From NCBI RefSeq assembly GCF_014235875.1, contig NZ_JACJUK010000005.1, positions 1-64,000 on the forward strand: a stretch of DNA of 64,000 nucleotides, in the 5' to 3' direction. Under the pieces are notes generated by a model. That model was not told the DNA's origin. It made no database searches and worked only from the letters and a program-made list of their open reading frames with translations. Position 1 is the first letter of the stretch. Every line of letters starts with the position of its first letter. Below, in pieces: positions 1 to 64,000 of the stretch. This DNA is from Croceivirga lutea (GTDB lineage Bacteria; Bacteroidota; Bacteroidia; Flavobacteriales; Flavobacteriaceae). A program made the translations under genes and the position numbers.

Positions 1-532
1 AAATTCAGCCCATTACCGTTCCTATTACTGATGATGATATCATTGAAGCTACGGAACAGTTCTTCGTGGACTTGTCAAACCTTGTGACCAACACACCAAT
101 TACCATTACAGATAATCAGGCTACTGTTGATATCATTGATAATGACAATATCCCTGGGGTAACTGGTATCAGCTTTGATAATGATAGCGTGGTAGTCAAT
201 GAAGGTGATGGTACGGCTACTATAAATGTATTGTTGACAGGTAATGTGCAAGGTGGGGTAACTGTTGATTATACCACTACAGACAATACTGCTGAAGAGG
301 CTTCGGATTATACCCTAACTACTGGTACACTAACCTTTGTGGGGACTGATGGAGAAATTCAGCCGATTACCGTTCCTATTACTGATGATGATATCATTGA
401 AGCTACGGAACAGTTCTTCGTAGACTTGTCAAACCTTGTGACCAACACGCCAATTACCATTACAGATAATCAGGCTACTGTGGATATCCTTGATAATGAC
501 AATATCCCTGGGGTAACCGGTATCACAATTAA
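1..532 (+). repeat. Tandem 354-bp Calx-beta coding repeat
   Basis: Bases 1-178 and 355-532 are almost identical with an offset of 354 bp (118 codons, in frame). Only scattered, mostly third-position changes separate them. The first copy is cut by the window edge, so the array probably extends upstream. A third, diverged Calx-beta unit follows from about 530. Confidence 0.9.
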
Positions 533-2297
533 TGATATTACCGTGAATGAAGAATCGGGTACGGCAACTTTAACTGCCACGCTAACCGGTAATGTTCAAG
601 GTGGGGTAACTGTTGACTTCAATACTGTTGATGATACCGCATTCGCAGGTGAAGATTTTGAAGCAACAACAAGTTCTGTATCATTCATTGGAACAGATGG
701 TGAAACACAAGAAGTTGTGATTCCTATCATAAACGATGTGTTATTAGAAGATGACGAAAGTTTCTTTGTGGTACTTTCCAACCTAGGTACCAATACACCA
801 ATCACCATTATTGATGATACTGGTATCATTACAATTATTGATGATGAATACGATACAGATGGTGATACCATACCAGATATTGTTGACTACGATGATGATA
901 ATGATGGTATACTCGATGAAGACGAAGATGATGGTAATACTGATACTGACAATGATGGATATGCAGATAGCATTGACATTGATTCTGACAATGATGGTAT
1001 TCCTGATAACGTGGAAGCCCAATCAACTGCAGGATATATTCCACCAACTGGTAACGATTCTGACAATGATGGATTAGATGACGCTTACGAAGGAACAACT
1101 GGTAATGAAGGTATAACCCTTGTAGACACGGATAATGACGGCACATTTGACTTTAGAGACTTGGATTCTGACAATGATAATGTACCTGATAACAATGAAG
1201 GAAACGACTTCAACTTCGATGGTGAACCAGACCAATTCTTTACCGGAACAGATACTGACGGTGATGGATTAGACGACGGATATGAAGGTAGTGACGTAAA
1301 CGATGGGTTTGATGTGAATGATGAAATTGACGACCCAGCTAACGACCTACCAGATACTGATGGTATTGACGATGTTAATTATAGAGATATCGATGATGAT
1401 GGTGATGGTGTTCCAACAATTGATGAAGACCCTGATAATGATGGTGACCCAACAAATAATGATACCGATGGTGATGGTACGCCAGATTATCTTGACCCAG
1501 TTGACGATAGATTCAGAGATCCAAACTTTGAAGATATTACCATCATCTGTGGTGATGAGATACCAGCTATACCTGAACTAGGAGACGTTGGTGGATGTGA
1601 TGATGAACCAACAGTAGTGTTTACAGAAGAAACCATCTTCTTTGATGACACTGCAGATTATATGATAGAGCGTACATGGGAGTTAAGTGATTCTTGTGGT
1701 AACACAGGCACATACACGCAAACCATCTTTATAATGCAAGAAGTTCTAGAAGAAATCTATTTAGAAATCTGTGTAGAAGATGACCCAATTGATTTGTATG
1801 AATTAATTCCAGAAGGTTACGACAACACAGGTACGTTCACCAGTATAACTCCTGGTACTTATCTAAACAACACTCAATTTGTTCCAAATGGTTTAGAACC
1901 TGGAGAATATAGAGTGGCGTACAGTGCAATTGACGGACCGTGTATTGATGAAGTAGAATTCATTGTTACCGTAGACAAAGACTGTGTAGATTGTGATAGA
2001 GATGCAATTCAAATTTCAAAAGTGGTAACACCAAACGGTGACTTTATTAATGATGTATTTGAAATCACTGGAACAGATTATTGCGACTTTACATTTGATG
2101 TGATGATATTCAATAGATGGGGAGATAAGGTTTATGAAGCCAAAGAATATCAAAATGATTGGGGTGGTGTAGCACCAGGTAACTCTTTCGGAACATCTGG
2201 AGTATTACCAGCAGGTACGTACTACTACATTATTACAATTGTAGGTGCGCAAATGGAACCATTAAATGGATACATCTACTTAAACACAGGTAATTAA
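3..2297 (+). CDS. Calx-beta / Asp-rich repeat surface adhesin with T9SS C-terminal domain (5' partial)
   Basis: The frame is open from the window edge (first full codon at base 3), so the N-terminus lies upstream. The visible 764 residues hold Calx-beta repeats up to about residue 275, each ending in a DDxxxE...ID(D/N)D pattern. A very Asp-rich stretch at about 280-505 follows (DxDxDG motifs like calcium-binding thrombospondin type 3 repeats). Next come a Cys-containing beta-rich section and, from about residue 673, a gliding-motility-associated C-terminal domain (TPNGDFINDVF, FNRWG, GTYYY). That terminal domain class marks cargo of the type IX secretion system, so the protein is probably a cell-surface adhesin stabilised by calcium. 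Two Calx-beta units are nearly identical in DNA. The next genes encode a PorP/SprF-like and a PorE-like protein, the usual partners of such cargo. Family assignment is firm; the ligand is unknown. Confidence 0.9.
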   Translation: MQPITVPITDDDIIEATEQFFVDLSNLVTNTPITITDNQATVDIIDNDNIPGVTGISFDNDSVVVNEGDGTATINVLLTGNVQGGVTVDYTTTDNTAEEASDYTLTTGTLTFVGTDGEIQPITVPITDDDIIEATEQFFVDLSNLVTNTPITITDNQATVDILDNDNIPGVTGITINDITVNEESGTATLTATLTGNVQGGVTVDFNTVDDTAFAGEDFEATTSSVSFIGTDGETQEVVIPIINDVLLEDDESFFVVLSNLGTNTPITIIDDTGIITIIDDEYDTDGDTIPDIVDYDDDNDGILDEDEDDGNTDTDNDGYADSIDIDSDNDGIPDNVEAQSTAGYIPPTGNDSDNDGLDDAYEGTTGNEGITLVDTDNDGTFDFRDLDSDNDNVPDNNEGNDFNFDGEPDQFFTGTDTDGDGLDDGYEGSDVNDGFDVNDEIDDPANDLPDTDGIDDVNYRDIDDDGDGVPTIDEDPDNDGDPTNNDTDGDGTPDYLDPVDDRFRDPNFEDITIICGDEIPAIPELGDVGGCDDEPTVVFTEETIFFDDTADYMIERTWELSDSCGNTGTYTQTIFIMQEVLEEIYLEICVEDDPIDLYELIPEGYDNTGTFTSITPGTYLNNTQFVPNGLEPGEYRVAYSAIDGPCIDEVEFIVTVDKDCVDCDRDAIQISKVVTPNGDFINDVFEITGTDYCDFTFDVMIFNRWGDKVYEAKEYQNDWGGVAPGNSFGTSGVLPAGTYYYIITIVGAQMEPLNGYIYLNTGN

Positions 2298-2307
2298 AAA
2301 AAGAAAT

Positions 2308-2335
2308 GGGTGGGTTACTTTATTGAAATCCACCC
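2308..2335 (+). terminator. Weak hairpin after the adhesin gene
   Basis: GGGTGG at 2308-2313 pairs with CCACCC at 2330-2335, extended by a wobble and two A-T pairs. No clear U-tract follows on the plus strand (A-rich instead), so it may be a 3'-end stabiliser rather than an intrinsic terminator. Confidence 0.3.
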
Positions 2336-2522
2336 TATTAAAAAAATAAAAACCAAACCTACTTTTTAGGTGTTTTTAAATTCAATATAATCAATAGAAC
2401 GATTTTTATTAAGATTTAGACGTTTAAAAAGCAACAAAAACACTAACTAATCGTTTCTTTGTTAAGGATTTAGTCCCCAAACTAATTCCTCCCAAATAAA
2501 AAGAAACTTAACTGAAATCAAC

Positions 2523-3428
2523 ATGAAACCACTACGTCTCATTGCTATGTGTAGTTTATTTTTTTGTGCCTGCTGCCTTCAGTCACAACAGCTACCACAG
2601 TTTACGCAGTACATGTTCAATACCACCTCTATTAATCCTGCATATGCCGGAAGTAGAGAAGCCTTGAATGTAACTGCATTACACAGAAATCAATGGGCAG
2701 GTATTGCTGAAAACCCCACAACAAGTACATTTTCATTTCATACACCAATGAACAATGAGCGTGTAGGGTTAGGTTTTTCTTATATCTCTGACCAATTAGG
2801 TTATGAGAACACCAATTTTGTTTATGGAGATTTCTCATATACCATTCCCGTTTCTTATGAAGCAAAATTATCATTTGGTTTAAAGGCAGGTTTTACCAAC
2901 TACAGTAGAGAACTTATAGATGATAGAGATTTTGAAGCACAAGCTGTAAATACTTGGAATCCAAATTTTGGAGCAGGTGTATATTTATCAACCAATAGAT
3001 GGTATGCTGGTTTTTCATCTCCACGAATACTTAATAATGGTTTAAGTCCAGACGGTATTGAAGCAGTAGAGCGTAATAGTTACTATGCCATTGCTGGTTT
3101 GGTATTAGATTTATCCTTAGATATTAAATTTAGACCATCGGTAATTTCAAAGTTTACCAATGGAGCTCCAATGTCTTATGATATTACCTCAGCATTTTTG
3201 TTCTACGAAAAATTTTGGTTAGGAGGTTCTTATCGATTTAATGATGCTAACAATTTTGGAGCTTTTATGGATTATCAATTATCAAATACTATACGTATTG
3301 GTTATGCATATGATTTACCTACAGGTGATGTTAGAGCATATACCGGAGGTACACATGAAGTAATCCTAATTTTTGAACCAAAATCATTATTTAAATCTAA
3401 GATTTATCGTTCCCCTAGATATTTCTAA
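2523..3428 (+). CDS. PorP/SprF-family type IX secretion outer-membrane protein
   Basis: The 301-residue protein has a signal peptide (hydrophobic residues 5-19, cleavage near LQS-QQ). Right after it comes the family hallmark QLPQFTQYMFN with NPAYAGSREALN, followed by alternating beta strands ending in a barrel-like C-terminus. PorP/SprF proteins are outer-membrane beta-barrels. In Flavobacterium johnsoniae SprF is needed for surface delivery of the SprB adhesin, whose C-terminal domain is of the same class as the one encoded just upstream here. The gene lies 225 bp after the adhesin and 10 bp before the PorE-like gene. I infer it is the dedicated secretion or anchoring partner of the upstream adhesin rather than the core PorP. 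Confidence 0.9.
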   Translation: MKPLRLIAMCSLFFCACCLQSQQLPQFTQYMFNTTSINPAYAGSREALNVTALHRNQWAGIAENPTTSTFSFHTPMNNERVGLGFSYISDQLGYENTNFVYGDFSYTIPVSYEAKLSFGLKAGFTNYSRELIDDRDFEAQAVNTWNPNFGAGVYLSTNRWYAGFSSPRILNNGLSPDGIEAVERNSYYAIAGLVLDLSLDIKFRPSVISKFTNGAPMSYDITSAFLFYEKFWLGGSYRFNDANNFGAFMDYQLSNTIRIGYAYDLPTGDVRAYTGGTHEVILIFEPKSLFKSKIYRSPRYF

Positions 3429-3438
3429 AAAAACCTAC

Positions 3439-5415
3439 ATGAAAACAAAACTACTTCTCTTACTAGCTTTTTTTGGGTTAACTGTAATGAATGCCCAATC
3501 TAGAGTGCAAAAAGACGCTGATAAAATCTTCAACAATTTTGCTTTTGCTAAAGCTATACCGGCTTATGAAAAACTAATTGAAGAAGGTACAAATCCTGCT
3601 CATGCATATCAACGACTTGCAGAGTGTTATTTGTATATGAGAAAATTTGAGGAGGCAATACCTTACTTTAAAATGTTTATTAATGATGCAGGAACACCTT
3701 CTAATTACTATTTAGAATATGCTATGGCCTTGCGTAGTGCAGGTGATGAAGATGGTGCTTTAGATTGGATTAAACGTTATAAAAAATTTAATAAGAATGA
3801 CCCCAAAGTAAAGCGTTTACTTAAAGATGGAGGTTTGGCTTCTGTGGTCTTTAATAGTAACGAAAAGTACGAGGTAGAACCTGTACATTTTAATACAGAA
3901 TATAGCGAGTTTGGCGCTCATCAATTTGATGGTGATATTTATTTTAGTTCAAGTAGAATTGGTGAAGACTCAGACAATGAAAATTTATTTGATTGGAATG
4001 GCGAACCATGGCTAGATATTTTTGTGGTTCCAGCTGATAATAAATCAGCTAAACCAGAGCGTATGAAAGGGGAAATAAATTCTGAATTTCATGAAGGTTC
4101 ACTAGCTTTTTCAACGAACTACAAAAACGATACTATATTATATTTTACTAGGAACAATTACTTTGACAATGAAGAATCATTTTTTGTAAAGAAAACAGAG
4201 GAAGCTGTTGAAAGTCATAGCAATCTAAAAATATTTATTGCTGAGAAAGAAGATGGTAAATGGAAAACTAGTAAAGAATTAGGAACAAATGCTGACCACT
4301 ACTCTACTGGTCATCCGTCTGTAAACTCAAACCGTTCTTATATCTATTTTTCATCTGATAGACCAGGTGGCTACGGTGGCGCAGATATCTACTATGCTCA
4401 AATACACGAGCGTGGTGGTATAATGTCTATTAAAAATGCTGGACCCGTTGTAAATACACCAGGAGACGAGTTGTTTCCTTTTGTAAATAATGACGGACAG
4501 TTGTTTTTTGCTTCTGATGGTCATCCAGGATATGGAATGTTAGATGTTTTTGGAACAGTTCTCAATGATAACGAGGAAATCATCGATGTCATCAACCTTG
4601 GCAAACCCTTAAATAGCGAGAAAGATGATTTCGCTTATTTTGGTCTCGATAATGGTATAGACGGTTACATTAGTTCAAATAGAAAAGGTGGTAAAGGTGG
4701 AGATGATATTTACAAATTTAGATACTCACCAACCCTTACAGTTGAAGGCCAGGTTACAGATGCTATTAACTTTCAACCTTTAGATAGTGTTTCAATTTCA
4801 TTAGTAAATAAGAGTACAGGTAATGTAATTGCTTCTACCATGACAGATGCTGAAGGCAACTACAATTTTTTTGTGAATAGAAATCGAAATTATAATCTAG
4901 TAGCTAATAGAAAAACGCATCCTGAAAAAACAGTACCGTTTTCAACCGTTGGTGTTGATAGGTCTACAAAACGCGTATCAAAAGATATTGTTTTAGAGCC
5001 CGTATTAGACGTAAAAATTCTAGCAGGTCTTAACAAAATTTACTTTGACTACGATAAAAGTAATATACGACCAGACGCCGCTAGAGAATTAGATAAGGTA
5101 ATAAAGCTTTTAGTAGAAACGTATCCTGGTTTAGTTATAAGTTTAGAATCACACACTGACCCCGTTGGTGGAGATGATTATAATTTGGTCTTGTCAGAAG
5201 AAAGAGCCAGGTCAACTTATGAGTATTTAGTTGCAAATGGTGTACCAAGAAACCGAATTTTAGAATATAAAGGCTATGGAGAATCAAGACCTGTAAATGA
5301 TTGTAAAACTAAGTTTGATTGTCCGCCAGAAATATTGGAGCTCAATCGTAGAACAGAGTTCCCAATTGTTAAATTTATAAGTAAAGAAACCGCAGAACTA
5401 TCTGTAGATAATTAA
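3439..5415 (+). CDS. PorE-like OmpA-family protein (TPR, PD40 propeller, CRD, OmpA_C)
   Basis: I chose the ATG at 3439 because it begins a clear signal peptide (MKTKLLLLLAFFGLTVMNAQ); the longer frame from 3373 only overlaps the porP-like gene. The 658-residue protein has TPR-like helices at about 25-115 and beta-propeller WD40/PD40 repeats at about 160-420 (YFSSDRPGGYGGADIY, YISSNRKGGKGGDDIY). A carboxypeptidase-regulatory-like fold lies at about 433-520 and an OmpA C-terminal peptidoglycan-binding domain at about 530-650 (YFDYDKSNIRPDA, YGESRPVND). This is the architecture of PorE, which links the T9SS complex to the cell wall. Flavobacteria carry several such paralogs beside porP/sprF genes, so this is probably a cargo-linked copy. 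A strong terminator follows. Confidence 0.85.
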   Translation: MKTKLLLLLAFFGLTVMNAQSRVQKDADKIFNNFAFAKAIPAYEKLIEEGTNPAHAYQRLAECYLYMRKFEEAIPYFKMFINDAGTPSNYYLEYAMALRSAGDEDGALDWIKRYKKFNKNDPKVKRLLKDGGLASVVFNSNEKYEVEPVHFNTEYSEFGAHQFDGDIYFSSSRIGEDSDNENLFDWNGEPWLDIFVVPADNKSAKPERMKGEINSEFHEGSLAFSTNYKNDTILYFTRNNYFDNEESFFVKKTEEAVESHSNLKIFIAEKEDGKWKTSKELGTNADHYSTGHPSVNSNRSYIYFSSDRPGGYGGADIYYAQIHERGGIMSIKNAGPVVNTPGDELFPFVNNDGQLFFASDGHPGYGMLDVFGTVLNDNEEIIDVINLGKPLNSEKDDFAYFGLDNGIDGYISSNRKGGKGGDDIYKFRYSPTLTVEGQVTDAINFQPLDSVSISLVNKSTGNVIASTMTDAEGNYNFFVNRNRNYNLVANRKTHPEKTVPFSTVGVDRSTKRVSKDIVLEPVLDVKILAGLNKIYFDYDKSNIRPDAARELDKVIKLLVETYPGLVISLESHTDPVGGDDYNLVLSEERARSTYEYLVANGVPRNRILEYKGYGESRPVNDCKTKFDCPPEILELNRRTEFPIVKFISKETAELSVDN

Positions 5416-5420
5416 AAAAA

Positions 5421-5439
5421 GCCCCGAAAATATCGGGGC
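5421..5439. terminator. Bidirectional intrinsic terminator
   Basis: A perfect 7-bp stem GCCCCGA/TCGGGGC encloses a 5-nt loop. Eight T's follow on the right and seven A's precede it on the left, so it can stop both the PorE-like gene and the convergent channel gene that ends at 5445. Confidence 0.9.
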
Positions 5440-5444
5440 TTTTT

Positions 5445-6263
5445 TTATTCTTTTATTTCAATTCGTTTGGTGACCACTTCATCTATAGGCACTACAAATT
5501 TGCCTTTCTTGGTTTTTAGTGTCATGCTTAAATTATCTATAGCTTCAATAGAACCTTCTAAATCATCAATTACAACTTTGTCACCAACCATAAACTTTTT
5601 TCTAGTGTAAAACATTTTTAGCACTGAAGCAAAAACCTCTCTAGACCCCAATCCAAAACCTAATGCAGCAGCAAACAAAAACGCACCTAATACTAGCGTA
5701 AAATTGCTGGTAATTATTTCGGTTTCAATTCCTGCTTGGTTAAGTGCAGTTATAGACACAAAAAATCCAATAAGATAAAATAGGGTATTACTAATAAATT
5801 TAGAACCGCCTATGCCCATAGACTCAAACAAAGCCAATGTTGCCTTTTTAACCAAAGAGGCTAAATACAACCCACCAGCCAAAATAAATAAAGCACTTAA
5901 TAATGTTGGCAAATAGGCAAAGACAGAAACAATACCATCAGAAATTGCTGTAAGACCAAGAACTTGAGCAATAACAACCGTAAATAATAAAATTAATAGA
6001 AATTTTACGGCACCAAGTAGAATTTTGGTAATGTCTATTTTAATATCCTTATCACCAAAAAGTTTGGCATCTCTAATCTTATCACTTAACCTATCAACTT
6101 TTGCTGCTTTTAAAATACGTTTTAAGACAAACAAAATTATTTTTATCGCTAGCCAAGCAACGATAAGTCCAAGAATACCTAAAACAATTTTAGGTAAAAG
6201 TTGAATAGCTTTTGTAGCAATATCATTCAAGCTATTTTCTAAAACTTCTTTGTATTTATCCAT
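5445..6263 (-). CDS. MscS/CmpX-like mechanosensitive channel family protein
   Basis: The 272-residue protein has several hydrophobic helices (about 20-48, 85-110, 115-140, 160-180 and 190-215), including Gly/Ala-rich packing helices typical of the conserved-TM-helix (CmpX) group. These are followed by a short MscS-like beta domain at about 222-265 (FMVGDKVVIDDLEGSIEAI) and a charged end. MscS proteins gate on membrane tension. CmpX-like proteins are shorter relatives tied to envelope stress and to ECF sigma activity in Pseudomonas. Here the gene is third in an operon behind an ECF sigma factor and a 66-residue protein, with a 2-bp gap, which fits an envelope-tension response. That role is inference. 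Confidence 0.8.
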   Translation of the reverse strand: MDKYKEVLENSLNDIATKAIQLLPKIVLGILGLIVAWLAIKIILFVLKRILKAAKVDRLSDKIRDAKLFGDKDIKIDITKILLGAVKFLLILLFTVVIAQVLGLTAISDGIVSVFAYLPTLLSALFILAGGLYLASLVKKATLALFESMGIGGSKFISNTLFYLIGFFVSITALNQAGIETEIITSNFTLVLGAFLFAAALGFGLGSREVFASVLKMFYTRKKFMVGDKVVIDDLEGSIEAIDNLSMTLKTKKGKFVVPIDEVVTKRIEIKE

Positions 6264-6265
6264 GG

Positions 6266-6466
6266 TTATTGATTGTTTCTTTTAGTTTTTACAGTTTCAA
6301 AAAGACCAGATATGATAGATGAATAATTAGATGTAACTAGAACAGCCATATCTAAAATTAACTTGGCAATGGCTACATCATTCATAACTTTTTTGCGTAG
6401 CTCGGGCGGTACTTCACGTAGATTGGTATTTAATTGCTCAAATGGATTTGTATAATTTTCTTCCAT
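6266..6466 (-). CDS. Small 66-aa protein between sigma factor and channel genes
   Basis: I do not recognise the family. The protein has a charged N-terminal half (EVPPELRKKVMNDVA) and a helical half with a moderately hydrophobic segment at about 33-57 that could lie along a membrane or pack in a helix bundle. Its start codon overlaps the sigma factor stop by one base (TAATG), so the two are probably translationally coupled, and the channel gene follows after 2 bp. It lacks the zinc-binding HxxxCxxC of classical zinc anti-sigma factors and lacks an obvious single transmembrane helix. A regulator of the sigma factor is a reasonable guess from position alone. Confidence 0.75.
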   Translation of the reverse strand: MEENYTNPFEQLNTNLREVPPELRKKVMNDVAIAKLILDMAVLVTSNYSSIISGLFETVKTKRNNQ

Positions 6467-7092
6467 TAATCTAAAGAATTATAGATATTGAGTAATTTAC
6501 TTTTTGCCCTTTTTAGTCTCATTTTAACTGCACTCTCGCCTATTTCTAAAAATTCACTAAGCTCTTTTATAGAAGCCCCATCTTGATATTTTAGTAATAA
6601 GATTGACTTTTCTTCTGGTTCAATCATTTCTAATGATTTAGCCAGTTTAGCAGATTTCATTTCATAAATGGTTTCGTCAGAAACTTCTTCATCAGAAATC
6701 TTATATTCAGCGGTATCCATTGGAATGGAATTATCGCTCATTTTTCGTTGTTTATTTCGGTTTACATAATTTACACAAAAGTTATAGGTAAATGAATATA
6801 ACCACGTGGTAAACTTTGATTTTCCTTTAAAGGAAGCCAACTTTACAAACAACATTAAAAAAATATCTTGCGTTAAGTCCTCTGCTTCATCAATAGACCG
6901 CGCAAAACCGTAACATTTGTTATAAACCATCTTTGCATGACGGTCATATAACACACCAAATAACAAGGTATCATTTTTGGCTACTATCTTTGCAACTAAC
7001 TCTTCATCTGACAAATCTGCATATCCACCCCTAGATAAAGCCTCTTTACCTTGGTTAACTATAATAAGAAACAGACGTTTAAGAAAAGTCAC
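6466..7092 (-). CDS. ECF-type RNA polymerase sigma factor
   Basis: The 208-residue protein shows sigma-70 region 2 (about 40-105: LYDRHAKMVYNKCYGFARSIDEAEDLTQDIF, quoted in part: DEAEDLTQDIF; FTTWLYSFTYNFCVNYVNR) and region 4 (about 150-205: SILLLKYQDGASIKELSEF, GESAVKMRLKRAKSKL). This is the standard ECF layout. It heads the operon with the 66-aa protein and the channel gene, and is transcribed divergently from the lipoprotein gene at 7155. The N-terminal 20 residues are partly hydrophobic and a later start is possible. No classical membrane anti-sigma gene is adjacent. Confidence 0.92.
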   Translation of the reverse strand: MTFLKRLFLIIVNQGKEALSRGGYADLSDEELVAKIVAKNDTLLFGVLYDRHAKMVYNKCYGFARSIDEAEDLTQDIFLMLFVKLASFKGKSKFTTWLYSFTYNFCVNYVNRNKQRKMSDNSIPMDTAEYKISDEEVSDETIYEMKSAKLAKSLEMIEPEEKSILLLKYQDGASIKELSEFLEIGESAVKMRLKRAKSKLLNIYNSLD

Positions 7093-7132
7093 AATTAAAA
7101 GTTTTGCGGCGGCAATTTACTTTAAATGCCCT

Positions 7133-7140
7133 TATCTTTG
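7133..7140 (+). promoter_or_regulatory. Bacteroidota -7 element TATCTTTG upstream of lipoprotein gene
   Basis: TATCTTTG matches TAnnTTTG and lies 15 bp before the chosen ATG at 7155. The nearest upstream TTTG (7103-7106) is 26 bp away, longer than the usual spacing, so only the -7 box is well supported. It supports the 7155 start because the 7104 start would lie upstream of transcription initiation. Confidence 0.5.
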
Positions 7141-7154
7141 GTAAAAATGTTAAA

Positions 7155-7844
7155 ATGAATTTCAAAAGAAACTGTTTAATTGTAGTAGTTATCACTGTAT
7201 TTTGGGCTTGTAAAACTGATAAAAAATCAGAATCAACCAAAATTGAAGCATCTACGAAACCCTTAAATACAATTGAAAAAATTGCTAATGCTCACGGGTA
7301 CGATCAATGGCAAGCAGTTGATTATTTAACGTTTACCTTTAATGTTGACAGAGCAGATAACCACTTTCAAAGAAGTTGGTATTGGGAACCCAAAACTAAT
7401 GTGGTTAAATTATTTTCAGATACAGATACTATTGTTTACAACCGTAAACAACTAGATTCAATTACAGCAAAAACTGATGCCGGATTTACCAATGACAAAT
7501 TTTGGTTACTTATGCCTTATCAATTGATTTGGGATCAAAATAATTATGATTTAACCGAAAGTGGAAAATCTACGGCACCAATAAGTGGGCTAGAATTAAA
7601 TAAACTAACGGTAGTTTATGGTGCCGATGGTGGCTACACTCCGGGTGATGCTTACGACCTCTACTATTCTGATGACTATATTTTACAAGAGTGGGCTTAC
7701 CGTAAAGAAAATCAAAAAGAACCAAATATGATTACCACTTGGGAAGATTATGAAACTATAAATGGTATCAAAATTTCAACATCTCATAAAATGGCTGAAG
7801 GTCCCTTTGAGTTGTACTTCGACGGATTAAAAGTAGCGAAGTAG
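7155..7844 (+). CDS. Putative lipoprotein of unknown function
   Basis: The ATG at 7155 gives a 229-residue protein with a lipoprotein signal (lipobox VFWAC, Cys19). An upstream in-frame start at 7104 would lie before the -7 box. The mature part is soluble-looking and rich in Trp/Tyr/Asp (YDQWQAVDYLTFTFNV, RSWYWEPKTN, GGYTPGDAYDLYYSDDY), resembling flavobacterial outer-membrane lipoproteins with a LolA/LolB-like beta sheet. I cannot assign a function. It is divergent from the sigma operon and its stop lies 2 bp from the convergent MFS gene stop. Confidence 0.75.
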   Translation: MNFKRNCLIVVVITVFWACKTDKKSESTKIEASTKPLNTIEKIANAHGYDQWQAVDYLTFTFNVDRADNHFQRSWYWEPKTNVVKLFSDTDTIVYNRKQLDSITAKTDAGFTNDKFWLLMPYQLIWDQNNYDLTESGKSTAPISGLELNKLTVVYGADGGYTPGDAYDLYYSDDYILQEWAYRKENQKEPNMITTWEDYETINGIKISTSHKMAEGPFELYFDGLKVAK

Positions 7845-7846
7845 TT

Positions 7847-8992
7847 TTATTTTTTTCGTTTTAATACGCCTGTCAATAAAAGCACAAAAACTGCGCAGAA
7901 TAATAATACCCAAAAACTAGTTTTTAAGGTATACGCTTCAGCTAAATACCCCAAAAGTACAGGCCCTACTAAAAACCCAGAGTAACCGGTACCTGCAATA
8001 AATGCAACACCTTGGGCAGAATCTACATCTTTAACTTTACCCCCTATTCTGAACAGTTCTGGAACCATTACTGAAAAGCCTAAACCACTTAGTAAAAAAC
8101 CAAAAATACTTAGGAGCGTATTTTCTGTAAGTACACATAAAAATCCTGCAATGGCTATTATACTACCTATTGCAATTACATTTACCGAGCCTACTTTTTG
8201 ACTTACACCATCACCTAAAAACCTACCTAGAGTCATCGCAAACGAAAAAGCTAGAAAACCAGCCCCTATAAACGCCTCTGGGGCTAACGTTATTTCTTGA
8301 AGATATAGTGCACTCCAATCTACTATGGCCCCCTCACTACCCATACTTAGAAAACAAATAATACCTAATAAAAATAATGGTTTAAACAATTTTATATTAA
8401 ATCCTTCACTTTGCTGTGCTTGAGCTTTTATATTAAGGTATTGATTTTTAAAGCTAAAATTGACTAAAAAAATCAAGCCCGTCATTAGTAACATATGTGT
8501 TACTGGACTATTAAAAATTGGAATTAAAAAACTTGTTAATCCAACAATAATTCCGCCCAAACTAAAAAAGCCATGAGCGGCGGACATAAAATTTTGCTGG
8601 TCTTTTTTTTCTATTTCTGTTACTAATGTATTCATGGCTATATCTGTTAAGCCCTGAGATAATCCAAATAAAAATAAACTTGCACAAAGTAAATAATAGT
8701 TTGGTGCTGCTAGGGGTAAAATAGAAACTATACTTCCTATTACTACGGCTATCCAAGTTGCTTTGCCCACTCCTAATTTGTTGATAATTTTTGAAGCCAA
8801 AGGAAACATGGCAAAAACTCCAAAAGACAAGAAAAAAATAGCAAAACCTAAGTCTGCCTTATCAATTTGTAATCTTTCTTTTACGGTAGGTATGTAGATA
8901 GCCCAAACTCCGAACCAAACATTAAGACTTGTAAAAACAAAAGCTGGTGCTAAATATTTTTTGTTGGTTAGGATTAATCGTAGTGATTTCAA
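7847..8992 (-). CDS. MFS transporter
   Basis: The 381-residue protein has about 12 hydrophobic segments and a cationic C-terminus (LLTGVLKRKK), typical of a compact major facilitator superfamily permease. The N-terminal half has the pattern VWAIYIPTVKERLQIDKADLG seen (in part) in the FucP/YbjJ-type branch, and the middle a helix with SQGLTDIAMNTLVTEIE. The substrate cannot be read from sequence. The gene follows kynureninase by 3 bp, so export of a tryptophan-catabolism product such as anthranilate or another aromatic is possible, but this is only contextual. Confidence 0.85.
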   Translation of the reverse strand: MKSLRLILTNKKYLAPAFVFTSLNVWFGVWAIYIPTVKERLQIDKADLGFAIFFLSFGVFAMFPLASKIINKLGVGKATWIAVVIGSIVSILPLAAPNYYLLCASLFLFGLSQGLTDIAMNTLVTEIEKKDQQNFMSAAHGFFSLGGIIVGLTSFLIPIFNSPVTHMLLMTGLIFLVNFSFKNQYLNIKAQAQQSEGFNIKLFKPLFLLGIICFLSMGSEGAIVDWSALYLQEITLAPEAFIGAGFLAFSFAMTLGRFLGDGVSQKVGSVNVIAIGSIIAIAGFLCVLTENTLLSIFGFLLSGLGFSVMVPELFRIGGKVKDVDSAQGVAFIAGTGYSGFLVGPVLLGYLAEAYTLKTSFWVLLFCAVFVLLLTGVLKRKK

Positions 8993-8995
8993 TCT

Positions 8996-10267
8996 TTATT
9001 TTTTGCTTAAAATTAATTCTTTTAGCAATTGACCAAATCTATACATATCTTCAAAAGAGCAGTAAAAAGGTACTGGTGCTAAACGTATTACATTAGGTTC
9101 TCTCCAATCTACAATAACACCTGCTTTCATTAATTTATCAAAGAGCTCTCTTCCTTCGCCATGTAAAAAGACAGATAGTTGGCAACCTCTTTCTTTTGGG
9201 GTAATAATTTCAAAAACCGTTTCAACCTCCTTATCAATTTCATTTAGAACAAATTCTAAATAACCCGTTAGCAATCGTTGTTTTTGAAGTAACGCAGGCA
9301 TACCAACCTCTTCAAAAAGTTGTAAAGACGCTAAATATGGTGCTAAGGATAAAACTGGCGGATTACTAACTTGCCACGCATCAGCATTTACAGCTGGTTC
9401 AAACTCTGGTTTCATTAAAAAACGTGTTTCTTTTTTGGTTCCCCACCAACCTTCAAAACGAGGAATATCTTCTTTACCAAGATATTTTTCATTGATAAAA
9501 ACGCCAGAAGCATTTCCAGGGCCACTGTTTGTATATTTATAACTACACCAAGCTGCAAAATCAACGTTCCATTTACTTAAGTTGAGTTCAACATTGCCAA
9601 CTGCATGAGCCAAATCCCACCCTACAAATGCACCTTGAGCCTTACCTGCAGCTGTAATGGCTTCCATATCAAAAACCTGACCGTTATAATAATTAACACC
9701 ACCTATTAAGACCAATGCTAACTCATCTCCTACTTCATTAATCTTGTTGAGAATATCTTCTGTTCTCCAAGAATGTTCACCTTCTCTTTTCTTTACTTCA
9801 ACTATTGCTTCTTCAGGATTAAACCCATGAAATTTAACCTGACTATTGAACATATATTGGTCAGAAGGGAAAGCCTTTTCCTCACAAAGAATTTTAAATC
9901 TCTTTTTTGTAGGGCGATAAAAAGACACCATTAAAAAATGAAGGTTAACTGTTAACGTATTCATCACAGAAACCTCTTCTGGCTTTGCTCCTACAATTTT
10001 AGCTAATGGCTTAGCTAACCTTTCATGATAATCCCACCAAGGTTTTTCGGCATAAAAATGACCTTCAACAGCTAATTCTGCCCAATCTTTCATAACCTCA
10101 TCCACATAATCTTTGGCAACTTTAGGTTGTAAACCAAGAGAATTGCCAGTAAAGTAAATTACATCTTTGCTATTTACTTGAGGGTATATAAATTTTTCTC
10201 GATAGCCTTTTAGGGCATCATTTTTATCCATTTCAACTGCAAAACTTAACGTGTTTTCAAAATTCAT
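8996..10267 (-). CDS. kynU: Kynureninase
   Basis: This PLP enzyme cleaves L-kynurenine to anthranilate and alanine (or 3-hydroxykynurenine to 3-hydroxyanthranilate) in tryptophan degradation. The 423 residues match the usual length. The N-terminal FTGNSLGLQPK motif, GWDLAHAVGN with the cofactor-binding Asp, and the Schiff-base lysine in CSYKY (Lys244) are all visible, as is the C-terminal VDWREPNVIRLAP. It lies between a GNAT gene (2-bp gap upstream) and an MFS gene (3-bp gap downstream), giving a short operon. No other kynurenine-pathway gene is in the window. Confidence 0.95.
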   Translation of the reverse strand: MNFENTLSFAVEMDKNDALKGYREKFIYPQVNSKDVIYFTGNSLGLQPKVAKDYVDEVMKDWAELAVEGHFYAEKPWWDYHERLAKPLAKIVGAKPEEVSVMNTLTVNLHFLMVSFYRPTKKRFKILCEEKAFPSDQYMFNSQVKFHGFNPEEAIVEVKKREGEHSWRTEDILNKINEVGDELALVLIGGVNYYNGQVFDMEAITAAGKAQGAFVGWDLAHAVGNVELNLSKWNVDFAAWCSYKYTNSGPGNASGVFINEKYLGKEDIPRFEGWWGTKKETRFLMKPEFEPAVNADAWQVSNPPVLSLAPYLASLQLFEEVGMPALLQKQRLLTGYLEFVLNEIDKEVETVFEIITPKERGCQLSVFLHGEGRELFDKLMKAGVIVDWREPNVIRLAPVPFYCSFEDMYRFGQLLKELILSKK

Positions 10268-10269
10268 TC

Positions 10270-10755
10270 CTAATCATTTAATCGAATTCGCATTTCATTA
10301 ATATGGCTCTTAAAACCACTTTTTTTATAAGCTTTGATAGCAGATAAATTATCTTGATATACCGTTAATCTAACTTCAGTCAAACCTTGGCCTAATGACC
10401 AAATTTTTAATTCTTCTATTAATTTTTGAATTATACCTTTTCCTCTAAACTCAGGTTTGCAATACATAAAACCTAAATACGAATAATCTTCGTGGTCTAG
10501 GTAATGTCTTGCCTTTTTTAGTAAAGCATATCCAGAAGCAACAATTTGGTCTTGAACTTGGGCTACCAAAACTTTTACTTCATTAGTAGCAATATAGGCT
10601 TCTAAATTATAGTAATTTACACGACCTTTTTTAATAGAAGGGTCAAAAGGTCTTTCCGCTTTTATGATTTCTTGTTCAAATTTTAAAAGTACATCCAAAT
10701 CTGCTGCAACTGCATCACGAATGATAAGGTTTTCCATATCACGAAAATAACCCAT
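10270..10755 (-). CDS. GNAT-family N-acetyltransferase
   Basis: The 161-residue protein (or 155 if the internal ATG at 10737, MENLIIRDA, is used) shows the GNAT fold. An N-terminal strand/helix leads to a central VKVLVAQVQDQIVASGYALL strand pair. The acetyl-CoA pyrophosphate loop region follows (YCKPEFRGKGIIQKLIEE, with R-G-K-G in place of the classical Q/RxxGxG/A), then EVRLTVYQDNLSAIKAYKKSGF. The substrate is unknown. It is the first gene of a likely operon with kynU and the MFS permease. Confidence 0.87.
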   Translation of the reverse strand: MGYFRDMENLIIRDAVAADLDVLLKFEQEIIKAERPFDPSIKKGRVNYYNLEAYIATNEVKVLVAQVQDQIVASGYALLKKARHYLDHEDYSYLGFMYCKPEFRGKGIIQKLIEELKIWSLGQGLTEVRLTVYQDNLSAIKAYKKSGFKSHINEMRIRLND

Positions 10756-10783
10756 ATTTGAATTTTCTTTTTAATAATAACGA

Positions 10784-11425
10784 ATGCATTTTTTATCCGC
10801 TGATTTAGAAAATTATATTGCTTTAAATTCTCAAGAGGAACCCGTGCTACTGCAAGAGCTAACCAGAGAAACGCATCTTAAAGTGGTGCAGCCTAGAATG
10901 ATTACTGGTCATCATCAAGGTAGAGTTTTAAGTTTACTTTCAAAAATTCTAGCTCCTAAAAGAATATTAGAGATTGGCACCTACACAGGTTATTCTGCAT
11001 TGTGTTTAGCTGAAGGATTGCCTAAAGACGGAAAATTGCATACTATCGACATCAACGAAGAACTTTTTGATATGCAACGTAACTATTTTGATAAAAGCCC
11101 TTTTGGTAAACAAATAATACAACATGTTGGCGATGCAGTAGATGTTATACCTGCACTAAATGAAACATTCAACTTAGTTTTTATTGATGCTAAAAAGGTA
11201 AACTATGATGCTTATTTTGAGGAGGCTATTAAAAAATGTACAACTGGTAGCATTATACTTTCAGATAATATTTTATGGTCAGGTAAAGTGGTTGAACCGT
11301 TGATTAAATCAGATAAAGCTACTGAAACCTTACTAGCTTATAACAAAAAACTAGCTACTGATAAGCGCTTAGAAACAGTAATTTTACCTATTAGAGATGG
11401 GTTAACCTTAAGTAGGGTCTTGTAA
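10784..11425 (+). CDS. O-methyltransferase (caffeoyl-CoA OMT-like, class I SAM)
   Basis: The 213-residue protein has the SAM-binding motif ILEIGTYTGYSALCLAEGL, the acidic motif TIDINEEL, and FIDAKKVNYDAYFEEA followed by SDNILWSGKV. These are the marks of the Methyltransf_3 family, Mg2+-dependent O-methyltransferases acting on catechol-like or tRNA hydroxyuridine substrates (TrmR-like). The exact acceptor is not evident. It is divergent from the GNAT gene, with only 28 bp between starts. Its 3' end overlaps the convergent PAP2 gene by 18 bp. Confidence 0.9.
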   Translation: MHFLSADLENYIALNSQEEPVLLQELTRETHLKVVQPRMITGHHQGRVLSLLSKILAPKRILEIGTYTGYSALCLAEGLPKDGKLHTIDINEELFDMQRNYFDKSPFGKQIIQHVGDAVDVIPALNETFNLVFIDAKKVNYDAYFEEAIKKCTTGSIILSDNILWSGKVVEPLIKSDKATETLLAYNKKLATDKRLETVILPIRDGLTLSRVL

Positions 11426-11992
11426 CTCTTTTTGGTCTAAACGGTATTTGGCTACATAATTAAAAAGCATATAAATGCCAATTGCTGAAGCTATACCCAC
11501 CAATGCGCCAACTATTAAATCCACAGGGTAATGTACGCCAACATATATTCTACTTAACGAAAAAATAAAAGGCCAAATAAAAATAGTAATAGACCATTTA
11601 AACTGTTTTCTCAAAAATAAATAGACTATTGTAGCTACCGCAAATGAACTAGAAGCATGACCAGAAAAGAAACTATAATCTGTTGGGGATTTAAGTATTC
11701 GAATTAAAGAATTTATATCTTCATTATTATTAGGTCTTAATCTTGCCACCCACTCTTTTACAACCATGGTTAATAGCATAATAAATACAACCAAAAAAAC
11801 AACTACAATAACTCTATTAATTGCTTGATGGCGGGGAAACTTAATAAAGAAGAAAACAATGATAAAGATAAAAAGTGGAGTCCAAGTAGAAATCTCAGTG
11901 ATTATAGACCAGAAAGAATCATATTCTTCAATACCAAGACTATTTAAATAAATAAACGCCTGTCTATCCCATTCTCTAAGGTCATCAAACAT
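11408..11992 (-). CDS. PAP2-family membrane phosphatase
   Basis: The 194-residue protein has about five to six transmembrane helices and the three PAP2 signature motifs: KEWVARLRPN (motif 1, a KxxxxxxRP form), SFFSGHASSSFA (motif 2, PSGH-like, catalytic His) and SRIYVGVHYPVDLIVG (motif 3, SRxxxxxHxxxD). Such enzymes dephosphorylate undecaprenyl pyrophosphate, phosphatidic acid or related lipids at the outer face of the inner membrane. It lies 7 bp downstream of tatA and probably shares its transcript. Its last 18 bp overlap the O-methyltransferase gene. Confidence 0.92.
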   Translation of the reverse strand: MFDDLREWDRQAFIYLNSLGIEEYDSFWSIITEISTWTPLFIFIIVFFFIKFPRHQAINRVIVVVFLVVFIMLLTMVVKEWVARLRPNNNEDINSLIRILKSPTDYSFFSGHASSSFAVATIVYLFLRKQFKWSITIFIWPFIFSLSRIYVGVHYPVDLIVGALVGIASAIGIYMLFNYVAKYRLDQKELQDPT

Positions 11993-11999
11993 AGTGAAC

Positions 12000-12278
12000 T
12001 TATTTTGCGCCGCGCTTGATTGTACCCGTAACTTCTTCTACATTTTTTTTAACATCATCAATTTCTTTTTTGATGTCTTTTGTGAAGTCAGTGTTCAACC
12101 CTTGCTTATCAGCGCTGTTTTGAATTTCTCTTTTAATATCATCTGTTGCATCTCTCAACTGTCTCATGCCCTTACCTAAACCTTTAGCAATACCCGGCAA
12201 TTTATCTGCACCAAATACCATTACTACTATAAATAGTATAAAAAATATTTCTGCTCCACTGATAAATAAAAAATTCAT
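12000..12278 (-). CDS. tatA: Twin-arginine translocase subunit TatA/TatE family
   Basis: A 92-residue protein: one N-terminal transmembrane helix (FLFISGAEIFFILFIVVMVF), the FG hinge, then an amphipathic helix (KLPGIAKGLGKGMRQLRDA) and a charged tail. This is the TatA/B layout for export of folded proteins. I chose ATG 12278 over the upstream TTG at 12284 because a -7 box at 12282-12289 overlaps the TTG. TatB and TatC are not nearby; many Bacteroidota encode TatA and TatC apart. A Tat-type signal occurs on the M15 peptidase at 22215. Confidence 0.9.
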   Translation of the reverse strand: MNFLFISGAEIFFILFIVVMVFGADKLPGIAKGLGKGMRQLRDATDDIKREIQNSADKQGLNTDFTKDIKKEIDDVKKNVEEVTGTIKRGAK

Positions 12279-12281
12279 ACA

Positions 12282-12289
12282 CAAATATA
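12282..12289 (-). promoter_or_regulatory. -7 element TATATTTG for tatA
   Basis: On the minus strand this reads TATATTTG and ends 3 bp before the ATG at 12278, so the tatA transcript from this promoter would be almost leaderless. No good -33 TTTG at normal spacing was found. Confidence 0.45.
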
Positions 12290-12310
12290 GCCTAAGTTAA
12301 AGTCAATAAA

Positions 12311-12338
12311 AAAACCCTAACAAAACTGTTAGGGTTTT
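12311..12338 (-). terminator. Intrinsic terminator after the M1 peptidase gene
   Basis: A long stem AAAACCCTAACA pairs with TGTTAGGGTTTT around a 4-nt loop, with T-runs on both sides depending on strand. It sits between the M1 peptidase stop (12359) and the tatA start, so it separates the two transcripts. Confidence 0.85.
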
Positions 12339-12358
12339 TAACAAGATAAAGGTATGTA

Positions 12359-14677
12359 TTATCCTTTCACTTTTTCTTTAAACTGGTCAAAATCTGATTT
12401 TTGTTCTTCTTTTGGCCAAGCATTATTTGTAGTATCAATATCTGCAGTTTCTAATTTAGGGTCAACTACGATACCAACTAATTCTTTTTCTGAAGAAACT
12501 ACTCTTTTTACTTCGCTATCATTTTTTCTCCAAATTTCTGGAGGATAGGTAACACTTTCAGTTGAACCATCTGCATAGGTATATTCTACAATTAAAGGCA
12601 TAGGAATACCGCCCGGTTTGTCGAAGGTAACTTCATAAAAATACTTTGGCTCTTTTACCTTAGCTCTTTCATCAGCAGACATATTATCCATCATAAATTC
12701 CTTTAAATTTTGAGAAACTTCTGAGGGTGATTTTCCTTTTAAATCTTCACTATAGTCTTCACTACCTTCTTCAGCTAAATATACCAATGGTGGTAAGTCA
12801 GCTTCCGTTAGGTTTCTAGCGGCCATATACTCTTCCATTTGCTTTGTTGGCTTGTTAGATACGTAATACTTTTTAACATCTTTTACGCCAATATCTACAT
12901 AATCAGTAGTGTAAAACCAAGACCTCCAGAACCAATCTAAATCAACAGCTGATGCGTCTTCCATTGTTCTGAAGAAATCTTCTGGCGTTGGGTGTTTAAA
13001 CATCCAACGCTGCGCATAGGTTTTAAAGGCATGGTCAAATAATTCTTTACCCATTACTGTTTCTCTTAAAATGTTTAGTGCAGTTGCCGGTTTACCATAG
13101 GCATTAGGACCTAAGCTGTAAACATTTTCTGGGTTAGACATAATAGGTGAAATATAATCTTGGTCACCAGACATGTAAGGAACAATTTTTGAAGGCTCTC
13201 CTCTTCTAGACGGGTACTTTTCGTTAGGCGCTATAGCCGCAGGAAAATTATCTCCGAATTCTTGCTCAGTTAGGAACTGCATAAAGGTATCTAAACCTTC
13301 ATCCATCCATCCCCATTGACGCTCATCTGAATTCACAATCATTGGAAAATAGTTGTGACCAACTTCATGAATGATAACACTTATCATACCGTATTTCATT
13401 CTATCAGATACGGTGCCGTCTTCATTAGGTCTACCGTAGTTAAAGCAAATCATTGGATACTCCATACCAATTTGCTTAGCATTTACAGATATAGCTTTGT
13501 TGTACGGATAGTCAAAGGTGTATTTAGAATATGTTTGTAACGTTTGAACAACCGCTTTGGTTGAGAACTCTTCCCAAAGTGGGTTTCCTTCTTTTGGATA
13601 TAAAGAAACTGCCATTACATCACGGTTACCCATTTTTACCGCTTGCGCATCCATAATATATTTTCTTGATGAAGCAAAAGCAAAATCACGAACAGGTGCG
13701 TTAGCTTCTGTTTTAAACTTCCAAGTTTTTTTCTTTTCTGAGAAAGAAGATTCTTTGGCTGTTGCCTCTTCTTGAGTTACGATAATAACAGGCTTGTCAT
13801 AAGACTTAATGGCCTGCTCGTAACGCTTCATCATATCTTTGGTGAAAACGTCTTTTCTATTTTGTAAAACGCCTGTAGCATCAACAATATGGTCTGCGGG
13901 AACGGTGATGTTTACTTCATAATCACCAAATGGGAGCGCAAATTCTCCATTACCCCAAAATTGATGGTTTTGCCATCCTTCAACATCACTATAGTGTGCC
14001 ATTCTTGGGAAAAACTGAGCAATGGTGTAGTCACGATTACCATCACCTGGGTAGTATTCATAACCAGAACGACCGCCATCATCTGGACGATTGTTAATGT
14101 TATACCACCATTTTACTGAGAAAGTAACACTTTCTTTACTCATTAATGGTTTTGGCAAATCTATACGCATCATTGTTTGATTGATGGTGTATGGTAAATT
14201 TTTACCATTAGCATCTTTAACCCACTCAATGTTAAATCCGCCATCAAAAGATTCGGTTACATAAGTTGTAGCAAAAGTGCTCGCTTGATAAGCAAAATTT
14301 ACCCCATTACCATTACGTAGTGGCGACTTAGAATCTTTAGCTCGTACGTTTTGATCTAACTGTAACCAAAGAAATTCTAAGTTGTCAGGAGAATTATTGA
14401 TATAGGTAATAGTTTCTTCTCCATATAATTTTGTGTTTTTATCATCCAACTCAATATCCATTTTATAATTGGCTTGTTGTTGGTAATAATCAGGACCAGG
14501 AGCACCAGAAGCCGAACGATACGTATTTGGCGTTGAAAACTCTTGATACATTTGCCTAAACTTACTTTGGTTGGTGTGGCCAGGTTTACGTTCTTCTTTC
14601 TGAGCTTCTTCTTGAGCATAACCCAGTGCAGCAAAGAGGAACAATACTGCTGCAAAGCAGGTAGATAATCTCTTCAT
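12359..14677 (-). CDS. Secreted M1-family metallopeptidase
   Basis: The 772-residue protein has a signal peptide (cleavage near LGYA-QEE) and an M1 aminopeptidase-like beta domain. Its zinc site is HEVGHN at 437-442 with the third ligand Glu460 in WMDEGLD, the exact HExxH-18-E spacing of clan MA gluzincins. Residues after about 640 are a flavobacterial extension that includes an LPPLVYLAEEGSEDYSEDL segment (shown in part). No T9SS C-terminal domain is seen, so periplasmic or outer-membrane-associated location is likely. It is last in a same-strand run with a DUF6702-like gene and two carboxypeptidase-regulatory-domain genes. It probably trims peptides; the substrate is unknown. Confidence 0.92.
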   Translation of the reverse strand: MKRLSTCFAAVLFLFAALGYAQEEAQKEERKPGHTNQSKFRQMYQEFSTPNTYRSASGAPGPDYYQQQANYKMDIELDDKNTKLYGEETITYINNSPDNLEFLWLQLDQNVRAKDSKSPLRNGNGVNFAYQASTFATTYVTESFDGGFNIEWVKDANGKNLPYTINQTMMRIDLPKPLMSKESVTFSVKWWYNINNRPDDGGRSGYEYYPGDGNRDYTIAQFFPRMAHYSDVEGWQNHQFWGNGEFALPFGDYEVNITVPADHIVDATGVLQNRKDVFTKDMMKRYEQAIKSYDKPVIIVTQEEATAKESSFSEKKKTWKFKTEANAPVRDFAFASSRKYIMDAQAVKMGNRDVMAVSLYPKEGNPLWEEFSTKAVVQTLQTYSKYTFDYPYNKAISVNAKQIGMEYPMICFNYGRPNEDGTVSDRMKYGMISVIIHEVGHNYFPMIVNSDERQWGWMDEGLDTFMQFLTEQEFGDNFPAAIAPNEKYPSRRGEPSKIVPYMSGDQDYISPIMSNPENVYSLGPNAYGKPATALNILRETVMGKELFDHAFKTYAQRWMFKHPTPEDFFRTMEDASAVDLDWFWRSWFYTTDYVDIGVKDVKKYYVSNKPTKQMEEYMAARNLTEADLPPLVYLAEEGSEDYSEDLKGKSPSEVSQNLKEFMMDNMSADERAKVKEPKYFYEVTFDKPGGIPMPLIVEYTYADGSTESVTYPPEIWRKNDSEVKRVVSSEKELVGIVVDPKLETADIDTTNNAWPKEEQKSDFDQFKEKVKG

Positions 14678-14738
14678 TTTAAAATTGATTTTTTCGATTT
14701 AGCAAAATACCTTTTTTTAACGTAATGCTAACTTAGCG

Positions 14739-15245
14739 TTATAAGTTTAACATTCCTTTAGCATCGTTCTTTGTGAGTACAAAACTTCTTTTATTGTCAC
14801 CCCATTTTAAATGAACAATATTCTTTTGTTCTTCGTACAAATCGGTCAGAATTTCATTTTGAATGCTAAGTGATTTGGCATTTTTAAATCCACTTTGTTC
14901 AAATTCTAGATAACAAATAACAACATCAACATCATACTTTTTACCTATGAAATTGAATGCAACAGGCTGACCATCAATACGTATTACAAATTTAGAGCGA
15001 AGATATTTTTCAATGTAGAAATCAGCTAGTTTTGCTTCATCTTTTGTATCTAATTGGGCTTCAATCTCGTAACGCTCTTTTAGCAAATCTTCTAAATCAT
15101 CTATAAAAACTCTAGTTTTAACTTGTAACGCATCTGTCTCTTCAGCATAAGATATGTTAGTTACACTAACATAAAACTTGTGCGCTGCAAAACTTAACAA
15201 AAGTGGAAGTACAATAAATAGACTCCATTTTAAATTTCTTCTCAT
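14739..15245 (-). CDS. DUF6702-like exported protein
   Basis: The 168-residue protein has a signal anchor/signal peptide (SLFIVLPLLLSFAAHKFYVS) and the AHKFYVSVTNISYAEETDALQ pattern (quoted in part) I associate with the DUF6702 family. A beta-rich body follows with IRIDGQPVAFNFIGKKYD and a conserved HLKWGDNKRSFVLTK end. The function is unknown. It lies 61 bp upstream of the M1 peptidase and 29 bp downstream of a carboxypeptidase-like gene, suggesting a co-transcribed envelope cluster. Family recognition is from memory of the motif. Confidence 0.78.
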   Translation of the reverse strand: MRRNLKWSLFIVLPLLLSFAAHKFYVSVTNISYAEETDALQVKTRVFIDDLEDLLKERYEIEAQLDTKDEAKLADFYIEKYLRSKFVIRIDGQPVAFNFIGKKYDVDVVICYLEFEQSGFKNAKSLSIQNEILTDLYEEQKNIVHLKWGDNKRSFVLTKNDAKGMLNL

Positions 15246-15274
15246 AATAGATTTTAAACAAGTATTATTCCAAT

Positions 15275-16117
15275 TTAATCTAAACCGTTATTTTCTCGAT
15301 ACAATTTACTTTTATACATCAAAAATTCCCAAAGTTTTAATTCATCTTCTAACCTTACTAAACTCTGAAATTGCTGGTCAACCTCACAGTAATACATAAA
15401 ATCATTAATTCTATCTTTTGGTATTTTTAATTCTGCTAAAAAAAGTGAATCTATAATTGCATTTTGTACTGCCAGGGTTTGTGCTGATTTTTTTTCTAAG
15501 GCAACTCGTTTTTTAAGCATTTTGGTTCTACCAGAAATGGCATTGATAATTGGGTTTAATCCAACTCGCAACGGATTTCTCAACGTATACATACCTGTAG
15601 CGGCCTCTTGTAGTTGACGCTCGCTCTGGGTAGGTATTTTTGCTTCTGCGTTTGGTAAACCTAAACTTTCTGCGGTTACAGGCTTAACGTTTAATTGTTG
15701 CATATCTGTACCTAAATTACCCGTGAGATTATAAGGTTGCACCACAACCTCTCTAAGCTCGTTGACAAAGGGTTGCATTGGAACAATGACAAAAGACAAT
15801 TGATAGATTTCTTTACTTACCGGCAAGGTTTTGCGCCTTAATTGTACAGCAGAAAAGACCAGTGTATCACCAACGGCCACTTCTATAGAAAATTTACCTT
15901 CAAAATTGGTAATCGCGGCTTTTTCAGAACTAATATTCTGAACTGCTATCCCGGTAACATCTTCACCAGCAGCATCTACCCTACCATTTACTATTTTGGT
16001 TGGATTTTGTTGCGAAAAACTTACTGTTAGGGTAAAGCAAAGAAAACAACTAATCTTCCAATTCAGCCATGAAGTTTTTGCTTTCGGTAACCAAAAAATC
16101 AAGCAATTGGAACTCAT
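15275..16117 (-). CDS. Carboxypeptidase-like regulatory domain protein (downstream paralog)
   Basis: The 280-residue protein carries a CarboxypepD_reg-like beta sandwich near residues 40-115 (NGRVDAAGEDVTGIAVQN, FEGKFSIEVAVGDTLVFSAV). A helical region without a TonB-dependent barrel follows. It is paralogous to the next gene upstream: the C-termini align (LKIPKDRINDFMYYC against LKLPQDKIDAFLYYV). The only in-frame ATG, 16117, makes it overlap its neighbour by 68 bp and puts 20 odd residues before a signal-like stretch (ISCFLCFTLTVSFSQQ). A start at a non-ATG codon near 16057 is possible but not proven. Function unknown. Confidence 0.78.
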   Translation of the reverse strand: MSSNCLIFWLPKAKTSWLNWKISCFLCFTLTVSFSQQNPTKIVNGRVDAAGEDVTGIAVQNISSEKAAITNFEGKFSIEVAVGDTLVFSAVQLRRKTLPVSKEIYQLSFVIVPMQPFVNELREVVVQPYNLTGNLGTDMQQLNVKPVTAESLGLPNAEAKIPTQSERQLQEAATGMYTLRNPLRVGLNPIINAISGRTKMLKKRVALEKKSAQTLAVQNAIIDSLFLAELKIPKDRINDFMYYCEVDQQFQSLVRLEDELKLWEFLMYKSKLYRENNGLD

Positions 16118-16790
16118 TTTCTTTTTTCAACAAGGTTCTAGAAGGCACCCTTTCATCAACATAATATAAAAAGGCATCAATTTTATCTTGAGGTAATTTT
16201 AAATCTACCATAAAAAATTCATCGTCGTATACACTACGTAATACTTGGCTCACTTTTAAAGTAATTGTTTCCCCTTCAGCAGAATTTTGACCTTTAAATA
16301 TGGCTTTAAAAATGTTCACAAAATTAATTCGCCCTTCAATACGCTCATTTTGCGAAAGTTGCGCAACATTTTTTACCTCGGTAGAACGGTCAATTTCATA
16401 TTCAAATTCTTTAAATTCTTCATTTTTAACCTCCAAAAATTTTTCTTGATTTTCAGGGCTTACTACGACCTCATCCAGCTCCCTTACACGTTCTTCAACC
16501 TCAACAACTAATCTGTTATTTTTTAAAATCTCGGGAGTAATTTTAACCACTTTTAATTGGTAATTTACTGCTGCAAAAACAAGCTCATCACCCTCTTTAA
16601 CCTCAATAGCAAACCTACCGTCTTCACCTGTAATGGTAGAAAGTTCAGCGGTTGAGTTCACCACATATTCGTTTGGTACATTGGTATTTCTGTAAAGCAC
16701 TTGCCCTCTTAATAATTGCCGTTGTTCTGTTTGTGCAAAAACGGTTGAACAAGTGATTAAAAGAACAAGAAAAACGTAAAATTTTTGCAT
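16050..16790 (-). CDS. Carboxypeptidase-like regulatory domain protein (upstream paralog)
   Basis: The 246-residue protein has a signal peptide (MQKFYVFLVLLITCSTVFAQ). A CarboxypepD_reg-like domain spans about 25-105 (GQVLYRNTNVPNEYVVNS, GRFAIEVKEGDELVFAAV), followed by a charged helical region. There is no plug or barrel, so it is not a SusC-type receptor. It shares its whole layout with the downstream paralog and is first in a four-gene run ending with the M1 peptidase. Its role is unknown; an envelope role is inferred from the signal peptide and neighbours. Confidence 0.82.
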   Translation of the reverse strand: MQKFYVFLVLLITCSTVFAQTEQRQLLRGQVLYRNTNVPNEYVVNSTAELSTITGEDGRFAIEVKEGDELVFAAVNYQLKVVKITPEILKNNRLVVEVEERVRELDEVVVSPENQEKFLEVKNEEFKEFEYEIDRSTEVKNVAQLSQNERIEGRINFVNIFKAIFKGQNSAEGETITLKVSQVLRSVYDDEFFMVDLKLPQDKIDAFLYYVDERVPSRTLLKKENEFQLLDFLVTESKNFMAELED

Positions 16791-17021
16791 TTTTTTATAA
16801 TGTATTCGTAAAGAAACTTGAACCCAAGCACTTAAAAAAGTAGTAGGGTTGTAAACTTTTGTTAATTATTCAAATAGTCTGATTTCAAAAATCGCACCAA
16901 ATTAGTGTAAATACCCTTTCATTTCATCTAATCTGTTAGTCATTTTACCGTATAATGTTCGGTTTGTCAGGTGATAAAGTTACTTTTGTTTTTAGTGCGA
17001 AAATTTTTATACCGCCCTTTT

Positions 17022-20000
17022 ATGAGAACATTTGCCCTTTGCCTAATTTTTGGTTTAGTTACCATAGGTTTATCTGCCCAAGTTAAAATTGGTGATAATC
17101 CGGAAACAATTTCTGCCAGCTCACTTTTAGAATTGGAGAGTGACTCTCGGGTTCTGGTTATTACAAGAATGAGTAACGTTGCCATGCTCGGTACAACACC
17201 GTTAAGAGGTGCATTAGTGTATAACAATGATGAAGAGTGTGTTTTTTACTTTGATGGTACTAATTGGCAAAACCTTTGTGCAGATACCAATACTACCAAC
17301 GTTAGTTTAGAGTTAGACGGTTCCGAGTTAGTTCTAACCGATAGTGAGGGCAATACGGTTAGCGTAACTATTGAAAGTGCAGTTAACCAAACCTTTTCAA
17401 CAGACCCCATTGTAAACTTTAGAGAATCTATTGTAATTACTGAAGATGGTAACAACTACAATTTTGAAGTGGGTGAAATTACTGGAGATAATGTTGTTAA
17501 TGGCAGTTTAAATGGGGTTGACATACAAGATGACTCTATAACCAACAGGCAATTGTCTGCAAATTCTGTTGGTCAAGAAGAACTAGCTGAAAATTCGGTT
17601 ACAGATATTGAAATAGACTATTCACAAGTAACGCTAAATGATTTCACCAATGATGCCGGATTCATAACCGATGCACAACAAATTAGCAATGACCCAGCAA
17701 ATGATTTAGAATTACGTGACGGTATTTTTTATGATGATGCCCCATTGCAAACATTAATCACAGATAACACGGTTGCTATTGCAGAGCATATTGCGGCAGA
17801 TAGTGATGTAGACCAACAGAACGAGCTAATTACCAATATTGAGCTACAAGGGCAAGACTTAATTTTTACTGAGGGTGGAAATCAAACATCTGTAAGTTTA
17901 GCAGGTGTAAGTTCTACAAATACAGATAACCAAACTCTAGCGGAAGTACTTACCGAAGGTAATAACGCTCAAGGTTCCAGAATTGTAAATTTAGGTGAAC
18001 CCATAGATTTAGATGATGCTGTAACCAAGGATTATGTAGATAATGCTCTTGCTAATTTACCTGCTGGATCAGATAGTCAAAATTTAACCGGTGCAGTATT
18101 AAATACAACAACAAATGAATTAACCATTTCTATTGAAAACGGAAACCCGGCAACGGTTGACTTATCACCCCTAGCAGGTGGTGCGGAAGCTGACGGGGAT
18201 GAAACAATAATTCAACAAGGTACCAATATTACTATAACAGGAGTTGGAACTTCTGGTGACCCTTATATTATAAACTCAACTGGTGGCGGTGGAACTGCGG
18301 ATGGTAATATAAGTAATGTTCAATTTACAAGTCCAAACCTTGAATTTACGGGAGCAAACGGTGGCTTTAATGGTAACGTAGATTTATCTCCACTATTAAA
18401 TACTGATAATCAAAATGCGGCAGCAGTTGAATTTACGCCATACCTTTCTTTGGAGTCAATAGATTCACAAGCGGCAATAGAAGAATTAAAAGATGAAGTT
18501 GATGCTATTGTAGTGGCAGGGGGTAGTAATCCGAACGATGAATTAATTAGTTCGTTTGAAGTAAATGGTGGTAACCTAGAACTTGTGGAAGCAGGTACTA
18601 CGTTTCAAGTTCCATTGGCTGATATTGGAACCAGTGGTACAGACGACCAAAATCTAGCAGAAGTTTTAACCGAAGGAGCTGATGCTGGGGGCACTATTAT
18701 TAATAACATTGGACTACCAGCGGCAGATAATGACGCTGCAAGCAAAATATATGTAGATGACGCTATTTCAAATATAACAGCGGGCACTGATAATCAAAAC
18801 GCTAGTGAAGTTCCGGTAGTAGCTACGCCAACAAATTATACTCCTGCAGCTGCTAACGTAGAAGCACACTTAGCTGCCATTGATGGTATTCTTGGTAATA
18901 CTGGCGAGGATAATCAAAACGCTAGTGAAGTTCCGGTAGTAGCTACGCCAACAAATTATACTCCTGCAGCTGCTAACGTAGAAGCGCACTTAGCAGCAAT
19001 AGATGCAGCTATTGCAACTTCGGGTAATATAGTTGTAAGTGAAAATATTGGAAATCTTTTAGTAGAAGGAACAGATGGAGGTGCTTTTCTTGCAACGGTT
19101 GATGATGGAGATGCAGACGATACCAATGAAATAGAATTACCAGTTGGGGGAAATCCTAATCAAGTATTGTCTACTGATGGTGCAGGTAATTACTCATGGG
19201 TAGATCAAAACACAAGTGCAACCATTGTTTCTGGAAATCTAAATAATCTAATAACGGCAGGAACAGATGGAGGTGCCTTATTAACTGATGCTAATTTAGA
19301 TGCAACATTTGTAACCGAAACTGAATTATCAACCTACAATTTTGATGATGATGATGCAAGTCCGACTAATGAGATAGAATTACCAGCTGGAGGAAATAAC
19401 GGACAAATTTTATCGACAGATGGCTTAGGTAATTATGCTTGGGTAGATGATGAAACTTCAACAACTCAAATAGTAAGTGATGATGCTGATAATTTAATTA
19501 CTGCTGGTAGTGATCAAGGTGCGTTTTTAAACATAAATACGCTTGACGCCGTATTTGCAACTAATGCTGATTTAGCAAATTTAGATGTAGATGATAACGA
19601 TGCTAATCCAAATAATGAAATTGAATTACCACCTGGTGGAAACAATGGTCAAATTCTTTCAACGGACGGAAATGGGTTGTATACCTGGGTAGATGATCAA
19701 ACTACGGCTGGAACGATTGTTAGTGCTGATAATCCTAATTTAATTGGAGTTGGAACCGATGGGGGGGCACTACTTTTATCTATCGAAGGTCAGGATATTG
19801 GCCAAATGGGAGCTACTGATGGAGAAGTTCTTACCTGGAATAATAGTTCGGGGGCTTGGGTGCCAGATGCTATCCCAAATCCACAGGCATCAGACGTAGT
19901 TTTCACACCCACTGCGAATACAACTAGTGATACTGTTCAAGATGCAATTGAAGAATTACAAACTGAAATTGATGGATTGTCAACAAATGCAACAGCCATC

Positions 20001-20987
20001 AATAGTAGTACATCCATTACCATTAATGGTAATGGAACTACTGGAAACCCCTACATTCCATCTATTACTCCAAATTCTATTCAGGGAAGTTTTAATGGAG
20101 GAGGAAATCCTAGTATGATAATTACTAATACTATTGGTCAGGCTGACATTGCAGATGGTGCTATTGGAGGCGCAGAAATACAATCCAACGCCGTTTCCTC
20201 AGATGAAATAGATGACTTATCAATCCAAAATATTGACATTGCAAATACAACAATTACAGCAGGCAAATTAGCTCCTTCAGCGAATGCAAATGATGTATTA
20301 ACTACGGTCGGCGGTGTAGTTGTTTGGGCTGCCCCATCAGGGGGCGGTTCCATCTATACTGGAGGAACTGGTATAAGTATTGATGGAGCAAATAGTATTT
20401 CAATTGACCAATCTGAACTAGTCAATAGTCTAGGATCAAATCTAATTACTGATGGCACCATATTAGATGTAGATATTTCAACAACGGCAGCAATAGCAGG
20501 GTCTAAAATAGACCCTGATTTTGGAGCACAAAATATTGTAACAACTGGAACTATTACAAGTGGAGATATTACAAGTGGAGCTATAAATACCACTGGAAAT
20601 TTAACAGTTAATGGTGACGTTACATTTACGGGAACGCACCAAGGAATCCCTGATTACGTTTTCCAAAACTACTTTGACGGTTTTTCTAATCTTAAAGAAA
20701 ACTATCAATTTAAAGAATTAGCTGAAGTAGAGCATTTTATTAAAACATACAAACATTTACCTGGTATTACATCTGCAAAACAAGCCAAAGAGCAAGGATT
20801 TTGGAATTTGAGTCAATCGAATCTTCAAAACCTTGAAAAAATAGAAGAACTCTTTTTACATACCATAGCACAAGAGAAAAAGATTGATGCTTTAGAAGCT
20901 GAAAACAAAGACTTAGCAGATAAGGTTGACACCCTCTCTAAAGAAATTGAAGCCATTAAAGCCATGTTATTGGAAAACCAAAAGTAA
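17022..20987 (+). CDS. Large tail-fibre-like repeat protein with HLPGI coiled-coil C-terminus
   Basis: I chose ATG 17022 because it starts a clean signal peptide (MRTFALCLIFGLVTIGLSAQ); an upstream start at 16971 adds 17 residues. The 1321-residue protein has low Cys content and many Asn/Asp/Thr/Gly repeats. These include a duplicated 40-residue unit near 590-660 and four units of about 75-85 residues near 665-925 built on NLITAGTDGGA, NEIELPxGGNxGQILSTDG and YxWVDD. The last 110 residues contain IPDYVFQNYFDG, FIKTYKHLPGITSAKQA and a long coiled coil. This ending is common on Bacteroidota fibre-like proteins and resembles trimerising phage tail-fibre tips. The next gene starts 3 bp later. Surface location is inferred. 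Confidence 0.85.
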   Translation: MRTFALCLIFGLVTIGLSAQVKIGDNPETISASSLLELESDSRVLVITRMSNVAMLGTTPLRGALVYNNDEECVFYFDGTNWQNLCADTNTTNVSLELDGSELVLTDSEGNTVSVTIESAVNQTFSTDPIVNFRESIVITEDGNNYNFEVGEITGDNVVNGSLNGVDIQDDSITNRQLSANSVGQEELAENSVTDIEIDYSQVTLNDFTNDAGFITDAQQISNDPANDLELRDGIFYDDAPLQTLITDNTVAIAEHIAADSDVDQQNELITNIELQGQDLIFTEGGNQTSVSLAGVSSTNTDNQTLAEVLTEGNNAQGSRIVNLGEPIDLDDAVTKDYVDNALANLPAGSDSQNLTGAVLNTTTNELTISIENGNPATVDLSPLAGGAEADGDETIIQQGTNITITGVGTSGDPYIINSTGGGGTADGNISNVQFTSPNLEFTGANGGFNGNVDLSPLLNTDNQNAAAVEFTPYLSLESIDSQAAIEELKDEVDAIVVAGGSNPNDELISSFEVNGGNLELVEAGTTFQVPLADIGTSGTDDQNLAEVLTEGADAGGTIINNIGLPAADNDAASKIYVDDAISNITAGTDNQNASEVPVVATPTNYTPAAANVEAHLAAIDGILGNTGEDNQNASEVPVVATPTNYTPAAANVEAHLAAIDAAIATSGNIVVSENIGNLLVEGTDGGAFLATVDDGDADDTNEIELPVGGNPNQVLSTDGAGNYSWVDQNTSATIVSGNLNNLITAGTDGGALLTDANLDATFVTETELSTYNFDDDDASPTNEIELPAGGNNGQILSTDGLGNYAWVDDETSTTQIVSDDADNLITAGSDQGAFLNINTLDAVFATNADLANLDVDDNDANPNNEIELPPGGNNGQILSTDGNGLYTWVDDQTTAGTIVSADNPNLIGVGTDGGALLLSIEGQDIGQMGATDGEVLTWNNSSGAWVPDAIPNPQASDVVFTPTANTTSDTVQDAIEELQTEIDGLSTNATAINSSTSITINGNGTTGNPYIPSITPNSIQGSFNGGGNPSMIITNTIGQADIADGAIGGAEIQSNAVSSDEIDDLSIQNIDIANTTITAGKLAPSANANDVLTTVGGVVVWAAPSGGGSIYTGGTGISIDGANSISIDQSELVNSLGSNLITDGTILDVDISTTAAIAGSKIDPDFGAQNIVTTGTITSGDITSGAINTTGNLTVNGDVTFTGTHQGIPDYVFQNYFDGFSNLKENYQFKELAEVEHFIKTYKHLPGITSAKQAKEQGFWNLSQSNLQNLEKIEELFLHTIAQEKKIDALEAENKDLADKVDTLSKEIEAIKAMLLENQK
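18789..18985 (+). repeat. 120-bp direct repeat inside the fibre gene
   Basis: Bases 18789-18865 and 18909-18985 appear identical (77 bp) at a 120-bp (40-codon) offset, encoding DNQNASEVPVVATPTNYTPA and following residues twice. The identity at DNA level indicates recent duplication. Confidence 0.9.
19020..19770 (+). repeat. Four diverged protein repeats in the fibre gene
   Basis: Units begin near 19025, 19220, 19465 and 19710 with I-V-S...NL(I/L)xxGTDGGA. The first three end in NEIELPxGGN...LSTDGxGxYxWVDxxT. The last is truncated before a different segment. DNA similarity is moderate, so these are older than the 120-bp duplication. Confidence 0.8.
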
Positions 20988-20990
20988 GCC

Positions 20991-22166
20991 GTGAAAAAGT
21001 ACAAATACATAGTTGCCTTACTCCTATTTCCCTTTCAATTTTTTGGGCAATCAGCGGAACTTAATAACGCCGCCAATCTTTACTTGCACTCAGGTGCCAC
21101 GGTTGGCATGCATATTAATCTTTTCAATCAAGGGGAATTTAATGCCGATGAAAATTCTTTAATGGGTTTTTATGGCGAAATACCTAACATCATCGATGGT
21201 GTTGAACCCATAAATTTATATGATGTAGAATTTGGTAATGATGTAGGTACATTTTTACGCGTTCGTATGAACGTGCGCAATAATGTAAATTTTATTTCTG
21301 GAAACATAGTTACACCCATAAACATTAGTACCATCTTCCTAAATTTTGAAGAGAATGCTTTTTACACCGGCGCAAATGATGATGGTAAACTTATAGGTTT
21401 TGGTGCTATGACCAATACCAACGAATTTATTTTCCCTGTTGGCGATAGAGATGAACTTCGCCCCTTAGTTTTAAACACCAATAGTCCACAAGGTACTACC
21501 GCTGCAACTTATTTAAGAGAAAACGCAAGCAATACCACGACCTTAAATAGAACTTTTAATACCGAACAAAAAGTTAGAGATGTTGGTGAAATTTCTAGTA
21601 ATGAATTCTGGGTTATAGATAGTAATCTTTCGAGTGCAACTATAACCTTAAACTGGAATTTTAGAAGTACTATTTCTGTTATTGCTCAAGATGTTTCAGA
21701 AGTTATTATTGTAGGGTGGAACAAAGCAGTAAATCAATGGCTACCGCTAAGTGGTACAACTGCGGTTGGTGATTTGGAACAAGGTATTATAACATCTGAT
21801 AGTTTTAATCCAAACGAATATGATGCGGTAACTTTTGCCGCACTACCACTACCTTTTGACACCTTTGCCGTTGATAATCCAAGTTTAGGGGAATATTTTT
21901 TATCTCCTAATAACGATGGTATTAATGATGCCTTGGTGTTTGATGATTTAGAGGGCACCGGAGAAAACTTAGTTCAGATTTATGATAAGTTTGGGCGCTT
22001 GGTATTTAAACAAGCTAATTACACTAATGAATTTAGAGGTGTTGCCAATACTGGTAGTTTTATTTTAAAACAAGAAATAGGATTACCAGCAGGAATATAT
22101 TACTACACAATTTCTTTACCAGAATTGCAGTTAAACTATCAAGGCTATTTCTTTATAGACAGGTAA
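20991..22166 (+). CDS. Secreted protein with gliding-motility-associated (T9SS) C-terminal domain
   Basis: A GTG start 3 bp after the fibre gene stop gives 391 residues with a signal peptide (YIVALLLFPFQFFGQ). A beta-rich middle follows (GANDDGKLIGFGAMTN, EFIFPVGDRDELRPL), then a C-terminal domain of about 85 residues: FLSPNNDGINDALVFDDLEG, VQIYDKFGRLVFKQ, GIYYYTISLPE. This is the CHU_C/gliding-motility type T9SS signal. The middle resembles other Bacteroidota proteins found after fibre genes. The tight spacing suggests translational coupling, so I infer it helps expose or anchor the fibre protein, which itself lacks a recognisable T9SS signal. Confidence 0.85.
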   Translation: MKKYKYIVALLLFPFQFFGQSAELNNAANLYLHSGATVGMHINLFNQGEFNADENSLMGFYGEIPNIIDGVEPINLYDVEFGNDVGTFLRVRMNVRNNVNFISGNIVTPINISTIFLNFEENAFYTGANDDGKLIGFGAMTNTNEFIFPVGDRDELRPLVLNTNSPQGTTAATYLRENASNTTTLNRTFNTEQKVRDVGEISSNEFWVIDSNLSSATITLNWNFRSTISVIAQDVSEVIIVGWNKAVNQWLPLSGTTAVGDLEQGIITSDSFNPNEYDAVTFAALPLPFDTFAVDNPSLGEYFLSPNNDGINDALVFDDLEGTGENLVQIYDKFGRLVFKQANYTNEFRGVANTGSFILKQEIGLPAGIYYYTISLPELQLNYQGYFFIDR

Positions 22167-22183
22167 GCAATATAAATTGTTGC

Positions 22184-22191
22184 TACCTTTA
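22184..22191 (+). promoter_or_regulatory. -7 element TACCTTTA before the M15 peptidase gene
   Basis: TACCTTTA matches TAnnTTTG except for its last base. It lies 23 bp upstream of the ATG at 22215. A -33 element is not clear. Confidence 0.35.
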
Positions 22192-22214
22192 TAAACCAAA
22201 TTAGACGGTAGTAT

Positions 22215-22943
22215 ATGCAGCGTAGACAATTTATAAAAGGCACAGCAATTTCATCTTTAGGGTTAATTACCTTACCTCAATTTCAATTTCAAGACCAAGA
22301 GTTTTCCACAGAAGAATTAATGGGTAAAGCAGAATTGGAACTATTCGGAGAGGATATCAATCTTAGAGAGCAAGCTTATGAAGCTTTTTTAAAAATGAAA
22401 AAAGCAGCCTACACCGCAGGTTTTGACATAAAAATGATTTCTAGCTTTAGGTCTTTTGATAGGCAAAAAGCCATCTTTGAGCGCAAGTTCATTAGATTTA
22501 CAGAAGAAGGTTTAAAGCCGATGGAAGCTATCGAAAAAATTGTAGAATATTCTACCATACCAGGTACAAGTCGCCATCATTGGGGAACAGATATTGATAT
22601 TATTGATGGTTATCCTAAAAGTTCTGGTGATGTACTAGTTCCAGAAAAATTTGAAGATGAAGGCCCATTTGCTCCATTTAAAAAATGGTTAGATGAAAAT
22701 TCAGAGAAATTTGGTTTCTATTTAGTGTATACAGATAATTACTTTAGAAGAGGCTTTAAATATGAACCTTGGCATTATAGTTATGCACCACTTTCCATAC
22801 CCATGCTAAAACAATTTAGAAAACGTAATATTTTCAGACTTATTCAGAACGAAGATTTTGAGGGTTGTGAACATTTTACCACTGCCTTTTTAAAAGGATA
22901 TATTCACGACAATATTTTAGATATCAACCCCGAATTGCTATAG
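22215..22943 (+). CDS. M15-family D-Ala-D-Ala carboxypeptidase with Tat-like signal
   Basis: The 242-residue zinc carboxypeptidase (VanY/DdpX group) probably trims peptidoglycan stem peptides. Metal-site residues are visible: His121 and Asp128 in SRHHWGTDID and His187 in EPWHYSY, with SSFRSFDRQKAIF as the substrate-binding motif. The N-terminus MQRRQFIKGTAISSLGLITL has a twin-arginine motif (RRQFIKG), so export as a folded enzyme through Tat is likely; a TatA gene lies at 12000-12278. It is followed 42 bp later by an M48 peptidase gene. Confidence 0.92.
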   Translation: MQRRQFIKGTAISSLGLITLPQFQFQDQEFSTEELMGKAELELFGEDINLREQAYEAFLKMKKAAYTAGFDIKMISSFRSFDRQKAIFERKFIRFTEEGLKPMEAIEKIVEYSTIPGTSRHHWGTDIDIIDGYPKSSGDVLVPEKFEDEGPFAPFKKWLDENSEKFGFYLVYTDNYFRRGFKYEPWHYSYAPLSIPMLKQFRKRNIFRLIQNEDFEGCEHFTTAFLKGYIHDNILDINPELL

Positions 22944-22985
22944 GCATATTTTTGTATCTTTCTTGCCCTATATAACACTAAACCA

Positions 22986-23756
22986 ATGAGAAGCAGAGGA
23001 AGTTGGAAAATCAGAATTTTAATTGGTCTTGCCATAGTAGCGTTTGCCTACTTTAACAAATGCAGCAATACCGAAACAAATCCGTATACCGGAAGAGAAC
23101 AACATATAACCATGAATCCAGAGCAAGAAATTGCAATTGGTCTTCAAAGTGCACCAGAAATGGCGCAACAACATGGAGGTTTATACCCAGATGAGCGTTT
23201 ACAAACATTTGTTGATGCTGTAGGTAATAAATTGGTTCAAAACTCTATCGCAAGAGAAACCCCCTACCAATACGATTTTCATTTATTAGCTGATGATAGA
23301 ACAATTAATGCATTTGCCTTACCTGGCGGTCAATGCTTTATCACCTATGCCTTATTTAAGCAATTAAACGAAGCGCAATTAGCAGGTGTAATGGGTCATG
23401 AAATTGGTCATGTTATTGGCCGACACTCCGCTGAGCGTATTGCAGAAAGTCAGTTTTGGCAACAAACTATGATGGGAGCCACGGTAGGTGCAGGAGATTT
23501 AGGGAGCGTAGTTGGTGCTATTGGTCAAAACACACTACTTAAGAACGGAAGAGGTGATGAGTTAGAAAGTGACGATTTAGGTGTGCTTTTAATGATTCAA
23601 TCTGGTTACGACCCAAATGAAATGGTTGAAGTAATGCAAATCTTAAAATCAGCCGCAGGTCCTAACCGAGTGCCAGAGTTTCAAAGTACGCATCCAGACC
23701 CAGAAAATCGTATTGAAAAGATTAAAGAAAGCATAAGAAAGTATCAAGGTCGATAA
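22986..23756 (+). CDS. M48-family metalloprotease (exported)
   Basis: The 256-residue protein has an N-terminal hydrophobic segment (ILIGLAIVAFAYF) followed by a Cys that could be lipidated, though the lipobox (NKC) is poor. The M48 catalytic site is HEIGH at 138-142 (GVMGHEIGHVIGRHSAER), with a third zinc ligand probably Glu192 in DELESDDLG. The upstream ALPGGQCFITYALF is typical of BepA/YfgC-like and Oma1-like proteases that do quality control of envelope proteins. No TPR tail is present, so it is a short type. Confidence 0.92.
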   Translation: MRSRGSWKIRILIGLAIVAFAYFNKCSNTETNPYTGREQHITMNPEQEIAIGLQSAPEMAQQHGGLYPDERLQTFVDAVGNKLVQNSIARETPYQYDFHLLADDRTINAFALPGGQCFITYALFKQLNEAQLAGVMGHEIGHVIGRHSAERIAESQFWQQTMMGATVGAGDLGSVVGAIGQNTLLKNGRGDELESDDLGVLLMIQSGYDPNEMVEVMQILKSAAGPNRVPEFQSTHPDPENRIEKIKESIRKYQGR

Positions 23757-23859
23757 TAATTGCTCGTTTAACGATTAATAACTACCATCTATCTACATTT
23801 TTCTACCTTTAGACTATTCAAACATGTGTTGAATGGTTCAACCCCCAAAAGTGAATGGT

Positions 23860-24027
23860 ATGGAAATGATAGTAAACTTTAAAAATCTTTATTTAGAAGC
23901 GTTCAGAAACTGCAGACCAAATTATTTGGTAATGTTTTTAAAAGCATACTCAGTTTTCAGCGCTGCTATGATTTTAATGGCGGTATATGTATTAGTATAT
24001 CGTGCAGTGACCGGATTTGAGTTTTAA
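23860..24027 (+). CDS. Small single-pass membrane protein (DUF6747-like)
   Basis: The frame is open from 23833. I prefer the ATG at 23860 (MEMIVNFKNLYLEAF), giving 55 residues, because the extra nine residues look unlike the family. The sequence has a short amphipathic start, FKNLYLEAFRN, and one hydrophobic helix near the C-terminus (SVFSAAMILMAVYVLVYRAV) ending TGFEF. I recall small flavobacterial proteins of this pattern under DUF6747; their function is unknown. A terminator follows. Confidence 0.65.
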   Translation: MEMIVNFKNLYLEAFRNCRPNYLVMFLKAYSVFSAAMILMAVYVLVYRAVTGFEF

Positions 24028-24063
24028 ACTTAAATATATTTCGTCCTAAATCAATAGGAATCA

Positions 24064-24096
24064 AAAAACCCATCTTGTTTTAAGATGGGTTTTTTG
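24064..24096. terminator. Bidirectional terminator
   Basis: AAAAACCCATCTT pairs with AAGATGGGTTTTT around a short loop, with an A-run before and a T-run after. It serves the small membrane protein gene (+) and the convergent ankyrin gene (-). Confidence 0.88.
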
Positions 24097-24120
24097 ATTG
24101 ATGAAATAACTCCTTCTCTC

Positions 24121-24498
24121 TTATTTCATAGCATTTATAACAGCTAAAGCATCTTTAGCATTTGATAGTTCTGCATACTTTTTAACGGTGTAACCTTGTT
24201 TGCATCTTTTCTCAAGATTAGCGCCATTCTTAATTAACACTTTTAAAATTTCAGCTCGGTTGTAACGTGCAGCGTAATGAGACGGTGTCATTCCTAAAGA
24301 ACGTTTGTTTACATCTTCACCTTGTTCTAGTAACGCAACAACCATATCAATATCACCACTAATTATGGCATTACACAATTGATTTGGTTTAGCAAACTCA
24401 ATTAAATTTTTAATTGGCAAGGGTCGATTAGCTTCTTTTGCACTTAGCCCTACAGCTAAAAATAGGGTGACAACGGTCATTAACATTGTTTTTCTCAT
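24121..24498 (-). CDS. Exported ankyrin-repeat protein
   Basis: The 125-residue protein has a signal peptide (MRKTMLMTVVTLFLAVGLSAK) and two to three ankyrin repeats: ISGDIDMVVALLEQGEDVNK, GMTPSHYAARYNRAEILKVL with IKNGANLEK, then a partial GYTVKKYAELSNAKDALAV. Ankyrin repeats mediate protein binding; the partner is unknown. It is monocistronic here. Confidence 0.85.
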   Translation of the reverse strand: MRKTMLMTVVTLFLAVGLSAKEANRPLPIKNLIEFAKPNQLCNAIISGDIDMVVALLEQGEDVNKRSLGMTPSHYAARYNRAEILKVLIKNGANLEKRCKQGYTVKKYAELSNAKDALAVINAMK

Positions 24499-24652
24499 GA
24501 TGTTTTGTTTTTGATTAATAGAATTGATTGATATAAATATAGACTGAATTTATAGTTGGTTGTTACATGATTAACAGACATATAACCAAACTTTAACATC
24601 ATAATTAAGAAACCCCTATTGTTATAGCATTAACAAAATCTTTTAACCTTTA

Positions 24653-24685
24653 ATTGGGTATGCCCAGACAATCATTCTATTTTTG
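24653..24685 (+). promoter_or_regulatory. Promoter of gpmI
   Basis: ATTG (24653-24656), a 21-bp spacer and TATTTTTG (24678-24685) fit the Bacteroidota TTTG-N19-21-TAnnTTTG pattern. Because the -7 box overlaps the possible TTG start at 24683 and abuts an ATG at 24686, the ATG at 24701 is the probable start. Confidence 0.55.
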
Positions 24686-24700
24686 ATGCAAACTACAGTT

Positions 24701-26203
24701 ATGAACAAAAAAGTAATCTTGATGATTTTAGATGGTTGGGGAAAATCTCCTGACCCTAAAGTTTCAGCTATAGAAAATGCAAACACCCCATTTGTAGATT
24801 CACTTTACAATAATTATCCAAATGCTGATTTATTAACAGATGGTATGAATGTAGGTCTACCAGAGGGGCAAATGGGTAATAGTGAGGTGGGCCATATGAA
24901 TTTGGGGGCTGGAAGAATTGTTTATCAAGACCTTGCTAAAATCAATATTGCAGTTGCAGAAGATAAGTTGAAGGATGAAAAAGTTTTACAAGAAGCGTTT
25001 TCCTATGCTAAAGAAAATCACAAAAAAGTACATTTTTTAGGGTTAGTTAGTAATGGTGGTGTACATAGTCATATCAATCACTTAAAAGCTTTAATTAAAG
25101 CCGCTGATGATTCTGGAGTAATTAATAGCTATGTGCATGCTTTTACAGACGGTAGAGATGTTGACCCTAAAAGTGGTAAAGGATTTTTAACTAGTATAGA
25201 AGACTATTGTGAAGATAAGAACTGTAGTTTAACTTCTGTAATTGGACGTTATTTTGCTATGGACCGTGATAAACGTTGGGAACGGGTACAAAAAGCATAT
25301 GACTTATTAGTAAATGGTATCGGAACTTCAGCTACTAATTTAGCAGAAACCATTCAAACAAGTTATGATAACGGTGTTACAGATGAGTTTATTGAACCTA
25401 TTGCTTTAAATCCTAATGGTGTAATTACAACAGGTGACGTAATTATCTTTTTTAATTTTAGAACAGACAGAGGTAGAGAACTTACAGAAGTTTTAAGTCA
25501 AAAAGATTTTCCTGAATATGGAATGAAAAAATTAGACCTTTATTACGTAACTATGACCAATTATGATGATTCTTTTAAAGGAGTTAAGGTTGTATACGAT
25601 AAAGAAAATATTAAAGATACTTTAGGAGAAGTATTGGCCAAAGCAGGTAAAAAGCAAATTCGAATTGCAGAAACAGAAAAATACCCACATGTTACCTTTT
25701 TCTTTAACGGTGGTAGAGAAGAACCTTTTGATGGTGAAGAGCGAATCTTGTGCCCGTCTCCAAAAGTAGCTACGTACGACCTAAAGCCAGAAATGAGTGC
25801 TTATGAAATTAGAGATGCTATTATACCAGAGCTTCAAAAAGGCGATGTTGATTTTGTGTGCTTAAATTTTGCCAATCCAGATATGGTTGGTCATACTGGT
25901 GATATGCAAGCAGCGATAAAAGCGTGCGAAACCGTTGACGAATGTGCTAAAGATGTAATAACTGCAGCAAATGAAAACGGGTATTCCACTATTGTGATTG
26001 CAGACCATGGCAATTGTGATACTATGATAAATCCAGACGGGAGTCCAAATACTGCCCACACTACAAATCCGGTACCGCTAATTCTAGTGGATAAAGACAT
26101 CAACAAAATTAATGATGGTGTGTTAGGTGACATAGCTCCGACCATATTAGAAATGATTGGTGTTGAACAACCAAAAGCAATGACTCAAAAGTCATTACTG
26201 TAA
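24701..26203 (+). CDS. gpmI: 2,3-bisphosphoglycerate-independent phosphoglycerate mutase
   Basis: The protein interconverts 3- and 2-phosphoglycerate in glycolysis/gluconeogenesis using two Mn2+ ions and a phosphoserine intermediate. The start at 24701 gives 500 residues, within the usual size. Asp11 in LMILDGWG and catalytic Ser61 in GQMGNSEVGHMN are visible, along with VHSHINHL, TDGRDVDP, FNFRTDRGREL, NFANPDMVGHTG and IADHGNCDTM, which hold the metal and substrate ligands. The frame can be extended to 24683, but the promoter position argues against this. Confidence 0.96.
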   Translation: MNKKVILMILDGWGKSPDPKVSAIENANTPFVDSLYNNYPNADLLTDGMNVGLPEGQMGNSEVGHMNLGAGRIVYQDLAKINIAVAEDKLKDEKVLQEAFSYAKENHKKVHFLGLVSNGGVHSHINHLKALIKAADDSGVINSYVHAFTDGRDVDPKSGKGFLTSIEDYCEDKNCSLTSVIGRYFAMDRDKRWERVQKAYDLLVNGIGTSATNLAETIQTSYDNGVTDEFIEPIALNPNGVITTGDVIIFFNFRTDRGRELTEVLSQKDFPEYGMKKLDLYYVTMTNYDDSFKGVKVVYDKENIKDTLGEVLAKAGKKQIRIAETEKYPHVTFFFNGGREEPFDGEERILCPSPKVATYDLKPEMSAYEIRDAIIPELQKGDVDFVCLNFANPDMVGHTGDMQAAIKACETVDECAKDVITAANENGYSTIVIADHGNCDTMINPDGSPNTAHTTNPVPLILVDKDINKINDGVLGDIAPTILEMIGVEQPKAMTQKSLL

Positions 26204-26207
26204 AACC

Positions 26208-26241
26208 ATTGGGTGCATATTTACAAATCAAACTATATTTG
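26208..26241 (+). promoter_or_regulatory. Promoter of map
   Basis: ATTG (26208-26211), a 22-bp spacer and TATATTTG (26234-26241) lie 5 bp before the ATG at 26247. The transcript would be leaderless or nearly so. Confidence 0.55.
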
Positions 26242-26246
26242 CACCC

Positions 26247-27062
26247 ATGGTTAAACTAAAATCGCTAGAAGAGATAGAAATAATGCGCGAGAGCGCATTA
26301 GTAGTTTCACGTACTTTAGGAATGTTAGCATCAGAGATTAAGCCTGGGGCTAATCCGCTTAAGCTAGACAAAATGGCTGAAGAATTTATACGTGAACAAG
26401 GTGCTGAACCTGGGTTTTTAGGTATGTACGATTTTCCTAACACGCTTAATTGGAGTCCAAATTCTCAAGTTGTTCATGGCATTCCAACAAATGAAGAATT
26501 AAAAGAAGGTGATATTATTTCGGTAGATTGTGGTGCTTTAAAAAATGGGTATTACGGTGACCACGCCTACACTTTTCAGGTTGGGGAGGTTGAAGAAAAA
26601 ACTAAGACTTTACTCCAAATTACAAAAGAATCTCTTTACATAGGTATCAGAGAATTTAAAGAAGGAAATCGCGTAGGCGATGTTGGTTATGCAATTCAGA
26701 AATACTGCGAAGCCCAAGGGTACGGCGTAGTACGAGAGCTTGTTGGGCACGGTTTAGGTAAAGATTTGCATGAAGACCCTCAAATGCCAAACTACGGTAA
26801 AAGAGGTAGAGGTAAAAAATTTGCTAATGGCATGGTTGTAGCCATTGAGCCCATGATTAATATGGGTACCAAAAGAATTAAGCAACTAAAAGATGGTTGG
26901 ACAATTTTGACCGCAGATGGTCAACCAAGTGCACATTTTGAGCATAATGTAGCCTTAATCGATGGTAAACCAGAGTTATTATCAACTTTCCAATACATTT
27001 ATGATGCTTTAGGTATTTCCTCAACTGAGGAAGAAGAATTTAGAAGCAAGAAGACCGCATAA
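26247..27062 (+). CDS. map: Type I methionine aminopeptidase
   Basis: The enzyme removes the initiator methionine from new proteins in the cytoplasm. The 271 residues contain the dinuclear metal ligands: two Asp in VDCGALKNGYYGDHAYTF, His in LVGHGLGKDLHEDP, Glu in VVAIEPMIN and Glu in AHFEHNVAL, in the canonical order. The N-terminus IEIMRESALVVSRTLG is typical of MetAP1a. The next gene starts 2 bp after its stop, so the two are co-transcribed. Confidence 0.97.
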   Translation: MVKLKSLEEIEIMRESALVVSRTLGMLASEIKPGANPLKLDKMAEEFIREQGAEPGFLGMYDFPNTLNWSPNSQVVHGIPTNEELKEGDIISVDCGALKNGYYGDHAYTFQVGEVEEKTKTLLQITKESLYIGIREFKEGNRVGDVGYAIQKYCEAQGYGVVRELVGHGLGKDLHEDPQMPNYGKRGRGKKFANGMVVAIEPMINMGTKRIKQLKDGWTILTADGQPSAHFEHNVALIDGKPELLSTFQYIYDALGISSTEEEEFRSKKTA

Positions 27063-27064
27063 CC

Positions 27065-27829
27065 GTGTCAAGTATTTTCAAATTTTTCCTGAATTTGTTA
27101 CCACGACCTTTACTTATTAAATTAAGTTATGGTATTCGACCAATTTTGGCATTATGGTATTCCGGAAAAACATATGTTGATCCTATAGACGGCAAAAGCT
27201 TTAGGTCTTTTTTACCGTATGGATACGAAAACTCAAGAGAAAATGTGCTATCCCCTTCTACCCTATCGTTAGAACGCCATAGGTTACTTTGGCTTTTTTT
27301 AAAAAACAAAACCAACTTTTTTACGCAAGAATTAAAAGTGCTTCATTTTGCGCCTGAACAAGCCTTTTATAATCGCTTCAAAAAAATGAAGAATTTAGAC
27401 TATGTTACAACCGATTTAAATTCGCCGCTTGCAGATGTAAAAGCAGATATTTGTAACCTACCTTTTACAGATAATTCTTTTGATGTAATTCTATGTAATC
27501 ATGTATTGGAACATATACCAGACGACAAAAAAGCAATGCAAGAGCTCTATCGGGTTTTAAAATTAGGAGGTTGGGGTATATTTCAAATTCCACAAGATAT
27601 ATCTAGAGCTTCGACATTTGAAGACAATTCTATTACAGACAAAAAAGAACGGGCAAGAATATTTGGCCAATATGACCATGTTAGAGTATACGGTAGAGAC
27701 TATTTTAAAAGACTAGAGAATGTTGGTTTTCAAGTATTTGCGGAGGATTACACCAAAGAATTTACACCGGAAGAACAAGAAAAATACCGACTTGCAAAAG
27801 GAGAAATCATTCCTTTAGTAAAAAAATAA
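27065..27829 (+). CDS. Class I SAM-dependent methyltransferase
   Basis: A GTG start 2 bp after map gives 254 residues. The N-terminal 100 residues are basic and hydrophobic (FKFFLNLLPRPLLIKLSYGIR). The methyltransferase core follows with VLHFAPEQAFYNRF (motif I variant), VTTDLNSPLADVKADI, FDVILCNHVLEHIPDD (Methyltransf_11) and RVLKLGGWGIFQIPQD. The acceptor is unknown. Motif I lacks the usual GxGxG and reads FAPEQ, a form I know from related Bacteroidota proteins, so a glycine-rich loop is not required here. Confidence 0.87.
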   Translation: MSSIFKFFLNLLPRPLLIKLSYGIRPILALWYSGKTYVDPIDGKSFRSFLPYGYENSRENVLSPSTLSLERHRLLWLFLKNKTNFFTQELKVLHFAPEQAFYNRFKKMKNLDYVTTDLNSPLADVKADICNLPFTDNSFDVILCNHVLEHIPDDKKAMQELYRVLKLGGWGIFQIPQDISRASTFEDNSITDKKERARIFGQYDHVRVYGRDYFKRLENVGFQVFAEDYTKEFTPEEQEKYRLAKGEIIPLVKK

Positions 27830-27868
27830 ACTTTTAATTATCTACACTTTTTTACCATTCATATACAG

Positions 27869-27886
27869 TAGTTTATATCTAAACTA
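27869..27886 (+). terminator. Small hairpin after the methyltransferase gene
   Basis: TAGTTTA (27869-27875) and TAAACTA (27880-27886) form an AT-rich 7-bp stem with a 4-nt loop. No direct U-tract follows. It could mark the transcript end but is weak. Confidence 0.25.
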
Positions 27887-28021
27887 TTACGCATCAGCTT
27901 TTTAAGATTTTATGTCGCTATTTGTAGACTTATACTACAATTGATAAGATTTTTATTAATAATTAATACTATTTTTCTTACAATTTAGTTTACTAGGTAC
28001 CCAATCTTATAAAATTAAGCC

Positions 28022-31000
28022 ATGCGAAAAATTACTTTCCATCAATTAAAGCATTACTTCTTATCAAGTTTTCTTTTAGGTGCTATTGGATTATTTACAA
28101 ATAAATTGAAAGCACAAGATACCTTTTCTTGTGATAGTGACCTTTACCAAGTTGTTAATGGTAGAGATTTAAAAAAATTAAACCCTGCCACTGGTAATTA
28201 TGAACATATTGGAACGTCATCCATTTCTTATAACGGTGCTGGTTTTAACGTAGAAGACGGCTATATATATGGTATGAGCGGTACTAATTTAATCCGAGTT
28301 AATAATCTAGGAGAGGCCACTTTGGTAGGACCTGTAGTTGGATTTAGTGCGCTCAGTTATTCTGGTGATTTTGATTCAGAGGGTAATTGGTACTCTTTTA
28401 AAGATATAGGTGGTTCATTTATGATGAATGTTATAGATGTGAGCGAGTCTACAACATTAATTGCTGAAGAGAAAATAATACTAGAATTACCAGGTGAAGG
28501 CAAATTAGGAAGTTGTGCAGATGTTGCTTATAACACCTTAACTAATAAGTTTTATGGTATGCGAGCTGGTGTAATTCACGAGTACGACCATATTAACCAG
28601 ACAGTTACACCTGTTGCAGATTATTCAGGGTCAATAGATGGTGGAAGCGCATTTGGAGCTGTTTGGACAGATAACGAAGGAAACGTTTATTTTTTTAATA
28701 ATCAAACAGGTAATATTTATAAGGCAAGTTTTAATGCAAATGGTAGTATAGCCGATTTTTCTTTTGCAGCAACTAGTGAACCAAACGGAAGTAATGATGG
28801 TATGGCCTGTGCTAACGCAGCTCCACCGGTATTCCCAGAAATTTGTGATAACGGTATTGATGATGATGGAGATGGCCTTATAGATTGTGAAGATGATGAC
28901 TGTACAGCCAGTGAAGCCTGTAAAATAGAAGGTAGCATATTAGCAACAACCACATCTACAGAGAACGGTTTTGTAACCTATCAAGTATTTTTAAACAATA
29001 ACACCAACACTAATAAAACTTTTACTGCATATGATACACTACCAAGCGGTTTTGCATTTGTTCAAGATACGTTAGCCTTTGACCAAAACGGTTTCTCAGA
29101 CTTTACCATAAATCCAGTAGAAAATGATAGAAATACAATTAGCTGGGGAGAAATAACGCTAGAAGCAGGTGAAACTTTACGCCTTGCATATGATTGTTTA
29201 GTTCCTACAGGAATTCAGCCAGACAACTATTCCAATGCGTTTTCCTTATCTAATGAAACACTTAAAGAAGGAACCTTAAGTGCCGCTGTGGAAATAATAG
29301 ACAATTATGTTGAAGAGGTGTATAGCTGCGAGCCAGCGTTTTATCAGGTATACAAAAAACCGGGTAAAAAACAACCAAACATGTACGGTAGATTAAACCC
29401 CTTAACAGGTGATTATGACCCAATTGCTATAGCTTCAGATTACGCAAACGGCCTGGGATTTGACAACAATACTGGATTAGTTTTTGGTGCTTCGGGCAAG
29501 AAATTTATTCAACTAGACGCAGAAGGAACCGTAATTTACAAAGGCATTACATTTAACAAAAAAATATACCGGGGAGACATCAATAATAATAGCGAATGGT
29601 ATGGGGTAGATGGTAATGACATGGTAGTTGTAGATGTCAGCGGAGAGCCAACTATAACAGCCCGTTATGTAAATGAAGGGTTAAACGGTTGGGATATTGC
29701 CTACAATCAAGATGGCCATTTTTATTCAGTTCATAATAATATTTTATACAAGTTTGATACTAACACCAACACCAAGTCTACCCTTGGTACATTAATTGGT
29801 AACGGTTTACCTAATACTGGTTATGGTGCACAATGGACAGGTTCTGATGGTAACTTATATATTTCTAATAACACAACAGGTAAAATAATCAGAGTAAATA
29901 TTACCACCAGAGAAGCTAGAGTAGTTTCATTTTCAATTGATGGCTTATCTAAGAATGATGGTTTCTCATGCCCAATATCGATACCCGCAGTATATGCGTT
30001 AGATTATGGAGATAATGTTTATTTACCAGAAGTATCTATGTGGACCTATGCCAACGATGTAGACCAAGATAACTTACCAGATTATCCGTTAACCTGGTTG
30101 GGTAGCACTATCTCAGTTGATGAGTCAAACCTCTCTAACAGCGCTGCAGACGGAGACTTAGATGATGGTATTTACATAGCTGACCAAGTGGCTAGTAATC
30201 GTTTAAAATTAACACTAAATCTGAACTCTAATTTTGAAACAACTACTTATTATTTAATTGGTGTTGATTGGGATGATGATGGAAATTTCGACACTGAAAT
30301 CGCAAGTAATGTACAGTTAAATGGTGCTCAGTCTGTAACCGAATTTGTTGATGTACCAACCAATTACTCCACAAGAGAGGTAAATTTTAGGTTTATGGTT
30401 TCAGAATCACCGTTACAAATTTCAGAATTAGCTGGAACTCTTGATAAACTTGGTGAAGTAGAAGATTACAGAAAAGCAATAGCCATTAAAGAAATTTGTG
30501 ATAATGGAATAGATGATGACCTAGATGGTTTATTTGATTGTGATGATGACGATTGTGCAAATTTTGGTAACTGTACCACAACCCCAACTAGTGGTGGTAA
30601 TAATGGAGGTTTAGAAAGTAATAACAGACTTTCTGAAAAAATTGCCAAAAGAAACTATGAACGTTACAAAAACAACAAACAAAACATTAAAGTAAACACC
30701 CAAGAACGTTCATTTGAGACTTTCAAAAAGGTTAAAAACTTTTCAAAATCTCAAGGTAATATCAATTCGTTTGGTTTAATAGACCTAATTCCTACAAGTG
30801 GTATTCCCAACACTTCAGTCTATAATAGTACGCCAACAGATTTAATTGGAATTACCAATGCTATTGAAACACTATCTGTAGATTATTTTGATGGTGAACT
30901 TAGAAAAGGGGCTATTCTTGGTACCGTTTCAGAAAATGGAGTTTACGAGCATACCAAAGCAGTTTGTGACCGTGTTACTGGAACTTCAGTAATTAACATC

Positions 31001-32302
31001 TGGAAAGTTAAAATGTTAAATGAAATCTCATTTATAGTGACCAAACTAGAAAATGCAGAAGGTCTAATTGAATATAGCGCAACCTTTTCATTCTATATTA
31101 GTGACAACAGTGTAATCAATATTGAAAATCATTGGAATATTTCAGAATATACTTTTAATGACAGGTATTATAATTTACAGGTTTGGGCAGATAACATGCA
31201 TAACTTAAAATTATTAGTTAACGGTGTATTAGGACAAATTCAAAATTTAAACGCTTCTCAGGTAAACTATAGATTAGGAAATATACCCGAAGTATTTGTT
31301 AGAAATTTTGATTATAGAAACAATAAACTTTTCATCAATGTGGTAAATCCTAAAGGAATACCAGCAATATCAGTCAAGGGTATATTAGCAGAAACAGAAT
31401 CAGATAGTGACCGCCCATTTTATGACTTTTTTACGTTATCCGGTGAAATTGAAGACCAAATTGTATTTGACACAGACGGTGTGTATACCATTGGTTTTAC
31501 AATAAATGATGATGAAAATGCCGTGGCTGATAATATTTTCTTTGCAGATGGTGTGTGGGGTTATGATGTTGATGAGAACAAAGAAGACATTTCAACATTT
31601 GCTACATTTCAAGATTTTCAAAATGAAAATGATGATGACCTTTATGTAGAAAGAGGTGCAAAAATTAGAGGAACCATCAACGAAAAATTTGTTCTTTATA
31701 GATCAATTGAAGCTAAATTTGGGGTAAAAGACATTTCAGAATTTAAAGGAATCGCTTTTGAAGCTGAGGCTAATAAAGTTAGAGAGATGGATATTATACT
31801 TATAAATCCAGACTTGTCCTACGAGGAGCAATTAAAAGCTAAAATAGTATTAAATACAGAGCGCGAAGATTACTTCATCGATTTTGAAAGTTTTACTGGT
31901 AACCCAGAACATCTAGATAACATATCAATGGTGATTTTTGAAGCATTAAACTGGACTTATGAACCTACTCATTTTGCTTTAGAACTTTCTAGATTACGAC
32001 TTACGCAAGAAGGCAACGCGGATAAATCAGGAAAAAACAGCGGTAAAGAAGTTTTAAATCGTGTATACCCTAACCCAATTTCTTCAGTATCTACATTAGC
32101 ATTCGAAAGTCAAAAATCTGACCATTACGAATTGTACATATACAACTTAGCAGGAGCTATTGTATACGCAAAACAAGGTGAGGTAAGTTCAGGTGTCAAT
32201 AGAGTTGAAATTATGAGAGGTAATCAGCCTTCTGGTAACTATTCTTATCAGCTTATATTAAATAATGAAGACAACCTATCTGGAAAAGTATTGTTTGAAT
32301 AG
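28022..32302 (+). CDS. Large T9SS-secreted multidomain protein (DUF6923-like, DUF11-like, GEVED, type A CTD)
   Basis: The 1426-residue protein has a signal peptide (1-32, ending KLKAQ). Two propeller-like modules of the DUF6923 type lie at about 35-270 and 435-655 (paired CDSDLYQVVNGRDLKKLNP and CEPAFYQVYKKPGKKQPN). A DUF11-like beta domain is at about 305-430 and a GEVED domain at about 660-820 (YGDNVYLPEVSMWTYANDVDQ cut here; GVDWDDDGNFDTEI; GEVEDYRKAI). Two short acidic Cys motifs EICDNGIDDDxDGLxDCxDDDC stand near 275 and 825. Residues 860-1330 are unassigned. The last 80 residues (RVYPNPIS, LYIYNLAGAIVY, SGNYSYQLI) are a type A T9SS signal. It is probably a surface or secreted protein; ligand unknown. 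Confidence 0.86.
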   Translation: MRKITFHQLKHYFLSSFLLGAIGLFTNKLKAQDTFSCDSDLYQVVNGRDLKKLNPATGNYEHIGTSSISYNGAGFNVEDGYIYGMSGTNLIRVNNLGEATLVGPVVGFSALSYSGDFDSEGNWYSFKDIGGSFMMNVIDVSESTTLIAEEKIILELPGEGKLGSCADVAYNTLTNKFYGMRAGVIHEYDHINQTVTPVADYSGSIDGGSAFGAVWTDNEGNVYFFNNQTGNIYKASFNANGSIADFSFAATSEPNGSNDGMACANAAPPVFPEICDNGIDDDGDGLIDCEDDDCTASEACKIEGSILATTTSTENGFVTYQVFLNNNTNTNKTFTAYDTLPSGFAFVQDTLAFDQNGFSDFTINPVENDRNTISWGEITLEAGETLRLAYDCLVPTGIQPDNYSNAFSLSNETLKEGTLSAAVEIIDNYVEEVYSCEPAFYQVYKKPGKKQPNMYGRLNPLTGDYDPIAIASDYANGLGFDNNTGLVFGASGKKFIQLDAEGTVIYKGITFNKKIYRGDINNNSEWYGVDGNDMVVVDVSGEPTITARYVNEGLNGWDIAYNQDGHFYSVHNNILYKFDTNTNTKSTLGTLIGNGLPNTGYGAQWTGSDGNLYISNNTTGKIIRVNITTREARVVSFSIDGLSKNDGFSCPISIPAVYALDYGDNVYLPEVSMWTYANDVDQDNLPDYPLTWLGSTISVDESNLSNSAADGDLDDGIYIADQVASNRLKLTLNLNSNFETTTYYLIGVDWDDDGNFDTEIASNVQLNGAQSVTEFVDVPTNYSTREVNFRFMVSESPLQISELAGTLDKLGEVEDYRKAIAIKEICDNGIDDDLDGLFDCDDDDCANFGNCTTTPTSGGNNGGLESNNRLSEKIAKRNYERYKNNKQNIKVNTQERSFETFKKVKNFSKSQGNINSFGLIDLIPTSGIPNTSVYNSTPTDLIGITNAIETLSVDYFDGELRKGAILGTVSENGVYEHTKAVCDRVTGTSVINIWKVKMLNEISFIVTKLENAEGLIEYSATFSFYISDNSVINIENHWNISEYTFNDRYYNLQVWADNMHNLKLLVNGVLGQIQNLNASQVNYRLGNIPEVFVRNFDYRNNKLFINVVNPKGIPAISVKGILAETESDSDRPFYDFFTLSGEIEDQIVFDTDGVYTIGFTINDDENAVADNIFFADGVWGYDVDENKEDISTFATFQDFQNENDDDLYVERGAKIRGTINEKFVLYRSIEAKFGVKDISEFKGIAFEAEANKVREMDIILINPDLSYEEQLKAKIVLNTEREDYFIDFESFTGNPEHLDNISMVIFEALNWTYEPTHFALELSRLRLTQEGNADKSGKNSGKEVLNRVYPNPISSVSTLAFESQKSDHYELYIYNLAGAIVYAKQGEVSSGVNRVEIMRGNQPSGNYSYQLILNNEDNLSGKVLFE

Positions 32303-32321
32303 ACTGTTTAATTTGAATTTT

Positions 32322-32347
32322 AAAGCCAGCAAATGCTGGCTTTTTTT
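32322..32347 (+). terminator. Intrinsic terminator
   Basis: GCCAGCA (32325-32331), loop AA, TGCTGGC (32334-32340), flanked by AAA/TTT pairs, then a run of seven T's. It ends the large T9SS cargo gene. Confidence 0.88.
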
Positions 32348-32442
32348 ATGGTTTCCAACAACTTACAACCCATTCACAACATACTTTTCAAAATTATTTT
32401 TTAATAAAATATTTTTACTACATATATAGTAAGAATATACTT

Positions 32443-35397
32443 ATGTTTTCTAATAATAGAATTTTCGTTTTCCTCAGTGTTTTATTAATTATTGGCTCTT
32501 GTTCTAAAGATGGTAGTGAAGCCCCTTTAAATCCAGATGATACCATAGCCATAAGTTGTAATGACGGTATTCAAAATGGAGATGAAACCGGTGTAGATTG
32601 TGGTGGTTCATGTACTAACAGTTGTATTACAAACAATGAAGACAGTCGAATACTAAATGGCACTATAAGCGAAGAAAAAATTCTAGATGCTTCAATAACC
32701 TACCAACTTAATGGCACTTTAAACGTGCAATCTGGTGGTGTTTTAATCATTCCCTCTGGTACAAAAATAGAGGCTTCCGCTGGAATATCTAGTCAAATAA
32801 TAATTGAGCAAGGAGCTGACATTGTTATTAATGGTACAGAAAACAATCCTGTAATCATGGAATTGAAATCAGGTGAAATTGAAAACTGGGGTGGCATTGT
32901 AATTGCAGGAAATGCCCCTTCAACCGCTGGACAAAATAGTACAATAGGTGATTCAAGTGTTACTTATGCTGGCAGTGAACCTGCTGACAATTCTGGCAGT
33001 ATTTCTTATTTAGTTATTAAAAATGCTGGTGTAGCCTCAGCTACTAACCAATTTGGTAATGCTGCTCTTTCTTTACTAGGGGTTGGCACTGCTACCACTA
33101 TAGACCATGTGGCTATTTTTAATTCAGACCAAGATGCTTTAGCTATCCACGGAGGTATCTTTACTTTAGAAAATTTATATGTAGAAAACGCTTCAAATAC
33201 TTCTATTAATTGGACAGAAGGTTGGGCGGGTACATTAACCAATACATTAGTGGTAAATAATGAGGACTTTAACCAAATTGTATCAGCAAAGGGAACTAAT
33301 GGTTATCCCAATCTATCTAACTTCACAGCTATTTCTGAAGAAAAAAATACAGCCTTTAATTTTAATGATGACACTGGAGCAAACATATCTGGTTTAGCTT
33401 TAATGGGTTTTAAAAATTCCTTTTTATTAGCAAATTCTGTTACTACAGACAACATTAAAATCGATGGCAATACAGTGGAACCTACCCTACCCTATATCGG
33501 AAATTCCAATATTGAACAATCTGCATTTTCTTGGGCAGGTGATTTGTCAGCAATCAACTTCTTATCTGTTTCAGGAGAAATAACTACAGATATTACTTTC
33601 GAAACTGAAGTAACTTACTTTCTTTCTGGAACATTAAGTATAAAAAACGGCGCAACCTTAACCATAAATCCGGGCACCAAAATTATTGCTGATGTAGAAA
33701 GTGGTAATTCCACCTCAACGTATATCGTAGTTCGTCAAGGTGGAGATATAAATATCAATGGAACGGCTGCAATGCCAGTTGTGATGGAATCTTCTTTAGG
33801 TAATTCTGGTGATTGGGGCGGTTTAGTTATAGCAGGAAAAGCTACAACCACTGCGGGAACAGTTGCAATAGCCGAAATTGGCGACATCACTTATGGTGGG
33901 TCAGAAGACACCGATTCTTCGGGTAACATTAACCATCTCATTATTAAAAATGCTGGTGCTAAAATAGATACAGATTCTGAATATAACGGTCTAAGCCTTT
34001 ACGGAGTTGGTTCTGGAACAGTTATAAATAACATAGCTATTATAGATGGCTTAGATGACGGAATTGAATTTTTTGGTGGTACTGTTGATGTTTCAAACAT
34101 TTACTTAGAAAACAATCTAGATGACGCTATTGACTATACTGAAGGTTGGAATGGTAAAATTACCAATGCGTTAATAGTGAACACAATTGATAATTTTTCT
34201 TCTGCTATAGAAGCCGATGGTGATAACGGGTTTCCAGAATTTGAAAATATTCATTGTATTTCTGAAACAGGTGGTACTGCAATAATTGGTAAAAATAATT
34301 CTGGAGCTTCATTTAATAAATTGGCATTATTAGGTTTTGATGCTTCATTTGATTTTACAGAAAGTGGTAACAACACTAATTTTATGGTTGATAGTGAAAT
34401 AGCCAACAGTGCTATTCCTTACATAGCAAGTTCAACTGTGGATTCATCGGACTTTGATTGGGTCGAAAACAAGCAATTGATTAATTCAGTGGTTATCCAT
34501 GGAAGCATAAATTCAAATTTTATGTTAGATGCTGATATCACCTATTATTTAGATGGTCCACTGAGTGTTGAGGCAAATGCAGATTTAACCATCCCTGCAG
34601 GCACCACAATTATTGCAGATGTAGAAGAAGGTGATGAGACTAACACCTATATTGTGGTACAACAAAATGCTACCATTCATATAGAAGGTACGGCGCAAAA
34701 TCCGGTTGTAATGACCTCAGCAAATAATACTCCAGGTGATTGGGGAGGTTTAATTTTAGCTGGAAATGGAGTAACTGCTTTGGGAGAAAATAGTTTGGCC
34801 GAAATTGGCAATATCAGTTATGGCGGTACTAATAATTTAGACTCATCTGGAAGCATAACTTACTTGAAACTTGAAAATACAGGTGCCCAAATTACAGCAG
34901 AATCGCAATATAACGGCTTAAGTTTATATGCGGTAGGCGCTAATACTACACTTGAAAATATTGCAATACTTAATGGAAATGATGATGGCGTAGAAATTTT
35001 TGGGGGAGCAGCTACAATTCAAAACTTATATTTAAAAAACAATGCAGATGATGCTATAGATTGGATTGAAGAATGGGAAGGTAGTATTACAAATGCGTAT
35101 GTAGAAATTAATAATAGATTTTCTAGTGTTATAGAAGCGGAAGGAGATGCAACTTCTCCTACAATTACTAACCTAACCGCGGTATCCTCTGATGGTGGAA
35201 GTGCTTTAGTGTTCAGAAGACAATCTGGGGCAACTATTGACGGCATTTCCTTAAACGGTTTTGAAAATAGTTTGATTATGGTAGATAATGCACCATTGTC
35301 TAACGTAATACTAAACGGTGCAATTAGTGACCCTAATAATAATTATGAATTACCCTCATCGATTGACCCCTCTCTGTTCAATTGGGTAACGGAATAA
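32443..35397 (+). CDS. Lipoprotein with three tandem ~300-aa beta-helix-like repeats
   Basis: The 984-residue protein has a lipoprotein signal (LLIIGSC, Cys20). A CNDGIQNGDETGVDCGGSC motif (residues about 39-57) precedes three homologous units at about 70-375, 375-690 and 690-984. Each starts with ITYxLxGxLxVxxGxxLxIPxGTxI, continues through GDWGGLxIAGxA, DSSGxIxxLxIKNAGA, YNGLSLYGVGxxTxIxNIAI, DDxxEFFGGxxxxxNxYLEN, AIDWTEGW, and closes with a short linker. The repeats suggest parallel beta-helix folds. No T9SS C-terminal domain is seen, so it is probably anchored by lipid, perhaps surface-exposed. Function unknown; similar proteins are often called by genome pipelines only as repeat-containing. 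Confidence 0.85.
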   Translation: MFSNNRIFVFLSVLLIIGSCSKDGSEAPLNPDDTIAISCNDGIQNGDETGVDCGGSCTNSCITNNEDSRILNGTISEEKILDASITYQLNGTLNVQSGGVLIIPSGTKIEASAGISSQIIIEQGADIVINGTENNPVIMELKSGEIENWGGIVIAGNAPSTAGQNSTIGDSSVTYAGSEPADNSGSISYLVIKNAGVASATNQFGNAALSLLGVGTATTIDHVAIFNSDQDALAIHGGIFTLENLYVENASNTSINWTEGWAGTLTNTLVVNNEDFNQIVSAKGTNGYPNLSNFTAISEEKNTAFNFNDDTGANISGLALMGFKNSFLLANSVTTDNIKIDGNTVEPTLPYIGNSNIEQSAFSWAGDLSAINFLSVSGEITTDITFETEVTYFLSGTLSIKNGATLTINPGTKIIADVESGNSTSTYIVVRQGGDININGTAAMPVVMESSLGNSGDWGGLVIAGKATTTAGTVAIAEIGDITYGGSEDTDSSGNINHLIIKNAGAKIDTDSEYNGLSLYGVGSGTVINNIAIIDGLDDGIEFFGGTVDVSNIYLENNLDDAIDYTEGWNGKITNALIVNTIDNFSSAIEADGDNGFPEFENIHCISETGGTAIIGKNNSGASFNKLALLGFDASFDFTESGNNTNFMVDSEIANSAIPYIASSTVDSSDFDWVENKQLINSVVIHGSINSNFMLDADITYYLDGPLSVEANADLTIPAGTTIIADVEEGDETNTYIVVQQNATIHIEGTAQNPVVMTSANNTPGDWGGLILAGNGVTALGENSLAEIGNISYGGTNNLDSSGSITYLKLENTGAQITAESQYNGLSLYAVGANTTLENIAILNGNDDGVEIFGGAATIQNLYLKNNADDAIDWIEEWEGSITNAYVEINNRFSSVIEAEGDATSPTITNLTAVSSDGGSALVFRRQSGATIDGISLNGFENSLIMVDNAPLSNVILNGAISDPNNNYELPSSIDPSLFNWVTE

Positions 35398-36414
35398 CTA
35401 ATTAATTTCAATGGATTTAAAACCTTTTGTTTTAAAATTTTGAATAGTACCATCTTTAGCTACATAAATTAGAAAAGCATCCAGGTCTGATTGCGTATTA
35501 AGATATTCTATCGCTTTTTCAATACCCATAGCCATAAATGCTGTTGCAAAAGCATCTGCTATAGCGCAATTATCAGCTACAACCGTAGCAGCTAATAAAG
35601 ATGAATTTTTAGTAAACCCAGTTTTAGGATTTATGGTATGCACATATTTTTCTCCGGTAATGGAATCTACTCTATACTTTCGGTAATTACCAGAAGATGC
35701 TAATGCTTTATCTTGTAATTGTACAATTGCTGCTCTTCCTCGATCTTCTATATTTAAAGGGTCATCAACACCAACAGTCCAGGGTTTATCAGTTAGGCTA
35801 TTCTTACCTTTTGCTAGAATCTCACCACCTACCTCAACCAAATAATTTTGATAACCCCTATTCGATAATAATACTCCAAGTCTATCAATTGCGTAGCCTT
35901 TTGCCACAGCGTTAAAATCAAATCGTATAGAAGAATTTTGTTTTTTTATACGATTTTCTGAAGTTAAGTTTACTTTATTAAAACCTACATAACGTAATAA
36001 ACTGTCTACTTTTACACTGTCTAATGGTACCTGATCACCAGGACCAAATCCCCAAGCATCAACCAGAATTCCAATTGTTGGGTCAAAATAGCCATTTGTA
36101 GCTTCAAATACTTTTTTAGATGTAGCAAATACCTCTTCAAACATTTTGTCTACTATGATAGTAGTATCTCCATTATTGATTTTTGAGATATCAGAATCAG
36201 GTATATAAGTAGACATTGATTTGTTAACTACATTAAACAATGAATCTATAGATGGTTGTAAATCTACCTGTTCTTTAGAAATATAAGTAATAGCATAAGT
36301 GGTTCCTAAGGCTTCACCGTACACCACATTTTTACCGTAGTTTGAAGTCTTGGTACAAGACCAAAAAATAACACCAATAGATAATAAAATATTAAACTTG
36401 AATAAGACCTTCAT
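35398..36414 (-). CDS. apbE: FAD:protein FMN transferase (ApbE), lipoprotein
   Basis: ApbE attaches FMN covalently to Thr residues of NqrB and NqrC. The ATG at 36414 gives 338 residues with a lipoprotein signal (MKVLFKFNILLSIGVIFWSC); an upstream in-frame ATG at 36423 adds three residues. Family motifs: YGEALGTTYAITY, MSTYIPDSDISKIN, DPTIGILVDAWGFGP, RFDFNAVAKGYAIDRL, VEVGGEILAKGKN, HTINPKTGFT and CAIADAFATAFMAMG. It sits downstream of the nqr genes and a 121-aa gene, which it overlaps by 23 bp. Its stop abuts the stop of the convergent lipoprotein gene with no gap. Confidence 0.95.
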   Translation of the reverse strand: MKVLFKFNILLSIGVIFWSCTKTSNYGKNVVYGEALGTTYAITYISKEQVDLQPSIDSLFNVVNKSMSTYIPDSDISKINNGDTTIIVDKMFEEVFATSKKVFEATNGYFDPTIGILVDAWGFGPGDQVPLDSVKVDSLLRYVGFNKVNLTSENRIKKQNSSIRFDFNAVAKGYAIDRLGVLLSNRGYQNYLVEVGGEILAKGKNSLTDKPWTVGVDDPLNIEDRGRAAIVQLQDKALASSGNYRKYRVDSITGEKYVHTINPKTGFTKNSSLLAATVVADNCAIADAFATAFMAMGIEKAIEYLNTQSDLDAFLIYVAKDGTIQNFKTKGFKSIEIN

Positions 36415-36757
36415 ATGCTGCAATATATTCTTCGTTTAAATAAACAGGTTCTTCTTGATTGGCAGCGTTATATAAACCAACGCCAGCATAATAGGTTTTA
36501 GCTTCAAATTTTACGGCATGATTACTCATTTTAGTAAGTAGTTCTTCGTCAAATTGTTTTGGGTTTTCTGGAAAAGGAACATGCTGTACTATAATAAAAT
36601 GTAAGATTTTATCTTTTAGACAAACAAATTGGGGATGCTTTTTAGGTTTACTATTTACAGCCATGAATTCATAGCCATCTTGTTCTAGTTGTCTACCAAC
36701 TATGTTCATGGCTAAATTATGTAGCTCTTGTGCTGTAAGTGGTCTTCTTTCTTCCAT
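36392..36757 (-). CDS. Small conserved nqr-linked protein of unknown function
   Basis: The 121-residue protein is soluble-looking with alternating strands and helices (LTAQELHNLAMNIVGRQLEQ, FVCLKDKILHFIIVQHVPF, YYAGVGLYNAANQEEPVYLN). It has one Cys and no iron-sulfur or flavin-binding motif, so it is not a reductase subunit even though it stands next to nqrF. It overlaps apbE by 23 bp, which implies co-translation. I infer a helper role in Nqr flavinylation or assembly, from position only. Confidence 0.75.
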   Translation of the reverse strand: MEERRPLTAQELHNLAMNIVGRQLEQDGYEFMAVNSKPKKHPQFVCLKDKILHFIIVQHVPFPENPKQFDEELLTKMSNHAVKFEAKTYYAGVGLYNAANQEEPVYLNEEYIAAYEGLIQV

Positions 36758-36765
36758 AATTAAAA

Positions 36766-36788
36766 AAACCGATGCAAGGCATCGGTTT
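36766..36788 (-). terminator. Hairpin between nqrF and the 121-aa gene
   Basis: ACCGATGC pairs with GCATCGGT around AAG, extended by AAA/TTT. On the minus strand a run of T's follows it. It lies after the nqrF stop and just before the 121-aa gene start (36757), so it could end the nqr transcript or partially attenuate it. Confidence 0.7.
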
Positions 36789-36839
36789 GTTAGTTATACC
36801 TCTACTACTATTGAGGTGAAATTTTAAGATAAACTATAC

Positions 36840-38147
36840 TTATCCTCCAAAATCATCAAAACGTATATTCTCATCTGGGATACCAAAATCTTCTCCCATC
36901 TTTTGAACGGCTTGGTTCATTAAAGGTGGGCCACAGAAATACAATTCTATATCTTCAGGTGAATCATGATGATTTAAATAATTGTCTATAACACAATTAT
37001 GAATAAATCCTACGAATCCGTCACCATCCTCATCATTAATATCTTTTTTAACCTTCCAATTGTCCTCTTCTAAAGGCTCAGATAGGGCCAAGTAAAACTT
37101 GAAGTTTGGAAACTCCTTTTCTAAAGCTCTAAAGTGTTCTAGATAAAAAAGCTCTCGCTTAGATCTACCACCATACCAATAGGTAACCTTACGATTTGTT
37201 TTTAAGGTTTTGAATAAGTGATATAAATGTGAACGCATTGGCGCCATACCAGCACCACCACCAACGTAAAGCATCTCTGCTTCTGATTCGTTTATAAAGA
37301 ATTCACCAAACGGTCCAGAGATCGTTACTGGGTCTCCTGGTTTTAGGCCAAAGATATAAGATGAAGCCACACCTGGGTTTACATCCATCCAACCGTTTTT
37401 GGAACGATCCCATGGTGGAGTAGCAATACGAACATTTAACATAATTTCACGCCCTTCAGCAGGGTAAGAAGCCATAGAATACGCACGTTCTACCAACTCT
37501 GGGTTTTTCATTGTTAACGGCCATAGGTTAAACTTATCCCACTCAGCTTGAAATTTATCAGGAGTTTCGTGTTCCTCTGGATGTGCAGTAATGTCAATAT
37601 CAGCATATTTTACTTCACATGGTGGTACTTCAATTTGAATGTATCCACCAGCTTTGTAATTCATGTCTTCCGGAATCTCAACAACGAACTCTTTAATAAA
37701 AGAAGCAACGTTGTAGTTACGAACCACTTTTGCATCCCACTTTTTAATACCAAAAACCTCTTCTGGAATAGTAATTTCCATGTCTTGCTTTACCTTAACT
37801 TGGCAAGCTAAACGGGCTCCATGGTTTAATTCTTTCTTAGAAAAGTGAGGAGTTTCAGTAGGTAATGCTTCACCTCCACCTTCTAATACGTGGCATTCAC
37901 ATTGAATACATGTACCACCTCCACCACAAGCAGAGGGTAAAAAGATTTTTTGGTTACCTAAAGTGGTAAGTAATGAGCTACCTGAATCAACTTCAATTTC
38001 CTTTTCGCCATTAATTTTAATGGTAACCGGACCCGAAGGAGATAATTTTTCTTTAGTAAATAATAATAATGAAACTAATAACAGTAATAATATTAAAAAT
38101 GAAATTACTGTAATAGCTATTGTACCGCCTGTTGTTGCTAAAATCAT
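36840..38147 (-). CDS. nqrF: Na+-translocating NADH:quinone reductase subunit F
   Basis: This subunit takes electrons from NADH through FAD and a [2Fe-2S] cluster. In the 435 residues, one N-terminal transmembrane helix (10-30) precedes a ferredoxin domain with Cys74, Cys80, Cys83 and Cys115 ([16 protein letters not shown] ... LACQ). A ferredoxin-NADP reductase-type domain follows, with RAYSMASYP (FAD), [14 protein letters not shown] (NADH) and the C-terminal aromatic-free DDFGG. It is the last of six contiguous nqr genes, 2 bp after nqrE. Confidence 0.97.
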
Positions 38148-38149
38148 AT

Positions 38150-38890
38150 TTATCTATTTAAAGCATCGTTAAACGAAATGGCATCACCATCTTCTTCAAT
38201 TTCTTCCTCAATCACAGATTGTTCTTGGTTTTCTGCCGTTGTGGTAGTTTCTTCTGCCGGTGGATCATTATCACCAGTTAACATACCTCCAAAGCTTTGG
38301 AAACCAATTCCCATAAGACCTGTAATAATAAACGTTATACCCAAACCTCTTAAAGGAGCAGGTACATTAGAATATCTAATTTTTTCGCGTATTGCGGCAA
38401 TAGCTAGAATAGCTAAAAACCAACCTATACCAGAACTTATACCATAGTTAAACGCAAGGCCTAAAGTTTCGATTTCACGTGCCTGCATAAATAAGGAACC
38501 CCCTAAAATTGCACAGTTAACCGCAATTAATGGTAAAAAGATTCCTAATGAATTGTACAGCGAAGGTGAAAATTTTTCAACTACAATTTCTACCAACTGT
38601 ACCATGGTTGCAATAGTCGCAATAAATAGAATGAAGGATAAGAATCCTAAATTATAGTCTGCATATTCTGGGCCTAACCAAGCTAACGCTCCATCTTTTA
38701 ATAAGTATTGGTCTAACAACCAGTTTAAAGGTACTGTTACGCCCAGTACAAATATTACAGCCGCTCCTAAACCAACAGCAGTACTAACTTTTTTAGATAC
38801 TGCTAAGTAAGAACACATTCCTAAGAACACGGCAAAAACCATGTTATCTATAAAAATGGACTTAAAAAATAATTCTAAATGTTCTAACAT
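38150..38890 (-). CDS. nqrE: Na+-translocating NADH:quinone reductase subunit E
   Basis: The membrane subunit has six transmembrane helices; [20 protein letters not shown] and [11 protein letters not shown] carry the conserved Cys residues that bind the intramembrane [2Fe-2S] shared with NqrD. Residues up to about 200 match NqrE. About 45 extra acidic residues follow ([20 protein letters not shown]), beyond the usual length of about 200. The gene is 2 bp before nqrF and 11 bp after nqrD. Confidence 0.96.
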
Positions 38891-38901
38891 AATTCTTTTT
38901 C

Positions 38902-39549
38902 TTAAGCTTCTTCTATTAATGCTTTATTTCTAGAGCGTTGCACCCAAATAATAATACCAACTACAATAAGAGCTGCAGGTGGAATAATCATAAAACCGTT
39001 ATTCTCATATCCTGTGGCATATAACCCGGTTTTCTCTATAGGGTCACCAAGAACTGGGAAACCAAATAACGTTCCAGAACCTAATAACTCTCTAAAAAAT
39101 CCGACAATGATTAGGATAACACCATAACCTAAAGCGTTACCAATACCGTCTAAGAAAGATTTCCAAGGACCGTTACCTAAAGCAAAAGCTTCAAAACGCC
39201 CCATTATAATACAGTTAGTAATAATTAATCCGACAAAAACGGACAGCGTTTTACTTAACTCATAAGCAAAAGCTTTTAGTACTTGGTCAACTATAATTAC
39301 CAAAGTGGCAACTACTATTAATTGTACTATAATTCTAATTTTTGATGGAATTATATTTCGCATTAAAGAAATAACAACGTTACCTACTCCTAAAACGAAT
39401 ATTACCGCAATAGACATTACAACAGAAGCTTTTAATTCTGCGGTAATTGCCAATGCAGAACAAATACCCAATACTTGAATGGTAATAGGATTGTTATCTG
39501 CTAATGGGTCTAGTATAAGATTTGCATCTTTTTTTGAAAGTAACGCCAT
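38902..39549 (-). CDS. nqrD: Na+-translocating NADH:quinone reductase subunit D
   Basis: The 215-residue membrane protein has six predicted helices. The conserved Cys in LGICSALAIT and in ITNCIIMGRFEAFAL match the RnfE/NqrD family, which shares an iron-sulfur site with NqrE. It stands 2 bp after nqrC in the nqrABCDEF order. Confidence 0.97.
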   Translation of the reverse strand: MALLSKKDANLILDPLADNNPITIQVLGICSALAITAELKASVVMSIAVIFVLGVGNVVISLMRNIIPSKIRIIVQLIVVATLVIIVDQVLKAFAYELSKTLSVFVGLIITNCIIMGRFEAFALGNGPWKSFLDGIGNALGYGVILIIVGFFRELLGSGTLFGFPVLGDPIEKTGLYATGYENNGFMIIPPAALIVVGIIIWVQRSRNKALIEEA

Positions 39550-39551
39550 AT

Positions 39552-40307
39552 CTAATTGGTTCTAATTTTATCTAAATAAGGTTTATACAGATTAAGACTC
39601 TCTTTGATCATAGCTGTAATACCGTTTCCAGTAATTGTTGCCCCAGCAAGGGCATCAACCTGATGGTCATCTTTATCGTTATTTAATGGGTCGTTATTAC
39701 CTTTTGCAACGGCAATACCGGTATAGTTATTACCGTCCATTACGCGTTCTCCTTCAAAATCATCCATAAAGAAGCGCATTTTAATGTTGGCACCTAAACC
39801 AGGTGTTTCGCCCTTATGGTCAAAATATACACCTTGTACTTCCATATCGCTACTTAAAGAAACAAATCCCCAAATAGCATCCCAAAGACCTTTACCATAC
39901 ATAGGTAAAATGTAAAATGTTTCACCGTCTTTTTCTCCAACAAATAATGGAAGACTTTCATCGTTACCAGATTTAATCGCAGCTAACTGCTTTTTCATAT
40001 CTGTTAAATAAGCTTCACCGCTTTCCATGGTTTCACCAGTATTGGTATTTACCATAAATTGCTTGGTAATGTATTTTGAAAAGTCTTCTTCTACTTCAGT
40101 AGTAGGAATGAAAGCTACATCTCCTTCACCTTCATTATTATTAACACCCATTGCGTACAGGATGTTTTGTTGTTTTTCAAAGCGCTCATTTTCATCAATC
40201 TTTGGCTTAAGACCTGTTGCCATAGATGCTAGAATTGCACCAACAATAACTACCATTACTATTGCGAAAACAACCGTATATGAATTTTTATCTGTTTTAA
40301 CTGCCAT
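39552..40307 (-). CDS. nqrC: Na+-translocating NADH:quinone reductase subunit C
   Basis: The 251-residue protein has an N-terminal transmembrane helix (YTVVFAIVMVVIVGAILASM) and an FMN-binding domain. The covalent FMN site is the Thr in VDALAGATITGNG (AGAT-T form of the D-x-x-S/A-G-A-T motif). The flavin is added by ApbE, encoded downstream. It lies 2 bp after nqrB and 2 bp before nqrD. Confidence 0.97.
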   Translation of the reverse strand: MAVKTDKNSYTVVFAIVMVVIVGAILASMATGLKPKIDENERFEKQQNILYAMGVNNNEGEGDVAFIPTTEVEEDFSKYITKQFMVNTNTGETMESGEAYLTDMKKQLAAIKSGNDESLPLFVGEKDGETFYILPMYGKGLWDAIWGFVSLSSDMEVQGVYFDHKGETPGLGANIKMRFFMDDFEGERVMDGNNYTGIAVAKGNNDPLNNDKDDHQVDALAGATITGNGITAMIKESLNLYKPYLDKIRTN

Positions 40308-40309
40308 GA

Positions 40310-41593
40310 CTAAACGGTTTCTGCTTTAAGTTCTTCTGCACTACCTTCTGTTGTCTTAGGATAAATTGTTGCGTTTTTTAAACGCTTCATTCTCTTTTTA
40401 ACGTTGCCTTGAACCACATAATGGTCAATTGTAGGTGCAAAAACATTCATTAATAAAATTGCTAAGAATACGCCTTCTGGATATCCTGGGTTAAATACAC
40501 GGATCATAACTGAAATAAAACCGATTAAAAAACCATAAATCCATTTGCCTTTGTTTGTTTGAGATCCCGTAACAGGGTCTGTAGCCATAAATACAATACC
40601 AAATGCCAAGCCACCAACAATTAGGTGTTTCCAGAAATCAAATCGCATTAATTCGTAGAACTTACTGTAGTCTTGAATCCAACCTGCTTCAACTACGCCA
40701 TTAAAAATCAATCCCATAGCAAGTGCACCTACTACAGCACTTAACATTATTCTCCAACTTGCAATTTTAGTGAAGATTAAAAATAATCCACCTAACAATA
40801 TTAAAAGCGTTGAAGTTTCACCTACAGAACCTGGTATAAACCCATAGAACATTTCAGCCAAATCAAATTTTGCATACATTTCTTGGGTATTACCTTGAGC
40901 TAAAAATCCTAACACGGTTTCACCAGAAATTGCATCGAGGTTTGCACCCGCAGCAATTTCGTTGGAACGCTCAACTGCTCCATGAACCCAAACTTTGTCT
41001 CCACTCATCCAAGTTGGGTAAGCAAAGAATAAAAAAGCTCTGATGGTAAGCGCTGGGTTCAAAATATTCATACCAGTACCTCCAAAAACTTCTTTACCAA
41101 TAACTACTCCAAAAACTACAGCAATAGCAAGCATCCATAGTGGTGTATCTACTGGAACAATAAGTGGAACAAGCATACCAGTTACTAAGTAACCTTCTTC
41201 AACCTCATGGCCTTTAATTACGGCAAAAATAAATTCTACAATAAGCCCTATCCCGTAAGAAACTATAACTAGTGGTAATACCGTAGTTGCACCAAGAATA
41301 AAATTATCCCAGTTTATAAAGTGTTCAAAAAGAGAGAAATTTTCTGGAAAACCATTTAAGGCAGAATAATGTTGATAACCTGCGTTGAATATTCCAAAAA
41401 TTAAACATGGCACTAGTGCCATGATAACTGTATTCATGGTACGCTTTAAATCATCAACTGCTTTAACGTGCGTACCACCATGTGTTGTTTCATCTGGAGT
41501 GAATAAGAAAGTATGGAAAGCGTTAAAGGCTGGCGCCATTTTTTTGCCCTGATACTTCAGTTTCAACTCATGCATTTTTTGTTTCAATCCCAT
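40310..41593 (-). CDS. nqrB: Na+-translocating NADH:quinone reductase subunit B
   Basis: The 427-residue membrane subunit takes part in Na+ translocation and binds riboflavin and covalent FMN. About ten transmembrane helices are visible. The likely flavinylation site is the Thr in LDAISGETVLG, an SGET variant of the common SGAT. Other conserved stretches are FGGTGMNILNPALTIRAFLFF and FMATDPVTGSQTNKGKWIYG. It lies 3 bp after nqrA and 2 bp before nqrC. Confidence 0.97.
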   Translation of the reverse strand: MGLKQKMHELKLKYQGKKMAPAFNAFHTFLFTPDETTHGGTHVKAVDDLKRTMNTVIMALVPCLIFGIFNAGYQHYSALNGFPENFSLFEHFINWDNFILGATTVLPLVIVSYGIGLIVEFIFAVIKGHEVEEGYLVTGMLVPLIVPVDTPLWMLAIAVVFGVVIGKEVFGGTGMNILNPALTIRAFLFFAYPTWMSGDKVWVHGAVERSNEIAAGANLDAISGETVLGFLAQGNTQEMYAKFDLAEMFYGFIPGSVGETSTLLILLGGLFLIFTKIASWRIMLSAVVGALAMGLIFNGVVEAGWIQDYSKFYELMRFDFWKHLIVGGLAFGIVFMATDPVTGSQTNKGKWIYGFLIGFISVMIRVFNPGYPEGVFLAILLMNVFAPTIDHYVVQGNVKKRMKRLKNATIYPKTTEGSAEELKAETV

Positions 41594-41596
41594 AGC

Positions 41597-42949
41597 TTAT
41601 CCAATTTCTTGATACAATAAATCGAGTCCTTCTCTAATAATTTTTTGGTGTGGTTGCTTCGAAATACAGATAAATTCTGTTAACGAAAAATCTTCAGGAG
41701 CAACCTCATATAACCCAAGTTGTTCCATTTCATCTAAATCTTTAACCATACAAGCTTTAAGTAACTGTAATGGATAAATATCTAATGGAAAAACTTCTTC
41801 ATACCTACCAGTAACCACAAAAGCTCTGTGTTCACCGTTAGTATTGGTATCTAAATTGTACTTTTTGTTTTTGTTCAACCATGAAAATGTTAATGCTCTG
41901 GTTGAAGAAACCTTATTAAAAACAGGTTTATTCCATCCAAATAACTCATAATCATCACCTTCTGGAATAGCACAAACCGTAGTATTATAAAAACCTAGAT
42001 AACCATCTGGTTTAACGGTTGAGCCCGTAAGTACGTCACCGTTAATTAGTCTGAAATTATCATCGTTTACGCCACTTGCGTATAAAAAAGTAGAAATTTC
42101 AGCACCAATTTTAGTGGTGTAGTATTTTGGCTTTTTAACACAAGAGCCTGCTAAAGCAACCGTTCGTTCTGCATTAAATTTACCTGTTAATAATAACTCT
42201 CCAATTATAACAAGGTCTTGCGGACTAATTGTCCAAACAGTTTCACCTTTATTAATTGGGTTTATTTTATTAATCTGAGTTCCAACTAATCCGGCAGGAT
42301 GCGGCCCTGAAACCATGTTCTTTTCCACACCTTCAATTCCAGAAAAAACAGAACTTTGAGCATTAGACACTCCAACATGTATTTTACCAGGGGTAAACTT
42401 AGCTAGAGCATTGATTGCCGCTTGCAATTCTTTCTCTTTTCCTTTTAATTGATAATCAACGTCAGCAGCCAGTGGTGAAGTTGAGAAGCCAGAAATAAAA
42501 ATGGCTTTGGGAGTAGCATCAGGATTGGCGATTACGTCGTAAGGACGTTGCTTAATAAAAGGCCAACAGCCAGAAACTAATAATAACTTTTTAATATCAG
42601 CAGCCTCTGCGCTACTCAAATCAAAAGTTTTATGCTCTAGGTATTGTTGCTCTTTATCTGCAAGAATTTTAATAGTTAAAATTCTTCTTCTAGCGCCACG
42701 TACTATCTCAACCAACTCTCCACTAACTGGAGAAACAAAAAGCATTTCTTCATTGCCTTTGTTATAAAAAAGAGGCTCACCAGCTTTTACCTCACCGCCC
42801 TCTCTAACTAGCATCTTTGGCGTTATACCATGAAAATCATCAAGGTACAATGCATAAACATTGCTAGAAACTGATTTGGTGGTAGTCTGTTCTGCAGCCC
42901 CGACAAGGTTTAAATTTAAACCCTTCTTAATTCGGATGTCTTTTGACAT
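41597..42949 (-). CDS. nqrA: Na+-translocating NADH:quinone reductase subunit A
   Basis: The 450-residue soluble subunit binds ubiquinone/menaquinone and is first in the operon. The N-terminus IRIKKGLNLNLVGAAEQ and the HGITPKMLVREGGEVKAGEPLF region (quoted in part) are a lipoyl/biotinyl-like hammerhead. ACVKKPKYY-type and PHPAGLVGTQI motifs are typical, and the C-terminus DFSLTEFICISKQPHQKIIR is the family's Rnf-like end. The promoter is at 42985-43017. Confidence 0.96.
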   Translation of the reverse strand: MSKDIRIKKGLNLNLVGAAEQTTTKSVSSNVYALYLDDFHGITPKMLVREGGEVKAGEPLFYNKGNEEMLFVSPVSGELVEIVRGARRRILTIKILADKEQQYLEHKTFDLSSAEAADIKKLLLVSGCWPFIKQRPYDVIANPDATPKAIFISGFSTSPLAADVDYQLKGKEKELQAAINALAKFTPGKIHVGVSNAQSSVFSGIEGVEKNMVSGPHPAGLVGTQINKINPINKGETVWTISPQDLVIIGELLLTGKFNAERTVALAGSCVKKPKYYTTKIGAEISTFLYASGVNDDNFRLINGDVLTGSTVKPDGYLGFYNTTVCAIPEGDDYELFGWNKPVFNKVSSTRALTFSWLNKNKKYNLDTNTNGEHRAFVVTGRYEEVFPLDIYPLQLLKACMVKDLDEMEQLGLYEVAPEDFSLTEFICISKQPHQKIIREGLDLLYQEIG

Positions 42950-42984
42950 ATTTGTGTAGACCTTAGATTAATAAAAATCGAGTG

Positions 42985-43017
42985 CAAATTTACCACATAG
43001 AATACAAATAATACAAG
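42985..43017 (-). promoter_or_regulatory. Promoter of the nqr operon
   Basis: On the minus strand CTTG (43017-43014), a 21-bp spacer and TAAATTTG (42992-42985) fit the Bacteroidota pattern, about 36 bp before the nqrA ATG. Confidence 0.5.
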
Positions 43018-43076
43018 ATATGGACAAGAAAAAATAGGGTTTCAACGAACTAAATTTTCTAGGCATGCTTTTTGTT

Positions 43077-43084
43077 TACCTTTG
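43077..43084 (+). promoter_or_regulatory. -7 element TACCTTTG before the T9SS plug gene
   Basis: TACCTTTG is an exact TAnnTTTG match 25 bp before the ATG at 43110. The region about 20 bp upstream has a T-run (43055-43058) instead of TTTG. Confidence 0.5.
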
Positions 43085-43109
43085 AACTTATTTTTTGCAT
43101 TAAACTCGC

Positions 43110-44351
43110 ATGAAGATTAAACAATCAATTTTATTACTTTTCTTTTCTCCATTATTGTTTTCACAGGTAATGATAGAAATTGAACCTCCAGAAAATATAA
43201 AAACAATAATCTTTAAAGGTGAAACTCAAGACCAGTTTCCCATAGTTCGGCTAGGAGAAGCCATAAACTTAACTTTTGATGATTTATCTGCAAGTGAGCA
43301 AGATTACTACTATAAGATTGTACATTGCGATTATGATTGGACACCAAGTCAACTTTTGAAATCACAATTTTTAGACGGCATTGACAATCAACGAATAATT
43401 GATTACGAGAATAGCTACACTACCCTTCAGCCCTATTCTAATTATAGATTAACAATACCTAATAATGAAGTAAGACTTAAAGTTACTGGCAATTATGTAT
43501 TAGAAATTTACAATAGTTACGGGGACTTACAATTTTCTAGACGATTTGTAGTCTATAAAGACGCGGTTTCTGTAGGAGGCACGGCAAAAAGAGCACGTGA
43601 CTTTGACTTTTTAAATGAAAAACAAAGTGTTCAATTCACCATTAATACAGCAGGATTTAGAGTAGTAAATCCAAAATCTGAAATAAAAATTGCCTTACTC
43701 CAAAACTACTATTGGCCTAGTGCCATTTATAATATAAAACCACAGTTTACCCTTGGTCAAGAATTGGTGTACAAGTACGATAAAGAAACTAGCTTTTTTG
43801 GTGGCAATGAATTTCTAAATTTTGACACTAAAGATTTGCGTGTGGCCACCTTTGCCATTTCAAAAGTAGAATTACTAGACCTCTATCATCATATACTTTT
43901 TACCAACGATTTTAGAAATGATAGACCTTACACGTATTTCCCAGATATTAATGGCGACTTTGAAGTTAGAACTATGCAAGGAGATGATGTTGACCGTGAA
44001 GCAGAATATACTATCGTTCATTTTAGCTTACCCTATTCTCCACAAATAGGATTAAATAACGTTTATGTTTTAGGTAAGTTTAATAATTATGCCATAGCTG
44101 AAGAAAATAAAATGCAATATAATGAGGCATCTGGAAATTTTGAACTAACCTACCCATTTAAGCAAGGTTTCTATAACTACAAATATGTAGTAGAAAACGA
44201 AGACGGCACTTTAGATTTTAATTTAGTAAGTGGTGATTTTCATTTTACTGAAAACAACTACACAATTTTGGTATACTACAGAGATTTTGGTGATTTATAT
44301 GATAGTATAATTGGAATTGGTAGTATAAATTCAAGAACTATAACTAATTAA
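43110..44351 (+). CDS. DUF5103 / T9SS plug-like protein
   Basis: The 413-residue protein has a signal peptide (MKIKQSILLLFFSPLLFSQ) and the DUF5103 pattern. It begins IKTIIFKGETQDQFPIVRLGE, continues YYYKIVHCDYDWTPSQLLKS and LQPYSNYRLTIPNNEVRLK, then four beta-rich modules ending YNYKYVVENEDGTLD and YYRDFGDLYDSIIG. DUF5103 covers the PlugT9SS protein, which closes the SprA translocon on the periplasmic side. It is transcribed away from the nqr operon. Function is by family; not all DUF5103 members are proven plugs. Confidence 0.85.
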   Translation: MKIKQSILLLFFSPLLFSQVMIEIEPPENIKTIIFKGETQDQFPIVRLGEAINLTFDDLSASEQDYYYKIVHCDYDWTPSQLLKSQFLDGIDNQRIIDYENSYTTLQPYSNYRLTIPNNEVRLKVTGNYVLEIYNSYGDLQFSRRFVVYKDAVSVGGTAKRARDFDFLNEKQSVQFTINTAGFRVVNPKSEIKIALLQNYYWPSAIYNIKPQFTLGQELVYKYDKETSFFGGNEFLNFDTKDLRVATFAISKVELLDLYHHILFTNDFRNDRPYTYFPDINGDFEVRTMQGDDVDREAEYTIVHFSLPYSPQIGLNNVYVLGKFNNYAIAEENKMQYNEASGNFELTYPFKQGFYNYKYVVENEDGTLDFNLVSGDFHFTENNYTILVYYRDFGDLYDSIIGIGSINSRTITN

Positions 44352-44383
44352 TTAAATTTACCCACCAATCAATCAAACTACAA

Positions 44384-45577
44384 GTGGGTAAAAATAAGGA
44401 GTTAATAACCAAAGGAAGGTTTGAATTAAAATATAGAGGTACCGCCTGTCTCAATTGCGGCCAACCTCTAGATATTACAGATAAATATTGTCCTAATTGC
44501 TCTCAGCTTAATAGTACTAAAAAGGTAGTTTTAAAAGATTTTATTAATGAATTTCTTTCAGGATTAATTAATTACGATTCTAAGTTAATCCGCACCCTAT
44601 ATACCATGATATTAAAACCTGGTACAATTACCAAGGATTATATCAACGGAAAAAGAATACGTTATACAAACCCTTTTAGATTCTTGTTTAGCCTTGCTTT
44701 TTTATACTTTTTAATGTTCACCTTAACCAACAATTTCAAAAGTTTTAATGATCTAAAACTTACCGAAAAAATAGAGGATTCAGATGCTATGAATTTTAGG
44801 TTTAATGATGAAGGCTTAGTTCTAGGTGATAGCACAGGTACAGGTGAAAAGAAAATAATTGATTTTAGTCAAATAGATTCTGTTGCTAAAGAGGAAGCTC
44901 AACTAAAGAAAAACCTACAAGCCTTAGACACCCTTGATTCGTTTATTCAAAAAGGAATAGAAAATCAACGCTTACAAGATTCACTTTTAGACGCAAACCC
45001 TAAACTGTATTTTGAACAATTAGAAGATGATAAAAAGGGGTTTACCAGTAAAATGGATTTTTTCACCAAAATGCTAAGAAGAGATTCCATTTCTTCATTC
45101 GCCAATGCCCAAGAAAAATTCGGAGTTAAAAACACTTGGAAAAATGAATATAGCTTTAATGCCTCTAAGAGTTTATTACGAGCTTTAGCCCGACCAGGAG
45201 ATTGGCTAAACGATACCATTTCTCGATTGCCTTTTGTAATATTTTTGTTTTTGCCTGTGTTTACAATTTTCATTTTTTTGGCGTACATCCGAAATAATTA
45301 CACCTATACCGATCATTTAATCTTCAGTTTTCACAACCAATCATTATTATTTATCTTGCTCATCCTTAGCTGGGTAGTTGATACCATTTTTGGCACCGTT
45401 TCAGCAGGTTTATTTTTAACATTGTTTTCAATTTACCTGTTTCAAGCCATGCGAAAATTTTACGGCCAAGGCGTGTTTAAAACAATTATTAAATATTTGT
45501 TCTTAAATTCAGTATTTACAATTTTAGCCCTAATTACCGTTGTAATGCTGTCTATAGGAAGTGTTTTTACCTATTAA
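44384..45577 (+). CDS. DUF3667 membrane protein with zinc ribbon
   Basis: A GTG start gives 397 residues. The N-terminus holds a four-Cys zinc ribbon (Cys22, Cys25, Cys36, Cys39 in CLNCGQ ... CPNCSQ). Then FLSGLINYDSKLIRTLYTMI and PFRFLFSLAFLYFLMFTL match DUF3667, with a soluble middle (about 130-275) and three C-terminal transmembrane helices. Function unknown. It precedes apaG by 3 bp. Confidence 0.87.
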   Translation: MGKNKELITKGRFELKYRGTACLNCGQPLDITDKYCPNCSQLNSTKKVVLKDFINEFLSGLINYDSKLIRTLYTMILKPGTITKDYINGKRIRYTNPFRFLFSLAFLYFLMFTLTNNFKSFNDLKLTEKIEDSDAMNFRFNDEGLVLGDSTGTGEKKIIDFSQIDSVAKEEAQLKKNLQALDTLDSFIQKGIENQRLQDSLLDANPKLYFEQLEDDKKGFTSKMDFFTKMLRRDSISSFANAQEKFGVKNTWKNEYSFNASKSLLRALARPGDWLNDTISRLPFVIFLFLPVFTIFIFLAYIRNNYTYTDHLIFSFHNQSLLFILLILSWVVDTIFGTVSAGLFLTLFSIYLFQAMRKFYGQGVFKTIIKYLFLNSVFTILALITVVMLSIGSVFTY

Positions 45578-45580
45578 GCT

Positions 45581-45967
45581 ATGTTTACCCAAGTTACCAA
45601 AGGAATTAAAATTACCGTTGAAACTTCTTTTGAAGGCACCTTCTTTAAAAACTATAAAATGCATTATGCATTTGGTTATACTATTTCAATAGAGAATCAG
45701 ACTAATGAAGCTGTTCAACTTACCGCTCGCCATTGGGATATTTTTGATTCACTAAAAGATACAGAAACTATAGATGGTGAAGGTGTAATTGGCAAGAAAC
45801 CAGTAATTCAGCCAGGAAAATCACACACCTATAGTTCAGGTTGTTTGTTAGCATCACCAATTGGCGCAATGCGTGGTTTTTACAATATGGTTAATCTTTC
45901 ATCTACAGAAAACTTTGAAGTAGAAGTACCAACATTTAAGTTGGCTGCACCTTTTGTACTTAATTAA
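45581..45967 (+). CDS. apaG: ApaG domain protein
   Basis: The 128-residue ApaG beta-sandwich is complete: VTKGIKITVETSFEG, FGYTISIENQT, LTARHWDIFDSL, GEGVIGKKPVIQPGKSHTYSSGC and GAMRGFYNMVN. ApaG has been linked to Co2+/Mg2+ resistance and dinucleotide polyphosphate metabolism, but its molecular function is unsettled. It is co-oriented with the DUF3667 gene (3-bp gap). Confidence 0.94.
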   Translation: MFTQVTKGIKITVETSFEGTFFKNYKMHYAFGYTISIENQTNEAVQLTARHWDIFDSLKDTETIDGEGVIGKKPVIQPGKSHTYSSGCLLASPIGAMRGFYNMVNLSSTENFEVEVPTFKLAAPFVLN

Positions 45968-45986
45968 GGTTTAAATTTTTATCGAT

Positions 45987-46018
45987 TTAATTATCGGAAA
46001 TACGTTCCGTACCTTTGT
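45987..46018 (+). promoter_or_regulatory. Promoter of pruA
   Basis: TTTA (45987-45990), a 20-bp spacer and TACCTTTG (46011-46018) stand 29 bp before the ATG at 46048. Confidence 0.55.
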
Positions 46019-46047
46019 GAGAAGTCTAAATTTAAATAAGTCTCACA

Positions 46048-47676
46048 ATGGCAAAAGGTTTTTTTCAAGTTCCTACAGCAATTAACGAACCTGTAAAAAG
46101 TTACGCTCCAGGCACTCCTGAGCGTGAAGAAGTCTTAAAACAATACAAAGCATATTACAATGGTTCTGTCGATGTACCTTTATATATAGGTGCTGAAGAA
46201 ATCAGAACGGGTAACACCAAAAAAATTACTCCTCCTCATGACCACAAACATGTTGTTGGTCAGTACCACACGGCAGAAAAGAAACACGTAGAACAGGCAA
46301 TTCAAAACTGCTTAGAGTCTCGTAAGAAATGGGCAGCCCTTACATGGGAGCAACGTGCCGCTATATTCTTAAAGGCCGCAGAATTAATCGCAGGCCCTTA
46401 CAGACAAAAAATGAATGCCGCTACAATGATGGTACAATCTAAAAATGTGTTTCAAGCAGAAATTGATGCAGCATGCGAAATTATTGATTTCTTAAGGTTC
46501 AATGTTGAATACATGAGTCAAATCTATATGGAGCAGCCAGATTCTGCAGAAGGTATTTGGAACCGAGTTGAGTATAGGCCATTAGAAGGTTTTATCTACG
46601 CTATTACTCCTTTTAATTTTACGGCAATTGCTGGCAACTTACCTGCAAGTGCAGCAATGATGGGTAATGTTGTAGTTTGGAAACCAAGTGATAGTCAAGT
46701 GTTTTCTGCGAAAGTAATCATGGATGTTTTTAAAGAAGCTGGCTTACCAGATGGTGTTATTAATATGGTAACTGGTGACCCAGTTATGATTACCAATACC
46801 ATTCTAGATAACGCAGATTTTTCAGGTATACACTTTACTGGGTCAACAACCGTCTTTAAAAACCTTTGGAAACAGATTGGCACTAATATTGAAAAATACA
46901 AAACCTATCCTAGAATTGTTGGTGAAACTGGTGGTAAAGATTTTATTATTGCTCACCCATCAGCAAAGGTTGAACAAGTAGCCACAGCCATTACTAGAGG
47001 AGCGTTCGAATTTCAAGGTCAAAAATGTAGTGCTGCATCTAGGGTGTACCTACCAAAATCTACAGCCACCGAAATTTTAAAATTGGTTAAAAAAGACGTT
47101 GAAAGCTTCAACAAACCAGGTTCACCAGAAGATTTTAGCAACTTTATTACCGCGGTTATTCACGAAGGTGCGTTTGATAAATTAGCTGGTTATATAGACC
47201 AAGCTAAAACAGATGCTGATGCGGAAATAGTAGTTGGCGGAGGGTATGATAAATCTGTTGGTTATTTTATTGAGCCAACTGTTATTTTAACTACCAATCC
47301 AAAATATGTAACCATGGAGACTGAATTATTCGGACCGGTTGTTACGGTATATATATATGAAGATGCTGATTGGTCAGAAACACTTCAACTTGTTGACAAT
47401 ACTAGCATTTATGCCTTAACTGGAGCTGTTTTAGCAAGCGACCGTTACGCCATTGATGAAGCTACAAAAGCTTTAGAAAATTGTGCTGGTAATTTTTACA
47501 TTAATGACAAACCAACAGGAGCGGTTGTAGGTCAGCAACCATTTGGAGGTGCAAGAGCTTCGGGTACTAACGATAAAGCTGGATCAGCACAAAATCTTTT
47601 ACGCTGGGTTTCTCCAAGGCTTATCAAAGAAACTTTTGTAACCCCAGAAAATTATAGATATCCTTTTTTAGGGTAG
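46048..47676 (+). CDS. pruA: 1-pyrroline-5-carboxylate dehydrogenase (L-glutamate gamma-semialdehyde dehydrogenase)
   Basis: The enzyme oxidises glutamate gamma-semialdehyde to glutamate with NAD+ in proline catabolism. The 542 residues match the monofunctional form. Catalytic Cys327 (FEFQGQKCSAASRVY), Glu293 (VGETGGKDF), the N in PFNFTAIAGNLP and the C-terminal PTGAVVGQQPFGGARASGTN are present. No proline dehydrogenase gene is adjacent. A terminator follows. Confidence 0.95.
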   Translation: MAKGFFQVPTAINEPVKSYAPGTPEREEVLKQYKAYYNGSVDVPLYIGAEEIRTGNTKKITPPHDHKHVVGQYHTAEKKHVEQAIQNCLESRKKWAALTWEQRAAIFLKAAELIAGPYRQKMNAATMMVQSKNVFQAEIDAACEIIDFLRFNVEYMSQIYMEQPDSAEGIWNRVEYRPLEGFIYAITPFNFTAIAGNLPASAAMMGNVVVWKPSDSQVFSAKVIMDVFKEAGLPDGVINMVTGDPVMITNTILDNADFSGIHFTGSTTVFKNLWKQIGTNIEKYKTYPRIVGETGGKDFIIAHPSAKVEQVATAITRGAFEFQGQKCSAASRVYLPKSTATEILKLVKKDVESFNKPGSPEDFSNFITAVIHEGAFDKLAGYIDQAKTDADAEIVVGGGYDKSVGYFIEPTVILTTNPKYVTMETELFGPVVTVYIYEDADWSETLQLVDNTSIYALTGAVLASDRYAIDEATKALENCAGNFYINDKPTGAVVGQQPFGGARASGTNDKAGSAQNLLRWVSPRLIKETFVTPENYRYPFLG

Positions 47677-47689
47677 CATAAAAATTTTG

Positions 47690-47709
47690 AAGGGCGGAAA
47701 TCCGCCCTT
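47690..47709 (+). terminator. Intrinsic terminator of pruA
   Basis: AAGGGCGGA (47690-47698) pairs with TCCGCCCTT (47701-47709) with a 2-nt loop in the drawn form, followed by a T-rich, imperfect tail. Convincing by stem strength, less so by tail. Confidence 0.75.
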
Positions 47710-48080
47710 TATTATATTTTGAATGTAAATTTAACGTTAATTTATTGTATATTTAATGTTTGTAATTTTACATTAGTGGTATGAAAAATTATTTTTTAAA
47801 AAAAATTCTTCAATTTGTAACCTATAAAAATCACCTGTGGGAGCAACTGAAATTATATGCACTTAAGTGTCGTAATTTCTATGCAGACATGCATACTCTT
47901 TAAAATAACAGCATATCCCAAGTTATTTTAAGTTATTTCTGTAAGTTTTGGTTTTTCTATAGACCTATTAACCGTTTATTTTTAATAATTAATTTAAATT
48001 CTATTCATCACTTAGAGTCATAAAATTGATTACCTTAGAAGTAACTGAAAATCAATAAGTAAAAACACAAAACATTTAAA
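47710..48080. other. 370-bp gap: hairpins and one tiny ORF, no recognised gene
   Basis: The stretch is very AT-rich. It contains a 10-bp palindrome CACTTAAGTG at 47860-47869. A hairpin TATGCA-GACA-TGCATA lies at 47880-47895, and a 9-bp stem TAAAATAAC/GTTATTTTA at 47901-47909/47922-47930. A small ORF spans 47781-47903. Close before dinB, TACCTTAG (48031-48038) is a poor -7 candidate. I see no known RNA family. Confidence 0.6.
47781..47903 (+). CDS. Possible 40-aa small protein (uncertain)
   Basis: ATG to TAA, 40 codons. The peptide is basic and aromatic (starts MKNYFLKKILQF, includes HLWEQLKLYALK). No strong ribosome-binding site or promoter is visible, and no relative is known to me. It could be chance in AT-rich DNA. 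Confidence 0.18.
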   Translation: MKNYFLKKILQFVTYKNHLWEQLKLYALKCRNFYADMHTL

Positions 48081-48605
48081 ATGAAAAAATTAGTTGTAGT
48101 GGCATTATGCCTATTGTCTTTTGCAGGATTTGCACAAGAAGACATGACAGTTCAAAAATCTGTACAAGGCATGGTAGCTCAAGTACAATCACAATTAGTA
48201 CAATTGGCAGAGGCTTTTGATGAGTCACAGTACGATTGGAGACCATCAGAAGGTGTGCGTTCTGTAAGAGAGGCCATTTTACATACAGCAGCAGCCAATT
48301 ATTTTTTAGCTACGAAAATGGGATATGCTTCTCCTGAAGATGTTGACTGGATGAATATGGAATCTAGCATAAAAGGAAAAGAAAATGTAATTGCAGCTTT
48401 AAAGGCTTCAAATGAATTTATTTTAGCGAAAATAACTGAAGAGAAAGCCGCTACATTTGACAAAGAAGTAGACTTTGGTTTTATGAAATTAAATCGCTTA
48501 AGTGGTTTACTAGTAGTTTTGGACCATAACGCAGAACACAAAGGCCAATTAATTGCCTATGCGCGATCAAACAACGTTACGCCGCCATGGAGCCAAGTAA
48601 ATTAA
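48081..48605 (+). CDS. DinB-like superfamily protein, exported
   Basis: The 174-residue protein starts with a signal peptide (KLVVVALCLLSFAGFAQ) followed by a four-helix DinB fold. The putative metal His residues lie in REAILHTAAANYF (His) and VLDHNAEHKGQL (two His), matching the DinB triad. DinB proteins include metal-dependent thiol transferases and uncharacterised enzymes. An exported DinB implies action in the periplasm; its substrate is unknown. A bidirectional terminator follows. Confidence 0.87.
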   Translation: MKKLVVVALCLLSFAGFAQEDMTVQKSVQGMVAQVQSQLVQLAEAFDESQYDWRPSEGVRSVREAILHTAAANYFLATKMGYASPEDVDWMNMESSIKGKENVIAALKASNEFILAKITEEKAATFDKEVDFGFMKLNRLSGLLVVLDHNAEHKGQLIAYARSNNVTPPWSQVN

Positions 48606-48610
48606 AGTAA

Positions 48611-48638
48611 AAAAAGCCTCGATTAGTCGAGGCTTTTT
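48611..48638. terminator. Bidirectional terminator
   Basis: AAAAAGCCTCGA pairs with TCGAGGCTTTTT around TTAG, with A's before and seven T's after. It serves dinB (+) and rsmG (-). Confidence 0.9.
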
Positions 48639-49274
48639 TTATCCTTTATACTTCATAGGTAGGTAAACTACCTTTTTTGTTTCGAAAAATGGTTCCTCAA
48701 AATAATCTTCTAAATCAAATATTTGTGCTGTTGTATAAGTAGACAATTCTTCGGTTAGGTCTCCTCCTTTTAAATACAAAATTCCGTTTCTTCTTTCATG
48801 AACTGAATCTTTCTTGATTTTGCCTTTCACCCAATGCACAAAAGTTGGCATTGCAGCTACTGCTCGGCTAACAATAAAATCAAATGTTCCAGGTAAATCT
48901 TCAACTCTAGAATGGTAAGATTTTACATTTTGCAACTGCAAACCTTCAACTACTTCATTCACCACCTTTATTTTTTTACCAATTGCATCTACTAACACAA
49001 AGTTTGTATTGGGATGCAAAATTGCTAACGGTATACCAGGAAAACCGCCACCAGTACCCACATCTAAAATATCAGCATTTTCATTAAACTGTTGAATCTT
49101 AGCAATACCTAAAGAATGTAAAACATGTCTAAGATAAAGCTCGTCAATATCTTTACGAGAAACCACATTAATTTTTTGATTCCAGTCCTGGTACAGCATT
49201 TCAAGTGCTGTAAATTTTGAAATTTGCGCTTCTGATAATGAGGGAAAGTACTTTAAAATGGTTTCAACATTCAT
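48639..49274 (-). CDS. rsmG: 16S rRNA (guanine527-N7)-methyltransferase
   Basis: The 211-residue RsmG methylates G527 of 16S rRNA. Motifs: QDWNQKINVVSRKDIDELY-type start (NQKINVVSRKD), LRHVLHSL, ADILDVGTGGGFPGIPLAILHP (SAM motif I), VLVDAIGKKIKVV and DFIVSRAVAAM. The length matches the family. It is convergent with dinB and divergent from the desaturase gene. Confidence 0.96.
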   Translation of the reverse strand: MNVETILKYFPSLSEAQISKFTALEMLYQDWNQKINVVSRKDIDELYLRHVLHSLGIAKIQQFNENADILDVGTGGGFPGIPLAILHPNTNFVLVDAIGKKIKVVNEVVEGLQLQNVKSYHSRVEDLPGTFDFIVSRAVAAMPTFVHWVKGKIKKDSVHERRNGILYLKGGDLTEELSTYTTAQIFDLEDYFEEPFFETKKVVYLPMKYKG

Positions 49275-49365
49275 TGATTCTTGTTAATTTGTTCAAAAAT
49301 AAGCCATTTCACAGGTCATTACCTTATTTTTACCATCCAGATATTTAACTGGGATAATATAGATT

Positions 49366-50466
49366 ATGAATATAGATACAGTAAAATTTTCGAGAAGAGA
49401 CTCAGCTCAATTCTTTAGAACACTTAACAAAAGAGTCAATAATTACTTTAAAGAACAAAACATTAAGAAAACAGGCAACTGGAAACTTCACTTAAAAACA
49501 ATAGTGATGTTTAGCATGTTTTTAGCGCCTTATTTTTTGGTTTTAACGTTAAACCTGCCTACTTGGGCGCAATTCTTGTTAACCATTGTCATGGGAATTG
49601 GAATGGCAGGAGTTGGTATGAATGTTATGCACGATGCAAACCACGGTTCCTATTCTGATAAAAAATGGGTAAATAAGTTATTAGGTAGCAGTATGTATTT
49701 GCTAGCGGGCAACGTATACAATTGGCAAGTTCAACACAATGTACTTCACCATACATATACCAATATTCAAGACCATGATGAAGATTTAGATGCTGGTAGA
49801 GTGTTACGATTTTCTAAAAATGCAGAGTGGAAAAAACATCATAAATTTCAGCATTGGTACTCCATCTTTCTTTATGGTTTACTTACTTTCAATTGGTCAA
49901 TCACTACAGATTTTAAGCAAATGTACAGGTACACTAAACGTAAGTTATCTTACGGAAAGCTACCAAAACCGGCATTAAATTGGACTATTTTGGGAATTAC
50001 TAAAGCCTTATATTTTACTGTTTGGATAGTATTACCTATTGTAATTTTAGACATTCCTTGGTGGCATATTTTAATTGGCTTCTTTATTATGCATTATGTG
50101 GCAGGCTTAATTTTAAGCGTAGTTTTTCAATTGGCACATATTGGTGAAGATGCAGAAACTCCATTACCAGATGAAGCTGGAAATATGAAAAACACATGGG
50201 CAATTCATCAACTTTTCACTACCATTAATTTTGGAACTAGAAACAGAATTGTTAACTGGTTTACGGGTGGACTAAATCACCAAGTTGAACATCATATTTT
50301 TCCTCATATTAGTCATATACACTACACAAAAATTGCCAAAATTGTGAAAGAAACAGCAAGGGAGTTTAATTTGCCTTACAACGAATATCAAACTACCAGA
50401 AAAGCTATAATTTCACACTTTAAACATCTTAAAGAATTGGGCAAAGAGCCTACTTTACAATACTAG
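49366..50466 (+). CDS. Membrane fatty acid desaturase
   Basis: The 366-residue protein is an acyl-lipid/acyl-CoA desaturase with three histidine boxes for the diiron site: HDANHG (89-94), HNVLHH (124-129) and HQVEHH (305-310), between paired transmembrane helices. The QxxHH third box resembles front-end (delta-5/6-like) desaturases, but no cytochrome b5 domain is fused, so an external electron donor is needed. The position of the double bond is not predictable. It is 12 bp upstream of the aminotransferase gene. Confidence 0.93.
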   Translation: MNIDTVKFSRRDSAQFFRTLNKRVNNYFKEQNIKKTGNWKLHLKTIVMFSMFLAPYFLVLTLNLPTWAQFLLTIVMGIGMAGVGMNVMHDANHGSYSDKKWVNKLLGSSMYLLAGNVYNWQVQHNVLHHTYTNIQDHDEDLDAGRVLRFSKNAEWKKHHKFQHWYSIFLYGLLTFNWSITTDFKQMYRYTKRKLSYGKLPKPALNWTILGITKALYFTVWIVLPIVILDIPWWHILIGFFIMHYVAGLILSVVFQLAHIGEDAETPLPDEAGNMKNTWAIHQLFTTINFGTRNRIVNWFTGGLNHQVEHHIFPHISHIHYTKIAKIVKETAREFNLPYNEYQTTRKAIISHFKHLKELGKEPTLQY

Positions 50467-50478
50467 GTAAATTACATT

Positions 50479-51666
50479 ATGAGCAATCAACTTTCTGACC
50501 GCATTAATAATTTAGTGCCATCAGCAACTTTAGCAATGGCTGCAAAAGCCCGTGAACTTAGAGCTGAAGGAAAAGATATTATTGGCCTAAGTTTGGGAGA
50601 ACCAGATTTTAATACACCAGATTATATTAAAGAAGCTGCTAAACAAGCAATCGATGAAAATTACAACTCTTACACCCCGGTTGATGGTTATGTAGAGTTA
50701 AAATCTGCCATCATTACAAAGTTTAAAAGAGATAACGGTTTAACTTATGAACCTTCTCAAATTGTAGTGTCTACAGGTGCCAAGCAAGCGCTGTATAATG
50801 TTGCACAAGCTTGTTTAAATAAAGGTGACGAAGTTATTTTACCCTGCCCATATTGGGTTAGTTATGCAGATATTGTAAAATTAGCAGAAGGTGTGCCAAT
50901 AGAAGTTAAAACTTCCATTGAGAGTGATTTTAAAATGACCCCAGAGCAATTAGAAGCTGCTATTACACCTAAAACCAAAATGCTTTGGTACAGTTCACCA
51001 TGTAATCCGAGTGGTTCTATCTACAGTAAAGCTGAACTTAGAGCATTAGCTGACGTTTTACAGAAACATCCGCAAATTGTTGTTGTGAGCGATGAAATCT
51101 ACGAACATATAAATTATGGCGTAACTGAGCATGCTTCAATGGCTAGCTTTGAAGACATGTATGACCGAACGGTTACGGTTAATGGTGTAGCTAAAGCGTT
51201 TGCAATGACAGGTTGGAGAATAGGTTACATCGGAGCTCCAAGTTATATTGCCAGAGCATGTAACAAACTACAAGGACAGGTAACTAGTGGGGCAAATTGT
51301 ATTGCGCAAAGAGCTGTCATTACTGCTCTTGAAGAATCTCCTGAGCGTATAAAGTACATGGTTGATGAGTTTAAAAACCGAAGAAAATTAATTCTTGAAT
51401 TACTTAATGAAATTGATGGCTTTGAATGTAATGAACCAGAAGGTGCTTTTTATGTGTTCCCTAATATTTCTTCTTTCTTCGGAAAAGAATTAAATGGCGT
51501 TAAAATCAACAATGCTAGCGACTTTGCAATTTATATTCTAGAACATGCAAATGTTGCAACTGTTACCGGCGATGCTTTTGGTAACGGTAACGGCATTAGA
51601 ATTTCATATGCGGCTTCTGTGGAACAAATAAAAGAAGCCATTTCTAGAATTAAGGCGGTAGTTTAA
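50479..51666 (+). CDS. Aspartate aminotransferase-type PLP enzyme
   Basis: The 395-residue class I/II aminotransferase has the subgroup Ib pattern: LSLGEPDFNTPDYI, STGAKQALYN, PCPYWVSYADI, YSSPCNPSGSIYS, VVSDEIYEHINY and the Schiff-base Lys239 in NGVAKAFAMTGWRIGY. The C-terminal Arg region GNGIRISYAAS binds the substrate carboxylate. It probably interconverts aspartate and oxaloacetate (aspC/aspB type). It is likely co-transcribed with the desaturase. A strong terminator follows. Confidence 0.94.
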   Translation: MSNQLSDRINNLVPSATLAMAAKARELRAEGKDIIGLSLGEPDFNTPDYIKEAAKQAIDENYNSYTPVDGYVELKSAIITKFKRDNGLTYEPSQIVVSTGAKQALYNVAQACLNKGDEVILPCPYWVSYADIVKLAEGVPIEVKTSIESDFKMTPEQLEAAITPKTKMLWYSSPCNPSGSIYSKAELRALADVLQKHPQIVVVSDEIYEHINYGVTEHASMASFEDMYDRTVTVNGVAKAFAMTGWRIGYIGAPSYIARACNKLQGQVTSGANCIAQRAVITALEESPERIKYMVDEFKNRRKLILELLNEIDGFECNEPEGAFYVFPNISSFFGKELNGVKINNASDFAIYILEHANVATVTGDAFGNGNGIRISYAASVEQIKEAISRIKAVV

Positions 51667-51693
51667 TATTTAAACGTAAAATACCAAAATCTA

Positions 51694-51729
51694 ATAGCTT
51701 TTTAAGGAAACTTAAAAAGCTATTTTTTT
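51694..51729 (+). terminator. Intrinsic terminator with GAAA loop
   Basis: ATAGCTTTTTAAG (51694-51706), loop GAAA, CTTAAAAAGCTAT (51711-51723), followed by T's. A 13-bp perfect stem with a GNRA tetraloop ends the aminotransferase transcript. Confidence 0.9.
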
Positions 51730-51738
51730 GTTCAAAAA

Positions 51739-52890
51739 TTAAGGATTGGTAATAGCATCCACGATTTCTGAATATTGCCATGAAATGGTATTTCTATTCT
51801 GTAGTCTAAAATTACCGCCATCATCCCAGACTATTGGTATAAAACCATATTGTAGCGCTAACTGGGTGTAATTGGTTGCATATGCTACGCGGTCTTCTAA
51901 ATTGTTTTTATTTCTAGAACCCCATTCTCCAAGAATTACGTTTCTATTTTCAGAAACCACCCATTTTTGATAAATTTTCTCCATTTCATTTTTTAGCGCT
52001 TCTTTTTCAGCTTCACTACCCCATTCAGAAGGTCCGTTTTCTTCGCCTGCAAACGACCATGGAAAATAGGAATGAAGTGATATTAGAATATTCTCATCAC
52101 TATTTGGAATAATCAAATCATTCATAACCTCATCAATTGTACTTGCTGCGTATGTAGACACCATTAGTACTCTATTTGCATTAAAACCCTCAACAGCTCT
52201 AATAGCTTCAACACCTGCCTTATGATATTCATTTAAAATAGCTCTACTTTCAGCATTACCACCGTTCCACTCCAAAGGGGTTCCCTTTAATCGAGGTTCA
52301 TTTAAAATTTCAAAAATCAATCGATTATCATAAGCTTTAAAACGTGTTGCTACTTGAGTCCAGAGCGAAGATAATCTAGCAATAACATCATCTTTTTTGT
52401 CGGCTTCAAGTTTTACCCAATCATCATCATGATGCACATTGATAATTACAATTAATTGATTTTCTAAAGCAATATCAACAACATCTTGCACCCTATTTAA
52501 ATAATCTGGTTCTATTGCATACGGACTATTTTCGTCTTGATGATACCCCCATGTTACAGGAATTCTCAACGTATTAAAACCAGAATTTGCCACCAAATCA
52601 ATCATCGCCTTTGTGGGAAGAGGATTACCCCATGCTGTCTTATCTCTAGATTCAACGTCAAAACTATTGCCTAAGTTCCAACCAACCCCCATTTTAAGAA
52701 CTAATTCATTCGGAGAAATATAGCCTTCGGCATCAAAATCTTGCGTATTAGTATCTTCTGTTTGTTCTTCATTAACACTTTCTTCAACGCCCAACTCAGA
52801 TGAATTAGCACTATCGGTTGAACTGCATGCTAGCCACAAAAAAACAGAAAAGAGTAAAGTGGCACTAAGAAAATAGAATTTTGTTTTCAT
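51739..52890 (-). CDS. Glycoside hydrolase family 5 lipoprotein (endo-beta-glucanase-like)
   Basis: The 383-residue protein has a lipoprotein signal (FLWLAC, Cys22). A Ser/Asp/Glu-rich linker (22-58) precedes a GH5 (beta/alpha)8 barrel. The acid/base Glu198 in FEILNEP and the nucleophile Glu322 in ILGEWGSRN are visible, with GWNLGNSFD, LRIPVTWG, VHHDDDW and SLHSYFPWSF. GH5 includes cellulases, mannanases and others; the substrate specificity is open. The lipid anchor suggests the outer membrane. It lies 37 bp after trkH on the same strand. Confidence 0.93.
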   Translation of the reverse strand: MKTKFYFLSATLLFSVFLWLACSSTDSANSSELGVEESVNEEQTEDTNTQDFDAEGYISPNELVLKMGVGWNLGNSFDVESRDKTAWGNPLPTKAMIDLVANSGFNTLRIPVTWGYHQDENSPYAIEPDYLNRVQDVVDIALENQLIVIINVHHDDDWVKLEADKKDDVIARLSSLWTQVATRFKAYDNRLIFEILNEPRLKGTPLEWNGGNAESRAILNEYHKAGVEAIRAVEGFNANRVLMVSTYAASTIDEVMNDLIIPNSDENILISLHSYFPWSFAGEENGPSEWGSEAEKEALKNEMEKIYQKWVVSENRNVILGEWGSRNKNNLEDRVAYATNYTQLALQYGFIPIVWDDGGNFRLQNRNTISWQYSEIVDAITNP

Positions 52891-52927
52891 CCGCTTTTTT
52901 GTAAAAGATACTAAAAAGCAAAGAAGA

Positions 52928-54418
52928 TTAGGTTTTTCTCCAAAAAACAGGAGTTAATAAAATAAGTACTGTAAATAATTCTAACCTCCCTAAAAGCATT
53001 AAAAATCCGCACCACCACTTACCAAAAGGGGGTAAACTGCTAAAATTAACCACAGGATTTAAATCACCCAAAGCTGGACCAACATTACCTAGAGAAGAAG
53101 CTGCACCACCAACAGCAGATTCAAAATCTAATCCTAAATAACCTAACACCAAAGCTCCAATTATAAAAAGCAACATGTACAGTACAAAGAAGCCGATAAC
53201 GTTGTATACAATATGTTCACTAACAGATTTATTATTAAGTCGAACAGGAATTATAGCATTACTATGCAGTGTTCTTTTAAACTCTAAAATTCCGTTTTTA
53301 ATAATTAGTAAATGTCTAACAACTTTTATACCACCACTTGTGGAACCTGCCGAACCACCTAAAAACATTAATCCAAAAAAGAAAACGGTTAAAAAAGGCG
53401 TCCAATTAGTAAAGTCTGCGGTCACAAAACCAGTTGTAGTTACAACAGCCAAAACTTGAAATAAGCCGTGTCTAAATGCACTTTCAAACTTACCCCAAAC
53501 CATAGGATGATATTCTGAGATTTCAACACTTGCTTGAAAATAAACAATTAATGCTGCAACTACAGTAAAAGCTATAATGAACAAGGAGTAAGACTTAAAC
53601 TCTTCATCTTTAAATACTCTTTGTACCTGACCCGTAAACGCAAAATAGCTAATTACAAAATTGGTGCCCGCCAAAAACATGAATATAATTATGATGTATT
53701 CAATCCAAGGGTTACCATTCCAATGCGCAACACTAAGATTTTTAGTAGAAAAGCCTCCTGTTGACAGTGTAGACAATGCATGATTAATTGCATCGAAAAA
53801 AGACATTCCTGCAATTTGAAGCAAAATGGTTTCAATTACCGTGTAACCCACATATATATACCAAAGCCTTTTGGCTGTATCTGTAATTCTAGGATGCAAT
53901 TTGTCACCCCCTGGCCCAGGTGCTTCTGCCGTAAATAATTGCATACCCCCAATACCCAACAATGGCAATATGGCTATGGCTAAAACAATTATACCCATAC
54001 CACCAATCCAATGAGTTAGACTTCTCCAAAAAAGCACGCCTTCTGGCAAAGCTTCTATATCTGCTAAAATCGAAGCTCCAGTAGTTGTATAACCAGATAT
54101 GGTTTCAAAAAAAGCGTTTGTAATATTGGGTATCGCACCTGAAAAAATATAAGGCAGCACACCAGAAATAGACATAATTAACCATCCGAAGGTTACAATT
54201 ATATAGCCTTCTTTTGGTTTTACCTCTTTACGGTGCCCCCGTGTGTAAAACATGGCCATAACCCCAACCAACATGGTTACAATAGCAGCCATGGCTAATT
54301 CTAAAGTTACCCCATCTTTATAGACTGCACTCATTACTGTTGCAAGAATCATAAATGACCCGTTGCAAAGTAACAGCAAGCCCATAATGTGTAATATAAT
54401 TCGAAAATTGAGACCCAT
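52928..54418 (-). CDS. trkH: Trk/Ktr-type potassium uptake membrane subunit
   Basis: The 496-residue protein has four M1-P-M2 pore repeats (TTGASILADIEALP, STGGFSTKNLSVAHWNG, TTGFVTADFTNWTPF and SLGNVGPALGDLNPV) with the selectivity glycines, and about ten transmembrane segments. It partners with the cytoplasmic TrkA encoded just upstream; the start overlaps the trkA stop by one base (TAATG), so translation is coupled. It imports K+ driven by the membrane potential, with H+ or Na+ coupling. Confidence 0.95.
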   Translation of the reverse strand: MGLNFRIILHIMGLLLLCNGSFMILATVMSAVYKDGVTLELAMAAIVTMLVGVMAMFYTRGHRKEVKPKEGYIIVTFGWLIMSISGVLPYIFSGAIPNITNAFFETISGYTTTGASILADIEALPEGVLFWRSLTHWIGGMGIIVLAIAILPLLGIGGMQLFTAEAPGPGGDKLHPRITDTAKRLWYIYVGYTVIETILLQIAGMSFFDAINHALSTLSTGGFSTKNLSVAHWNGNPWIEYIIIIFMFLAGTNFVISYFAFTGQVQRVFKDEEFKSYSLFIIAFTVVAALIVYFQASVEISEYHPMVWGKFESAFRHGLFQVLAVVTTTGFVTADFTNWTPFLTVFFFGLMFLGGSAGSTSGGIKVVRHLLIIKNGILEFKRTLHSNAIIPVRLNNKSVSEHIVYNVIGFFVLYMLLFIIGALVLGYLGLDFESAVGGAASSLGNVGPALGDLNPVVNFSSLPPFGKWWCGFLMLLGRLELFTVLILLTPVFWRKT

Positions 54419-55767
54419 TAGAGAAACATTTTTTCGATTTTGGCAATGGCTTTAGGTAGTGTACAAACTACAACTTTATCTCCTGCTTGAATTCTAAAAT
54501 CACCAAGTGCAATTATTCCTTTTTTATCTCTAATTACCCCTCCAATGATAGCTTCTCTCGGAAAGTCTAATTCTTTAATCAACTCGCCATTTACTAACGA
54601 ATTTGGTTTTACCTCAAATTCTAAAAGCTCTGCATTCAAATTATTTAAACGTGTAAGTGCCAATACCTCTCCTCTTCTTACATGTCTAAAAATATTGTTA
54701 GCTGCTAATAGTTTTTTATTGATTAAAGTATCTATACCAATAGACTGAGAAAGTGAGAAATAATCCATATTCTCAACAAGTGCAATGGTCTTTTTTATCT
54801 TTTTTGACTTAGCCACCAAGCAAGACATGATGTTGGTTTCAGAATTACCGGTTACTGCCACAAAAGCATCCATAGAGTCTAAACTTTCTTCTTCTAAAAG
54901 TTCAACATTTCTTCCATCACCATTTATGACTAAAGCATTAGGTATTTCATCTGCAATATCGTAAGCCTTCTGTTTATTCTTTTCAATTAAGCGTACATTG
55001 AATTTTTTACTACAAAGGTCGCGTGCGGTTTTATATCCAACTTTACTTCCACCAAGAATCATTACATTCTTGATTTCTTTTTTCTTCATTCCCGTAAGAT
55101 TATAAAGCTCATCTACACCTTCTGCGGAAGTAATAAAATAGACTTGGTCGCCTTCTTTAAAAACGGTATCACCACGAGGAATTAACGTAAATTGAGTTCC
55201 TTTTCTACGCATGGCAATAGGCATAAAATGCAGTTCTGGAAATATTTTAGCCGCTTCTTTTACCATTTTACCAACAAAAGGTGCCGTTTTAGGTATAAAC
55301 ATACCCGCCATAGTAAGTAACCCACCTTCAAACTCGTAAGTATCAATAAAAGCAGACTGATTTAATAGCAATTGAATTTCTGATGCTGCTAATTTTTCAG
55401 GAGAAATGAGCTCATCTATACCCAGTTCACTAAATTTTAGTGTTTCTCTGTTATCTATAAATTCGGTGTTAGAAATACGAGCAATGGTTCTTTTACAACC
55501 CAATTGTTTAGCAAGTAAACAAAGGGTAAGGTTTGTGGTTTCTGATGCGGTAACACCAATTACCAAATCGGCATCTTCAACATTAGCTTCATTTAAAATT
55601 GATATGGATGTAGCATCTCCTCTCACTACTTTAATATCTAAGTGGTTATCCGCATAATTTAAACGTTCTTTGTGTGTATCTATTAATACAATCTGTTGCG
55701 CTTCATAAGACAATAATTTAGCCAAATGAAAACCTACCTCACCAGCACCAGCAATGACTATACGCAT
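54418..55767 (-). CDS. trkA: Trk potassium uptake regulatory subunit TrkA
   Basis: The 449-residue cytoplasmic protein has two RCK modules: N1 with IAGAGEVGFHLAKLL, DTHKERLNY and VVRGDATSISILNEA, a C-domain near 140-220, then N2 with MILGGSKVGYKTARDLC and VINGDGRNVELL and a second C-domain. It binds NAD+/NADH or ATP and gates TrkH. It precedes trkH with a one-base overlap. Confidence 0.96.
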   Translation of the reverse strand: MRIVIAGAGEVGFHLAKLLSYEAQQIVLIDTHKERLNYADNHLDIKVVRGDATSISILNEANVEDADLVIGVTASETTNLTLCLLAKQLGCKRTIARISNTEFIDNRETLKFSELGIDELISPEKLAASEIQLLLNQSAFIDTYEFEGGLLTMAGMFIPKTAPFVGKMVKEAAKIFPELHFMPIAMRRKGTQFTLIPRGDTVFKEGDQVYFITSAEGVDELYNLTGMKKKEIKNVMILGGSKVGYKTARDLCSKKFNVRLIEKNKQKAYDIADEIPNALVINGDGRNVELLEEESLDSMDAFVAVTGNSETNIMSCLVAKSKKIKKTIALVENMDYFSLSQSIGIDTLINKKLLAANNIFRHVRRGEVLALTRLNNLNAELLEFEVKPNSLVNGELIKELDFPREAIIGGVIRDKKGIIALGDFRIQAGDKVVVCTLPKAIAKIEKMFL

Positions 55768-55914
55768 CTAAATTTGTTTCTTGAATTAGTAAAGAACTCC
55801 ATTAATTTGTAGATCAGATGGAGCATAAATTATTGTAAGCAAACATTTTACCATAAAAGTGGTTACTCAAAGACACAGCAAAATTACATAATTAATTGGT
55901 ACAAATGCTTCATG

Positions 55915-55922
55915 TATCTTTG
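55915..55922 (+). promoter_or_regulatory. -7 element TATCTTTG for menG/ubiE
   Basis: TATCTTTG exactly matches TAnnTTTG and ends 16 bp before the chosen ATG (55939). It lies inside the alternative upstream frame (55912), which therefore is unlikely to be translated. Confidence 0.6.
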
Positions 55923-55938
55923 CATTCAAAAAATATAT

Positions 55939-56667
55939 ATGACCAGCGGGGTAAAGCCATATAAAAACTCTGAAAAAGGCAAGAAAGAACAGGTAACACA
56001 AATGTTTGATACCATCTCTAAAAATTATGATGGATTAAATCGTGTAATTTCTTTGGGTATTGACAAATCTTGGAGAAAAAAAGTGGTAAAGATAGCTGCT
56101 CAAACCAATCCAAAAACTGTTCTTGATATTGCTACAGGTACAGGAGATTTAGCTATTGCATTAATAGACACCGGTGCTAAAGAAATTGTGGGTTTAGATA
56201 TTTCTCCTGGTATGCTAGAAATTGGCAAAGAAAAAGTTGAAGAGCAAAAGCTAAATAAGACCATTTCAATGGTGATTGGAGATAGCGAAAATTTAGCTTA
56301 CCAGGATAATTTCTTTGATGTGATTACCGTCTCTTTCGGGGTAAGAAATTTTGAAAATTTAGACAAAGGACTTCAAGAAATTAACAGAGTACTTAAACCT
56401 GGAGGCAAGTTTTTGGTACTAGAGACCTCTGTACCCACAAAATTTCCTTTCAAACAAGGTTATCATTTTTATTCCAAATATATTTTGCCGACTATTGGTA
56501 AAGTGTTTTCAAAAGATAAGGTGGCCTATAATTACTTATCAGAATCAGCATCTGTTTTTCCTTATGGGAACGAATTCAACAATATTTTACGCAAAAATGG
56601 GTTTATAGAGGTAGAACACAGACCCCAGACATTAGGGGTTGCCACAATTTATGTTGCCTCAAAATAG
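55939..56667 (+). CDS. menG: Demethylmenaquinone methyltransferase
   Basis: The enzyme (MenG/UbiE) performs the last methylation of menaquinone. The ATG at 55939 gives 242 residues beginning [19 protein letters not shown]; an upstream in-frame ATG at 55912 lies before the -7 box. Motifs: [21 protein letters not shown] (seen in part), [40 protein letters not shown] and LNPGG-like [11 protein letters not shown]. The next gene, PorT-like, starts 4 bp after its stop. Confidence 0.94.
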
Positions 56668-56671
56668 CTAA

Positions 56672-57367
56672 ATGAAAAAAATATTTTTTGCACTAGGCAT
56701 GCTGCTTTGTATACAAGCAAGTGCTCAATTTTTTGGTAGGGATCCCATTTTAAATCTACAGACCGAAGACAAGAAATTGTTGAATTGGGGTTATTACCTA
56801 GGATTTAATCAATACGATTTTCAATTTGAATACAAGAATAACTTAGACCAAGACATAATTGTTGATAAGAGTTTTGGTTTTAATGTTGGCCTCATTGGTG
56901 AGATGCGCATAAATGAGTTTGTTGACATCAGATTTGAACCAGGTTTATTGTATACCTCTAGATTATTAGGTTTTCCTGGCTTTACCAACGAGCAAGATGC
57001 AATAAGAGAAGTACGTTCAACTTATATTAGATTTCCGTTATTAGCAAAGCTAAGTACCAGAAGATTAGGCAACATTAAACCCTTTATAACAGTTGGTGGT
57101 TATACTGCTATCAATTTAGGAAGTAATGAAGAAAGCCTAGATGACAATAGTAGTGGCCAGTTTAGAATGAAAAAAAACATTTACGGTTATGAACTAGGTT
57201 TTGGTATAGATATGTATACTGAGTATTTTAAGTTTACGCCTTCTATTAGAGGGGTTTTTGCGTTAACAGATGAACTAGTGCCAGATGAAGACCCTAATAG
57301 CCCATGGACAGGAAACATTGCAGGTATGAGAACCAGAGGTATTTTTATCAACTTTACTTTTGAATAA
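56672..57367 (+). CDS. PorT-like outer membrane beta-barrel protein
   Basis: The 231-residue protein has a signal peptide (KIFFALGMLLCIQASAQ) and an eight-stranded barrel pattern (WGYYLGFNQYDFQFEYK, VGLIGEMRINEFVDIRFEPGLLYTS in part, YIRFPLLAKLSTRRLGNIKPFITVGGYTAINLG in part). PorT (SprT in F. johnsoniae) is a T9SS protein, and placement next to ubiE/menG is usual for flavobacterial porT. It starts 4 bp after menG, so the two are co-translated. Identification is by fold, length and neighbours; experimental proof would be needed to call it SprT. Confidence 0.85.
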   Translation: MKKIFFALGMLLCIQASAQFFGRDPILNLQTEDKKLLNWGYYLGFNQYDFQFEYKNNLDQDIIVDKSFGFNVGLIGEMRINEFVDIRFEPGLLYTSRLLGFPGFTNEQDAIREVRSTYIRFPLLAKLSTRRLGNIKPFITVGGYTAINLGSNEESLDDNSSGQFRMKKNIYGYELGFGIDMYTEYFKFTPSIRGVFALTDELVPDEDPNSPWTGNIAGMRTRGIFINFTFE

Positions 57368-57410
57368 GACCTTAAATTCTATTGTAAACAACCAATAACT
57401 ATTAACGTAA

Positions 57411-58136
57411 TTATCCCCTACGAATCTCGTTGAGTAAGATTCCGGTAGCCATAGCAACATTTAAGCTTTCCGCAGTTTGCTTACCAAATTGAGGAATAGT
57501 TATTTTTTGAGTAATTAGCTTTTCTAGTTCTTTTGAAATTCCGTTAGCCTCATTACCCATTACTAAAATTCCTGCTGAAGTAAAATCTTGCGTATATACA
57601 GATTGCCCTTTCATAAATGCGCCAAAAACTGGCAGCTTGGTTTTACTTAGAAAAACACTCAAATCAACATATGTAATTGCTACCCTTGCTATAGAACCCA
57701 TAGTGGCTTGTAAAACTTTAGGGTTGTAACAATCAACTGTATCTAAAGAACACACCAAGTTTTGTATACCAAACCAATCACACAATCTAATAATAGTACC
57801 CAAGTTTCCTGGGTCTTGAACAGCATCAAGCGCTAGTACCCAACTATTTTCAGTTAAAATTTGTTTTTTGGCCATTTTAAAAACGGCTAAAATTCCATTC
57901 GGATTTTTAAGTGCAGAGATTTTTCTCAAATCGCCTTCAGTTATTTCATACACGGAAGATACCGTTGAAAATAATTCTATATTTTCTTTGGTAGCACATA
58001 AGAATTCAAGTGTAAAACCCGACCTTAGGAGCTCATTTACCAATTTAAATCCCTCAACAAAAAAAAGTTCATGTTGATTTCGGTATTTTTTTTGATGTAG
58101 ACTTTTAACAAGTTTTAATTGACTTTTCACAACCAT
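57411..58136 (-). CDS. TrmH-family (SPOUT) RNA methyltransferase
   Basis: The 241-residue protein has an N-terminal substrate-binding domain (KLVKSLHQKKYRNQHELFFVEGFKLV, in part). The SPOUT knotted domain follows with ALDAVQDPGNLGTIIRLCDWFG, GSIARVAITYVDL, MGNEANGISKEL and IPQFGKQTAESLNVAMATGI, which form the SAM knot. It probably 2'-O-methylates rRNA or tRNA. It is divergent from tamL and convergent with the PorT-like gene. Confidence 0.94.
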   Translation of the reverse strand: MVVKSQLKLVKSLHQKKYRNQHELFFVEGFKLVNELLRSGFTLEFLCATKENIELFSTVSSVYEITEGDLRKISALKNPNGILAVFKMAKKQILTENSWVLALDAVQDPGNLGTIIRLCDWFGIQNLVCSLDTVDCYNPKVLQATMGSIARVAITYVDLSVFLSKTKLPVFGAFMKGQSVYTQDFTSAGILVMGNEANGISKELEKLITQKITIPQFGKQTAESLNVAMATGILLNEIRRG

Positions 58137-58154
58137 GTGAAATGAGTAATTTTA
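58124..58154 (+). promoter_or_regulatory. Possible promoter of tamL
   Basis: TTTT (58124-58127), a 19-bp spacer and TAATTTTA (58147-58154, one mismatch to TAnnTTTG) lie 6 bp before the ATG at 58161, giving a nearly leaderless transcript. Confidence 0.35.
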
Positions 58155-58160
58155 GCCCTT

Positions 58161-60743
58161 ATGAATATTTTTTCAGTGGTTTGGCGATTAGGGTCAAAAA
58201 TAGCAATACTATTTCTTGCAATAGCAATGTTTTCTTGCAACGCTGTTAAAAAAGTGCCAGAAAATGATGTCTTACTTACCAAAAACAACATAAATATTGA
58301 TGGTGAAAAAGAGTCTGACGAACTGATTGAAAACCTAATTTTACAAAAACCCAACACTAACGTATTGGGATATCCTTTACGATTAAACATTTACAATCTA
58401 GCTAAAGAAAACCCAGATTCTTTATATCAAGCGTGGTTGCAAAAAAAAGACAAAAGAGAAGAAAGACTCAATAGTTTTCTATCGCAAAAACAAGTTAAAA
58501 GATTAGGAGAATCTTTTATAGTGCGCGGGTATAGTAATTTGTTTAAGAGAATTGGTGAGCAACCAGCCATATTAGACACCTCTAAATCAAGAAAATCAAC
58601 AGAACGTTTAGCAGCTTATTACGGCAGTAAAGGATACTTTAACGCCACCGCTGATTATGAAATATCAGGCACCAAAAAACCACAACGAGTAGAAGCAAAT
58701 TATACCGTTATTAAAGGCAAGCCTTATTATATAGATTCTTTACAAACCAGCATAGATTCAAAAGATTTAGATAGTTTATATAGAAAATATAAAAATGATT
58801 CATGGGTAAAAGAAAACCAACAGTTCAATTTAGAAAATTTCAATAATGAACGCCAACGGCTTACCAATTTATTTAGAAACAATGGTATCTACAATTTTCA
58901 AGAAAGTTCTATTACATATACCATTTTAAGAGATACAACACAGGTTGCAGATGACCAAAAGTTAGAAGTAGAAATGGTGATAAAAAACCCGTCTAGTAAC
59001 ACTACTGAACAAAGCTCCAAACCTTATACCGTTCATAAGTTTAATAAAATTAATATTTATACTGATTATAGCTTTGATACACAAGAAGACTCTCTTAAAT
59101 CAGTGGAATATGATGGCTACACTATTTTTTATGAAAACAATTTAAAATATAAACCCAAAGCTTTAACAGATGCTGTTTTTTTTGAAATTGACAGCGTTTA
59201 TAGTGATTTAAATAGAACCCGTACGTTACGTCAAATCACCAATTTAAACACATTTAAGTATCCCAGTATACAGTTCGAAGCTGATAGCACTACCTCAAAA
59301 CTTACTTCTAATATTTTTTTAGCGCCAAGACCTAAAAATTCACTGCAGTTAGATTTTGATGTATCTAGGTCAGATATTCAACAAATAGGCGTTGGACTAA
59401 GTTCATCAATCACCACTAGAAATGTTTTTGGTGGCTCAGAAACCCTTAGTTTATCGTTAAGAGGCTCAGTAGGTATTTTAGACGAACCCATTTCTGATGA
59501 AAACTTTACCTCCGAAATAGGTGCAGATATCAATCTAACATTTCCAAGAATTTGGCTACCGTTTAATACTGAGACTATTATACCCTATTATATGACGCCT
59601 CAAACACGATTTTCTGTAGGTACTAATTTTCAACAAAATGTTGGTTTAGATAGGCAATCACTAAACTCTATTTTAAGCTACAACTGGACTCCTTCAAATT
59701 TTGTAAAAAACACCTTTGAGTTACTTAATATAGAATTTGTACGAAACACAAATACAAATGCTTTTTTTAGAGAGTACAGTTCTACCTACTCACGTTTAAA
59801 CAACATAGCTAGTAGAACTGAGTATACAAGCTTAACAGGTTTTGACGAATACTATGATGATGAAAACAACTTAAAAATTCCAGATGGTGCCGATGACTTT
59901 ATAGCTGCGGTAACCGCTGATAATTTTAGTCTAAGTTATGATGGTTTTAAAGAAGACCTAAACGATATTGAAAGTATTGCAGAACGTAAACAAAGACTTA
60001 CTGAGAACAACCTAATTTTTGCTTCAAATTTTGTTTATCAGAAAAATAACCGGACAGATATTAATGATAATGAGTTTTATCAATTTAACATCAAATTTGA
60101 AAGTGCGGGTAATTTTCTATCACTTGCTGAAAATATAATACCATTTAACCAGAGTGATACCGGTAAAGGTTTAGTTTTTGGTGTTCCTTATTCACAATAC
60201 CTCAAAACAGAATTAGACTACATCAAACATTGGGATTTTAGTAACTCAAACGTACTTGCATTTAGGAGTTTCTTTGGTATAGCTATACCTTACGGCAATT
60301 CTGAAAGCATACCATTTGTTCGAAGTTATTTTGCAGGTGGCTCCAATGATAATAGAGCATGGAATGTTTACTCATTAGGGCCAGGAAGAACTAATAATGA
60401 AAATGATTTTAACGAAGCAAACCTAAAAATTGGTTTAAATCTAGAGTATCGATTTCCATTATTAGGAGATTTTAAAGGAGCTATTTTTGCAGATGCTGGT
60501 AATATTTGGAATGCTTTTGATAACGTAAATGACCCCGATGCCACATTTAACGGATTGTCATCATTAAAAGATATTGCACTTGGTACGGGTTTTGGCCTTC
60601 GATATGATTTTACCTACTTTGTTATTCGCCTAGATACTGGGTTTAAAACCTACAATCCTGCACTTTCAGATTCAAATCGTTGGTTTTCAAATTTCAACCT
60701 TAGCGAAGCAGTTTTCAATATAGGTATCAACTACCCTTTTTAG
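58161..60743 (+). CDS. tamL: Translocation and assembly module lipoprotein TamL (BamA/TamA family)
   Basis: The 860-residue protein begins with a lipoprotein signal (AMFSC, Cys26) rather than the plain signal of TamA. POTRA-like modules follow at about 35-350 (YYGSKGYFNATADYEISGTK, FRNNGIYNFQESSITY). A C-terminal 16-strand Omp85 barrel runs from about 390 with the lid-lock region FAGGSNDNRAWNVYSLGPGR (VRGF-like) and LNLEYRFPLLGDFKGAIFADAG, as in Bacteroidota TamL. TamL works with inner-membrane TamB in outer-membrane assembly; no tamB is adjacent here. It is divergent from the TrmH gene. Confidence 0.92.
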   Translation: MNIFSVVWRLGSKIAILFLAIAMFSCNAVKKVPENDVLLTKNNINIDGEKESDELIENLILQKPNTNVLGYPLRLNIYNLAKENPDSLYQAWLQKKDKREERLNSFLSQKQVKRLGESFIVRGYSNLFKRIGEQPAILDTSKSRKSTERLAAYYGSKGYFNATADYEISGTKKPQRVEANYTVIKGKPYYIDSLQTSIDSKDLDSLYRKYKNDSWVKENQQFNLENFNNERQRLTNLFRNNGIYNFQESSITYTILRDTTQVADDQKLEVEMVIKNPSSNTTEQSSKPYTVHKFNKINIYTDYSFDTQEDSLKSVEYDGYTIFYENNLKYKPKALTDAVFFEIDSVYSDLNRTRTLRQITNLNTFKYPSIQFEADSTTSKLTSNIFLAPRPKNSLQLDFDVSRSDIQQIGVGLSSSITTRNVFGGSETLSLSLRGSVGILDEPISDENFTSEIGADINLTFPRIWLPFNTETIIPYYMTPQTRFSVGTNFQQNVGLDRQSLNSILSYNWTPSNFVKNTFELLNIEFVRNTNTNAFFREYSSTYSRLNNIASRTEYTSLTGFDEYYDDENNLKIPDGADDFIAAVTADNFSLSYDGFKEDLNDIESIAERKQRLTENNLIFASNFVYQKNNRTDINDNEFYQFNIKFESAGNFLSLAENIIPFNQSDTGKGLVFGVPYSQYLKTELDYIKHWDFSNSNVLAFRSFFGIAIPYGNSESIPFVRSYFAGGSNDNRAWNVYSLGPGRTNNENDFNEANLKIGLNLEYRFPLLGDFKGAIFADAGNIWNAFDNVNDPDATFNGLSSLKDIALGTGFGLRYDFTYFVIRLDTGFKTYNPALSDSNRWFSNFNLSEAVFNIGINYPF

Positions 60744-60758
60744 ACCTGAATTATTTAT

Positions 60759-60766
60759 TACTTTTG
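60759..60766 (+). promoter_or_regulatory. -7 element TACTTTTG before fbaA
   Basis: TACTTTTG matches TAnnTTTG exactly and lies 29 bp before the ATG at 60796. A clear -33 TTTG is not seen. Confidence 0.45.
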
Positions 60767-60795
60767 TTGCTTAATTTTAACGAAACCAACTTAAA

Positions 60796-61863
60796 ATGGC
60801 ACATAACATCAAGCCAGGTGTTGCTACCGGCGATCAAGTTCAAGAGATTTTTAAACTAGCAAAAGAAAAAAGTTTTGCATTACCAGCAGTAAATGTGATT
60901 GGTACCAATACAATGAATGCTGTTATGGAGACTGCAGTGGAATTAAACGCCCCTGTGATTATTCAGTTTTCTAATGGTGGCGCACAATTCAACGCAGGTA
61001 AAGGTCTTTCAAATGAAAACCAAAAAGCAGCAATTTATGGCGGTATTGCGGGTGCAAAACATGTACATGAAATGGCAAAAGCCTATGGTGCAACTGTAAT
61101 TTTGCATACAGACCATTGTGCTAAAAAATTATTACCCTGGATAGATGGTTTGTTAGATGCCAGCGAAGCACATTACAAGGCTACAGGCGCTTCTTTATAT
61201 AGTTCTCATATGATTGATTTATCAGAAGAACCATTAGAAGAAAATATAGAAATCTGTAAAAAATATTTAGAGCGCATGTCTAAGATGGACATGACATTAG
61301 AAATAGAACTTGGTGTTACTGGAGGTGAAGAAGATGGTGTAGATAATACAGATATTGACAGCTCAAAATTGTACACACAACCAGAAGAAGTAGCCTATGC
61401 TTATGAAGAGTTGTCTAAGGTAAGTCCTAAATTTACCGTAGCTGCAGCCTTTGGTAATGTTCATGGGGTATATAAGTCAGGTAACGTAAAACTTACACCA
61501 AAGATTTTAAAGAACTCTCAAGAATTTATTTCTAACAAATATGGTGTAGGCCATAATCATATTGATTTTGTTTTCCATGGTGGTTCGGGTTCAACTGTTG
61601 AAGAAATAAGAGAAGCTATTGGGTATGGTGTAATTAAAATGAACATTGATACAGATTTGCAATATGCATTCATGTCTGGTATAAGAGATTACGTTCAAGT
61701 AAATAAAGATTATTTACAAGCTCAAATAGGTAATCCAGAAGGTGCAGATGTACCAAATAAGAAAAAATACGATCCAAGAGTTTGGTTACGTGAAGGTGAA
61801 AAAGCATTCGCAACACGTTTAAAACAAGCTTTTGAAGATTTAAACAACGTAAACACACTGTAG
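60796..61863 (+). CDS. fbaA: Class II fructose-bisphosphate aldolase
   Basis: The zinc enzyme cleaves fructose 1,6-bisphosphate in glycolysis and condenses triose phosphates in gluconeogenesis. The 355 residues are typical of the FbaA type. Zinc ligands and catalytic residues lie in LHTDHCAKKLLPW (two His region), EIELGVTGGEEDGVD, AAAFGNVHGVYKSGN and FVFHGGSGST; MNIDTDLQYAFMSGI binds substrate. It precedes accD by 17 bp. Confidence 0.97.
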   Translation: MAHNIKPGVATGDQVQEIFKLAKEKSFALPAVNVIGTNTMNAVMETAVELNAPVIIQFSNGGAQFNAGKGLSNENQKAAIYGGIAGAKHVHEMAKAYGATVILHTDHCAKKLLPWIDGLLDASEAHYKATGASLYSSHMIDLSEEPLEENIEICKKYLERMSKMDMTLEIELGVTGGEEDGVDNTDIDSSKLYTQPEEVAYAYEELSKVSPKFTVAAAFGNVHGVYKSGNVKLTPKILKNSQEFISNKYGVGHNHIDFVFHGGSGSTVEEIREAIGYGVIKMNIDTDLQYAFMSGIRDYVQVNKDYLQAQIGNPEGADVPNKKKYDPRVWLREGEKAFATRLKQAFEDLNNVNTL

Positions 61864-61880
61864 TAACCAAATTTTGATTC

Positions 61881-62756
61881 ATGACAGCTTGGTTTAAGAG
61901 AAAAGAAAAAGGAATACAGACTTCTACAGAAGAAAAAAAAGACACACCCAAAGGGTTGTGGTACAAATCTCCAACAGGAAAAATTGTAGAATCAGAAGAT
62001 TTAGCAAAAAACTTTTATGTAAGTCCTGAAGATGATTACCACGTTAGAATAGGAAGCAATGAATATTTTGAAATCTTATTCGATGCTAAATACAAAGAAT
62101 TGGATGAAAAATTAACAGCCAAAGACCCTTTAAAATTTGAGGATACAAAAAAGTATACTGATAGATTAAAAGCAGCCAAAGCAAAAACAGGATTAAATGA
62201 TGCTGTTCGAACAGCTGTGGGCAAATCTATGGGTAAAGATTTAGTAATCGCCTGTATGGATTTTAGTTTTATTGGCGGTTCAATGGGTAGTGTTGTTGGT
62301 GAAAAAATAGCCAGAGCTATTGATTATGCTAAGAGAAGAAAACTTCCTTTTTTAATGATTTCTAAATCTGGTGGTGCTAGAATGATGGAGGCAGCTCAAA
62401 GTTTAATGCAAATGGCTAAGACTTCAGCAAAACTTGCTCAATTAGCAGAGGCTAGAATTCCATATATTTCGTTATGTACAGACCCAACAACAGGTGGTAC
62501 AACAGCATCTTACGCAATGTTAGGAGACATAAATATCTCTGAACCAGGAGCTTTAATTGGTTTTGCTGGCCCGCGTATTGTAAAAGATACTACAGGTAAA
62601 GAATTACCAGAAGGTTTTCAAACAGCAGAATTCGTAAAAGAACATGGCTTTTTAGACTTTATAGTTCACAGAAGAGATTTAAAGAAAAAAGTTAACCTGT
62701 ATATAGATTTAATTACAAATCAACCCGTACGAAGAGTAGAAGAGCCTGTTGAATAA
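61881..62756 (+). CDS. accD: Acetyl-CoA carboxylase carboxyltransferase subunit beta, without zinc ribbon
   Basis: AccD with AccA transfers carboxyl from biotin to acetyl-CoA, the first step of fatty acid synthesis. The 291-residue protein has the crotonase-like core: [60 protein letters not shown] and [13 protein letters not shown]. The N-terminal domain aligns with E. coli AccD ([20 protein letters not shown]), but the four zinc Cys of the usual CxxC...CxxC are replaced (SPTG, SPED) and there is no Cys in the first 110 residues. This appears typical of flavobacteria as far as I recall. It may share a transcript with fbaA. Confidence 0.95.
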
Positions 62757-62770
62757 ACAGGCTTTTTTTT
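62743..62770 (+). terminator. Intrinsic terminator overlapping the accD stop
   Basis: AGCCTGTT (62743-62750), loop of five, AACAGGCT (62756-62763), then seven further T's. The stem includes the last sense codons of accD. Confidence 0.9.
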
Positions 62771-62801
62771 AAAGAATATTATGTACTCATAGAAAAAGAA
62801 C

Positions 62802-62809
62802 TATCTTTA
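62802..62809 (+). promoter_or_regulatory. -7 element TATCTTTA before rpsO
   Basis: TATCTTTA matches TAnnTTTG except for its last base. It places the transcript start near 62814-62816, so the leader is about 50 nt and starts inside or at the hairpin at 62813-62834. Confidence 0.5.
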
Positions 62810-62812
62810 CGC

Positions 62813-62834
62813 CCTGATTTTTAGCTAAATCAGG
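62813..62834 (+). promoter_or_regulatory. Leader hairpin at the 5' end of the rpsO transcript
   Basis: CCTGATTT (62813-62820) and AAATCAGG (62827-62834) form a perfect 8-bp stem with a 6-nt loop, 29 nt upstream of the S15 start codon. The site may be a S15-binding autoregulatory structure or a simple stabiliser. It is too close to the promoter to be a terminator for accD, which has its own. Confidence 0.5.
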
Positions 62835-62863
62835 TACATAATAATCATTTTAATAATATTGGC

Positions 62864-63133
62864 ATGTATTTAACCAAAGAAGTAAAAAAAGAAATTTTCA
62901 AGAAACACGGGGGCTCAGAAGGCAACACCGGTTCAACAGAAGGTCAGATTGCGTTGTTCACGCACCGTATCAACCATTTGACGCAACACTTAAGACAAAA
63001 CCATAAAGATTACGCTACAGAGCGTTCTTTAGTGGCATTAGTAGGTAAAAGACGTAGTCTTTTAGATTACTTAAAGAAAAAAGATATTGCAAAATACAGA
63101 GCTTTAATTAAAGAGCTAGGTATCAGAAAATAA
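62864..63133 (+). CDS. rpsO: 30S ribosomal protein S15
   Basis: The 89-residue protein is full length. It has the S15 signature LTKEVKKEIFKKHGGSEGNTGSTEGQIALFTHRINHLTQHL (in part: STEGQIALFTHRI, HLTQHLRQNHKDYATERSLV, KRRSLLDYLKKKD). It binds the central domain of 16S rRNA early in 30S assembly. It precedes pnp, the common rpsO-pnp order, but a terminator and a separate promoter-like element lie between. Confidence 0.98.
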   Translation: MYLTKEVKKEIFKKHGGSEGNTGSTEGQIALFTHRINHLTQHLRQNHKDYATERSLVALVGKRRSLLDYLKKKDIAKYRALIKELGIRK

Positions 63134-63140
63134 AAATTTT

Positions 63141-63169
63141 GGGGAGGCTTTAGCTTCCCCATTTTTTTT
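63141..63169 (+). terminator. Intrinsic terminator of rpsO
   Basis: GGGGAGGC (63141-63148) pairs with GCTTCCCC (63153-63160) allowing one G-T pair, loop TTTA, followed by A and eight T's. Confidence 0.88.
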
Positions 63170-63208
63170 GCTTTTTCAATTAAAAAGTAATTTTAGTCCT
63201 GAAATTCG

Positions 63209-63216
63209 TAATTTTG
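63209..63216 (+). promoter_or_regulatory. -7 element TAATTTTG before pnp
   Basis: TAATTTTG is an exact TAnnTTTG match. Transcription would start near 63222, giving a leader of about 115 nt before the pnp ATG at 63338. Confidence 0.5.
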
Positions 63217-63270
63217 GGCAACACAAAAAGCTACACTTAGTTTTTCATTGGTCTACACACAACAACACAA

Positions 63271-63323
63271 CCCTATTGCCAGGACGGCAAAGACCAAATG
63301 TTTAATTAATCCCAACAATAGGG
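63271..63323 (+). promoter_or_regulatory. Structured pnp leader with two mutually exclusive pairings
   Basis: CCCTATTG (63271-63278) can pair with CAATAGGG (63316-63323), an 8-bp long-range stem ending 14 nt before the ATG. Alternatively TTGCC (63276-63280) pairs with GGCAA (63286-63290) around AGGAC. The two pairings share TTG (63276-63278), so they exclude each other. PNPase is known in E. coli to control its own mRNA through the leader; here this is a guess from structure. Confidence 0.45.
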
Positions 63324-63337
63324 ATACATTTTAATTT

Positions 63338-64000
63338 ATGATTCCAAAAACTTTTAAAGAGGTCATAGACCTAGGTGATGGTAGAGAAATTTCTATCGAA
63401 ACCGGAAAATTAGCAAAACAAGCACATGGCTCTGTAGTAGTTCAATGTGGCAAAAGCATGTTGCTTTGCACCGTAGTTTCTAACTACCACGCAGCAGATG
63501 TTGACTTTTTACCTTTAACAGTAGACTATCGAGAAAAATTTGCCGCTGCAGGTAGATATCCAGGTGGTTTTTTTAAGCGTGAAGCTAGACCAAGCGATGG
63601 TGAAGTATTAACCATGCGTTTAGTAGATCGTGTTTTAAGGCCCTTGTTTCCAAAAGACTATCACTCAGAAACACAGGTGATGATTCAATTAATGTCTCAT
63701 GATGAAGACGTTATGCCAGATGCTATGGCTGGTTTAGCCGCATCTGCTGCGCTACAGCTATCAGATATTCCTTTTGAATGTGCAATTTCTGAAGTACGCG
63801 TTGGCCGTGTTAATGGTGAATTTGTTATCAATCCATCTTACAAACAATTAGAAGAATCAGACATTGATATGGTTATTGGTGCCTCTGCAGATTCTGTAAT
63901 GATGGTTGAGGGTGAAATGAGCGAGATTTCTGAAGAAGAAATGGTAGAAGCTATCAAATTTGCTCATGAAGCTATTAAAGTTCAATGTGCCGCTCAGACC
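63338..64000 (+). CDS. pnp: Polyribonucleotide nucleotidyltransferase (PNPase), 3' partial
   Basis: The 221 visible codons run off the window end with no stop. The N-terminus [28 protein letters not shown] (in part) begins the first RNase PH-like domain. [42 protein letters not shown] (in part: [35 protein letters not shown]) is the conserved core, and the start of the all-helical linker is reached. PNPase degrades RNA 3'-5' by phosphorolysis. Confidence 0.97.

Follow-up and report, generated by a model that had tools for sequence, protein, structure and literature searches.

A conserved structured RNA leader upstream of pnp in Flavobacteriaceae and its putative role in autogenous control of PNPase

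PNPase, the product of pnp, is a main RNA-decay enzyme, and leaders of its gene have been described in other bacteria. The Actino-pnp RNA is located upstream of pnp, as its name implies, and in E. coli, where the gene rpsO precedes pnp, an autoregulation acting through the pnp leader was reportedly described by Jarrige in 2001 and by others. Actino-pnp (RF01688) is given in Table 1 of PMC2864571 as a conserved, structured, cis-regulatory RNA of Actinomycetales named for pnp, and going by that table it is the closest named RNA to the element presented here. The account of E. coli autoregulation in PMC10362022 has, in outline, PNPase digesting an RNA that protects its own mRNA and also binding the mRNA. 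For flavobacteria a leader of the S15 gene is described, with rpsO as the sole gene given for it in that description (PMC7247131), and 64 structured 5' regions, some of them conserved in the family, are reported from Flavobacterium psychrophilum (PMC9723704); the terms pnp, rpsO and PNPase are absent from the main text of the latter and pnp may be in its Table S7. Among the records listed in searches of the open-access literature there was no paper on the control of PNPase in Bacteroidota or on a flavobacterial pnp leader.

The stretch of DNA that was analysed (the window) comprises 64,000 nucleotides of Croceivirga lutea, and all its features below lie on the forward strand. It contains an S15-Flavobacteria leader, RF03161, at 62802–62866 (63.5 bits with cmscan, gathering score 46.5), which belongs to rpsO and is outside the pnp element, followed by the open reading frame of rpsO, encoding ribosomal protein S15 (62864–63133, TIGR00952), a terminator-like hairpin with a T run 3' of rpsO (63140–63169) and the open reading frame of pnp, which starts with the ATG at 63338 and continues beyond the window (63338–64000). 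The full gene, read past the window end, gives a product of 746 aa with TIGR03591 (polynuc_phos) and RNase_PH, KH_1 and S1 domains. In the family, rpsO is at most 450 nt 5' of pnp in 138 of 139 leaders. Comparison of these leaders indicates that the region ahead of pnp is, close to certainly, a conserved cis-acting RNA, and the folded leader probably lets the cell control the amount of PNPase made. An Rfam search of 63216–63337 gave no family at E≤1 and none at gathering score, and the covariance model of RF03161 had no match within 63216–63340; sub-gathering Rfam matches in the window and in the leaders of relatives (L20_leader, sraA, Arrc11, MicX and others) were taken as chance.

The element consists of a hairpin, PA, followed by a helix, P1 (CAUUGGUC/GACCA..UG), around a loop that is poor in G and has CAACACAAC at its end. 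Two further hairpins that covary, P2 and P3, are optional, and another, P0, lies upstream. Hairpin PA (63226–63245, with 63226–63233 paired to 63238–63245) was placed from folds and alignment, and P1 from folds, covariation and pair probability, its 5' strand CATTGGTCT at 63246–63254 pairing with its 3' strand AGACCAAATG at 63291–63300. The A/C-rich loop at 63255–63275, defined by conservation and folding, holds CAACACAAC at 63263–63271 and is predicted to be single-stranded there, with an unpaired probability of 0.99–1.0; in its 5' portion A accounts for 54% and C for 33% of the letters, with G at 3%. Identity to CAACACAAC is 97–100% at all nine positions among 131 of the 139 leaders, which had been picked for at most one mismatch per motif, CAACACAAC included, and from which all per-position identities of the loop and P1 were taken. 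The pair probability of P1 is 0.93–1.0 in five segments of the window folded at 10–42 °C. That of PA is 0.86–1.0 in three segments and, in two longer ones, 0.6–0.99 and 0.39–0.79, being lowest at 37–42 °C; the drop in the longest segment arises because the sequence GCTTTTT at 63170–63176, just 3' of the rpsO terminator and complementary to the AAAAAGC of PA ending at 63231, can take the PA 5' strand.

In a covariance-model alignment of 101 rows, which includes one chance second match in one leader (L156), 95.6% of the cells are paired, the pair columns of PA reaching 96.8–98.6% and the outermost pairs of P1 being the weakest with 87%. When P1 and PA were analysed together, two-sided changes were found in seven pairs, amounting to 39 such cells compared with 6.3 in shuffled and 1–6 in slid versions, and among the inner pairs of P1 U-A is replaced by G-C in 13 rows and C-G by U-A in 13 rows. 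An alignment of this kind is fitted to the structure, so that its pair counts favour the structure, while the arm-swap tests described below are independent of it. As a whole the leader of the window is only modestly more stable than shuffled sequences (z -1.9 for 63216–63367, with 9 of 200 shuffles as good, and z -3.3 for 63222–63345, with 0 of 200). A pseudoknot between the loop and UUGUUUAA was considered by eye and set aside, the loop being retained in leaders where UUGUUUAA has diverged.

The leader is present in all 11 genomes of the genus, and a pnp match was found in 193 of 199 sampled genomes of the family. The 139 leaders comprise those of the 11 genus genomes, 29 family loci and 99 loci hand-picked from about 120 other places (100 were picked and one, at a contig edge, was dropped); the weakest pnp matches are outside this set, and 18 of them entered later solely through a match to the covariance model R1. 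Within 80 nt, TTTTCATTGG followed by CAACACAAC, with at most one mismatch in each, occurs in 131 of the 139, and a stricter set of three motifs in 119, compared with 2 of 1390 shuffles. R1 was built from 26 sequences and finds the window at 63224–63305 with 68.8 bits (E 2.6e-8 in its own genome), as the single match in that genome at E≤1. At the same threshold it recovers 78 of 78 and 57 of 61 leaders, that is 135 of 139, or 109 of 113 when the training rows are left out. Of the four that were missed, L109 and L132 look degenerate and L092 and L136 appear by eye to be a variant with a shifted P1, with CAACACAAC still inside; in L092 this P1 appears as TAATTCATTG/CAATGAATTA. A further leader, L074, matches R1 only as two weak pieces because 168 nt sit inside its P1 loop. 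This insertion lies between the 5' half of P1 and the A/C loop with its following 3' half, each of these being retained, and it makes a natural test of the element.

Searching whole genomes with R1 under stricter filters gave a match at E≤1 in 162 of the 199 family genomes (147 of the 165 of good quality), of which 149 are below 0.01 and 13 at or above 0.1, where chance matches occur; one genome among the 13 (G161) is without any pnp match. Second, weak matches appear in some genomes and the one inspected, L178 with E 0.0475, lies away from pnp. In contrast, pnp follows all 26 further R1 loci that were examined, of which one, L154, coincides with the already sampled L115. Together with the 131 leaders these 26 make up a set of 157. 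At the level of the order, 16 of 196 genomes (30 within the family and 166 outside) match at E≤0.1 and at the level of the class 2 of 198, all of them Flavobacteriaceae. Taken alone, the lack of R1 matches in other families carries little weight, because the model misses diverged members of the same family, 14 of the 30 at E≤0.1, with 11 of 17 missed in one genus (g128). The pnp places of 30 genomes of other families (29 with pnp) were therefore also read directly: TTTTCATTGG, with at most one mismatch, is found before 0 of 30, and CAACACAAC alone, with the same tolerance, at 3 of 30, one of the 30 places being a contig-end fragment. In a collection of 84,980 genomes an exact 22-base pattern occurs at 117 loci or more, and among the 117 listed 114 immediately precede pnp in the same orientation, while the sequence of the other three ends 30–98 nt past the match. 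The 80 record titles among the pattern matches listed are, as we take them, mostly Flavobacteriaceae genera or wider Bacteroidota labels.

Several observations were made in passing at these loci. A contig labelled Candidatus Rokubacteria (L221:1437–1472) carries the element with the end of rpsO and the start of pnp, both gene parts being Flavobacteriaceae-like, and its label is probably a binning error. In another locus (L133:267–338, minus strand) a Flavo-1 RNA, RF01705, was found upstream of the pnp leader element with 61.7 bits, above gathering. By eye, L072 and L131 were seen to contain possibly mobile repeats that read GATTGCCAC...CGCAATGACA, of which L031 and L095 have a variant. In one genome (G148) the two pnp matches, C39 and C95, are nearly equal, representing a duplication or a mixed assembly.

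A covarying RNA structure is thus tied to one gene, as expected of an autogenous leader, and the single target gene fits autogenous control, which predicts that. We put the probability that the element is a leader for autogenous control of PNPase at roughly 0.5. The comparison shows that PA and P1, with the optional P2 and P3, present a single strand rich in A and C, with CAACACAAC at its end, a short way upstream of the start codon of pnp, and that pairing and loop letters alike are retained. According to this proposal the loop would be a putative binding site for PNPase, as the ligand, via its KH and S1 domains, and PNPase in surplus would repress its own mRNA at the level of translation or stability. 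It is also possible, with a rather smaller chance, that this pnp-linked RNA is read by another factor, such as ribosomal protein S1, an RRM/KH protein or the ribosome itself at a translation standby or enhancer site, since general single-strand binders could plausibly land on an unstructured A/C loop and the start codon follows the core at a distance of 15–76 nt in 119 measured leaders. A general factor would however be expected at other genes too, and pnp is the next gene in 114 of 114 listed loci with a visible gene.

Upstream of the core the window has a plain P0 hairpin (63196–63219, from folds, 9 bp or 10 bp long according to the segment folded), the pair probability of which varies between 0.52 and 0.98 with segment and temperature. 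When the arms of GTC-type P0 hairpins were swapped among 20 leaders, 1 of 2000 permutations was as good. The sequence CTC-N5-12-GAG is situated ahead of PA in 55 of the 157 leaders, where its loop pairs with sequence 3' of GAG, giving a mean Watson-Crick helix of 4.13 compared with 3.05 when permuted (maximum 3.45 of 2000) and at least 5 bp in 19 of 55 leaders compared with 7.4% of swapped pairs. The contrast shrinks when G-U pairs are allowed (at least 5 bp in 42% of own and 23% of swapped pairs), and in the first pseudoknot scan the null was sizeable, 9.3% of shuffles reaching a score of at least 21 compared with 51 of 131 real leaders. From the stem and loop lengths we infer that in a subset of relatives P0 may be replaced by an H-type pseudoknot, the alternative being two exclusive hairpins. 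Hairpins in series, with such a pseudoknot in some relatives, could also constitute a 5' stability element, in which PA and P1, together with P0 in its hairpin or pseudoknot form, would shield the pnp mRNA from decay with no feedback involved, but this is unlikely, as it leaves the strong conservation of the single-stranded CAACACAAC unexplained.

The hairpins 3' of the loop are missing from many members of the family, P2 as well as P3. In the window P2 is formed by TTGCC-AGGAC-GGCAA at 63276–63290, assigned from folds and arm swap, and its middle pair has a probability of at least 0.99 in window segments at 10–42 °C. The arm swap gave a score of 14.4 for own and 10.5 for swapped arms in 58 leaders, with 0 of 2000 permutations as good and own arms above the mean of the swaps in 53 of 58, and among the 59 leaders in which P2 inserts of at least 14 nt were measured 56 fold better than their own shuffles. 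P3, with ATCCC/GGGAT at 63309–63325, likewise from folds and arm swap, has a pair probability of 0.44–0.98 depending on the window segment, and its own arms score 15.7 compared with 10.5 for swapped arms in 89 leaders (none of 2000 permutations doing as well; own arms above the mean of the swaps in 76 of 89). The region of P3 folds better than its own shuffles in 81 of the 82 leaders of sufficient length, the other 49 of the 131 being too short or P3 not being located in them. P3 fits a loose scan for terminators, a reading which was rejected as no uniform T run could be seen by eye 3' of P3 in relatives.

That the conserved unit is a DNA element, a promoter or an operator, is very improbable. 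The letters of TTTTTCATTGG are highly conserved, in leaders preselected for the motif, but compensatory changes are found in P1, P2 and P3, and the flavobacterial -7 promoter motif is not enriched upstream, being present in 7 of 131 leaders where 8.4 are expected. The sequence TAATTTTG at 63209–63216, in the loop and 3' arm of P0, is what we take to be a perfect flavobacterial -7 consensus, and on the same counts its reading as a promoter was dropped.

The original prediction for this leader was a two-state switch in which bases 63276–63278 join either the local TTGCC/GGCAA hairpin or an 8-bp pairing next to the start codon, possibly under control of PNPase or temperature. Both pairings are exact, TTGCC at 63276–63280 with GGCAA at 63286–63290 and CCCTATTG at 63271–63278 with CAATAGGG at 63316–63323, with 63276–63278 common to the two, and the local stem is P2, conserved with compensatory change as described above. 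The 8-bp arm is near the start codon, as proposed, but it ends 14 bases 5' of the ATG at 63338 and leaves the start codon uncovered. In the other 10 of the 11 genus genomes CCCGACCG stands at the site of the 8-mer and its complement is absent downstream, and among the 91 of 157 leaders long enough for the comparison the window alone has the 8 bp. Among shuffled tails 0.8% also give a match of at least 8 bp between the two regions, which is unremarkable for a pairing chosen by eye. When the 8-bp state was forced in four segments of 124–231 nt at 10–42 °C it was 2.6–6.1 kcal/mol worse than the best fold, with pair probabilities of up to 0.0053 and no more than 0.6%, and forming it would disrupt P2 and P3, two hairpins that covary among relatives. 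Since the 8-bp pairing is predicted to be less stable, is restricted to the window among the leaders compared and would break P3, the proposed switch reads as a coincidence of this one genome, the two helices not being a mutually exclusive conserved pair when the alternative exists in the window only. Temperature fares no better as a signal: no sharp change is predicted, P1 and P2 being predicted as formed with a probability of at least 0.93 throughout 10–42 °C, and the start region, rather than melting over the physiological range as in an RNA thermometer, opens gradually in these folds, the mean unpaired probability of positions -20 to -1 rising only from 0.39 to 0.56. The two-state switch proposed for this pair of stems, driven by PNPase or temperature, is thus hardly credible, both complementarities being present but the 8-bp partner being confined to one of 11 genus genomes and one of 91 leaders and energetically disfavoured. 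What stands of the prediction is a structured and probably regulatory leader with PNPase as a plausible controller; the two-way switch, its 8-bp partner being unique to the window among the leaders compared, is not supported.

Returning to autogenous control by PNPase, the route taken may differ from one that begins with RNase III. Such a route, which calls for a long double-stranded stem, looks unlikely because the helices predicted in the window are short, 9–10 bp at most, although P3 grows to 13–14 bp in some relatives. A more specific form, put forward tentatively and with somewhat less than even confidence, is a separate PNPase feedback that would be independent of RNase III, in which P1 and P2 hold the fixed CAACACAAC strand to be read by the KH and S1 domains, with a hairpin or H-type pseudoknot upstream, the whole being conserved among Flavobacteriaceae and linked to pnp. 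A leader of family-wide occurrence with a well-kept single-stranded site, and without an Rfam family, provides a defined RNA for probing how PNPase recognises RNA, and feedback by PNPase outside Proteobacteria and Actinobacteria becomes directly testable.

Compared with the described systems, the flavobacterial element sits upstream of pnp as Actino-pnp does (114 of the 117 loci listed, three ending early), and the covariance model of RF01688 has no match at E≤1 in positions 60000–64000 of the window or in the leaders of 17 relatives. RF03161 is likewise a structured leader of the same rpsO–pnp pair, one gene upstream, and differs in its position, matching outside the pnp leader. With the E. 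coli pnp leader the element has in common that rpsO stands before pnp and that PNPase acts on its own leader, an action described for E. coli in the source cited above and presumed here; in contrast to that outline, the best-kept feature in flavobacteria is a single-stranded A/C loop. The best reading, as far as the cited accounts of Actino-pnp and E. coli pnp extend, is that the flavobacterial pnp leader differs from both and yet would be the same kind of PNPase-control leader.
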